Part shown: piece after piece, positions 1 to 31,704 of the stretch
Layout of the letters: every line of letters begins with the position of its first letter
How positions within the stretch are numbered: position 1 is the first letter of the stretch
Virus record (IMG/VR): IMGVR_UViG_3300006749_000060
Location: 1-31,704 of that record
Origin: a virus
Strand: one strand, 5' to 3'
Length of the DNA: 31,704 bases
The notes under the pieces: generated by a model
Seen by the model: the letters and a program-made list of their open reading frames with translations, nothing else
What the model was told of the DNA's origin: nothing
Database searches by the model: none
Position numbers and translations under genes: made by a program

Positions 1-47
1 CCAATCCTTACCCAGTCTTGCTTCAACCATTTTTGAAGCTCACCCAT
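1..47 (-). CDS. Partial N-terminus of a small phage protein
   Basis: Only the first 15 codons are in the window (MGELQKWLKQDWVRI...), after which the gene runs off the left edge. The ATG shares one base with the TAA stop of the 86-aa gene upstream (TAATG), so the two are probably translationally coupled. The aromatic and basic start with a W-x(6)-W-V pattern resembles the beginning of small basic proteins often found beside capsid genes in marine phages. That resemblance is from memory and the family assignment is tentative. Confidence 0.55.
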   Translation of the reverse strand, partial: MGELQKWLKQDWVRI

Positions 48-307
48 TACTTCCCTCTTCGCTTTCCGCCTTTTGACTTTTTAGCGTAGTTGGGGTCTTT
101 ACAGTATTTTGATGCGGCCAAGTTTGCATACGCCGACGGGTATGTATCAAACGTCCGTTTAGCCCATGCTTTTCCTTCCGGACAAATTTTAGACCCTTTG
201 CTTTTCCTGCTGACACCGCCACCCTTTCTAAAATAAGTTGGCTTTATTTTTTTAGGCTTCGGCCCTGTATTGACCTGCCTAGTCATTGTTCCACGCGACA
301 TAGTCAT
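47..307 (-). CDS. Small basic protein with KSKGSKICPEGKAWAKRTF motif
   Basis: An 86-aa, lysine-rich protein of a type I recognise as recurrent in marine phage genomes. The central block KSKGSKICPEGKAWAKRTF is followed by YPSAYANLAASKYCKDP. Function is unknown. The strong positive charge, two cysteines and virion-operon position suggest a DNA- or capsid-associated minor component, which is inference. Three in-frame ATGs lie near the start. The first (307) is chosen because GGAG sits 7 nt upstream; it overlaps the preceding gene by 29 bp. Its stop overlaps the next start. Confidence 0.75.
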   Translation of the reverse strand: MTMSRGTMTRQVNTGPKPKKIKPTYFRKGGGVSRKSKGSKICPEGKAWAKRTFDTYPSAYANLAASKYCKDPNYAKKSKGGKRRGK

Positions 308-503
308 CAGACTTCTCCAAAAGAAAATCTTCCCACATAGGAGTAATCATTGCGTTGTTAGACGCAATTTTTTCTTGAACATTTTCAAGCTGAACATTCA
401 AAACTGCTAAGTCTGTCTTTACCACAGACATTTCCATAGACAGCCAGCCAATTCCGGTGAGAATCAGCGCCGGAGCAAGTTTGTCCCACGTTAGCATTTC
501 CAC
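279..503 (-). CDS. Small membrane protein, one TM segment
   Basis: A 74-aa protein. Residues about 9-22 (LAPALILTGIGWLS) form one hydrophobic helix. It is followed by a hydrophilic stretch with heptad-like spacing (VVKTDLAVLNVQLENVQEKI) and an acidic C-terminus. This could be a small tail, lysis-accessory or holin-like membrane protein, but no family is recognised. It overlaps both neighbours (279-307 and 491-503), as is typical of a tightly packed late operon. Confidence 0.6.
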   Translation of the reverse strand: MEMLTWDKLAPALILTGIGWLSMEMSVVKTDLAVLNVQLENVQEKIASNNAMITPMWEDFLLEKSDDYVAWNND

Positions 504-775
504 CTCTTCCTAGCTTGGCGTAAGCGGCTATTAGGATTTTTAGCTGCTTTAGGAAACTTTTTCATTTGACCGGCGGAACGAGCGCAAAACGACTTGCGTC
601 TTTTTGCAGCCTTGCTGCCCTTCTTAACTTTTCCGGTCACCGCGGTCTGTAGTTTACTACCGGGATTTGCTTTTCGGTACGCCGCAACCCCGGCTTTAGT
701 CATTCCCGCCCCAGACTTTGTGGGGCGGAAATTCTTTTTGTTTCGCTTCGGCATCTTGTCGTTACGCGAAGCCAT
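491..775 (-). CDS. Small basic Cys-containing protein (DUF6321-like)
   Basis: A 94-aa, highly basic protein. It carries the recognisable pattern GMTKAGVAAYRKANPGSKL, then GSKAAKRRKSFCARSAG, and ends SRLRQARKRWKC. This layout (KR-rich block, SFCAR, terminal arginine-rich helix with Cys) matches a small family common in marine phages, which I believe is DUF6321; the number is from memory. The role is unknown, and binding to packaged DNA or the virion is an inference from charge and location. The ATG at 775 has AGGTGAG just upstream and lies 7 nt after the previous stop. Confidence 0.75.
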   Translation of the reverse strand: MASRNDKMPKRNKKNFRPTKSGAGMTKAGVAAYRKANPGSKLQTAVTGKVKKGSKAAKRRKSFCARSAGQMKKFPKAAKNPNSRLRQARKRWKC

Positions 776-782
776 GACTCAC

Positions 783-1055
783 CTAGTTAAAAAAGAACGT
801 TACTGCTGTGATGTTAGTTAGAGTGCCGACAAAAATGTCCGTAACCCTAATACCTTCAGCAGGGATGTTCACAGAATGTGTGTCAGAAGCGTTGAAGTCC
901 AAATCTAAGACTGTAGCGCCGCCGGAACCATCTGTAATGGTGAGCCTTGGAGTTCCAGATGCAGTCTTTAACTGTATCTGTCGAATACGAGCGGGACCAA
1001 CACCAAGTGACCCAGTGCCAGTAATCCGTTTCGTCCTTACATCAGAGCCTGCCAT
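783..1055 (-). CDS. Small beta-rich virion-type protein
   Basis: A 90-aa protein with alternating hydrophobic and polar residues and many Thr, Gly and Asp. No helices or membrane segments are apparent. It looks like a single beta-sandwich or decoration-type structural unit, but I do not recognise a family. The start is well supported: GGAG within the end of the 27-aa gene upstream lies about 8 nt before the ATG, and the two genes are only 3 nt apart. Confidence 0.65.
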   Translation of the reverse strand: MAGSDVRTKRITGTGSLGVGPARIRQIQLKTASGTPRLTITDGSGGATVLDLDFNASDTHSVNIPAEGIRVTDIFVGTLTNITAVTFFFN

Positions 1056-1058
1056 AGC

Positions 1059-1142
1059 TTACTCTCCGTTCTTTTTCGTAGCCTTCTTGACGGCCTTTAC
1101 GGCCTTCTTGACAGACTTTTTGCCACCGTTGAGCTTACCCAT
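1059..1142 (-). CDS. 27-aa lysine-rich microprotein
   Basis: A very short gene of 27 codons plus TAA. The product is almost entirely Lys, Ala, Val and Gly, with the core KKSVKKAVKAVKKATKK (12 of 27 residues are Lys). AGAGG lies about 7 nt before the ATG. The stop of the upstream 160-aa gene is 10 nt away, and the SD of the next gene is inside its 3' end. This spacing is that of a real cistron in the operon. The sequence would form an amphipathic, histone-tail-like basic helix. A role in neutralising packaged DNA or coating capsid interior surfaces is inference only. Confidence 0.55.
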   Translation of the reverse strand: MGKLNGGKKSVKKAVKAVKKATKKNGE

Positions 1143-1152
1143 GATAAGCCTC

Positions 1153-1635
1153 TTACGAAACAGCAGCAGAGAAAGGAGTAGCTTCGGAACCTGTTGCAGC
1201 ACCACGAGCAACAACAGAGAACACATTTGACGCTACGTCTTGAATCTCAATCGTGCCCCCAAGAATGCCGCCGGTGGTCGTACCGTTCAGAGTGATCGTA
1301 TCGCTCGTTGCGGCAGTTTCAAAGATAGATGCAGAGTTGTCTGAGTCGTTAGCCACAATCGCCACACCAGCCATGGTGTCGTCGCCGCTAGCGACCTGAA
1401 TGATGTAATTGTTTGAAGTAACAGTGGTTGCCACAAAGAACCGATAAATGTTGCCAGTCCCGCTGGCAGCAGGAAGAGTAACAGTCGCGCCGCTTGCTAC
1501 GCCCAAGACCATTGTACGACCTGCGTGGCCCGCAGAGGTCAATGTTACATCCGCAGCTACAGATACGAGAGAATCGGATCCTGAAATGAAACCGGCGGTA
1601 GAGGTCACCGGACCTGAAAAAGTAGTTGAAGCCAT
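1153..1635 (-). CDS. Beta-rich structural protein (head fibre/decoration type)
   Basis: A 160-aa protein rich in Thr, Ser, Ala and Gly, with repeated short strand-forming segments (TVTLPAASG, TITLNGTTTG, TIEIQDVASN). It begins MASTTFSGPVTSTAGFISG, a start pattern familiar from marine phage proteins encoded just after the major capsid gene. Probably a virion surface protein. It follows the terminator after the capsid gene and has its own 100-nt leader containing an inverted repeat. SD AAGGGTG precedes the ATG at 1635. Confidence 0.7.
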   Translation of the reverse strand: MASTTFSGPVTSTAGFISGSDSLVSVAADVTLTSAGHAGRTMVLGVASGATVTLPAASGTGNIYRFFVATTVTSNNYIIQVASGDDTMAGVAIVANDSDNSASIFETAATSDTITLNGTTTGGILGGTIEIQDVASNVFSVVARGAATGSEATPFSAAVS

Positions 1636-1660
1636 ATTAACACCCTTTGCACAAGGTTTC

Positions 1661-1709
1661 GCTTTGTAGTCCGTGCAATGTCAGGTGGGCATGATCCTGT
1701 CTACAAAGC
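1661..1709 (-). promoter_or_regulatory. Inverted repeat in leader of the 160-aa gene
   Basis: GCTTTGTAG at 1661-1669 and its exact complement CTACAAAGC at 1701-1709 enclose a 31-nt loop. The loop itself has a small CAGG/CCTG stem. It lies between the capsid terminator (1738-1768) and the start at 1635, so it would form a hairpin in the leader RNA. No convincing promoter is visible beside it; a weak TTGATT-N17-TTGTAG occurs at about 1698-1727 on the minus strand. Confidence 0.4.
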
Positions 1710-1733
1710 TGAGTTACGCCCAAAATCAATATA

Positions 1734-1769
1734 TAACAAAAAAGAAAGGGCGGCAACCGCCGCCCTTTT
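1734..1769 (-). terminator. Rho-independent terminator after major capsid gene
   Basis: A 10-bp perfect stem (1745-1754 with 1759-1768; core GGGCGGC/GCCGCCC) with a 4-nt loop. On the leftward transcript it is followed by C and a run of six U. It lies 26 nt beyond the capsid stop codon. It probably reduces transcription of downstream genes relative to capsid, or defines the 3' end of the most abundant mRNA. Confidence 0.88.
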
Positions 1770-1794
1770 CACATTTGTATAGGCCGTAGCTTGG

Positions 1795-2700
1795 TTATGC
1801 GCCGGGTGTGCCGAAGACACAACGCCAGTCAGATACACCAAAGCTATAACGCTCACGTGCCTTGAAGCGCATGTTGCCAGTATCAAAATCCCCTTCCATG
1901 GAGCTTTTGATTGGTGAGCGGTTAAACATCTTGAAGCCGTTAGGTGCATCAGTCTTGATGAAGAATGCATCTGTGTCGGTCAGGAAGTGGTTAACCACTG
2001 CGCCGTCTGGAATCATGCCCATGTTCTTCATGGCGTTCGCATCATTGTCGGCGGTGCCAACACGAAGGTTTGAGTTCATCACACGCTCTGCAATGAACTG
2101 AAGTTCCTTCGGAATGATGAGCTTCATACCGCGTACAGCAACCTTGAGCCCACGCTCATCGGTAAAGCCTGCGATATCAATCAGCATCTGCTCCAGTGAC
2201 GTTTCGTTAAGATCCGCCGCTGTGGAGAGCAGGTTACGCTGGTTGCCAGACAGAGATGGGTGAGCGGCAGAACAAAGTGCTGCACCATCACCAATCGGGC
2301 TGCCGGTGCTGAACGCATTGTTCAGAATCGCCGCAGCCTTGATCTGCTTGGTTTGAGCCATCGAACGAGCCAGCGCCTTTGTGTAGCGCGAGGCAAGGCG
2401 ATCATAGAGGTTATCTTCGATAGCCTCTTCCGTGATCGAAAACGCAAGAGCAATTGTCTCGTGTGTATAGCGAGCAGTGTATGTCTCTTGTGCGTCGTCG
2501 AACTGGACAGCGCCACCTTCACTCTTGACAGGAGCCGTTGTGAAGCCCCCCAGCATTACTTCTTCTTCAAAGGCGCGGTCTGACGACTCCTCTTCAAAGA
2601 TTTCAGCATGCTCGTTCTCGTAGCGAGAATATTCCAGACCAAACAGCGCGTTTAGGCCCGGCTCTAGCTCTTTCGCTAGTTGTGCGCGAGAAATAGCCAT
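1795..2700 (-). CDS. Major capsid protein
   Basis: A 301-aa protein with the look of an HK97-fold major head protein. It has an N-terminal segment (NALFGLEYSRYENEHAEIF), then a strand-rich E-loop-like acidic region, a long helix around residues 95-130 (YDRLASRYTKALARSMAQTKQIKAAAILNNAF), and a central domain with IIPKELQFIAERVMNS. It ends YSFGVSDWRCVFGTPGA. The segment ALCSAAHPSLSG is typical of this capsid group. It follows the scaffold and decoration genes and precedes a strong terminator. SD GGGAG lies upstream of the ATG at 2700. Confidence 0.88.
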   Translation of the reverse strand: MAISRAQLAKELEPGLNALFGLEYSRYENEHAEIFEEESSDRAFEEEVMLGGFTTAPVKSEGGAVQFDDAQETYTARYTHETIALAFSITEEAIEDNLYDRLASRYTKALARSMAQTKQIKAAAILNNAFSTGSPIGDGAALCSAAHPSLSGNQRNLLSTAADLNETSLEQMLIDIAGFTDERGLKVAVRGMKLIIPKELQFIAERVMNSNLRVGTADNDANAMKNMGMIPDGAVVNHFLTDTDAFFIKTDAPNGFKMFNRSPIKSSMEGDFDTGNMRFKARERYSFGVSDWRCVFGTPGA

Positions 2701-2717
2701 TGTCTATATCTCCCTTC

Positions 2718-3365
2718 TTATATGCCAGTAGACGCTGCTGTAGTCTGAGAATCAGAGCTAGAGCAAGGTGCATTGTGGTGGAAATTAAACCGAACAATGT
2801 AATTCACACCCGCTGATGCATAATCGAGGTTTGCGTCATCAGTCGTCAAACCCACAATACGCATGAACAGCGTTGCGGTTGCTGCCGCCGTGGAAATATC
2901 AAGTTCAGCAGAGGAACGCCCAGTTGCAGTTGAACCGCTAGTCGCTGTTGCCAGTGATGCATTTGCGAAAACATCAGCCAGTGCAGTTGCACGGTCTGTT
3001 GTTGCCCCATCTGCGGCCACCATAAACAGTTGATTTGGGTTATCAGCTACAAGAGCTTTGACCGGGAAGTTCGTGTCAACGCTAACGTTGTTTGAACCGG
3101 GCCAGTAGTTTTTGAAAACAGTCTTTTTAGTAGAACTGTCAACATATTCGACGCCCATGAAGACCCCAAGAGCAGGAACTGTACCACCGTTTGCATTACC
3201 AACAATGTCGATCACACCCGCCGCTAGCGGAATGACTGGTGAATACTGGTAAATAGCATTCGTATTGTTGGATGCGATCTCATACTGAGTCACACCAGTG
3301 GTGTTAGCCGCTGCACCGTTGAGTCCAATTGGACGAAGACCAAAGGCAGTATCTTGGTTTGCCAT
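2718..3365 (-). CDS. Capsid decoration-type structural protein
   Basis: A 215-aa protein starting MANQDTAFGLRPIG, a signature start of a marine phage structural family placed directly before the major capsid gene. The body is Ala/Thr/Asn-rich with a PVIPLAAGVIDIVGNANGG segment; the final part (NYIVRFNFHHN) is strand-like. Probably a head decoration or minor capsid protein. An in-frame TTG lies 12 nt upstream, but the ATG at 3365 is preferred because GGAG sits 6-9 nt upstream of it. Confidence 0.72.
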   Translation of the reverse strand: MANQDTAFGLRPIGLNGAAANTTGVTQYEIASNNTNAIYQYSPVIPLAAGVIDIVGNANGGTVPALGVFMGVEYVDSSTKKTVFKNYWPGSNNVSVDTNFPVKALVADNPNQLFMVAADGATTDRATALADVFANASLATATSGSTATGRSSAELDISTAAATATLFMRIVGLTTDDANLDYASAGVNYIVRFNFHHNAPCSSSDSQTTAASTGI

Positions 3366-3383
3366 TTTTGTCTCCAATCAGCC

Positions 3384-3869
3384 CTAGTTTTTAGGGCCAC
3401 CAAAGGTTACACGCGATTGACGATCAGCATTGCTGATCCTCATTGTAGAGTGAGAATTTTCCCGCATCATATCGTGATCCACCGCATCCATCTGGTCCTT
3501 CGTCCTACCATCAAAGTAGGCTTTCCGTTCCGCGACGGTTTCTAATGGGATACGAGCGAGAATTAATCCGCCAACTCCAAACACACCAGCATATTTACCT
3601 GAATCAATGACGGGGGCCTCGAAATCTGGATATTCATCTTGGCGGACAAGTTCGTAGCCTTCGCGCAGACGAGCAGAAATATTCTTCTGATCATCAAATC
3701 CACGAACCTCAACCCTAATCCAACGATGCTTATATCCATCGGGCGCAGGTGGTGCGTCTAGCATAGACGGGGGAGCCCAAGGCTTACGCCTTGCCTCTTT
3801 CTCCCTTGTCTTACTAGCACGAGAGCTACGATCAACGCCGGAAGATTTTGTAATTTCAATATCAGACAC
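3384..3869 (-). CDS. Conserved phage protein in capsid cassette
   Basis: A 161-aa hydrophilic protein. A basic N-terminus (SRASKTREKEARRKPWAPPSMLD) leads into a folded part with YKHRWIRVEVRGFDD and NISARLREGYELVRQDEYPDF. The C-terminus is polar and ends near FGGPKN. The pattern of WAPPSMLDAPPAPDGY followed by HRWIR is one I associate with marine phage capsid cassettes, but no function is known. The position between scaffold and decoration genes suggests head assembly. The start is GTG, supported by GGAG nine nt upstream and by the 5-nt gap to the previous stop. Confidence 0.65.
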   Translation of the reverse strand: MSDIEITKSSGVDRSSRASKTREKEARRKPWAPPSMLDAPPAPDGYKHRWIRVEVRGFDDQKNISARLREGYELVRQDEYPDFEAPVIDSGKYAGVFGVGGLILARIPLETVAERKAYFDGRTKDQMDAVDHDMMRENSHSTMRISNADRQSRVTFGGPKN

Positions 3870-3874
3870 TGATC

Positions 3875-4768
3875 TTACTCCTTTACGTACTTAGCATACT
3901 CTTCAAGAGGCACACCCAATTTCTTGGCTATAGCGACCTGAGAGGGGGTCAATTTGACCTTGCGGCGTCCAGATGTTTTAGCAGTCCTAGATGCCGAAGC
4001 TACCGTCTGAACGGGGCGGCTGCTCGACTGACTGGTTTTGTCAAACTCATTGGGAAACTTGTCCACAAGTCGTCTGTCCAACTCAGTATAGTAATCATCT
4101 GAGTTCGGGTCAAACCCTTCATTTTCGACAAGACGTTTATGTATGCCAAAGGCCGCATATGTCATCGCCTCGTCTTTGCCAAACCACTCATTACGCTCCG
4201 CCCACTCTTCTGCTTTAGGGTCGGGGCGTTGGGGCTCAGATTGATTGTATTGCTGTTCTGCCGCCGGGGCAGCTTCCTGCTGTGCGGGCTGTCTGTCAAA
4301 CTGCGCTTGTGCTTGGCGAGCGCGTTCTTTCGCGACACTTAACTGGGCCAGTCTTTCCTGCGCTTCAACAGCGGCATCGGTGTCACCGATAGACATGGCC
4401 TGCCGCAGTGCAGACTTAGCAGTCTCCAACTCTGACTCAACACGCCCAGAATACTCTTGGACATACCCTTGATCCAAAGTACGCATTCTGGTCTTTAGCT
4501 CATCCGCCTCTTTCTTGACGGCCTCTGCATATGCCAGTGCATCCTTTTCCCGACGCTCCGCCTCTCGACGCAGCTTGGTCAGGCGATCAATTCTCTTTTG
4601 AGAGTCAGAGACTTGTTTCTCTTGTTGGGTTGGCTCTTCCGGCGCAGCTTCTGCCGCCGGAGCATCATCAGACTGTTCAACCTCAATCTCAACCGCTTCT
4701 TCTCGCGGCTCTGGCGATACGACTTCTTCAGTCTTTTCGACTTCTTTCTCTTCCATAAGATTTTCCAT
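3875..4768 (-). CDS. Capsid scaffolding protein
   Basis: A 297-aa protein with classic scaffold composition. A strongly acidic, Pro/Ala/Glu-rich N-terminus (residues about 1-55) is followed by a long charged coiled coil (about 55-165, with ERREKDALAYAEAVKKEADEL). Then comes a Gln-rich linker and a compact acidic region (WFGKDEAMTYAAFGIHKRL). The basic C-terminal helix ends KKLGVPLEEYAKYVKE. In scaffolds this basic C-terminal helix binds the coat protein. It lies just upstream of the decoration and coat genes, after GroES. Function is inferred from architecture and position. A second ATG lies four codons downstream. Confidence 0.82.
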   Translation of the reverse strand: MENLMEEKEVEKTEEVVSPEPREEAVEIEVEQSDDAPAAEAAPEEPTQQEKQVSDSQKRIDRLTKLRREAERREKDALAYAEAVKKEADELKTRMRTLDQGYVQEYSGRVESELETAKSALRQAMSIGDTDAAVEAQERLAQLSVAKERARQAQAQFDRQPAQQEAAPAAEQQYNQSEPQRPDPKAEEWAERNEWFGKDEAMTYAAFGIHKRLVENEGFDPNSDDYYTELDRRLVDKFPNEFDKTSQSSSRPVQTVASASRTAKTSGRRKVKLTPSQVAIAKKLGVPLEEYAKYVKE

Positions 4769-4776
4769 GATTACTC

Positions 4777-5205
4777 TCAGTTATGAAGAATGTCTTCGGG
4801 GTCTAGGATAGTTGCCAAAATTTCGTCGTCATTGAGAATACGAACTTCACCGCCCTCAATTTTAAAACGCGATCCGGCATACCTAGCAAAGATCACCCAA
4901 TCCCCCTCTTGGCACCATGAGCCGTCAGGGAACTTCTGTTCATCAGCATAGGCAAGAACCCCTGCTTTCAGAACGTAGCCTACTTGGGTGGATACCTCAT
5001 TTTGCTGGACGGCTTGGTCCGGCAAATAAATCCCACCGGCGGTCTTAGCCTTACCCTTGTAGGGCAAAACCAACAGTCTCCATCCAGTGGGTTGGGGCAT
5101 TCTTTCAATTAGAGATTTATCAAGAAGAGTTGGGTCTAGTACCCTGTCGGCGGGCTCTACCCAAGGTGTGGAAGATACTTCCTTTGGCTCTGTGGCCTCA
5201 GTCAT
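4777..5205 (-). CDS. Phage-encoded GroES-like co-chaperonin
   Basis: A 142-aa protein whose residues about 38-135 match the Cpn10/GroES fold. GWRLLVLPYKGKAKTAGGIYLPDQ holds the first strand and the GroEL-binding mobile loop, with GGIYLP corresponding to the GGIVL region of GroES. VGYVLKAG and GDWVIFARYAG follow, and the protein ends VRILNDDEILATI. The N-terminal ~35 residues are an extra acidic extension. By analogy with T4 gp31 it may cap the host GroEL to fold the coat protein, which fits its place beside scaffold and capsid genes. It overlaps the preceding 65-aa gene by 8 bp. Confidence 0.87.
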   Translation of the reverse strand: MTEATEPKEVSSTPWVEPADRVLDPTLLDKSLIERMPQPTGWRLLVLPYKGKAKTAGGIYLPDQAVQQNEVSTQVGYVLKAGVLAYADEQKFPDGSWCQEGDWVIFARYAGSRFKIEGGEVRILNDDEILATILDPEDILHN

Positions 5206-5395
5206 CTATTAGCTCCTGTTTTTCTAGCAGGCTCTTGAGTTCCTGTTCGACGTATTCAAGGCCGTCAATGTTTCCCATCAACCGACCATAGTGTTCCATG
5301 TCTTTGACGCCGCCCGCCATCACAAGCTCTGTGACTTGGTCTTTTTTCTTACGAACAACGTCAAGAATGAACTGTGCAAGACTTATCTCATTCAT
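5198..5395 (-). CDS. Small helical unknown protein upstream of GroES
   Basis: A 65-aa, probably all-helical protein (two charged amphipathic helices: ISLAQFILDVVRKKKDQVTELV and YGRLMGNIDGLEYVEQELKSLL). No family name is known to me, but similar short helical proteins sit near capsid genes in many marine phages. There is no strong Shine-Dalgarno. The ATG lies 12 nt beyond the previous stop, and the 3' end overlaps the GroES start. Confidence 0.6.
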   Translation of the reverse strand: MNEISLAQFILDVVRKKKDQVTELVMAGGVKDMEHYGRLMGNIDGLEYVEQELKSLLEKQELIDD

Positions 5396-5407
5396 ATGAG
5401 AGATGTA

Positions 5408-5788
5408 CTATTTTTTCTTAAACTTGTCCAGCCCTCTGATGCCTAATGCCGCGCTACATACGAGAAAAACCAGATATTGATACCAGTCTGGCAACTCGTT
5501 CAATCTGTCAAAGCCGTTCTTAACGACTTGTTCCATGCCCGGCACAAAAACGAGAACCACCGGTATCAGCACAATCACCGTTACAATTTCGTCTTTGATA
5601 CTTGATTTTGTGGCCTCTGCCATGATGATCTCCCACTTGGAGTCATGCGTAGCAGCGGTTTTCATAATTTCCGCTTTTGCTTCAGCCTCTGTCTGAGCAA
5701 GAGTGGCTTTTGCCTTCTGTTTAGATATCTGTCCTTCTAAAAAAGACCCGGCAAGCGAGGACAATGGCCCTAAAAGAGCTTGAAACAT
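5408..5788 (-). CDS. Putative holin-like membrane protein (GTA_holin_3TM-like)
   Basis: A 126-aa protein. A short hydrophobic start (MFQALLGPLSSLAGSFLEG) is followed by a charged Ala/Lys/Glu helix (about 25-48). Two clear membrane segments follow, at about 68-85 (IVTVIVLIPVVLVFVPG) and 103-118 (YQYLVFLVCSAALGI). It ends in the basic tail DKFKKK. The order of helix, SKWEIIMAEATKSSIKDE and paired TMs resembles the three-TM holin family known from gene-transfer agents. A role in membrane permeabilisation at lysis is inferred. No endolysin was found in this window to confirm a lysis cassette. Confidence 0.62.
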   Translation of the reverse strand: MFQALLGPLSSLAGSFLEGQISKQKAKATLAQTEAEAKAEIMKTAATHDSKWEIIMAEATKSSIKDEIVTVIVLIPVVLVFVPGMEQVVKNGFDRLNELPDWYQYLVFLVCSAALGIRGLDKFKKK

Positions 5789-5802
5789 TAGACTAATCCT
5801 TC

Positions 5803-6030
5803 CTAGTAAACTTTTACCAACGTAGGGTCTACTCGTTTGGGCAAGCAGTATGCCGTTACACGGTCTTTGGGGTCAAGATGTTGAGAATACCCATAGTTCC
5901 CATATCTTTTCGTAACCTGCTTGGCGTAATAGTTACACTCTACTACAGAATAAAAGTACATGTTCCCGCTCTCTAGCTTACGAAACTCACCTGTTCCCAA
6001 GTACACCATAAGCAAAAAGGCGTCGATCAT
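5803..6030 (-). CDS. Small protein with hydrophobic N-terminus
   Basis: A 75-aa protein. The first 12 residues (MIDAFLLMVYLG) are hydrophobic and could be a membrane anchor or weak signal. The remainder is Tyr-rich (NYYAKQVTKRYGNYGYSQ) with two cysteines about 30 residues apart, compatible with a disulfide in the periplasm. No family is recognised. The ATG directly abuts the stop of the EF-hand gene, so translation is probably coupled. Its location between two membrane proteins suggests an envelope or lysis role (inference). Confidence 0.6.
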   Translation of the reverse strand: MIDAFLLMVYLGTGEFRKLESGNMYFYSVVECNYYAKQVTKRYGNYGYSQHLDPKDRVTAYCLPKRVDPTLVKVY

Positions 6031-6351
6031 TTACTTTCGGGCCATCCAAGCGGTGGTGCCCATGTACGCCCCTACAATGCCTGCCCCACTAATGTAGAAC
6101 AAATTACTTATTTCACTTAATGCCGCGATACGTTCGATAGAAACCCAAGGGGTAAACATCGCCGCCGTGAAAACGCCCATACCAATCAAGGTGAACCGCG
6201 CCATCCTCAACTGCGCCAAGCTTTTACGCAAATCGCGTTCGGTTTCCCTAATTTCTTTTGCATGTTCTAATTCTTCGTCAGTCACGACGCCGTCGCCGTC
6301 CATGTCGTACTGTTCATAAGTGCTTTCATGCTGCAGCTTTTTCTGGGTCAT
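6031..6351 (-). CDS. EF-hand membrane protein
   Basis: A 106-aa protein with a textbook 12-residue EF-hand calcium loop at residues 16-27 (DMDGDGVVTDEE: Asp at loop positions 1, 3 and 5, Thr at 9, Glu at 12). A basic helix follows (about 30-50), then two membrane segments at about 52-68 (FTLIGMGVFTAAMFTPW) and 83-101 (LFYISGAGIVGAYMGTTAW). One EF-hand plus two TMs suggests a calcium-responsive membrane protein, perhaps involved in lysis or entry; function is unknown. It begins in an ATGA overlap with the upstream gene and has GGGA upstream. Confidence 0.75.
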   Translation of the reverse strand: MTQKKLQHESTYEQYDMDGDGVVTDEELEHAKEIRETERDLRKSLAQLRMARFTLIGMGVFTAAMFTPWVSIERIAALSEISNLFYISGAGIVGAYMGTTAWMARK

Positions 6352-7040
6352 TTTTGACTTTCCCTGATTGCTTTTAACATTTCTTGCACGGTCATTTCTT
6401 TTCTAGCTTTTGGGTCGTATTTGCACTGGTACTCTGCAGGAATGTAGTCACTGCGTTTAAAAAACTGGGATTCTATCGTGTTGTTAGCGCCCTTGTAGAC
6501 ACAAACAACCTCTTCCTTGTTGATTTTCTCACACTTTGCTTTCCGGCAAGTGACCATCTGTTCAGCCATGGCAGTGTGTGCTTTCAAAAGCATTACAAAC
6601 AAGACTAGAGCCCCTGCGCCCAAGCATGAGAATACAATCCACGCCACGATCTCAACAAACTTCCGGCGGCGCTCGCGTTGCCTGTAGAGCGTTTCTTTCC
6701 GGCGTTTGCGGATTTGTCCTTCCATGCGGACAAGCTCGTCCCATTTGGACTTCCCCATAGTCAAGGAAATCCATTGCTGTAACTCGTACCGCTGTTGTTG
6801 AGCTTTCTTTTTGTTAGCAAAGGTCGTAATAGCTTCTTGCTCTACGCTTTGCCCACCAAACAGCTTTTTAAATATAGGGGGGTTTTTTGCCTCTCGCTCC
6901 ATCTGATCAAGGTCAGACAAAGCACCCATCCACCGGGATAGGTCAGAGGCCATGGCTTCAATGTCCCGGCCAATGGCAAAGCCCTTTTTAAGGGCCGAAA
7001 ACGCCGCCGAAGCGGTTGCCATTGCAGATACCGGATCCAT
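6348..7040 (-). CDS. Conserved phage membrane protein
   Basis: A 230-aa protein. It starts MDPVSAMATASAAFSALKKGFAIGRDIEAMASDLSRWM in pattern, a helical N-terminal domain familiar from marine phage genomes. A long Lys/Gln/Arg coiled region follows (about 70-128), then one strong TM (about 131-152, VAWIVFSCLGAGALVLFVMLL). A Cys-containing outer domain (TCRKAKCEKINKEEVVCVYKG) comes last. The topology suggests a cytoplasmic N-terminus and a periplasmic Cys-rich C-terminal domain. Its function is not known. No strong SD is visible; the gene starts 8 nt after the preceding stop. Confidence 0.68.
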   Translation of the reverse strand: MDPVSAMATASAAFSALKKGFAIGRDIEAMASDLSRWMGALSDLDQMEREAKNPPIFKKLFGGQSVEQEAITTFANKKKAQQQRYELQQWISLTMGKSKWDELVRMEGQIRKRRKETLYRQRERRRKFVEIVAWIVFSCLGAGALVLFVMLLKAHTAMAEQMVTCRKAKCEKINKEEVVCVYKGANNTIESQFFKRSDYIPAEYQCKYDPKARKEMTVQEMLKAIRESQK

Positions 7041-7048
7041 TTAATTTT

Positions 7049-7243
7049 TTACTCACAACCCATGTAGCCACCACCTTTGGTAGCTGCACCCATGCCGCGA
7101 GCAGTCATCTGTTTCATCCCAGTAGGGACTTTGACTTCTTTAGCTTCGCCGTATGGAATACGACCCTGCTTGTCAATCTCCGCATACGACTGGGCCTTTG
7201 GTGCCGCTGCAGGAGTATTGGTGACAATCTTTACCACGCTCAT
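7049..7243 (-). CDS. Small Gly-rich protein after portal gene
   Basis: A 64-aa protein with an unstructured look: a Thr/Ala/Pro-rich start and the C-terminal pattern TARGMGAATKGGGYMGCE. It is coupled to the portal gene by an ATGA overlap, and AAAGGAG lies upstream of its ATG. Short proteins ending in RGMGAATKGG-type motifs occur near portal genes of other marine phages in my memory, with no known role. Confidence 0.65.
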   Translation of the reverse strand: MSVVKIVTNTPAAAPKAQSYAEIDKQGRIPYGEAKEVKVPTGMKQMTARGMGAATKGGGYMGCE

Positions 7244-9645
7244 TCTGCACTCCTTTGTTTCATAAGCTCTCTTTCCATCGCCGCGTTGATACGCGCCGCC
7301 GTCTGCTCTTCCTGACTCTGGATGCGCTCGTCAAACTGGCGAGACTTATCCATCATCTGAGCTTCCTTCAGGTTAAGCTCACGCTCTTCCATCATCTTGT
7401 CGTTCTCTTCTCTGACCGCGTCAAGCTGCAGTTCCTGCTGTTTCAACTGAACCACAGGATCAGGCTTGCCACCACCAGACAACTGACGACCAAGGTCTTG
7501 AACCGTCTTCATGCCCTCTGCCATGAACTGCGCGGCCAAAGCATCAAGCTGTATTTGCGCCTGCGGCGGCAACTGCTGCTCTTGCCCTGTCAAGCCAAGC
7601 TGCTGCATGGCCTGCTCTCGTGCCTGTATCTGCACGTGCTGCATGACATGCTTCTGAAGCGACACCGCAACCGCCGGGTTTGTCGCGACCAGAGGTGACC
7701 CGGCAAAGACCAAGTGCGCCAAAATGTGCGCCTGATGGCTCTGCATTGGGAAAGCCATAAGTCGTACCCCATCAAGGGCATCCATGTTCTCCTGCGCCGG
7801 GTCTTTCGGAACGGGCTGTACGGACTGCTCGTTCTTCAGATACTTGTCAATATCCCGAACACCCAAAGCCTCATACATGTCACGATACACTTCATACATG
7901 TTGTGCATCTGTGGAGCCTGTGCCGCCAACTGCATCTTAGTCTGTGCAAGAGCAATCCGCTGCGCCTGTGAGAAAACATTCGGGTTGGAAACCGGAATGA
8001 CGTCAATCCGGCCATCAAAATCCTTTGCCTTTACCGCCGCGTCTACGCCCTCTAACGCATACGGGTATACCGGCGGCAAGCTCTCGCCCATCACTCTGGC
8101 AAGAAGCTTAAACTCTATCTTCATGGCGTAATGAAGGCGCTTATGCACCGCACTCATCACGCGGGAACCCTGCTCCATAAGGGCCAGTGTAGTGCCCACA
8201 GCGGCCTGATCGTTGCCGTCCCCTACCTTCATGTCGGTAATGGTCGCAAAGCGCCTACCGGCGTCTACAACGAAGCCTAGAAGCTGGAATAACGTGCCAT
8301 CTGGCCCCTTGAACGGCAGCGGCATCAAGCTGTCACGAATAGCCCCGCCCGGTGCGTCCACATCCCTGAACTCACCCGGCTGCAACGGATCGTCGTCATC
8401 CCTGATCCGTAGGCCGCGAGCCTTGAAACCTGCAGGCAAGTTCGACAACGTACCCGCGTCAATCAACTGCCGCAGTGCCGCCGTCGCAGTACGCGACAAC
8501 CCACCAATGGTGTGAATCAGACCCAATCCATAAAAACCAAAGCCCGGCAAGAACTTATAGTGAACAAAATACTGGATTTTCTTCTTGTCGGGGTCATCTT
8601 CGCGATAATTACGGCGAATGGACAGGATTTGCCCGTTATCCTGACTAATCGTCACAATATACGGCAATTTAATGCCTGTTGGCTCGCCGTCCTCGCCCAT
8701 ATCCTCAAATCCTTCCAGATCCAAGTCGGCGTGACACTCCAACAACGTGCAATCATAGTCTACGGACGACGGTTCAAGGCCCGTGATCCGGTCTAATTCG
8801 TCAGATAAATCATCTGTGTCAGACTGTTGCGGCAAAACAGGGATATCCCTGTAAAAACCACCAATCTGACGCTTACGAAGATCGTTCAAGCTCATCCGAA
8901 CGACGTGCGTAATGTTCGGGCAGGTTTCTAAATCCGCGGTTTCATAGGGAACAACAAGATGCTCCGCAGGAACGAACTTACTAACGGCACGATCAATGCC
9001 CTCATCATAGTAAACCTTCTTAAATGTGCTACCCGCCAGCGGCAAATAGAACAGCATCTGATCAAATTCAGGCGTATACTCTTCCATCACGTCCGTGATG
9101 TAGTAATTCATAAATTCTTTGACGCGCTGCGCCTGATCAGACGTCTGATTGCTCTGCGAACCGACTATCGCAGTCCGCACGGGCCCTCCCGGCGGCAACA
9201 ACTCGTTGAACGCTTGGGCCTGAAACTGCACAGCAGCTTCCGCCAAAAGGGGATGGGTGACGCCAGAAGCACCTCGAAACGGCTCAGTCCTTTCGGAGTA
9301 GTTGAACCCAAGTAATTCCAAACCATTGGCGTAAGCGTCTTCCCATTCTTGGCGACTTGCCTTGTTTGCGTCGTAGTCCGCGGTCAATTCACTGGCAACA
9401 GCGCCCAGTTCCCGCTCATCCATGTTTTCTGCCAAGTTTTCGTAGAAATCTCCACTCGGCATCTCTGACATAGGGTCAAAATCGACGACTGCACCGCCCA
9501 TTTCGTCCAATTCGATGTCAATCTCCGCAGCCTCACCCGACATATCCAACGTGCCGGGGGACTCAAGCTCAATTTCTGCCAGCAATTCTTCGGTTTCTAC
9601 TTGCGGATTCTGGTTCTCTACAAGCGAAATGGGCTGTCTAGCCAT
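7240..9645 (-). CDS. Portal protein
   Basis: An 801-aa protein with the features of a long podovirus-type portal (head-tail connector). It has an acidic disordered N-terminus (about 1-85) and a conserved segment around residues 118-145 (ERTEPFRGASGVTHPLLAEAAVQFQAQAF). The central stem/wing domain includes PGFGFYGLGLIHTIGGLSRTATAALRQLIDAG and DMKVGDGNDQAAVGTTLALMEQG. A very long Gln/Glu/Met-rich helical C-terminus (about 655-801) would form the internal barrel. Twelve copies would form the DNA entry channel to which the terminase docks. SD GAGGG lies upstream, and the gene starts 21 nt after the 835-aa gene. Confidence 0.92.
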   Translation of the reverse strand: MARQPISLVENQNPQVETEELLAEIELESPGTLDMSGEAAEIDIELDEMGGAVVDFDPMSEMPSGDFYENLAENMDERELGAVASELTADYDANKASRQEWEDAYANGLELLGFNYSERTEPFRGASGVTHPLLAEAAVQFQAQAFNELLPPGGPVRTAIVGSQSNQTSDQAQRVKEFMNYYITDVMEEYTPEFDQMLFYLPLAGSTFKKVYYDEGIDRAVSKFVPAEHLVVPYETADLETCPNITHVVRMSLNDLRKRQIGGFYRDIPVLPQQSDTDDLSDELDRITGLEPSSVDYDCTLLECHADLDLEGFEDMGEDGEPTGIKLPYIVTISQDNGQILSIRRNYREDDPDKKKIQYFVHYKFLPGFGFYGLGLIHTIGGLSRTATAALRQLIDAGTLSNLPAGFKARGLRIRDDDDPLQPGEFRDVDAPGGAIRDSLMPLPFKGPDGTLFQLLGFVVDAGRRFATITDMKVGDGNDQAAVGTTLALMEQGSRVMSAVHKRLHYAMKIEFKLLARVMGESLPPVYPYALEGVDAAVKAKDFDGRIDVIPVSNPNVFSQAQRIALAQTKMQLAAQAPQMHNMYEVYRDMYEALGVRDIDKYLKNEQSVQPVPKDPAQENMDALDGVRLMAFPMQSHQAHILAHLVFAGSPLVATNPAVAVSLQKHVMQHVQIQAREQAMQQLGLTGQEQQLPPQAQIQLDALAAQFMAEGMKTVQDLGRQLSGGGKPDPVVQLKQQELQLDAVREENDKMMEERELNLKEAQMMDKSRQFDERIQSQEEQTAARINAAMERELMKQRSAE

Positions 9646-9666
9646 GATAAACCCTCAAAAATTTAT

Positions 9667-12174
9667 TTACTGTACCATATAAGGTATAAAACCGGCAACG
9701 CCGCGATCTAAGTCCCGTGATCCGCGGTTAGAAATCACCGGACCGCCGTCCTCGTACAATTTGGCACCGGGCCGCGGACCAAGGCGCATTCTGTCCACAA
9801 TGCCTTCATAAAGATCCATACTAGCGCCCGTTAATTGACCACCACGTCTGGCGCGTTCAATAACCGCATCTTTAAAGGCAGAATAAGTATTATCCGATGC
9901 GAGTCGAGCGTCTAACCTTGTTGGCCTAGTTACATCTAAAGCGCCTTCATTAGCAGCCTCTTTGAGTACACTAATCAATTGATCCCGCTCATCGCGGTAC
10001 TGCCGATAAAGTTGATTGTAAGCTTGAGCTTGACGGCCCTTGTTTATTTGACCTGAAAAAGCTCGCTCTCTGTTGGTGTTACTATTGTAAATCTGCATCA
10101 AGACAGGGCGTAGATTAGCTGTGGTTATTTGCGCGACTCTATCCTCAAAAACATCTCTTGGGGCGTGTATTTTGTTCAGCGCATAAGATACATCTGATTT
10201 CATCTGTAAGAACTGCTTTTTTAAATCACCTTCTAAGAAAGCTTTAGGGGAACCCACATCTGGGAAAGGATCCCCTGTAGCCGGAAGCGAATTGCGTCTA
10301 AACACACCGTCACTGTCGATGTATCCAAACAACTCTACAATTGCTTCTGCGTTTGGTGTTTTCAAAAATCTGTCTGTAAGTTTTTTCGGGTCCGCCGGTT
10401 TGTTGCCTAATAAACCTGTTTGGAAAAGCCGCCCCATCCTTGCCATTTCAATTCTAGTCAAAAGACTGCGCTGCTCTTCGTTAAACATTTGGAAAAAATC
10501 TTTTGTTTTCAACTCAATCGGCAATCTTTCATCATTTGGAACTCTAAACTCAAAAAATTCCCCATATTTAGCAGCGGGCCCAGTAAGTGAATTACGTAAA
10601 ATTTCAGTTTGCGTGTCAGCACCTTCTTGACGAACCGCACGTTTGTAAGGGCCGTTCTCTAAAAGATATTGAGTTCTTGAAAACTTGTCCGCCGCGTTGA
10701 GCAAACGCCCGCCAGAGACAGGATAAGTCTCGGTAAGGTCAATGGCCCCGTCATTTTGACTTTGAAACAAGCGTGTCGCAAACTTACCTAGTTGAGTTTC
10801 GATGTATGACAAATTCTTCTGACCAATACCGGCAGGATTTTCTACCGCAAGCGCCATGCTTTTGACGGCTGTGTCTAACTTGGTGTTGGACGGGTCACCA
10901 TCAGCGTCTAAAAATTCTTGCACTACAGCCCTCTCGGCGGCTGTGACGGCGTCTCGTTCAAAATTCAAAGCAGTGACAAGATCCTCTTCTTCTCTGTCTG
11001 TTAGCTCGCGAACGTTCATAGAGTGCGCGGCATCCTCTGCAATATGTATCTCGCTTTCGTTGTATTTTGTATTTGGTTTTTTCAACAAAGGTTTGTCAGG
11101 ATCATACGCCGCCAACAAATATTGAGACGGCGATAGATTTTGCACGTCGTGCATTGTTAGTTCGCGCGGTGCGTAAACAGGATAGCCATCATCATCGATC
11201 ACACCTGTTTTTACAAAAAGCTCTTCTTTCGGCTCGACGGCAACCATTCCCTCTACGCGGTCCGCGGCGCGTTTAGGAGAATCGGACATTGTAAATGTGG
11301 ACAACGACAGCACCGGGTCTGTTCCGATTGAAAAGCCGGGACGATAAATCTCTGCACTCGACGCGCGTTCATCAGACACAATGTTTCTAATTCGGTTACT
11401 TAAACCAAACTCTTTGACCAGATCACCCAGAGTCATGTTTGCACCTGCGGCGGCTCCGATTACATTCGGAGAAATTGTGTAACGCTCAGATGGGGCGACT
11501 TGTACACCGCCTTTGTCATAAAGAGACGCAATTCCGGCGCTACGACCCCCGCCATAAAAGGCTTCTACCAAGCTGTCTGGGACACTTTGCATTCGATCAT
11601 AGAATTTGACGCCATGAGCTAGTCCCTTAATACCGCCCTTACCGCCGCCAAGTGAGCGCACAGTGACGGGTCTGCCGCCTCTTCCGCCGCCCAACATACC
11701 TACCGCAACGCCGTCACCGTCGGCCATTGCCTTGATGCTTCGTGCCGTGCCGTAAGCTATTGGGGATGTACTGGCAATTAACAAGCCCGTAGGATCAAAA
11801 CGGTCATAGGTGTTTGTTTCGGGATCAAAGGTATCCGCAACGCCGGTGGTCGCTACTTCCATACCTTTTTGAATTTCTCCCGCCATGCCCTCAACTGCAC
11901 CGGCGACACCGGTTTTTGCTGATTCTACCGGGTCGTCCATGAAAGCTTTGAAAGCGTCGATGCCCGATGTGATTATTTGCGGGGTAGTAAAACCTTCAAA
12001 CGCATACGTCCCCGGCTTTACCAGAGAGTAACCCCCCATATCGTCGATGGTCACAGATTTCCGGGGCTCTACAACAGAAAACCTTGTCGGCGACAGCAAA
12101 GATAGAAAGCTATATATGCCCCCGCCTGCATCAGCTTCGGGCAATCCTACAATGGTTTCTTCTTTTTCAGCCAT
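9667..12174 (-). CDS. Large virion-operon protein of unknown function
   Basis: An 835-aa protein between TerL and portal. The N-terminal third is Gly/Ala-rich with amphipathic helices (about 75-190, including VGMLGGGRGGRPVTVRSLGGGKGG). The middle and C-terminal parts are charged and helical (about 400-760). The end carries LYEDGGPVISNRGSRDLDRG and VAGFIPYMVQ, a tail pattern I have seen on marine phage structural proteins. Candidates are an internal (ejected) virion protein or a packaging accessory; nothing catalytic is visible. The start overlaps the TerL stop by 8 bp. Confidence 0.72.
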   Translation of the reverse strand: MAEKEETIVGLPEADAGGGIYSFLSLLSPTRFSVVEPRKSVTIDDMGGYSLVKPGTYAFEGFTTPQIITSGIDAFKAFMDDPVESAKTGVAGAVEGMAGEIQKGMEVATTGVADTFDPETNTYDRFDPTGLLIASTSPIAYGTARSIKAMADGDGVAVGMLGGGRGGRPVTVRSLGGGKGGIKGLAHGVKFYDRMQSVPDSLVEAFYGGGRSAGIASLYDKGGVQVAPSERYTISPNVIGAAAGANMTLGDLVKEFGLSNRIRNIVSDERASSAEIYRPGFSIGTDPVLSLSTFTMSDSPKRAADRVEGMVAVEPKEELFVKTGVIDDDGYPVYAPRELTMHDVQNLSPSQYLLAAYDPDKPLLKKPNTKYNESEIHIAEDAAHSMNVRELTDREEEDLVTALNFERDAVTAAERAVVQEFLDADGDPSNTKLDTAVKSMALAVENPAGIGQKNLSYIETQLGKFATRLFQSQNDGAIDLTETYPVSGGRLLNAADKFSRTQYLLENGPYKRAVRQEGADTQTEILRNSLTGPAAKYGEFFEFRVPNDERLPIELKTKDFFQMFNEEQRSLLTRIEMARMGRLFQTGLLGNKPADPKKLTDRFLKTPNAEAIVELFGYIDSDGVFRRNSLPATGDPFPDVGSPKAFLEGDLKKQFLQMKSDVSYALNKIHAPRDVFEDRVAQITTANLRPVLMQIYNSNTNRERAFSGQINKGRQAQAYNQLYRQYRDERDQLISVLKEAANEGALDVTRPTRLDARLASDNTYSAFKDAVIERARRGGQLTGASMDLYEGIVDRMRLGPRPGAKLYEDGGPVISNRGSRDLDRGVAGFIPYMVQ

Positions 12175-13624
12175 AATACGAGCGTACCTGAGTATAGTTG
12201 TCCTCGTCTATGTCCCAATCATCCGTAGGTAACGATACGAAATTACCCTGACGGTATCGCATCAGGGCTTGGGTCATACTATCGACAAGGTCATCATACT
12301 CACCATTGGGGAAAGCCGCAACTTCCTCAATAAGCTCGTCCGCAAATGTCTCATCCGGGGCATACACCATCCCTGCCTCAAACAAAGGAGATACAGAATG
12401 GACACGCGACACCTTATCGTTGCCGCGAGATGGCGTAAAATTCACAACAGGAATGCCCATGTTGCGTAGTTCGTGTGTCAAAGGAGTCCCTGACGCCTTC
12501 GCTTCCACGATTACAGTATCAGGTTCCCAAAACTGATAGCTTTCGTAAGCTTCTGCTTTCAACTCTGGAAAATCCCACCGTCCCTTCTTGCTATCCAGCA
12601 AAATGACCGCCGGGGGCCCCCCAATTTCTTCCGGGCGAAAGACGCCCCACGTCGTTATCGCGCTGTAGTCAGCACTCTCCCTTTTGGAAAACGCCGTGTC
12701 GTAACTCTGAATGACGTATTCAAGATTAGGTACTTCTGTCTTTTCCCACCGCTGCCACCACTCTCGTGGGATAATTGCGTTCTCTTCACCGGTAGGACGC
12801 TGCTGATACTGCGCGTTCCACTTCGACGGCGGGATAGATGCCTTAACTCTTTCAAGATCGTCTTTTGACCAAAACTCCGGCCAACAAGGTTCCTCGTCGT
12901 CCATAATTGCAGGAAGTTCCACAACTTCCCACTGATCCGCTTTCTCATCTTTACCCATTTGACGGATAAGCTGGCCGGTCAGATCCTTTTCCGACCACCG
13001 TGTCATAACCAAAATGATGGCCCCGCCGGGCTGCAGACGCTGTCGGGGGCCCCCTGTGTACCAATCCCAGTCGTTGTCAAACCCCGACGCCGACATAGCA
13101 GTCTGCTCAGAATGAGGATCGTCAATGATAATTAAGTCACCGCCACGACCAGCAAGGTTACTACCGACACCAACCGCGTAGTACATGCCGCCGCGTGATG
13201 TATCCCACCTACCTGACGCCTTTGAATCCGCCGACAGCTTCGCTTCGGGGAAGATTTCAGAGTAGTCCTCTCGCTCCAAAAGGTTCTTAACCTTACGGCC
13301 AAAAGACACTGCAAGCTCTGTGGTGTGCGTTGCCTGAATGATTTTCATCGCCGGGTTCTGCCCAATGAACCATGCGGGCAGAAGATAACTGGCAAACTCA
13401 GACTTTGTGTGACGCGGGGCCATATTGATGATCAAACGCTTCAATTCGCCCTTGGCTACGCGCTCAAACTTCTCTGCAATGATGCGGTGATGCTCTCCTG
13501 CAATGAACTCCGGCCAGACCGATTTCACAAAGCCTAAGAAATCATTCTGACAGTGTTCAATGCGATTTAATTGAGCTAGTCGAAGCTGTAACTTGACTAC
13601 TTTATCTTGGATTTCGTCGCTCAT
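12167..13624 (-). CDS. terL: Terminase large subunit (packaging ATPase-nuclease)
   Basis: A 485-aa protein that drives DNA packaging through the portal. ATPase part: Walker A variant APRHTKSE (69-76), Walker B LIIIDD (164-169) and coupling motif ILVMTRW (204-210). Nuclease part (RNase H-like): SYDTAFS (Asp309), VIVEAKASG (Glu374) and the acidic cluster DDLVDS (about 444-449). All expected catalytic residues are present and the length is normal. It is the first gene of the leftward virion operon. The ATG at 13624 has only a weak SD. The small subunit is encoded far away, at 17357-17932. Confidence 0.95.
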   Translation of the reverse strand: MSDEIQDKVVKLQLRLAQLNRIEHCQNDFLGFVKSVWPEFIAGEHHRIIAEKFERVAKGELKRLIINMAPRHTKSEFASYLLPAWFIGQNPAMKIIQATHTTELAVSFGRKVKNLLEREDYSEIFPEAKLSADSKASGRWDTSRGGMYYAVGVGSNLAGRGGDLIIIDDPHSEQTAMSASGFDNDWDWYTGGPRQRLQPGGAIILVMTRWSEKDLTGQLIRQMGKDEKADQWEVVELPAIMDDEEPCWPEFWSKDDLERVKASIPPSKWNAQYQQRPTGEENAIIPREWWQRWEKTEVPNLEYVIQSYDTAFSKRESADYSAITTWGVFRPEEIGGPPAVILLDSKKGRWDFPELKAEAYESYQFWEPDTVIVEAKASGTPLTHELRNMGIPVVNFTPSRGNDKVSRVHSVSPLFEAGMVYAPDETFADELIEEVAAFPNGEYDDLVDSMTQALMRYRQGNFVSLPTDDWDIDEDNYTQVRSYYG

Positions 13625-13658
13625 AATAAGCCAGTAAACCTAATTGCGGTTGACCTAC

Positions 13659-13689
13659 TTTATAGGGGCCCCTGAAGAAAAGTCAGGAT
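13659..13689 (-). promoter_or_regulatory. terL promoter: late-type motif and sigma70-like boxes
   Basis: On the minus strand a 20-bp element ATCCTGACTTTTCTTCAGGG (13689-13670) matches an element upstream of terS at 17 of 20 positions. The same stretch can be read as a sigma70 promoter: CTGACT (13681-13686), 16-bp spacer, TATAAA (13659-13664). Transcription would start about 28-46 nt before the terL ATG. An ATATGGGA motif lies just upstream (13700-13707). Whether host or phage polymerase uses the site cannot be decided from sequence alone. Confidence 0.5.
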
Positions 13690-14121
13690 ACACTATTTAT
13701 CCCATATTGATATCGTTTTTTGCAGTATTGTTTGCGAAAAACATGGACTTTGACGTCGTCTGCCACAGGCGCGGGGCTCGTTTTGAGCGTTTTGTGTGCT
13801 ATGCCCCTGTTTTTATTGCTAAAATTAAGTTTACCGGGGCCCCGTGATCAATCTGGACCGAACAATTTTTAAAACCCGCGGACCGCGGGCCATGCATGGC
13901 CCGGCGCGATTTTCCGGACCGCTGCCGGCGCAATTTGTGCCGCGGATCACGATCCCCAGTCCCCGGATCACGGGCCATGCGCCGGTGTCATAAGTTTAAA
14001 AACATGGGCGGGCGGGGCGCGGGGCAAGTTTGGGGAAAATAGATATTTTGCGGGATTGTTCGCATATGTTGTGCGCGACGGGCTTTCCTGCAGCTGTTTC
14101 ACGTCTAGATGTGGTGCGGGC
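13690..14121. repeat. GC-rich noncoding block with clustered dyads (origin or pac candidate)
   Basis: About 430 bp without a credible gene. Perfect dyads include CGGGGCCCCG (13835-13844), CCCGCGG-A-CCGCGGG (13875-13889) and GGGCCATGCATGGCCC (13887-13902), the last two overlapping. CGGATCACG is repeated at 13943-13951 and 13964-13972; its inverse CCGTGATC is at 13842-13849. GGGCCATGC recurs at 13972-13980. Base composition is far more GC-rich than neighbouring genes. The block directly precedes terL, so a packaging recognition site or a replication origin are the leading readings; neither is shown. Confidence 0.5.
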
Positions 14122-14160
14122 AAAAATAAAACCCGCCAAGCGCAATGCCCGGCGGGTTTT
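14122..14160 (-). terminator. Terminator after DUF932-like gene
   Basis: AAAACCCGCC (14128-14137) pairs with GGCGGGTTTT (14151-14160) across a 13-nt loop. On the leftward transcript it is followed by A and five U. It begins just beyond the DUF932-like stop at 14166 and separates that operon from the terL promoter region. Confidence 0.82.
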
Positions 14161-14165
14161 GTGTT

Positions 14166-15347
14166 TTATGCGGCTTCAAGTGATGCGCGGCTAATTGCTG
14201 TCCAGTCGGATTGCTTCATTTCTAAAACACGTCCGCCCAAACGCTGCCAATCATCAATATCATCCGGTTGCACCATGGGATTACCGGATGCGTCCCGCAT
14301 TTGCGGCACGGCTGTTATGGCATTCATCAGCGTTGCACGGCTGACTGGTTCGCCAACATATCCATCCTGCGCCCGCGTTTGCACTAATCCCTCAAGAACA
14401 AGAGACCGGCGTTTTTGCGGAATACCGAGGATTGATCCCATTTTATCAACGGCTTTTTCGGTATACGTGCCCTCGATGACGTCCGCGGCTGCGTCCTTCA
14501 TTTTCTGCAGTATTTCGTCAAAGCTGTCCCGGCTGCTGAAAGCCCGCACCATGTCCCGCAATTTCAGAGACATTGCTGCGTTATCGGCTTTCTTTGCTTC
14601 CTCGGTTAGGACTGACCAGACGTCCGCGTCCCCGCGGCTGCTGGTCAAATGCGGGGACCGGATTTTATTTTCGGTCTGCATCCCATTAAGGCAAGCCAGC
14701 GTCCAGTTGATTTGTGCAACCTGAATTGATCCATGGCCTGTTTCTGAATTGCTAATGAGCAGGCCAAGCGCCATCAGATCACCAACCTTTGCACCTTCCC
14801 CGACAATCGTATTTGATTTGAAACGGGCCATTAGTTTTTTATCGGTGCTATGCCAATTTTGAAGCTGCCAACCCGCGTTATCCTCATCATTCGCTTTGAT
14901 CAATTCCGGTATGGCCGTCTCGATCAAATCCAAATTGTCATAGGTTTTAAACCTATCCGATAACATGGCGCGGGCTGTTCCGGTTCTTTCATCATCCATA
15001 AACGTCCGCAATAAACGCGGCTTGGGTTCTTGTTGCCAAATCGCATTGATTAGGCCGTCCCATTGTTCAGGATAATTATCAGACAACCGGCGGGCCGTCC
15101 TGACGTCTATTTCGGCTGTTTTGGCGATACCGTCAAAACAAACGCCGTTAACGTCAAGCTGGCGGGTTGGTTCCCCGCCCTGCCCCTCTAAAAAGATTGC
15201 TGTTTGCTTCCCGTTTCCATTGTCCCGCGTCCGGTATTCCATCTGACCAGTGTTGGCCTGATAATCAACCGACCGGCTGTTTTGCTCCATAACGTGACGC
15301 AAAAGGGTTTCCATGTCGCGGTTCGCATTGTCGATATTTTGCAGCAT
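14166..15347 (-). CDS. DUF932-like phage/plasmid protein
   Basis: A 393-aa protein. Residues about 126-150 (ARAMLSDRFKTYDNLDLIE...) and about 186-223 (KVGDLMALGLLISNSETGHG, then a short NG-containing segment) match the DUF932 family found in phages and plasmids. Its biochemical role is not established. The C-terminal half adds helical regions specific to this protein. SD GGAG lies 8 nt before the ATG. A possible promoter, GGGACA-N16-TATTAT, lies at 15386-15413. It is the last gene of its transcription unit, with a terminator right after. Confidence 0.78.
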   Translation of the reverse strand: MLQNIDNANRDMETLLRHVMEQNSRSVDYQANTGQMEYRTRDNGNGKQTAIFLEGQGGEPTRQLDVNGVCFDGIAKTAEIDVRTARRLSDNYPEQWDGLINAIWQQEPKPRLLRTFMDDERTGTARAMLSDRFKTYDNLDLIETAIPELIKANDEDNAGWQLQNWHSTDKKLMARFKSNTIVGEGAKVGDLMALGLLISNSETGHGSIQVAQINWTLACLNGMQTENKIRSPHLTSSRGDADVWSVLTEEAKKADNAAMSLKLRDMVRAFSSRDSFDEILQKMKDAAADVIEGTYTEKAVDKMGSILGIPQKRRSLVLEGLVQTRAQDGYVGEPVSRATLMNAITAVPQMRDASGNPMVQPDDIDDWQRLGGRVLEMKQSDWTAISRASLEAA

Positions 15348-15571
15348 GTCTTTAACTCCATTTTAAAAGGTTGTTTGGTTTTGCATAATATGGGGCTGCT
15401 ATGTGGTGTCCCTGCAGCGGGCCCGGACTAGCACGGGGCGGGGGGTGCGAACATCAACCGGAAAGGGGCAAGGGATAAACAAAAAACGCAATTTGAAAAT
15501 CCCGACCAAAACGATCTCGCCTAGTCAATTGGCAGATTATGCGATTGATCTGGTAAATGCAAACGTATTTT
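15348..15571. other. Intergenic stretch with only weak signals
   Basis: No credible gene. The left part holds the SD and a possible promoter (GGGACA-N16-TATTAT, 15386-15413, minus strand) for the DUF932-like gene. CTGCAGCGGG occurs at 15412-15421 and again at 15611-15620. The remainder shows no clear structure. Confidence 0.4.
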
Positions 15572-15606
15572 TAAAAAGAGAAAACCCGCCGCGCCGGGAA
15601 GGCGGG
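15572..15606 (-). terminator. Terminator after Cys-rich gene
   Basis: CCCGCC (15585-15590) pairs with GGCGGG (15601-15606) across a GC-rich 10-nt loop. On the leftward transcript it is followed by UUUUCUCUUUUU. It lies about 25 nt beyond the stop at 15630. Confidence 0.78.
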
Positions 15607-15629
15607 CGGGCTGCAGCGGGGCGGGCGTT

Positions 15630-16370
15630 CTATTCTTTCCCGATATCCCCGGCTATGTGGTGCCGCAATATTGAACGGGGCGGCAAGTTGCGGGCGAACT
15701 CTCGCAATGTTTCCCCGTCTGGCTTTGCCTGCGTTTGGCCCGGCATGCGCCGCCAATGAATGGCAACGTTACCCGTGCCCGCATAACATCCGCCCTGCGT
15801 ATGGCTATCGCCTGCCCGGTTTTTGTCCGTCCCGTGCGCTGTGAACGTAATTACATAATCGCGATTTAAACGGGCGCATAACGGGCCGTCGCGCCCGCCG
15901 CAATCCCCGCATCCTCTAATTGCGCCGGTTTCTTCCGGGCAGCGCACAAATTGAACGCCATCAATTGTCCGGTTTTTTTGCGACTCTTGCCAAAATGATT
16001 GCGGCACAACTGTTACCATCGGAAAGGACCATTGATCCGGTGGGGCTTTCCGCATTGCATTTTTTAAAAACGCTGCTGTTTCCGGGTTGGCGGTGCTGTA
16101 ATTAATGACGGTTTTGATTGGGCTTAATTTATGCGCCCAGTGCATGGGGCTGAAATGGGTATATGTGAAGCTGTAACCCGCCCGCGGCTTACTATCTAAG
16201 ACGGCGTCCAGATAATCATGGTCAATCTGTCCCGCGCCGCATCCCTTGCCTGACGGGTTTAACTCGCAATCCGCCGGGCACGTGCCATACATGTTTTCAT
16301 TACCGCTGCGATAGGTGACGGCGCATCCTTTCAGTTTCTTGGCGGTGCTGATTTCAACTGTCTTTAACAT
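15630..16370 (-). CDS. Cys-rich phage protein of unknown function
   Basis: A 246-aa protein with about ten cysteines in conserved-looking clusters: YGTCPADCELNPSGKGCGAG (about 28-47), RGCGDCGGRDGPLCARLNRD (about 152-171) and GGCYAG (about 192-197). Between them are INYSTANPETAAFLKNAM and FPMVTVVPQSFW. The clusters look like metal or Fe-S ligands. The overall plan recalls a phage family that I believe is catalogued as DUF7227; that assignment is uncertain. SD GGAG precedes the ATG. GTATGGGA and a poor promoter (GCGCTT-N17-TACATA) lie upstream. Confidence 0.68.
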   Translation of the reverse strand: MLKTVEISTAKKLKGCAVTYRSGNENMYGTCPADCELNPSGKGCGAGQIDHDYLDAVLDSKPRAGYSFTYTHFSPMHWAHKLSPIKTVINYSTANPETAAFLKNAMRKAPPDQWSFPMVTVVPQSFWQESQKNRTIDGVQFVRCPEETGAIRGCGDCGGRDGPLCARLNRDYVITFTAHGTDKNRAGDSHTQGGCYAGTGNVAIHWRRMPGQTQAKPDGETLREFARNLPPRSILRHHIAGDIGKE

Positions 16371-16386
16371 TTTTAAAATCTCCGGT

Positions 16387-16415
16387 TATGTAAGACTGAT
16401 CCCATACTAAAGCGC
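16387..16415 (-). promoter_or_regulatory. Weak promoter with GTATGGGA element
   Basis: On the minus strand GTATGGGA (16407-16400) lies 7 nt upstream of a -10-like TACATA (16392-16387). The -35 is poor (GCGCTT). The main reason to list it is that the same octamer sits at the same distance from the -10 in two other promoters of this genome (19199-19226 and 20760-20788). Confidence 0.35.
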
Positions 16416-16459
16416 AAAATAAAAAAGGCAAGCGCAAGCCTGCCTTTTGTCTTTATTTT
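16414..16459 (-). terminator. Hairpin terminator after the 36-aa and 141-aa genes
   Basis: AAAAGGCA (16423-16430) and TGCCTTTT (16441-16448) form an 8-bp stem with a 10-nt loop. The leftward transcript reads UUUUUUAUUUU after the GC part. The opposite side is also T-rich, so it may act in both directions. It separates the small genes from the promoter of the Cys-rich gene. Confidence 0.75.
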
Positions 16460-16563
16460 TTCCGCCGTCGTTTTGTTGGCTCAATGCTATATCGGCTTTT
16501 TATTTTGTCCGGGTCTGGCGATCCCCAAAACAGCCAATAATAAAGGCGCGACAATATCCACAT
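16453..16563 (-). CDS. 36-aa hydrophobic/basic small protein
   Basis: A 36-codon frame whose ATG directly follows the TAA of the 141-aa gene (TAAATG) and whose stop lies beside a terminator hairpin. The product has a Trp/Tyr/Leu-rich hydrophobic start (MWILSRLYYWLFWGSP) and a basic end (TKRRRKK). This would suit a small membrane-associated peptide. There is no clear Shine-Dalgarno, so expression would depend on coupling. Real but unproven; it could be a chance frame. Confidence 0.42.
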   Translation of the reverse strand: MWILSRLYYWLFWGSPDPDKIKSRYSIEPTKRRRKK

Positions 16564-16989
16564 TTAATAATTACCGGCGGCGCAGACTTCCATGTCCAGC
16601 TTTCCAGAATACCGGCGGCGTTTATCGCCTTTTATAATCTGCTCGGCTCGGCGGGATGCCTTTTCTAAACTGACGTCACGGACGGCAAAATTAAAATCCC
16701 GCATGTTGCCGCTTGTTGTGCAGTAACTGCCATTTGCCCAGAATAATTTAACGTCCGGCGTCGGGTTATCAGATATTCTTTCAACCACGACGTCCCCGTT
16801 TTGATCTCTTTTTATTCCGACAAGTATATTAGCCGGTTCAGCCTCTTTTGCCTGCAGCATGACATCCACACTGTCCCACCATTTTTCTTCTGCAGCCTTT
16901 TCCATATTTGCAAGCGACAGATACTCGTCAAAGTACATGTCAAACTCAAACGTGCGTATTTCACGAACGCGGAAGGTAGCTTTCTTCAT
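16564..16989 (-). CDS. Unknown 141-aa protein
   Basis: A soluble, charged protein starting MKKATFRVREIRTFEFDMYF, which resembles small phage proteins of alpha/beta type. A helical middle (SLANMEKAAEEKWWDSVDVM) and a basic region (EKASRRAEQIIKGDKRRRYSG) follow. No family is recognised. It is preceded by SD GGGAG and by its own promoter, located at the 3' end of the nuclease gene. An inverted repeat there can pair across the SD. Confidence 0.65.
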   Translation of the reverse strand: MKKATFRVREIRTFEFDMYFDEYLSLANMEKAAEEKWWDSVDVMLQAKEAEPANILVGIKRDQNGDVVVERISDNPTPDVKLFWANGSYCTTSGNMRDFNFAVRDVSLEKASRRAEQIIKGDKRRRYSGKLDMEVCAAGNY

Positions 16990-17000
16990 TTCGTTTATCT

Positions 17001-17046
17001 CCCATTGTTGGTGCGTATAAGATAGTTCTTACAATGGGATTGTCAA
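17001..17046 (-). promoter_or_regulatory. Promoter with SD-covering inverted repeat
   Basis: On the minus strand TTGACA (17046-17041), a 16-bp spacer and TATCTT (17024-17019) form a good sigma70 promoter inside the last codons of the nuclease gene. CCCATTGT (minus 17038-17031, in the spacer) is mirrored by ACAATGGG (minus 17008-17001), whose end overlaps the GGGAG ribosome site of the 141-aa gene. The repeat could be a repressor operator. In read-through transcripts it would be a hairpin hiding the SD. Confidence 0.55.
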
Positions 17047-17463
17047 ACGGAAAAACTGCTCCCAATCAATCGGGGCATCTATTTTAAAATGCGGTTTTAA
17101 AAGAAGCCCGCGGTCAACAAGCTCAACCGCCTGATCCGCACGATAAACGTGGGCGTGTCGATCCTTGCAGCGCACAATGATAAACGACGCGGTATGCTTG
17201 TGCTGCTCCATCCATGCAACCTGATGAGGCGACAACCGAACAGCAACGCCGGTTGCAGTTTTTAGTTCCCAAAAAGAAAAGTCCCCTGTCTCGCCGCAAA
17301 CGACAAGATCGGGGACGCCTTGGGATGCCCAGCTTTCTATCCGCGTGAGTCGGACGTCAGGACGGTGCTTCTTTTGATTCTTCTTTATACTCTGGTAGAA
17401 GCTCGCTTCCAGATTCTTCGGCGTCTTTTTCGACGGGCGTGATATCGATAACGGAAGATCCAT
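17029..17463 (-). CDS. VRR-NUC-type nuclease (PD-(D/E)xK)
   Basis: A 144-aa protein matching the phage VRR-NUC family of small PD-(D/E)xK endonucleases. An N-terminal helix with Glu19 (NLEASFYQSIKKNQ) is followed by GVPDLVV (Asp52), SFWELKT (Glu66 and Lys68) and SPHQVAWM with the conserved Gln81. These are the expected metal and catalytic positions. Family members include Holliday-junction or flap nucleases, so a role in replication, recombination or resolving DNA before packaging is likely. The first ~35 residues overlap the 3' end of terS by 107 bp in another frame. The conserved helix lies in this overlap, so the overlap seems genuine. Confidence 0.82.
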   Translation of the reverse strand: MDLPLSISRPSKKTPKNLEASFYQSIKKNQKKHRPDVRLTRIESWASQGVPDLVVCGETGDFSFWELKTATGVAVRLSPHQVAWMEQHKHTASFIIVRCKDRHAHVYRADQAVELVDRGLLLKPHFKIDAPIDWEQFFRLTIPL

Positions 17464-17932
17464 ATTGCTTTTTAATCTCTTCTAGTTCCTTCATCACTTC
17501 ATCACGGCTCATGCTATCAATAGACCCGTGCCGCACTTCAGATTTGCTGATGTAGATATCCCCGTGTGCCTGCCCCCGGCGGTACTCGGCTTGAACGGCG
17601 GCAGAGTAAGCCCCGTTGTCCAACGCCTCATCACGTATGCGCTGAAGATCACGGACATGACGATGGTAGGTGATTGCGTACCGTTCGTTCAGTTCGTCCC
17701 GATACATCTTGATTGCCTTGGCGACATTCGGGTGTTTATGAGGGTTCAAAAGTTCAGAAGCTTTGACCGACGCGCTCTTTTCAGAGAAACCAGCGTTTAA
17801 AGCGCATTGCTTCTTACTAATCATACCGTCGTTAGAAACGTATTCCTTAACGAATTTCTTTTGCTTTTCAGAAAGCGGAGAGTCAGGTGTCAGGCGCGGA
17901 CGCCCAACGGGCTTCACTTTTACTATTTCCAT
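17357..17932 (-). CDS. terS: Terminase small subunit
   Basis: A 191-aa protein. Residues about 19-75 match the Terminase_2-type DNA-binding N-terminus: LSEKQKKFVKEYVSNDG, CALNAGFSEKSASVKASELL, HPNVAKAI. A coiled oligomerisation region (about 75-115) and an acidic C-terminal tail for contact with TerL follow. It recognises phage DNA and starts packaging. The ATG at 17932 is chosen because GAGGGG lies 6 nt upstream; a TTG 45 nt further upstream has less support. It lies 3.7 kb from terL but shares an upstream promoter-like element with it. Confidence 0.87.
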   Translation of the reverse strand: MEIVKVKPVGRPRLTPDSPLSEKQKKFVKEYVSNDGMISKKQCALNAGFSEKSASVKASELLNPHKHPNVAKAIKMYRDELNERYAITYHRHVRDLQRIRDEALDNGAYSAAVQAEYRRGQAHGDIYISKSEVRHGSIDSMSRDEVMKELEEIKKQYGSSVIDITPVEKDAEESGSELLPEYKEESKEAPS

Positions 17933-18123
17933 TGCATGCCCCTCATTGAAATCATTCCAAATATAAGGGTAAGCCAACGCTCAATACAAGCTGTTACACC
18001 TCTAATTTCGCGTTACAAGAAAAAGTTACGAGATTTGCCTTCTTTATATAGGGATTTCAACGATGTTACACTTTTCACATTTTTCACAGCACTGTGTGAA
18101 GAAAAAAAATTATTTTTTTTTCT

Positions 18124-18145
18124 GGCCCTATAGAAAAGTTAGGAT
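18124..18145 (-). promoter_or_regulatory. terS promoter-like element (late phage type)
   Basis: On the minus strand ATCCTAACTTTTCTATAGGG (18145-18126) matches the terL upstream element at 17 of 20 positions. Its end CTATAGGG is identical to the initiation part of T7-type promoters. No sigma70 -10 box is at a suitable distance, which argues for recognition by a single-subunit phage RNA polymerase. None is encoded in this window. The leader to the terS ATG would be about 195 nt. Confidence 0.45.
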
Positions 18146-18210
18146 TTTTGAAAGCCTTGGTGACCGTGGATTTGAGCGTTACATAATTGGTTTTTCAAAA
18201 GTGTAACAAA

Positions 18211-18245
18211 GTAACGCCCCGCCCTAAGAAAGGACGAGGCGTTAC
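18211..18245 (-). terminator. Strong hairpin ending the 18.3-19.2 kb operon
   Basis: A 14-bp stem (two G-U pairs when read leftward) between 18211-18224 and 18232-18245, with a 7-nt loop. Its ends are GTAACGCC/GGCGTTAC. It lies 70 nt beyond the last gene of the leftward small-gene operon. The following U-run is interrupted (UUUGUUACACUUUU), so termination may be partial. It also carries two of the GTTAC repeats. Confidence 0.65.
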
Positions 18246-18315
18246 AAACCAAACAACACGGAGAAAGTTGCCACCGTTCGTGAACCGTAGTCCGCGATCT
18301 CCGCCTCGTCAAGTC

Positions 18316-18543
18316 TTATTCATCATTCCTTGCAACTTTTAGTGTTGCGGAAGCTTCGACGATTTTATGGGGTATTCTCATTCGTGCTTTCATCATCAGG
18401 GACTGCGCTTCGTGCAGTTTACTGATAGCTTCGTCGAGGAAGGGCTTTTCGCCCGGCAGTGCGTCCAGCCACAGGTCATTGACGGCGTGGATGGAGTTAG
18501 CGAGCAGCGCGGCTGCTTCTTGGTGGTCATTTACACTATTCAT
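18316..18543 (-). CDS. Small helical unknown protein
   Basis: A 75-aa all-helical protein (EAAALLANSIHAVNDLWLDAL; FLDEAISKLHEAQSLMMKARM), acidic at the start and basic later. No family is recognised. The ATG at 18543 overlaps the preceding stop by 8 bp and has GGAG 7 nt upstream. It is the last gene of a four-gene leftward operon. Confidence 0.65.
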   Translation of the reverse strand: MNSVNDHQEAAALLANSIHAVNDLWLDALPGEKPFLDEAISKLHEAQSLMMKARMRIPHKIVEASATLKVARNDE

Positions 18544-18688
18544 CGTTCAACTCCTTAACTGACAGGATTTTTTGCGCCTCAAAGGTCATGCGGACATGAT
18601 CTTCGCTCCATGCGTATGCCACGATTTTGCAGATGCTAGATTGAAAGCTATTATGCTCCCAGACATATTCGATCAGATACTTTTTCAT
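18536..18688 (-). CDS. 50-aa unknown protein
   Basis: A 50-aa protein starting MKKYLIEYVWEHNSFQ, of ferredoxin-like or alpha/beta composition: two strands, then a helix (AWSEDHVRMTFEAQKIL). The ATG at 18688 overlaps the upstream stop (ATGA), which fixes the start despite a longer frame upstream. GGGAG lies 10 nt before it. Function unknown. Confidence 0.58.
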   Translation of the reverse strand: MKKYLIEYVWEHNSFQSSICKIVAYAWSEDHVRMTFEAQKILSVKELNDE

Positions 18689-18876
18689 TCCCAGTACACT
18701 CCCAGTGTTTCGACGCGGATACATACCGCTTCTTCGTTTATGGGCATATCTTCCCAGAAAATTTGGGTAGCTGCGACGTGGCATTCGGCGAGGGTTTCAA
18801 AGACGCCTCGATTTTTAAACTTAAAGTCTTCGATGCCCACCGCCGTTATCCACAGCAGCACCCAGCTAACCGTCAT
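18685..18876 (-). CDS. 63-aa unknown protein
   Basis: A 63-aa protein (start MTVSWVLLWITAVG, end AVCIRVETLGVYWE) with a short hydrophobic N-terminus, possibly a buried strand rather than a membrane helix, and a middle resembling the 50-aa neighbour in style. The start at 18876 is inferred from the 11-bp overlap with the AT-hook gene; the longer frame upstream overlaps that gene heavily. A perfect TTATCCACA (DnaA-box sequence) lies inside it at 18846-18854. Confidence 0.5.
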   Translation of the reverse strand: MTVSWVLLWITAVGIEDFKFKNRGVFETLAECHVAATQIFWEDMPINEEAVCIRVETLGVYWE

Positions 18877-19171
18877 TTTTCTTCGGGCGTCCGCGTTTCT
18901 TGGGCGCGGGCTCGTTTTCTTCTGCCAGCACCCAGTTTCCCCAAAACTGTGGCCGTCCGTCGTCATCGACGCCCGGCGCAAATTTTAAAATTGAATACAG
19001 CTTGTGGACGAGGTCTTCCATTTGCGAAAGATGTGATAGGTTAAGGTCTTTCATCTCTTCCGCATAAGTGACTGCTGCACGTAGTTCGTTATGTCCTCGC
19101 AGCAGTTCCCGGCGGGCGGCTGCGTCGATGGTGAAATCCCCTGTCGTGGGGCTCAAATGACTGTTTGCCAT
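18866..19171 (-). CDS. Unknown protein with C-terminal AT-hook
   Basis: A 101-aa protein. The helical body (about 17-65, with RELLRGHNELRAAVTYAEEM) carries a C-terminal tail PKKRGRPKKNDG. KRGRPKK is a canonical AT-hook that binds the minor groove of AT-rich DNA. It is the first gene of the leftward small-gene operon, preceded by AAAGGAG and a promoter with a perfect 7-bp inverted repeat. A DNA-binding or regulatory role is likely but unproven. A second gene in this genome (24792-25004) has a very similar tail. Confidence 0.68.
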   Translation of the reverse strand: MANSHLSPTTGDFTIDAAARRELLRGHNELRAAVTYAEEMKDLNLSHLSQMEDLVHKLYSILKFAPGVDDDGRPQFWGNWVLAEENEPAPKKRGRPKKNDG

Positions 19172-19198
19172 TGGTTCTCTCCTTTTGTTGATCCGGTC

Positions 19199-19226
19199 AT
19201 TATGGGAACCGTCCCATACAAGTCAA
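19199..19226 (-). promoter_or_regulatory. Early promoter with perfect TATGGGA operator
   Basis: On the minus strand TTGACT (19226-19221), a 16-bp spacer and CATAAT (19204-19199) give a good sigma70 promoter for the 18.3-19.2 kb operon. Spacer and -10 hold a perfect inverted repeat, TATGGGA (19201-19207) N4 TCCCATA (19212-19218). That is the arrangement expected for a repressor competing with RNA polymerase. Confidence 0.65.
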
Positions 19227-19280
19227 GCAAAAAAGTAGTTAACCAAATTCAAGTTAACCTACATTAGAATCATTCTAAAG

Positions 19281-19296
19281 TGTTTCACGTGAAACA
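19281..19296. other. parS: parS site 1 (perfect ParB-binding palindrome)
   Basis: TGTTTCACGTGAAACA, a perfect 16-bp palindrome identical to the widely conserved chromosomal parS sequence bound by ParB. It lies between the leftward promoter (19199-19226) and the rightward promoter (19355-19383), right beside the TTAGAAT dyad. Confidence 0.8.
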
Positions 19297-19354
19297 TTGA
19301 TTTTACGCCCGCGGGCGCGGAATACTCAGCTGAAGCCTGCGACAATATGTCGCA

Positions 19355-19383
19355 TTGACCGTATGGGAGTTATCCTTTAAGAT
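19355..19383 (+). promoter_or_regulatory. Rightward promoter with GTATGGGA element
   Basis: TTGACC (19355-19360), a 17-bp spacer and TAAGAT (19378-19383). GTATGGGA directly follows the -35 (19361-19368), with a degenerate second arm TCCTTTA. GCGACA-N3-TGTCGC abuts the -35 upstream. The start site would be near 19390. The second parS would therefore lie in the leader, between promoter and first gene. Confidence 0.6.
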
Positions 19384-19427
19384 AGTAGGGTAGCTCGAAA
19401 TAGGGCTATGGGCTTTCGGGCCCGGAA

Positions 19428-19443
19428 TGTTTCACGTGAAACA
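19428..19443. other. parS: parS site 2 (perfect ParB-binding palindrome)
   Basis: A second exact copy of TGTTTCACGTGAAACA. Symmetry extends three bases on each side (19425-19446). The centres of the two copies are 147 bp apart, close to 14 helical turns, so ParB on both would face the same side of the DNA. Confidence 0.8.
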
Positions 19444-19487
19444 TTCGCTATTTGACATCGTTAACCAAACAACCAATGGAGGTCAGT

Positions 19488-19796
19488 ATGTCTGACACCA
19501 ATCCGTCTTTCCTTGCCATCATCTTTATTGGGTGCGGAAGCTCTTGGGCTTACGGCTCATCGGCTGACGAAGCTGCCACCAGTGCAGCGAGCATTCTTGT
19601 TCGTGACTGGAGCAGCTTGTACACCTTCAAGGATGAGGTGCCGGTCAACATCTTCGATGTCGAAGATTACGACGGGTTCCACGCCACCCATCAGGGTGTG
19701 TTCGGAACCAAGGATGATATCCCCGACGACGAAGGGGTAGCGTTGGAGTGCCTTGAAACGAGGCTAGTGCCAACGCCCCCGCAGCCGCGGAGATAA
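19488..19796 (+). CDS. Unknown 102-aa protein
   Basis: A 102-aa acidic protein. The N-terminal FLAIIFIGCGSSWAYGSSADEAATSAASILV reads as a strand-turn-helix unit. This is followed by strand-like segments (VPVNIFDVEDYDG) and a Pro-rich end (LVPTPPQPRR). No family is recognised. The ATG at 19488 is chosen over an upstream in-frame start because GGAGG lies 6 nt before it. It is the first gene after the parS region. Confidence 0.65.
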   Translation: MSDTNPSFLAIIFIGCGSSWAYGSSADEAATSAASILVRDWSSLYTFKDEVPVNIFDVEDYDGFHATHQGVFGTKDDIPDDEGVALECLETRLVPTPPQPRR

Positions 19797-19804
19797 GACC
19801 TACG

Positions 19805-19825
19805 CCCCCTACCTACGGTAGGGGG
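19805..19825 (+). other. Intercistronic hairpin
   Basis: CCCCCTACC (19805-19813) pairs perfectly with GGTAGGGGG (19817-19825) across a 3-nt loop. No T-run follows, so it is more likely an mRNA-stabilising or processing hairpin between two cistrons than a terminator. Confidence 0.55.
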
Positions 19826-19856
19826 TAGACCTCCCAGCCAACAAAGGAGAAAGTAA

Positions 19857-20126
19857 ATGGCTGAATTAAACGACACTGAGTTGAGCGTAATGTGGGAAGC
19901 TTTGAACTCTGTCTACTTTACAGATCAGAAGGGGACAGATGCTCACCGCAAGCTCTTGTTGAAATACCGGCGGCAGGTTGCAAAGCAGCTTCACGGCGGT
20001 GCTATTGATCCGGCTGATGTTGAGTGTGGTACGCTTGAACATTACAACGATCTTCGTGCTAAGAGCCGTCAGAAGGCGAAAGAGCTTGATATCAAGATCA
20101 CAAAGGAAATGTCTAATGGCGCTTGA
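19857..20126 (+). CDS. Unknown 89-aa helical protein
   Basis: An 89-aa protein predicted to be mostly helical (ELSVMWEALNSVYF; HRKLLLKYRRQVAKQLHGG; HYNDLRAKSRQKAKELDIKI). No family is recognised. AAAGGAG lies upstream of the ATG. Its stop overlaps the next gene's start by 11 bp. Confidence 0.68.
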   Translation: MAELNDTELSVMWEALNSVYFTDQKGTDAHRKLLLKYRRQVAKQLHGGAIDPADVECGTLEHYNDLRAKSRQKAKELDIKITKEMSNGA

Positions 20127-20391
20127 TATGGAAATCTGGCTTTCAAAATACGACCACAATGGAGCCAACTTCACCTGCAATATAACTGGTAGGAAGTTTT
20201 ACCTTGGCAATGAGCCGGGGCTCTACGGCGGCATGGTCTTCTATGAGGACGACGTCGATAACCCCATCATGCGCTTTGGCCGCAACTACAAATCAAAACG
20301 TAGTACGCGGATTGCAAAGATACTTGAATGGTTTGAGGACCGTGAGGAGTTTCACGGTGGCCTTGTGGCAGTACGGGCGAAGAAAAAATAA
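20116..20391 (+). CDS. Unknown 91-aa protein
   Basis: A 91-aa alpha/beta protein starting MALDMEIWLSKYDHNG, with a Gly/Asp middle (GLYGGMVFYEDDVDNPIM) and a basic end (LVAVRAKKK). The start at 20116 is set by AAAGGA upstream and overlap with the preceding gene; the frame is open further upstream, but that part overlaps the 89-aa gene. A bidirectional terminator follows. Function unknown. Confidence 0.65.
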   Translation: MALDMEIWLSKYDHNGANFTCNITGRKFYLGNEPGLYGGMVFYEDDVDNPIMRFGRNYKSKRSTRIAKILEWFEDREEFHGGLVAVRAKKK

Positions 20392-20421
20392 AGGAAGGGC
20401 GGTCAATGACCGCCCTTTTTT
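20391..20421. terminator. Bidirectional terminator between convergent genes
   Basis: GGGCGGTC (20397-20404) pairs with GACCGCCC (20408-20415) across a 3-nt loop, with six T following on the plus strand. The A-rich sequence before it gives a U-rich tract on the minus strand. It ends the rightward 19.5-20.4 kb operon and the leftward 92-aa gene. Confidence 0.87.
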
Positions 20422-20698
20422 AATGCCGTGTTTCGTGTTCCAAGGTGTGTTTTGCGATTTCTTTGGCAACACCGACAAGCTCATCGACATCAGTTTCTTC
20501 GGAGCATGCCTGCAGGGCGTACTGCATCAGTGCGGTCATCACGCCCAGAATGACGATTGGTTCGTGTTCCGCGGCCTGTGCATCGACGTGCTTACCTATC
20601 AGGTCAAGAGCTTCGATACCCATTTCGTGGCCCAGACCGAAGTCTCCGCCGGTGGGGTCAAGCTCTACTAATTCGCCATAGTCGGGTTTATTGATCAT
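20420..20698 (-). CDS. Unknown acidic 92-aa protein
   Basis: A 92-aa, strongly acidic protein. The N-terminal ELVELDPTGGDFGLGHEMGIEAL precedes two helices (PIVILGVMTALMQYALQAC; VDELVGVAKEIAKHTLEHE). No family is recognised. It is transcribed alone from a promoter with a TGAGA/TCTCA operator. GGAG lies 6 nt before the ATG. Acidic small early proteins of phages can be DNA mimics or inhibitors of host enzymes, but nothing here shows that directly. Confidence 0.65.
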   Translation of the reverse strand: MINKPDYGELVELDPTGGDFGLGHEMGIEALDLIGKHVDAQAAEHEPIVILGVMTALMQYALQACSEETDVDELVGVAKEIAKHTLEHETRH

Positions 20699-20720
20699 CC
20701 ATTTCTCCGTGGTTATGGCC

Positions 20721-20750
20721 TTTATATGAGAGTGTTCTCACATTCGTCAA
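20721..20750 (-). promoter_or_regulatory. Promoter with TTCTCACA operator
   Basis: On the minus strand TTGACG (20750-20745), an 18-bp spacer and TATAAA (20726-20721). The spacer contains an inverted repeat: TGAGA (20727-20731) N4 TCTCA (20736-20740), part of TTCTCACA (20735-20742). The same octamer lies in the promoter region at 29574-29602, and a close variant at 22440-22447. Confidence 0.6.
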
Positions 20751-20759
20751 GAAAAAAGG

Positions 20760-20788
20760 TTGACGCCGTATGGGATAGCTCCTATCTT
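20760..20788 (+). promoter_or_regulatory. Promoter for the ParB-like operon, with GTATGGGA
   Basis: TTGACG (20760-20765), a 17-bp spacer and TATCTT (20783-20788). GTATGGGA (20768-20775) is followed by TAGC and TCCTAT, giving a near-palindromic operator (5 of 6 arm positions pair). It is back to back with the leftward promoter at 20721-20750. Confidence 0.6.
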
Positions 20789-20824
20789 CTAAAAGTCACG
20801 TAACGACAACTAAACGAGAGAAAG

Positions 20825-21703
20825 ATGCAGATCATCAAAACACAATCTGAAAAAGAAACCGAAGTCAAAAACTTGGAGAAGTTTCTCCGCAAGTCACCAA
20901 CGAACAGTGTGGTGATGGAATTTACCCCGTCCTTGGCAGAACACATTCTGTCTAAGCTTAATATCGGGAATCGTCCTCAAAAGCCGCAGCGTATCGTAGA
21001 TTACGCCAAAGACATGGCCGCACACAACTGGTCATTGACTGGCGAGACAATCTGCTTCGGCGACAACGGGCGTCTTCTGGATGGTCAGAATCGTCTGGCA
21101 GCTTGCATACGGGCCCAAACGCCATTTAAGACGCATGTCATTTTTGGCATTGATCCTGCAACGTTCCACCACATGGACACAGGAAAAAATCGCGGCGGGG
21201 ACGATATCCTCGCAATCATGGGTGTACCGAACTCCGGCAAGGTGGCCGGTGCAATGAAGATGATACGTGCTTGGAAGCGTGGTGTAACGAACACGCAGGG
21301 CACCGTATCGAACCAGATCATTAAGGACATGTACCTTAATGACATTGACGAAGAGCTTATGCAGCGGGCGATTAAGGCAGCTAAGAACGTTTACAGCGTG
21401 ATCAGCTACCCGATTGGTCAGACGGCGGCGCTTTACTACATTGCCAGCCAGAACGACGACGAAGAGCTTGTGGCTAAGTTTTATTCGGAGCTTCGCGTCG
21501 GCGGATCAGGGACCAGCAAGTATCAGCCGTCCCGTCACCTCGTCGAAACATTGACGCGGATGAAGATGAACCGTGAACGGCGGATCACGTCACACGATTA
21601 TAGTGTGATGCTCACGCGGGCTTGGTACAATTTCAAGCACAAGAAGCGGAGCAAGAAGGCCGACATGGAAGTGTACCTCGACGACAAGCTGATGGAAATC
21701 TAG
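20825..21703 (+). CDS. ParB/sulfiredoxin-fold phage protein
   Basis: A 292-aa protein. Residues about 45-120 match the ParB/Srx-like domain found in many phages: RPQKPQRIVDYAKDMAAHNW, TGETICFGDNGRLLDGQNRL (with DGQNR at 86-90 in the place of the ParB GERR box) and MDTGKNRGGDD. The rest is helical and basic (about 140-290). It lacks a visible ENxQR motif and a clear ParB helix-turn-helix, so it is unlikely to be a classical CTP-dependent ParB. Relatives are annotated as ParB-like nucleases or modification-linked proteins. A link to the parS sites 1.4 kb upstream is possible but unproven. Confidence 0.75.
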   Translation: MQIIKTQSEKETEVKNLEKFLRKSPTNSVVMEFTPSLAEHILSKLNIGNRPQKPQRIVDYAKDMAAHNWSLTGETICFGDNGRLLDGQNRLAACIRAQTPFKTHVIFGIDPATFHHMDTGKNRGGDDILAIMGVPNSGKVAGAMKMIRAWKRGVTNTQGTVSNQIIKDMYLNDIDEELMQRAIKAAKNVYSVISYPIGQTAALYYIASQNDDEELVAKFYSELRVGGSGTSKYQPSRHLVETLTRMKMNRERRITSHDYSVMLTRAWYNFKHKKRSKKADMEVYLDDKLMEI

Positions 21704-21720
21704 TGCGTTACCGGGACGAC

Positions 21721-21879
21721 ATGACGCTTGAAGAGTTTAAAAAAGCTCTTCAAGCTATTCGTCTGAAGGCACTGGAGATACCACAACCACCACCACCAAA
21801 GCGGGGGCCGGAGATCCGTTCTTTAAAAAAGAAGACTCCGGCGGCTCGCGGTAGATTTTTTGGGAGCGGTAAATGTTGA
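21721..21879 (+). CDS. 52-aa basic unknown protein
   Basis: A short protein: helix MTLEEFKKALQAIRLKALE, a proline run (PQPPPPKRGP) and a basic end (SLKKKTPAARGRFFGSGKC). The ATG at 21721 has GGGA upstream. Alternatively a GTG at 21703, overlapping the previous stop (TAGTG), would add six residues. Its stop overlaps the zinc-ribbon gene. Function unknown. Confidence 0.58.
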   Translation: MTLEEFKKALQAIRLKALEIPQPPPPKRGPEIRSLKKKTPAARGRFFGSGKC

Positions 21880-22037
21880 GACTGATGCTTTACTCAAAGT
21901 GCAAAGAATGCGGAGCGAAAGCGGATACAGCGTATGGCAAGATATTTTATTGTGCCGATTGCTGGATAAAGCTTTTCTCAGCCTCTGCGAAAGGTTTGTC
22001 CTGCATCAAGCTGGACGCACAAACGCCTAAATTATAA
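21873..22037 (+). CDS. 54-aa zinc-ribbon protein
   Basis: A 54-aa protein with two CxxC pairs (CKEC at 10-13, CADC at 27-30) separated by 13 residues: a small zinc ribbon. GGGAG lies 6 nt before the ATG, and the gene overlaps the preceding stop. Its 3' 91 bp lie antisense to the TSCPD-like gene. A strong rightward terminator lies 39 nt after its stop, supporting it as the last gene of the ParB-like operon. Confidence 0.62.
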   Translation: MLRLMLYSKCKECGAKADTAYGKIFYCADCWIKLFSASAKGLSCIKLDAQTPKL

Positions 22038-22192
22038 AGAGCTTCCTGCATAGGATTGTCTGAAGCCTTACCACGGCCTGTGAGGAAAACCTCACAGGCT
22101 TTTCCTGTTTCTGGGTGGTAGCTGACGGTTACGGATAGTCCCATTCCTACGTCTTCGGTGACACATGGGCGGCGGTTTGGCAAGTCTGACAT
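21947..22192 (-). CDS. TSCPD-like small protein
   Basis: An 81-aa protein. Residues about 19-66 (LSVTVSYHPETGKACEVFLT, then LYNLGVCASSLMQ) resemble the TSCPD domain. That domain is seen at the end of some vitamin B12-dependent ribonucleotide reductases and as stand-alone phage proteins. Stand-alone function is unknown. The start at 22192 has AAGGAG seven nt upstream; the frame is open further upstream, but without such support. It follows the RHH gene by 51 nt and its 3' end is antisense to the zinc-ribbon gene. Confidence 0.66.
   Translation of the reverse strand: MSDLPNRRPCVTEDVGMGLSVTVSYHPETGKACEVFLTGRGKASDNPMQEALYNLGVCASSLMQDKPFAEAEKSFIQQSAQ
22076..22103 (+). terminator. Rightward terminator embedded in the opposing TSCPD gene
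   Basis: GCCTGTGAGG (22076-22085) and CCTCACAGGC (22090-22099) form a perfect 10-bp stem with an AAAA loop, followed by TTTT. It ends transcription of the ParB-like operon just after the zinc-ribbon stop, while coding for the core of the TSCPD-like protein on the other strand. Confidence 0.75.
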
Positions 22193-22243
22193 GGTTTTCT
22201 CCTTATTGTGATATTCGACGATAAGGGCAAAAAACATGAAGTT

Positions 22244-22411
22244 CTAGCCTTGACCTTTCTTTTTTATTTGGTAGCCCTCTGCGCGGCAAAACACGTCGAA
22301 CATGACGCGCAACTGACCGGAGATGCTCCTGTTTTCCATCTGTGCAATCTGCTTAATCCCGCGGTAAATATCCATCGGGACTACGATTGATTTCCACTTT
22401 TCGACATCCAT
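22244..22411 (-). CDS. Ribbon-helix-helix transcriptional regulator
   Basis: A 55-aa protein with an Arc/MetJ-like RHH layout: a beta strand (KSIVVPMDIY, about 7-16), helix A (RGIKQIAQMENRS, about 17-29) and helix B (SGQLRVMFDVFCRAEG, about 31-46). The PMDIY-x(n)-NRSISGQLR pattern is typical. RHH dimers bind operators through the paired strands. SD GAGGG precedes the ATG. Its own promoter carries an imperfect palindrome over the -10, which suggests autorepression. It is a candidate for the repressor of the TTCTC(A/T)CA-bearing promoters. Confidence 0.75.
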   Translation of the reverse strand: MDVEKWKSIVVPMDIYRGIKQIAQMENRSISGQLRVMFDVFCRAEGYQIKKKGQG

Positions 22412-22430
22412 AACACCCTCTACTGGTAAG

Positions 22431-22452
22431 ATTATACTCTGAGAGAATATAA
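22431..22452 (-). promoter_or_regulatory. RHH promoter and palindromic operator
   Basis: TATAAT (minus 22436-22431) is a perfect -10, with no good -35. A 21-bp imperfect palindrome spans 22432-22452: outer arms TTATA/TATAA, inner TCT/AGA, centre near 22442. It includes TGAGAGAA (22440-22447), the inverse of TTCTCTCA. Lack of a -35 next to an operator fits a promoter under tight control. Confidence 0.55.
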
Positions 22453-22474
22453 GACTTTATGCTAATGATTGCAA

Positions 22475-22500
22475 CAAAAAACCCCGCCGGAGCGGGGTTT
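22475..22500 (-). terminator. Terminator upstream of the RHH promoter
   Basis: AAACCCCGC (22479-22487) and GCGGGGTTT (22492-22500) form a 9-bp stem with loop CGGA. On the leftward strand seven U follow. It insulates the RHH gene from read-through and would be the 3' end of the candidate small RNA. Confidence 0.87.
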
Positions 22501-22626
22501 GCTTAAATGTCCCTGTCTTCTGGTTCAAGGAGGATAAATCCTCTAACAAGGGAGTTTTAAGCTTCAGAAAAGGTTCAACCTCTCTGAATTTGGTAAAAAG
22601 ACGCTGATGTGTCTCCCTCAACAAGA
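22476..22626 (-). ncRNA. Candidate small RNA between two terminators
   Basis: A promoter-like TTGACA (minus 22661-22656), 17-bp spacer and CATCAT (22638-22633) lies right behind the polymerase terminator. The next signal is the terminator at 22475-22500, giving a transcript of about 150 nt. It can fold into a hairpin at 22563-22588 (TTCAGA/TCTGAA outside, AGGT/ACCT inside) and another at 22530-22543 (GAGGA/TCCTC). A 62-codon frame crosses the region but runs into the terminator and lacks an SD, so noncoding RNA is the better reading. Confidence 0.35.
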
Positions 22627-22662
22627 GTATGAATGATGAAGGCATTACACAATACTGTCAAC

Positions 22663-22688
22663 AAAAAAGGCCCCGCCGGAGCGGGGCC
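22663..22688 (-). terminator. Terminator after DNA polymerase gene
   Basis: GGCCCCGC (22669-22676) and GCGGGGCC (22681-22688) form a perfect 8-bp stem with loop CGGA, followed by six U on the leftward strand. It lies 28 nt beyond the polymerase stop. Core and loop are nearly identical to the terminator at 22475-22500. Confidence 0.9.
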
Positions 22689-22715
22689 AGTCTAGTAGGG
22701 AGGAATACCATCAAA

Positions 22716-24617
22716 CTACATCGAATCGCCCCAACTGGAGCCCATCTCAATGTCCGTCTGCATCGGTACTTTTAAATCTATTGCATCGCACATGATTCCG
22801 GCAAGTTTTTTTGCTTCCGCTTCGTCGGCGACACTGAAGGCTAGCTCGTCATGTACCTGCAGCAGGGGCAGCACACCGGCTTTGTAGATGTCTACCATTG
22901 CCTTCTTCGTCATGTCGGCGGCAGACGCCTGTATGAGCCTGTTAAGCGCCTTGTAGGCATATGCCCGCTGCAGGCTGACGTTGGGCCCGTAATAAGCTTT
23001 GGCTTCCTCGTAGGGCATTGCCTTGTGCATGCCGAAGCTCTGCGGCTCAAAGTCAGGGAATCGGCACTTACGCCCCAACAGGGAGCGAATAGAGCCTTCT
23101 TTGTTGCCATTCTGCACACGCTCTTGCACCGCCCGCATCAGACGCTTCACAAAGGGGACGCGGGTGTCATACTGCGTCATCAGTTCCTTTGCTTCGTCCT
23201 TTGACAGGTCAAGCTGGTCTGCGAGCTTGCCGACGCCCATGCCATACATCATGCCAAGGTTGATGGTCTTTGCCTGCTTACGAGGGATATCGGCGATACC
23301 GGCCACCATGTCATGGAAATCCATGTCAGGGTTGTTGGTATAGCCGTCCACAAACTCATCTACCCGCGGCATCTCTTTGCCGGTGGCGTCTTGAAACGCC
23401 GAAGCAAAGTGAACCAAGATCCGTGGTTCCTGTTGCGAGTAGTCTATAGAAGCCCACTTGTGCCCTTCTTCGGGTAAGAAGACAGAGCGGATCAACGGGC
23501 CAAGGTCCGGGTGCCGTGCAGGAATCTGCTGCAGGTTAGGGTTCGACATCGATATGCGCCCAGATACTGTGCCGCCGTCATCGGACCTGATCTGATTGAT
23601 ATGGCCGTGGACGCGCCCATCCTTGCCGACGTGCTTTAAAAGCCCGTCCATGAAGGTGTTCTTGCTCTTGTTAAACTCACGCGCTTGCAGAATTGCCTTG
23701 GGCAGATCATGAGAGTGTGTGGTCAGAAAGGCTTTGGTGAAAGACGGCGCGTTCTTTTCAGTCTTGGGGTAACTGATATCAAGTTTATCGAAAGCTTTGG
23801 CTATGGATTGCGCGGCCCATATCTCTATATCGAAGCCGACCAGAGTCTTAATCTGCTTCAGCGCAGCTTTCTCTTGCTTCAGCATAAACTGGCTGGCGCG
23901 TTCCATTGCGTCGGTGTCCACGCGGATTCCGCGCAGAGTCATGTCCACAAGGCATGGCAGCAAGTCTCGCTCCAGCGTATGGACGGTAGTGAGCCCCTGC
24001 TTGCCTATCTCAACTTTAAAATATTTCCACAACTCCAGCGTCAGTTCGGCGTCGGCGGTGGCGTACTCCCCCACAAACATGGCGGGCATCTTCCACATTT
24101 CGGACTTGGGGTCCAAGCCAAAGTCCTTCGCCGCCTGCACCAGACCCTTTTCGGACTTGGTCTTGTTCAGGTGGTCATAACAAACAGAGTTGAGGCTATA
24201 ACTAAATCTATTTTCGTCTAACAGCGCAGCAACGACCATCGTGTCGATGATGTGGCCGTTCACTTCAAAGCCGCTCGCTTTGAGCCATCCCAGATCATAC
24301 TGTGCGTTGTGCATGATTTTGTCGGCGGGGCAGGCAAGCACCTTCTTCATCCAGTTATTGACGATGCGCTTGTCGAGGTTGCCGCCGCCAAGGTGGGCGA
24401 TTGGTAAGTAACCGCTCCAACCGTCACAGGCGACGGCGTAACCTATGATCTCCCCGTCATTACGAGGCCAACCGGGGCCCAGCGTCTTCAGGTTCGGGTC
24501 ACGTGTTTCCAAGTCGATAGCGATTTCTTTTCTATCGGTGATGTCAGGCAACTCTGACGGCGGTGTCCAATCAGTCTTCTGATTGAACATCACCAGTTGC
24601 AGACCGTGATTCTTCAT
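22716..24617 (-). CDS. polA: DNA polymerase, family A, with 3'-5' exonuclease
   Basis: A 633-aa replicative polymerase. Exonuclease part: AIDLETRD (Asp35, Glu37), HNAQYDLGW (Asp108) and YATAD (Tyr185, Asp189), all intact, so it should proofread. Polymerase part: motif A SIDYSQQEPR (Asp392), motif B RKQAKTINLGMMYGMG (Arg446, Lys450, Tyr458) and motif C QVHDELAF (His589, Asp590, Glu591). There is no 5'-nuclease domain, as in T7-type enzymes. The residue matching Phe762 of E. coli Pol I is Leu454. The ATG at 24617 overlaps the preceding gene by 47 bp; an ATG nine codons further in is possible. Confidence 0.95.
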   Translation of the reverse strand: MKNHGLQLVMFNQKTDWTPPSELPDITDRKEIAIDLETRDPNLKTLGPGWPRNDGEIIGYAVACDGWSGYLPIAHLGGGNLDKRIVNNWMKKVLACPADKIMHNAQYDLGWLKASGFEVNGHIIDTMVVAALLDENRFSYSLNSVCYDHLNKTKSEKGLVQAAKDFGLDPKSEMWKMPAMFVGEYATADAELTLELWKYFKVEIGKQGLTTVHTLERDLLPCLVDMTLRGIRVDTDAMERASQFMLKQEKAALKQIKTLVGFDIEIWAAQSIAKAFDKLDISYPKTEKNAPSFTKAFLTTHSHDLPKAILQAREFNKSKNTFMDGLLKHVGKDGRVHGHINQIRSDDGGTVSGRISMSNPNLQQIPARHPDLGPLIRSVFLPEEGHKWASIDYSQQEPRILVHFASAFQDATGKEMPRVDEFVDGYTNNPDMDFHDMVAGIADIPRKQAKTINLGMMYGMGVGKLADQLDLSKDEAKELMTQYDTRVPFVKRLMRAVQERVQNGNKEGSIRSLLGRKCRFPDFEPQSFGMHKAMPYEEAKAYYGPNVSLQRAYAYKALNRLIQASAADMTKKAMVDIYKAGVLPLLQVHDELAFSVADEAEAKKLAGIMCDAIDLKVPMQTDIEMGSSWGDSM

Positions 24618-24795
24618 CGGGCATACGCCTTTCTTCAGACAGCAGATTTAAAAGATGTCTCGCTAGCTCTTGGCCTTGGAATGGAGTTATTTCGTAAACG
24701 TGATATTCGTCCCCAAGCTCGCTGTCCTTTGTTAGGACAGCGAGATTAAGGGCACCCTTCTTTTGAAGACTACAGTAGACGATGTGCTTCTTCAT
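24571..24795 (-). CDS. Unknown 74-aa protein before polymerase
   Basis: A 74-aa protein: an alpha/beta start (MKKHIVYCSLQKKGALNLAV), a helix (FQGQELARHLLNLLSEERR) and a polar tail that overlaps the polymerase start. No family is recognised. It is coupled to the AT-hook gene by an ATGA overlap, and AAAGG lies upstream. Confidence 0.6.
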   Translation of the reverse strand: MKKHIVYCSLQKKGALNLAVLTKDSELGDEYHVYEITPFQGQELARHLLNLLSEERRMPDEESRSATGDVQSED

Positions 24796-25004
24796 TTCTT
24801 CGCCTTTGGTGGACGCCCCCTTTTCTTTGGGGCAGCTTTTTTCTTTGAAGGTGCCTTTTTAGCAGGAGCTTTGCCCCCAACCCAAGCCTCATTAAAGGTA
24901 GGCGTTTCGATATTGTCCCCCCGCAACCTGCCAAATTGGTCACGGGCTCTTTCCGGCGGTTCCACAAAGGTGGGGAAGAACAGCTTCAAGAATTTTTTAA
25001 ACAT
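24792..25004 (-). CDS. Small protein with AT-hook/histone-like tail
   Basis: A 70-aa protein: a basic amphipathic start (MFKKFLKLFFPTF), a middle linker and a Lys/Ala/Pro tail (KAPAKKAPSKKKAAPKK) ending RGRPPKAKK. RGRP is the core of an AT-hook, and the tail resembles bacterial H1-type DNA-binding proteins. The ATG at 25004 is preferred because GAGGAG lies 8 nt upstream. Its place between helicase and polymerase suggests a DNA-binding accessory of the replisome (inference). Confidence 0.65.
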   Translation of the reverse strand: MFKKFLKLFFPTFVEPPERARDQFGRLRGDNIETPTFNEAWVGGKAPAKKAPSKKKAAPKKRGRPPKAKK

Positions 25005-25031
25005 GCTTTCACTCCTCATGTTGTTGCTCGC

Positions 25032-26567
25032 TCATATCTGATAGCTCCTCAAGCCATCCATGGGCGATACGATGTACAAGCTTTCCTTTGCCCGCGTGAC
25101 GCCGACATAGAAAAGCCTGTGTAAATCATCCATCATGCGTCTTCCTTCTAGCGTGTTGGATGAAACTGCTTGGTCAGATGCGTGGGATATGTCCGTGTAC
25201 AGGACGACGTTGTTTGCCTCTCCACCCTTCGACCCATGTATTGTCGATACCTTGATCCGTGGTTCGTGTCTCAGGTTCTCCCCGCGGCGTAGCAGGGCGG
25301 ACACGTAGGTATTCAGATGCTCTGGCACGTTGTTCATTGCTTCTTGCCACGGCATGTCGCCGGTAGCTAGCAGCCCGAAATCCGTTTGTAGTGTCGTTAA
25401 GTTGTATGTGCTTTTCACGTCGATGTTCGACAAAGCTTTAAAGCCGCGCTTAATACGGCTGCCGGATTTCATGTAGTAGTAGAGATTTCGCGCAGACATG
25501 GCGTCGATCTCACCACCCCCGCACAGGGCTTCCCATGCAATCAACGCCGAAGCCAGCTTCTCGCTAATGCTCTTACTGCCGCGGTTCTCAAAGAAATAGC
25601 CGTGTATCTTCAGTTGCTCACATATGTCGTTCAGCATGTAGTTGCACTGCGCCATGACTAGCCACTCGTCGCTGCTAAAGCGTTTCATATCCGGCATAAA
25701 CACACGCTCGACCCTGCCGACCATTTCTTTCGGGCGGTATTTCTTTGGGCGGCGAGTCTGGATTCGGTTGACGATCCGCGTGGCGATCTCATGCACCTTT
25801 GCAGGAATCCGGTAGGATTGCGACAGCACCTCTGACCCACTTTCGACTCCAAGGAAATGCTCTACATTGGCACCGGCCCATCGGTAAATAGCTTGATCGT
25901 CGTCACCGGCGGCATACATGCGGCCTGCGTTGTCGTTCAAAATATGTGCCACTTCCCACTGCAGCGGGGACAAGTCCTGCGCCTCGTCAAGGAAGACCAT
26001 GCTGAATTTAGGACAGACCCGTGAGCCGTGTTCCGCGAACCATTCAAGGATGTCGGTGTAGTCGTAAAGGTTGTTTGCGCTTTTAAAAGCTGCGTATGCC
26101 TCGTTGATGTACTTGATCGTCGTCAGCGGCTCCTCGACGGCGCTTTCGCGGTATGTGACCTCCACATCTTCTTTCTTCAGCCGCGCAAGCTGAATCAGTT
26201 GCATGATCGGATTGTCGCGAGAGTTGGAACCGATATCATCTTCGTGATCGTCTACGCCCTTTGACACGAGGTTGAACCCCACACTTTTGCCGAACTCTAC
26301 AAGATGCTCAGAGCCCATGAGGTTGTTCTTGTCGATGTCGGAAAGGTGGTAACAGAAGCTGTGCAGCGTCCTGAAGAAGTTCAAGTCTTTCTCAAGATCC
26401 AGTTTAAACTGACGTGCAGCCCGCTCCCGCGCTTCTCGCGCAGCTTTGCGCGTAAACGCCAGAAAGGCTATTGAGCTTGGCGCGGTGCCGTCAGCGATAG
26501 CCTTTTCAACCATGTTCAGCAGGGTGGTTGTCTTACCTGTTCCCGGTGGGCCGTATATGACAAACAT
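25032..26567 (-). CDS. SF1 helicase, UvrD/Rep type
   Basis: A 511-aa ATP-dependent 3'-5' type DNA helicase. Walker A GPPGTGKTT starts at residue 6. FLAFTRKAA (motif Ia), DEAQD (194-198), GDDDQAIYRWAGA (221-233, motif III), SQSYR (motif IV), STIHGSKGGEA (motif V) and YVGVTRAKESL (motif VI) follow in order. Almost nothing precedes Walker A, so the usual N-terminal Q-motif is missing. The start shares a base with the primase stop (TGATG). It probably unwinds DNA for the polymerase or acts in recombination. Confidence 0.92.
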   Translation of the reverse strand: MFVIYGPPGTGKTTTLLNMVEKAIADGTAPSSIAFLAFTRKAAREARERAARQFKLDLEKDLNFFRTLHSFCYHLSDIDKNNLMGSEHLVEFGKSVGFNLVSKGVDDHEDDIGSNSRDNPIMQLIQLARLKKEDVEVTYRESAVEEPLTTIKYINEAYAAFKSANNLYDYTDILEWFAEHGSRVCPKFSMVFLDEAQDLSPLQWEVAHILNDNAGRMYAAGDDDQAIYRWAGANVEHFLGVESGSEVLSQSYRIPAKVHEIATRIVNRIQTRRPKKYRPKEMVGRVERVFMPDMKRFSSDEWLVMAQCNYMLNDICEQLKIHGYFFENRGSKSISEKLASALIAWEALCGGGEIDAMSARNLYYYMKSGSRIKRGFKALSNIDVKSTYNLTTLQTDFGLLATGDMPWQEAMNNVPEHLNTYVSALLRRGENLRHEPRIKVSTIHGSKGGEANNVVLYTDISHASDQAVSSNTLEGRRMMDDLHRLFYVGVTRAKESLYIVSPMDGLRSYQI

Positions 26568-28108
26568 CAGAAGGGGATATCCTTTTCATTGACGCCGTAG
26601 TCCGGCGGGCTGATGTCGGATATGCCTTCTTCAAATGAAGGGATTTGCCACACGCGCACGACGCGACCCTTGATGCGAAGCACCGTAGACTCACCGTTGA
26701 TGTCCCGTAGGCGTTGGGCAATGCGGTGCGTTTTAAACTCAAAGAACCGCTGCCTCTTCAGATAGTTTTCAAAATCCTTGAGCCGGAAGAACGTCAGGCT
26801 GTTGTCCTCGTCTGTCCATGGGCGGCGAAGCAGTATCTCTTCCTTGTCGGCGGCGGTCTGCATGTTGCGGCAGAAATCTTCAAGATACTCGTAAAATGCG
26901 CCGTCAATAGATGCGTCGGTACTGGCTTCAATGACGCCGCCCTCTGTCTCTGTCATGTCCCGAAGCAGCGCCGCCACGCGGTTCTCCCAAACAGGCTTGC
27001 TGACTGTCGGCGGCATGACGTTAAGCTGTTCGATACAAGACCGCTGGAAGCTGGACTGATTCTGCAGCGCGTCGGTGTCTAGCTCTAAAGGCTCGCCGTT
27101 GACATCCATAAACCATATCGGCGGCTTGGAGTTGTACTTGCGAAGGTTTGCCACTGTAGCTGCAGTGCCTACGTTACCCACCCCGTAACGGCGCGTCAGG
27201 CACCGCTCACGGTCACAATGATCATTGATGGGGGCATCGTTACACTTGTAGGCGTAGTCGCGCCTCTGAAGCTGCCTAGCGATAATATTTACTTCAGCCA
27301 GCGGCAACGGCGGCTGGAAATGTTCCATGTTGTACCGCATTAGTTCGTCTTCCCACGAGTCGGGAGAAAACTTTCTCAGGTACACACCTATGTTAAACAG
27401 CCCATTATTTCTTGTGCCTTCGGGGAAACCTTGTGTACAAAGGTGCTGCAGACAGGGGGGGCCTTCCATTATTGGTGAAACGTCATTGCTTTCTACGGAA
27501 AGCCCAGTGACCTGCTCCGCCGTCTGCACGAACCTCTGATGTAATTCGATAAACTCTTCAAGCGTTGCGGCAGAGCCGTCATCCTTGAAAGCGTAGCGCA
27601 GCCCCTCTTCCGCATTGTAATACGGCAGGTTCAAAAAGTTGCCAACATCGCCACGCTCAAGGTGCAGGCGTATCTGCTTGGGGAATATCTCGCATCCTGC
27701 GTAACCAAGACCGGCGGAGATGGTGGACAGGGTGTCCTGCATCAGCTTCGCGTCAATCCAGTCTGACGTGAACAGGAACACGTGTGCGCCGCCGGATTTT
27801 GACCGCGCCACAACAAGCGGCAGTTCCCGCTCGCGTATCTTGTTTATTAATTCAACGTGATTGAAGCCTGCATACTGATCGATGTCGATGCAGCCCCACT
27901 TACACATGTTATCTTCATTAATCGGAATGATGCCAATCGCAATGCCTGTGCCGTCTAAATGCCCTTCCCATAAATCCATGGTCCGCGGGCTTTTGATCAC
28001 GCTGGCTTTACCGGCTTGCTTGCCGTTGTTTTGTTCGCGCTGAATTTCATAGGTGCCGTAGGCAGCTTCCAACCCGACAAAAATCTGTGAAAATTGTTCT
28101 GCAGACAT
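26567..28108 (-). CDS. Archaeo-eukaryotic-type primase/prim-pol
   Basis: A 513-aa protein. Residues about 15-165 match the AEP primase-polymerase domain of the type known from phages and TOTE systems: KWGCIDIDQY (catalytic Asp75, Asp77), ARSKSGGAHVFLF (Ser/Lys and His109) and CEIFPKQ. Further on are a PriCT-like helical region (about 232-290) and a Cys/His cluster (YKCND, HCDRERC) likely to bind metal. The C-terminal part is probably an oligomerisation or helicase-contact domain. It ends NEKDIPF, a good match to the SSB C-terminal tip. SD GGAG precedes the ATG at 28108. Confidence 0.85.
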   Translation of the reverse strand: MSAEQFSQIFVGLEAAYGTYEIQREQNNGKQAGKASVIKSPRTMDLWEGHLDGTGIAIGIIPINEDNMCKWGCIDIDQYAGFNHVELINKIRERELPLVVARSKSGGAHVFLFTSDWIDAKLMQDTLSTISAGLGYAGCEIFPKQIRLHLERGDVGNFLNLPYYNAEEGLRYAFKDDGSAATLEEFIELHQRFVQTAEQVTGLSVESNDVSPIMEGPPCLQHLCTQGFPEGTRNNGLFNIGVYLRKFSPDSWEDELMRYNMEHFQPPLPLAEVNIIARQLQRRDYAYKCNDAPINDHCDRERCLTRRYGVGNVGTAATVANLRKYNSKPPIWFMDVNGEPLELDTDALQNQSSFQRSCIEQLNVMPPTVSKPVWENRVAALLRDMTETEGGVIEASTDASIDGAFYEYLEDFCRNMQTAADKEEILLRRPWTDEDNSLTFFRLKDFENYLKRQRFFEFKTHRIAQRLRDINGESTVLRIKGRVVRVWQIPSFEEGISDISPPDYGVNEKDIPF

Positions 28109-28125
28109 AATAGCTCCAAAGGGAT

Positions 28126-28156
28126 CGGGGTGACAGACCGTGCCTCTGCCACCCCG
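28126..28156 (-). other. Intercistronic hairpin between SSB and primase genes
   Basis: CGGGGTGACAGA (28126-28137) and TCTGCCACCCCG (28145-28156) pair except for one A/C mismatch, with a 7-nt loop. There is no U-run, so it is not a standard terminator. It is probably an RNA stability or attenuation element that sets the SSB to primase ratio. Confidence 0.6.
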
Positions 28157-28161
28157 AAAGC

Positions 28162-28947
28162 TTAGAACGGGATATCGTCCCCGGTCTTATCGCCGGTTTC
28201 AGCACCCTCTTGGGTGTGCTTGACTTTAACCTCGCCCTTTTCAATTGACTGGTTAAAGGTTTTCGCGGAGTCATACTGCCCGCGAGAACTGATGGGCCCT
28301 TCTAGGCTCATCTCCCAACCATGCCAACTACCCTTGCTATTTTCTTCCTGAATAGTCTTCAGCAAGTAAATATGGCTATACATCGGCGGCACAAAGCTGC
28401 CGTTTTTGCCCTGCATCTCACGAGAGAGTATCATGCTCATCCATTTACGCGACTTTTTAAGCTGCGTAGATTTCATTGCAATCAAGGCATTCGTAGCGCC
28501 ATTTTCGGACAGAACCTTCACATACCACTGTGAGGTCTGTTCGATGTAGTCCCCAGAGCCGTCCTTCAGATATTCCTTATTATCGTTGGGATCACGCTCT
28601 GTTTCGGGCCTATCGTCACTTGGGTCATAAATTGCCACCGGCGCTCCAGAGCCAGAACCACGCGGGCTCCACTGGATATATTTACGCTGGTAGGCGCACG
28701 GAATGACCCGAATACCGTCCTTACCTTTAAAGACCTCACCGGTCACGGTATTGACGATATCACCTTTGCGAACGTCGTCGCGCTCATCAAGGATAGGATC
28801 AAGACCAGATACGATCTTCAGGAATGGCAGCGCCATATCCTCTTGATCGACCTGCCCCAGACCGCCGTGAGCATCAGCTTCAAAGATAGAAGCGTCGAAC
28901 TCAGCAACCGCGGTATCCTTCTTTTCAACAACATTTTTTCCCGCCAT
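28162..28947 (-). CDS. SSB-like DNA-binding protein with DDIPF tip
   Basis: A 261-aa protein with a mixed-sequence body (DMALPFLKIVSGLDPILDERD; GKDGIRVIPCAYQRKYIQW; ALIAMKSTQLKKSRKWMSMI; FVPPMYSHIYLLKT). These would fit an OB-type fold. The acidic C-terminus ends GDKTGDDIPF, which is the hallmark tip by which bacterial SSBs recruit partner proteins. It lies at the head of the replication operon before primase and helicase. SSB function is inferred from the tip and context; the body is not a canonical SSB. The start at 28947 overlaps the previous stop (TAATG). Confidence 0.72.
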   Translation of the reverse strand: MAGKNVVEKKDTAVAEFDASIFEADAHGGLGQVDQEDMALPFLKIVSGLDPILDERDDVRKGDIVNTVTGEVFKGKDGIRVIPCAYQRKYIQWSPRGSGSGAPVAIYDPSDDRPETERDPNDNKEYLKDGSGDYIEQTSQWYVKVLSENGATNALIAMKSTQLKKSRKWMSMILSREMQGKNGSFVPPMYSHIYLLKTIQEENSKGSWHGWEMSLEGPISSRGQYDSAKTFNQSIEKGEVKVKHTQEGAETGDKTGDDIPF

Positions 28948-29525
28948 TACTTCGCTCCTTTGATAACAGCACGTTGACCCACCCACGCGCCGAACATTTC
29001 CATCGGCAGTGGACGCCCAGCTTCGACCTCGTCCTTTACGAATGAACGTAATGTTGACGGGTGGACGGACTCTTTTTGATCCGGGTGCAGACCCTTTGAC
29101 TTTGCCATTTCGGCGAACTCCGCTGCCATGGAGTCTTCCCCCATTTTGAAGTCTACCGATACGATGTTCTTGACCATGTCTCCATGACCGTTCTGCCTTA
29201 ACCATGAGAATGCCTCTTCCCTACTTGCCACCGGGATACTTGCCCCGTAGGTCTTTTTGATTTCGACCTGCGAACCATCGGATAGCTTGAAAGATGACAC
29301 GCCCATTTCCGCCAACATGTTTGGCAACTCTTCGTCAGTCAGACGCAGAAGCTCTTTCTTCTTCGCCTTGACCTTCTCTTCAAGATCAGCCAGTTCTGTT
29401 TCGCGGTTGGCGATATCTGCAGCCAATTTAGCAACCCCTTTGAGATTGCCGTCGTCAAATTGACCGAGAGGGGAAGCCTGTTTGGACTGGGTGTCCGCTT
29501 CCATAAGTGATGAAAGATCACTCAT
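28947..29525 (-). CDS. Conserved 192-aa replication-operon protein
   Basis: The first gene of the replication operon. It has a coiled-coil segment (about 38-65, ETELADLEEKVKAKKKELLR), then a compact domain with LPNMLAEMGVSSFKLSDGSQ and REEAFSWLRQNGHGDMVKNI. A C-terminal STLRSFVKDEVEAGRPLP follows. I recognise this order as a family regularly encoded next to SSB-like genes in marine phages, with no assigned function. AAAGGAG precedes the ATG at 29525; a longer upstream frame has no such support. Confidence 0.7.
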   Translation of the reverse strand: MSDLSSLMEADTQSKQASPLGQFDDGNLKGVAKLAADIANRETELADLEEKVKAKKKELLRLTDEELPNMLAEMGVSSFKLSDGSQVEIKKTYGASIPVASREEAFSWLRQNGHGDMVKNIVSVDFKMGEDSMAAEFAEMAKSKGLHPDQKESVHPSTLRSFVKDEVEAGRPLPMEMFGAWVGQRAVIKGAK

Positions 29526-29562
29526 TCTTGACTCCTTTCGTCGTTGAGTGCCGTTTAAGCAC

Positions 29563-29602
29563 TTGAGACATCCTATATAATGATATATATTCTCACAGTC
29601 AA
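29563..29602. promoter_or_regulatory. Overlapping divergent promoters with TTCTCACA
   Basis: Leftward: TTGACT (minus 29602-29597), 17-bp spacer, TATATA (29579-29574), driving the replication operon. Rightward: TTGAGA (29563-29568), 17-bp spacer, TATATT (29586-29591), driving the SNF2 helicase gene. TTCTCACA (29590-29597) sits at the -10 of one and against the -35 of the other, so one bound protein could block both. The two promoters overlap completely and cannot fire at the same time. Confidence 0.6.
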
Positions 29603-29613
29603 GGAGAAAAGAT

Positions 29614-31071
29614 ATGCGCCGCAAGTTCGATGATTATGTTTACAAAACAGAACCTTACGACCATCAAAGGTCCGTGTTCCGTGATTCGTGGCACAAGGAA
29701 TGTTATGCCTTATTTATGGAGATGGGTACAGGCAAGTCGAAAATCATCGTCGATACTATCGGACTTTTGCACGAGGTTGGCGAGATAAATACGGTGCTGA
29801 TCGTCGCTCCGAAAGGTGTTTTCCATAACTGGGTACGAAAAGAAATACCGACGCATCTGCCTGATAGGATTGAGCATTCTGTCTGTGCATGGCAACCGAA
29901 CATCACGCAAAAGTACCGGGATGAATTTCAGGCGTTCATCAATTCAGACAAGCTGAAGATATTTGTAATGAATGTTGAGGCGTTCTCTACGCCCAAGGGT
30001 GCGGAGACAGCGGCGTGGTTTGCCAAAAAGTTTGGCGAGAAGGGCATGATGGTGGTGGATGAATCGACAGCCATCAAAAACCGTAAGGCCAATCGAACCA
30101 AGGCTATCGTCGCGGCGGGTAAGTTTTTCACTTACAAGCGCCTGCTGACTGGCTCGCCGGTGACAAAATCGCCGATGGATTTGTTCTCGCAATGCCTGTT
30201 TCTGGGCGACAACTACTTAGGCTACCCTAATTACTATGCCTTTCAAGGCCGCTACGCCGTCGTACAGCGGCGTTCCATGGGTCACCGGTCCTTTCAACAG
30301 ATCGTGGGCTTCCAGCGTCTGGACGAGCTTAATTTGAAGCTTGACGATTTTAGCTCGCGGGTGCTGAAGAAAGAATGCCTTGATCTACCAGAGAAGGTTT
30401 ACATCCGCCGGGAGGTGGAACTGACCAGCGAACAAAAGAACCTGTACCGTCAGATGAGCAAACTGGCCTTGGCGCAGCTACAAGATGGCTCTCTGGTGTC
30501 TACCAACAACGTTCTGACGCAGATTATGCGCCTGCAGCAAATCTGTTGCGGCTTCGTGCGTGACGACGATGAGCGCACACGTGAACTTTCGTCGAACCGT
30601 GTGCAGGAGTTGTTGAACGTTTGTGAAGAAATAGACGGCAAAGCCATCATATGGGCCACATATGTTCACGACATAGAAAAGATTTGTGAAGTTTTATCGA
30701 AAGAGTATGGCCCCGACAGCTTTGGTGCGTTCTACGGCGCTACCGCTCAAGATGAGCGTCAGCGCATTGTAGAAGAGTTTCAAAACCCAGACTCTCCTAT
30801 GCGTTTCTTTGTGGGCAACAGCCGCACCGGCGGCATGGGGATCACGCTGACAGAGGCTAGCACGGTCATTTATTACTCAAACAACTACGATCTGGAGATT
30901 CGGGTGCAGTCTGAAGACCGGGCGCACCGCATTGGGCAGCGTAATAACGTTACCTACATCGATCTGGTGTCGCCGCGGACAATCGACGAAAAGATATTGA
31001 CCGCGCTGCAGAACAAGCAAAACATTGCAAGTACGGTTTTAGGTGAGGAGTTGAGAGAATGGTTCCAATAG
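29614..31071 (+). CDS. SNF2-family helicase/translocase
   Basis: A 485-aa SF2 ATPase. Walker A MEMGTGKSKI (about 35-44), APKGVFHNW (motif Ia), VVDESTAIKN (DEST box, 147-156), LTGSPVTKSP (motif III), WATYVHDIEKI, and the C-terminal motifs GNSRTGGMGITLTEAS and QSEDRAHRIGQ (motif VI) are all present. SNF2 enzymes in phages are thought to move along duplex DNA to strip proteins or assist replication and recombination. It has its own promoter and AAGGAG seven nt before the ATG. Length is typical of the compact phage type. Confidence 0.93.
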   Translation: MRRKFDDYVYKTEPYDHQRSVFRDSWHKECYALFMEMGTGKSKIIVDTIGLLHEVGEINTVLIVAPKGVFHNWVRKEIPTHLPDRIEHSVCAWQPNITQKYRDEFQAFINSDKLKIFVMNVEAFSTPKGAETAAWFAKKFGEKGMMVVDESTAIKNRKANRTKAIVAAGKFFTYKRLLTGSPVTKSPMDLFSQCLFLGDNYLGYPNYYAFQGRYAVVQRRSMGHRSFQQIVGFQRLDELNLKLDDFSSRVLKKECLDLPEKVYIRREVELTSEQKNLYRQMSKLALAQLQDGSLVSTNNVLTQIMRLQQICCGFVRDDDERTRELSSNRVQELLNVCEEIDGKAIIWATYVHDIEKICEVLSKEYGPDSFGAFYGATAQDERQRIVEEFQNPDSPMRFFVGNSRTGGMGITLTEASTVIYYSNNYDLEIRVQSEDRAHRIGQRNNVTYIDLVSPRTIDEKILTALQNKQNIASTVLGEELREWFQ

Positions 31072-31253
31072 TCGTAGGCGACGGCACTATGTCCCGGCGT
31101 GAAGCTGACGGGCTGTGCCCAAACTGTGAAACTGCGCGTGAAGTAGAACAGACCCGTTGCCGGGTCTGTAAAATTATTACTTCTAACGAATTGTTGGCAA
31201 ACCACGCCGCCCGGCCAGAATCTCATCAGCCACAACTTGTACGTCGTCAATGA
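31059..31253 (+). CDS. Possible zinc-ribbon protein
   Basis: A 64-aa frame overlapping the helicase stop by 13 bp. It has two CxxC pairs (CPNC at about 20-23, CRVC at about 34-37), fitting a zinc ribbon. A second ATG ten codons in (31089) is possible. The C-terminal third lies antisense to the end of the partial virion gene, and a GC-rich hairpin (31149-31168) falls inside it. The overlap lowers certainty. A similar zinc-ribbon gene ends the other rightward operon, which raises it. Confidence 0.45.
   Translation: MVPIVVGDGTMSRREADGLCPNCETAREVEQTRCRVCKIITSNELLANHAARPESHQPQLVRRQ
31149..31168. terminator. Hairpin near convergent gene ends
   Basis: CAGACCCG (31149-31156) and CGGGTCTG (31161-31168) form a perfect 8-bp stem with loop TTGC. 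It lies 15 nt beyond the stop of the leftward virion gene and about 80 nt after the helicase stop. The U-runs on both sides are weak (UUCUACUUC leftward). Probably a terminator for the leftward gene, but it may only be an RNA hairpin. Confidence 0.5.
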
Positions 31254-31704
31254 AACTGAGTTGGCTTCTCTCCATTGGGGTCATGTTAGCAATATCTTCC
31301 GCGCTCATAATCCCAAAATTCGTTTCATATATTCCAGACGGAAAGGTCGGGGTTGCGGGAGCAGTTCGATACTCCGTTGCATTGGGATTAGACCGAGCAG
31401 CCGCTGCAATTGGATCAGCAAACGGAGAACGAGAGGATTCAAAATACGGCATTGTGTCATAATCTACGACGTCGTCCACGACTGAGGGAGCAGCAGCTTG
31501 TCTCATTTGGCTGTCCGCAGCAGCCCTACCAACAAGATTTTCAACGGTTCGGAGATTTCTGTCTCTGACTTGATCCGCCAAAATCGCGTCCATCACATTT
31601 TCTCTAGTTACGTCCGCAGGGCTAGGGGAATAATCCCTGTCGAGTGCCTGCCCCACGTTAGCAATGGCATTGTCCACCGCCGCCGTTGTCCGTTGAGCGC
31701 GGTC
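31183..31704 (-). CDS. Partial C-terminus of a large virion-type protein
   Basis: The frame is open from the right edge and ends at 31183, giving about 173 residues. It is helical and polar (TRENVMDAILADQVRDRNLRT in pattern), then low-complexity (SRSPFADPIAAAARSNPNAT), and ends DEILAGRRGLPTIR. The Ala/Asn/Pro-rich unstructured style resembles the C-terminal parts of phage internal or tail proteins. Leftward orientation matches the virion operon, so it may be the 3' end of that operon. The product is not recognised. Confidence 0.6.
   Translation of the reverse strand, partial: DRAQRTTAAVDNAIANVGQALDRDYSPSPADVTRENVMDAILADQVRDRNLRTVENLVGRAAADSQMRQAAAPSVVDDVVDYDTMPYFESSRSPFADPIAAAARSNPNATEYRTAPATPTFPSGIYETNFGIMSAEDIANMTPMERSQLSFIDDVQVVADEILAGRRGLPTIR

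Follow-up and report, generated by a model that had tools for sequence, protein, structure and literature searches.

Probable chromosomal-type parS sites on an apparently lytic podovirus in which no partition system was found

Among the DNA-recognition systems of bacteria, the ParB-parS pair is one of the most conserved. ParB is a sliding, CTP-dependent clamp that contacts ParA and brings about the loading of SMC, and within parS the base that varies is the one at position 5. Jalal et al. (2020) report a preference for parS in all 17 ParB proteins that they examined, and the lack of both ParB and parS in E. coli (PMC7383237). SGI1 is a mobile element that hijacks the parABS system of IncC plasmids through parS copies only (PMC10954446). 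A ParABS of their own is encoded by phage-plasmids and by extrachromosomal prophages, for example mycobacterial ones (PMC7157519). No report of host or chromosomal-type parS on lytic phages was found in the open literature, a coverage short of preprints and most subscription journals, which is weak evidence that such sites are novel.

The window analyzed here is a single IMG/VR record of 31.7 kb (31,704 nucleotides, taken whole), which has no end repeats and a GC content of 50%. A 44-kb contig (G003) contains all of it at 99.9% identity. Its terminase large subunit (TerL) is 53–61% identical to those of pelagiphages HTVC027P and HTVC023P, phage 023Pt_psg01 and Phage DSL-LC04, and the phage, a marine virus of bacteria, is placed as an apparently lytic podovirus in the wider HTVC023P/HTVC027P/DSL-LC04-like group. 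An assignment of the host by way of MAG contigs was rejected, as the best TerL matches fall in mutually contradictory bins (Verrucomicrobiota, Rhodobacteraceae and Maricaulis) and several phage contigs sit in one bin. A 316-bp divergent control region, which separates a minus-strand operon running through the terminase small subunit (TerS) from a plus-strand operon, houses two copies of the 16-mer TGTTTCACGTGAAACA, both intergenic. The features of the region and its neighbors are as follows.

12167–13624, minus strand: terminase large subunit TerL; the TerL leader is the commonest place of parS in related phages
17357–17947, minus strand: terminase small subunit TerS (Terminase_2, PF03592, E=4e-9), in the same operon direction
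18866–19171, minus strand: gene 1 of the minus-strand operon, without clear family
19199–19226, minus strand: sigma-70-like promoter TTGACT-16-CATAAT of the TerS-containing operon, by consensus match only (10/12)
19201–19218, no strand: operator-like palindrome TATGGGA-N4-TCCCATA, overlapping the minus-strand promoter
19261–19281, no strand: near-perfect inverted repeat ACATTAGAAT/ATTCTAAAGT, adjoining a parS site
19281–19296, no strand: putative parS matching the consensus TGTTTCACGTGAAACA in full, some 55 bp upstream of the minus-strand promoter
19338–19354, no strand: second palindrome, TGCGACA-N3-TGTCGCA, with a parS site on either side
19355–19383, plus strand: sigma-70-like promoter TTGACC-17-TAAGAT toward the gene at 19488, by consensus match only (9/12)
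19425–19446 (core 19428–19443), no strand: putative parS within the perfect 22-bp palindrome GAATGTTTCACGTGAAACATTC, in the leader of the plus-strand gene at 19488
19488–19796, plus strand: first gene past the parS leader, without known family
20825–21703, plus strand: phrog_5931 protein of 292 aa, no classical ParB, with a weak resemblance of its predicted N-terminal domain to the ParB-N/sulfiredoxin fold

Chromosomal parS sites have the form of a 16-bp palindrome, either TGTTTCACGTGAAACA or a variant that ParB tolerates, and the window contains this palindrome. A sequence-only reading had reported two exact copies, which were verified 147 bp apart at the positions above. It had also placed them beyond chance, and the counts agree: with up to 3 mismatches allowed, the window has 3 matches compared to 0.17 expected, and 0 shuffles reached 3. 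The half-match TGTTTCACGT that it listed at 14095–14104 does exist but is not conserved, since the aligned sequence in relative L133 is ACACCAAACA and L130 gives no alignment; the half-site was therefore treated as chance and rejected as a parS remnant. The two full palindromes are very probably genuine loading sites for host chromosomal ParB, judging from their sequence and from the comparisons that follow.

The consensus 16-mer recurs among phages. In IMG/VR it occurs in at least 120 stretches versus 1 for a control with reversed letters, and among deposited GenBank phages it occurs in 315 records versus 0 for the reversed letters (this search used an 18-mer with N padding and matches down to 16 bases). 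All of these counts are of records and not of independent events, and many records come from a few related groups. A single change at position 5 is found in 164 deposited phage records and a change at the neighboring position 4 in 1; IMG/VR has the same trend, with at least 120 versus 18. The double C variant is present in 108 deposited phage records. Pseudomonas phages are prominent among the C variants, and Gram-positive and actinobacterial phages are prominent for the T form. Counted across phages, the tolerance is that expected of ParB, in which position 5 is free and its neighbor is not.

Placement provides a further line of evidence. Among the matches listed, 67 of 145 distinct IMG/VR consensus sites are intergenic, versus a non-coding share of 9.7% of the DNA (p ~1e-29, with crude ORF calls and sites treated as independent). 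The corresponding figures are 38 of 133 for the position-5 set, again among the matches listed, and 4 of 16 for the small position-4 set. Cultured phages with parS in gene gaps include DSS3P8, Woes, vB_BcoS-136, Lpa804 and Arian; DSS3P8, which infects Ruegeria pomeroyi DSS-3, has three sites, and Woes, which infects Gordonia terrae, has two. In the Pseudomonas phage phiPsa300 (MT670418) and the Stenotrophomonas phage Salva (MW393850), parS variants lie inside the direct terminal repeats, at the end of the virion DNA.

These figures bear on whether the sites could be a product of chance or of coding, as the 16-mer can encode FHVK and hence arise in genes. About half of the listed IMG/VR sites do fall in called ORFs, and HTVC027P has a one-mismatch site within a gene reading FHVKH, which was for that reason rejected as a homologue and taken as a coding coincidence. 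However, both window sites are intergenic, intergenic sites are in excess, and control patterns gave only 0–1 matches; these low counts refute the explanation in the main, and almost no weight is left to it. A good part of the sites in deposited phages also lie within genes, where their repetition may reflect kinship rather than function. In Microbacterium phages, for example NC_048020 at 42157, parS is found within an annotated DNA-binding (helix-turn-helix) gene in many relatives, a recurrence that may be due to shared descent. Some genomes carry many sites. The ~6-kb genomes of bajarodino viruses 3 and 7 (PQ006097 and PQ006148) have a striking density of 12 and 10 parS places, which correspond to ~6 and ~5 sites because the palindrome is counted on both strands, and one stretch of a 117-kb viral contig (L086, 3300037518_000322) has 11 copies of the variant TGTTCCACGTGAAACA.

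The palindrome could instead resemble parS by coincidence and serve as an operator for some unrelated regulator of the phage. The control region does contain three more palindromes in operator style (19201–19218, 19261–19281 and 19338–19354). Against this, the same 16-mer is found in phages of unrelated families and hosts together with the ParB tolerance pattern, and an HTH_3 regulator above the curated cut-off is absent from six related records, which leaves the operator explanation improbable. The TGCGACA-N3-TGTCGCA palindrome is common to the window and its distant relative L038, and in each it lies between parS sites.

Both sites are also present in IMG/VR contigs 3300025101_000049 (44 kb) and 3300037584_004668, and they are therefore real features of a population and not assembly noise. 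Absence from close relatives had been proposed as a check on the parS reading, and its outcome differs between the two sites. Four relatives whose TerS is 97–98% identical (L130, L133, L138 and L140) have the site at 19428 and the whole 22-bp palindrome unchanged, and a block of ~130 bp around it is nearly invariant in them. The site at 19281, on the other hand, is missing at its place in 86–95% identical relatives and is specific to the window's population. Further away, L038/G002 (TerL 75% identical) has three parS sites. Two of them, 156 bp apart, flank the TGCGACA/TGTCGCA palindrome, and the other lies 149 bp upstream of TerL.

Wider loci were collected by TerL, blind to parS content. Among loci with a TerL identity of 74% or more and an upstream stretch of 200 bp or longer, 7 of 20 TerL leaders contain an exact parS, 41–153 bp ahead of the TerL start. 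An exact site is also present in L172 and L065, whose upstream DNA is shorter than 200 bp, and the L175 leader has a position-5 variant. The exact site is found in 1 of 51 leaders at 60–74% TerL identity and in 0 of 52 below 60% (0 of 47 in the 50–60% band). As many relatives are without it, parS is an optional element. On a TerL tree the trait changes state 7 times, an approximate count from a quick tree method; by this comparison of sequences, parS is repeatedly gained or lost in the window's TerL clade. The placement of the exact site varies between TerL subclades. In L166, where TerS intervenes, parS has stayed on the leader and is now 1.05 kb away from TerL, and it follows from these placements that in this clade the site goes with the leaders of terminase transcription units. 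In L292 and L096 a T-type and a C-type parS (TGTTTCACGTGAAACA and TGTTCCACGTGGAACA) adjoin, which makes most sense if the reader of these sites treats both alike, as ParB does.

Two other observations were made on TerL leaders. Most leaders of the clade (for example L163, L165 and L294) have, upstream of parS, a conserved motif resembling GGGCCATGTTTCTCACAAATAAT. The motif is also found in leaders without parS and is possibly a promoter or a packaging signal. In another phage family, with TerL just 29% identical to that of the window, five exact clustered parS sites lie upstream of TerL (L043, 10535–11462; L016, 2657–3444).

The sequence-only reading saw no ParA or classical ParB in the window, and profile searches bear this out, also for longer relatives. 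Among the window's relatives ParB_N (PF02195) was found in 0 of 8 records and parB_part (TIGR00180) in 0 of 6. The ParA profile AAA_31 (PF13614) was found in 0 of 6 related records and in 14 of 14 control genomes, and phage integrase (PF00589) in 0 of 6 related records. These searches included contigs of 65 kb and 60 kb, not proven complete, and their controls were positive in most or all genomes. A complete ParABS, which needs both parA and parB, is accordingly not found in the records searched, nor is the integrase of a temperate phage or phage-plasmid, a marker that speaks to integration-type lysogeny only. Given that no ParA, ParB or integrase was found in the relatives, these podoviruses, apparently lytic, would carry a centromere with no partition system to go with it.

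Candidates for a phage ParB beside the sites were rejected. Profiles were negative, and a scan of 120 listed IMG/VR loci for a GERR-type motif gave spurious matches only. The ORF at 20825–21703 was likewise rejected as a ParB, as it has no Pfam family and its Foldseek matches are non-significant. ParB-N and sulfiredoxin are among the top of these non-significant hits for its AlphaFold model (16-sequence alignment, pLDDT 81), and one remote relative is annotated as a "ParB-like nuclease domain protein". The model thus weakly suggests a ParB-N/sulfiredoxin lead and not a ParB. This phrog_5931 ORF follows the parS leader at a distance of ~1.4 kb, and its relatives are found in Mycobacterium, Rhizobium, Vibrio and Nocardia phages.

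The claim that chromosomal-type parS is carried by a phage without ParA and ParB is strongly supported by enrichment, position-specific tolerance, intergenic placement, and conservation or re-gain in relatives. From this we infer host ParB binding, clamp loading and a purpose. After phage DNA enters the cell, host ParB-CTP would load at the phage parS, and the loaded clamp would slide over the adjoining phage DNA. Host ParB on the phage DNA would then bring host ParA and SMC. The benefit would most likely be that phage genomes are positioned, held or compacted by the centromere machinery of the host. If ParB does bind, positioning or segregation has a little under an even chance of being the purpose.

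Alternatively, host ParB at parS could form a roadblock to transcription of the terminase and early operons or set its timing, with segregation irrelevant in a lytic infection. The sites are in operon leaders, at 19.2–19.5 kb before the TerS operon in the window and 40–155 bp upstream of TerL in many relatives, and parS follows the leader when gene order changes, as in L166. However, the order of site and promoter varies, with the site either upstream or between promoter and start codon, and in unrelated phages parS has quite other genes as neighbors or lies within terminal repeats. Regulation of the terminase or early operons is the strongest alternative, though a tentative one, as the purpose of bound ParB. 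Because the sites lie in the leaders of TerS or TerL units, a side effect on transcription of the packaging operon, or a second use there, is likely. Replicated phage genomes might also titrate ParB as decoys and so disturb host segregation or division. A high phage copy number would titrate ParB regardless of purpose, and extra parS copies of SGI1 destabilize the IncC plasmid (PMC10954446). The genomes here have just one to three sites, however, and their anatomy gives decoys no preference over recruitment; as the purpose of binding, titration is unlikely, and some other purpose is unlikelier still.

Recruitment of host ParB may extend well beyond the window. The data suggest that phages commonly recruit the host partition protein to their own DNA. 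It is somewhat probable that centromere mimicry is a general strategy of phages. Many unrelated phages that lack partition genes, virulent ones and even microviruses among them, would then have chromosomal parS matched to the host, by which their genomes are positioned or organized in the infected cell by host ParB-CTP, ParA and SMC. Repeated acquisition of exact parS by virulent phages, if it occurs, would make ParB, and by way of ParB also SMC and ParA, either a host factor or a host target of infection. The question is open to testing at once, since both parS-bearing cultured phages and hosts in which parB can be deleted exist.

Compared to known systems, the window has a related TerL (53–61% identity) and similar replication genes to HTVC023P/HTVC027P-type podoviruses and Phage DSL-LC04, but exact parS is absent from the 30-kb stretches read in those phages, and the pelagiphages among them have a GC content of 34–36% versus 50% in the window. 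It resembles chromosomal ParABS/parS of the Spo0J-ParB type in the 16-bp consensus and in having several copies close together, and the position-5 variants tolerated there are likewise seen in phage parS. Unlike the chromosomal system, the sites here are on a phage, without parA or parB, and no demonstrated replication origin adjoins them. Phage-plasmids with ParABS also have parS on phage DNA, but they encode ParA and ParB and are temperate, while the window's relatives searched have no ParA, ParB or integrase. As far as tested, the window element is not a ParABS system, a par-bearing phage-plasmid or an integrating prophage. The nearest precedent is SGI1, which exploits a plasmid system, while here chromosomal-type parS is found on apparently lytic phages. 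Like SGI1, the window phage has parS copies and no parAB of its own and would exploit a partition system encoded elsewhere; by analogy with SGI1 and IncC it would work as a hijacker of host partition through parS.
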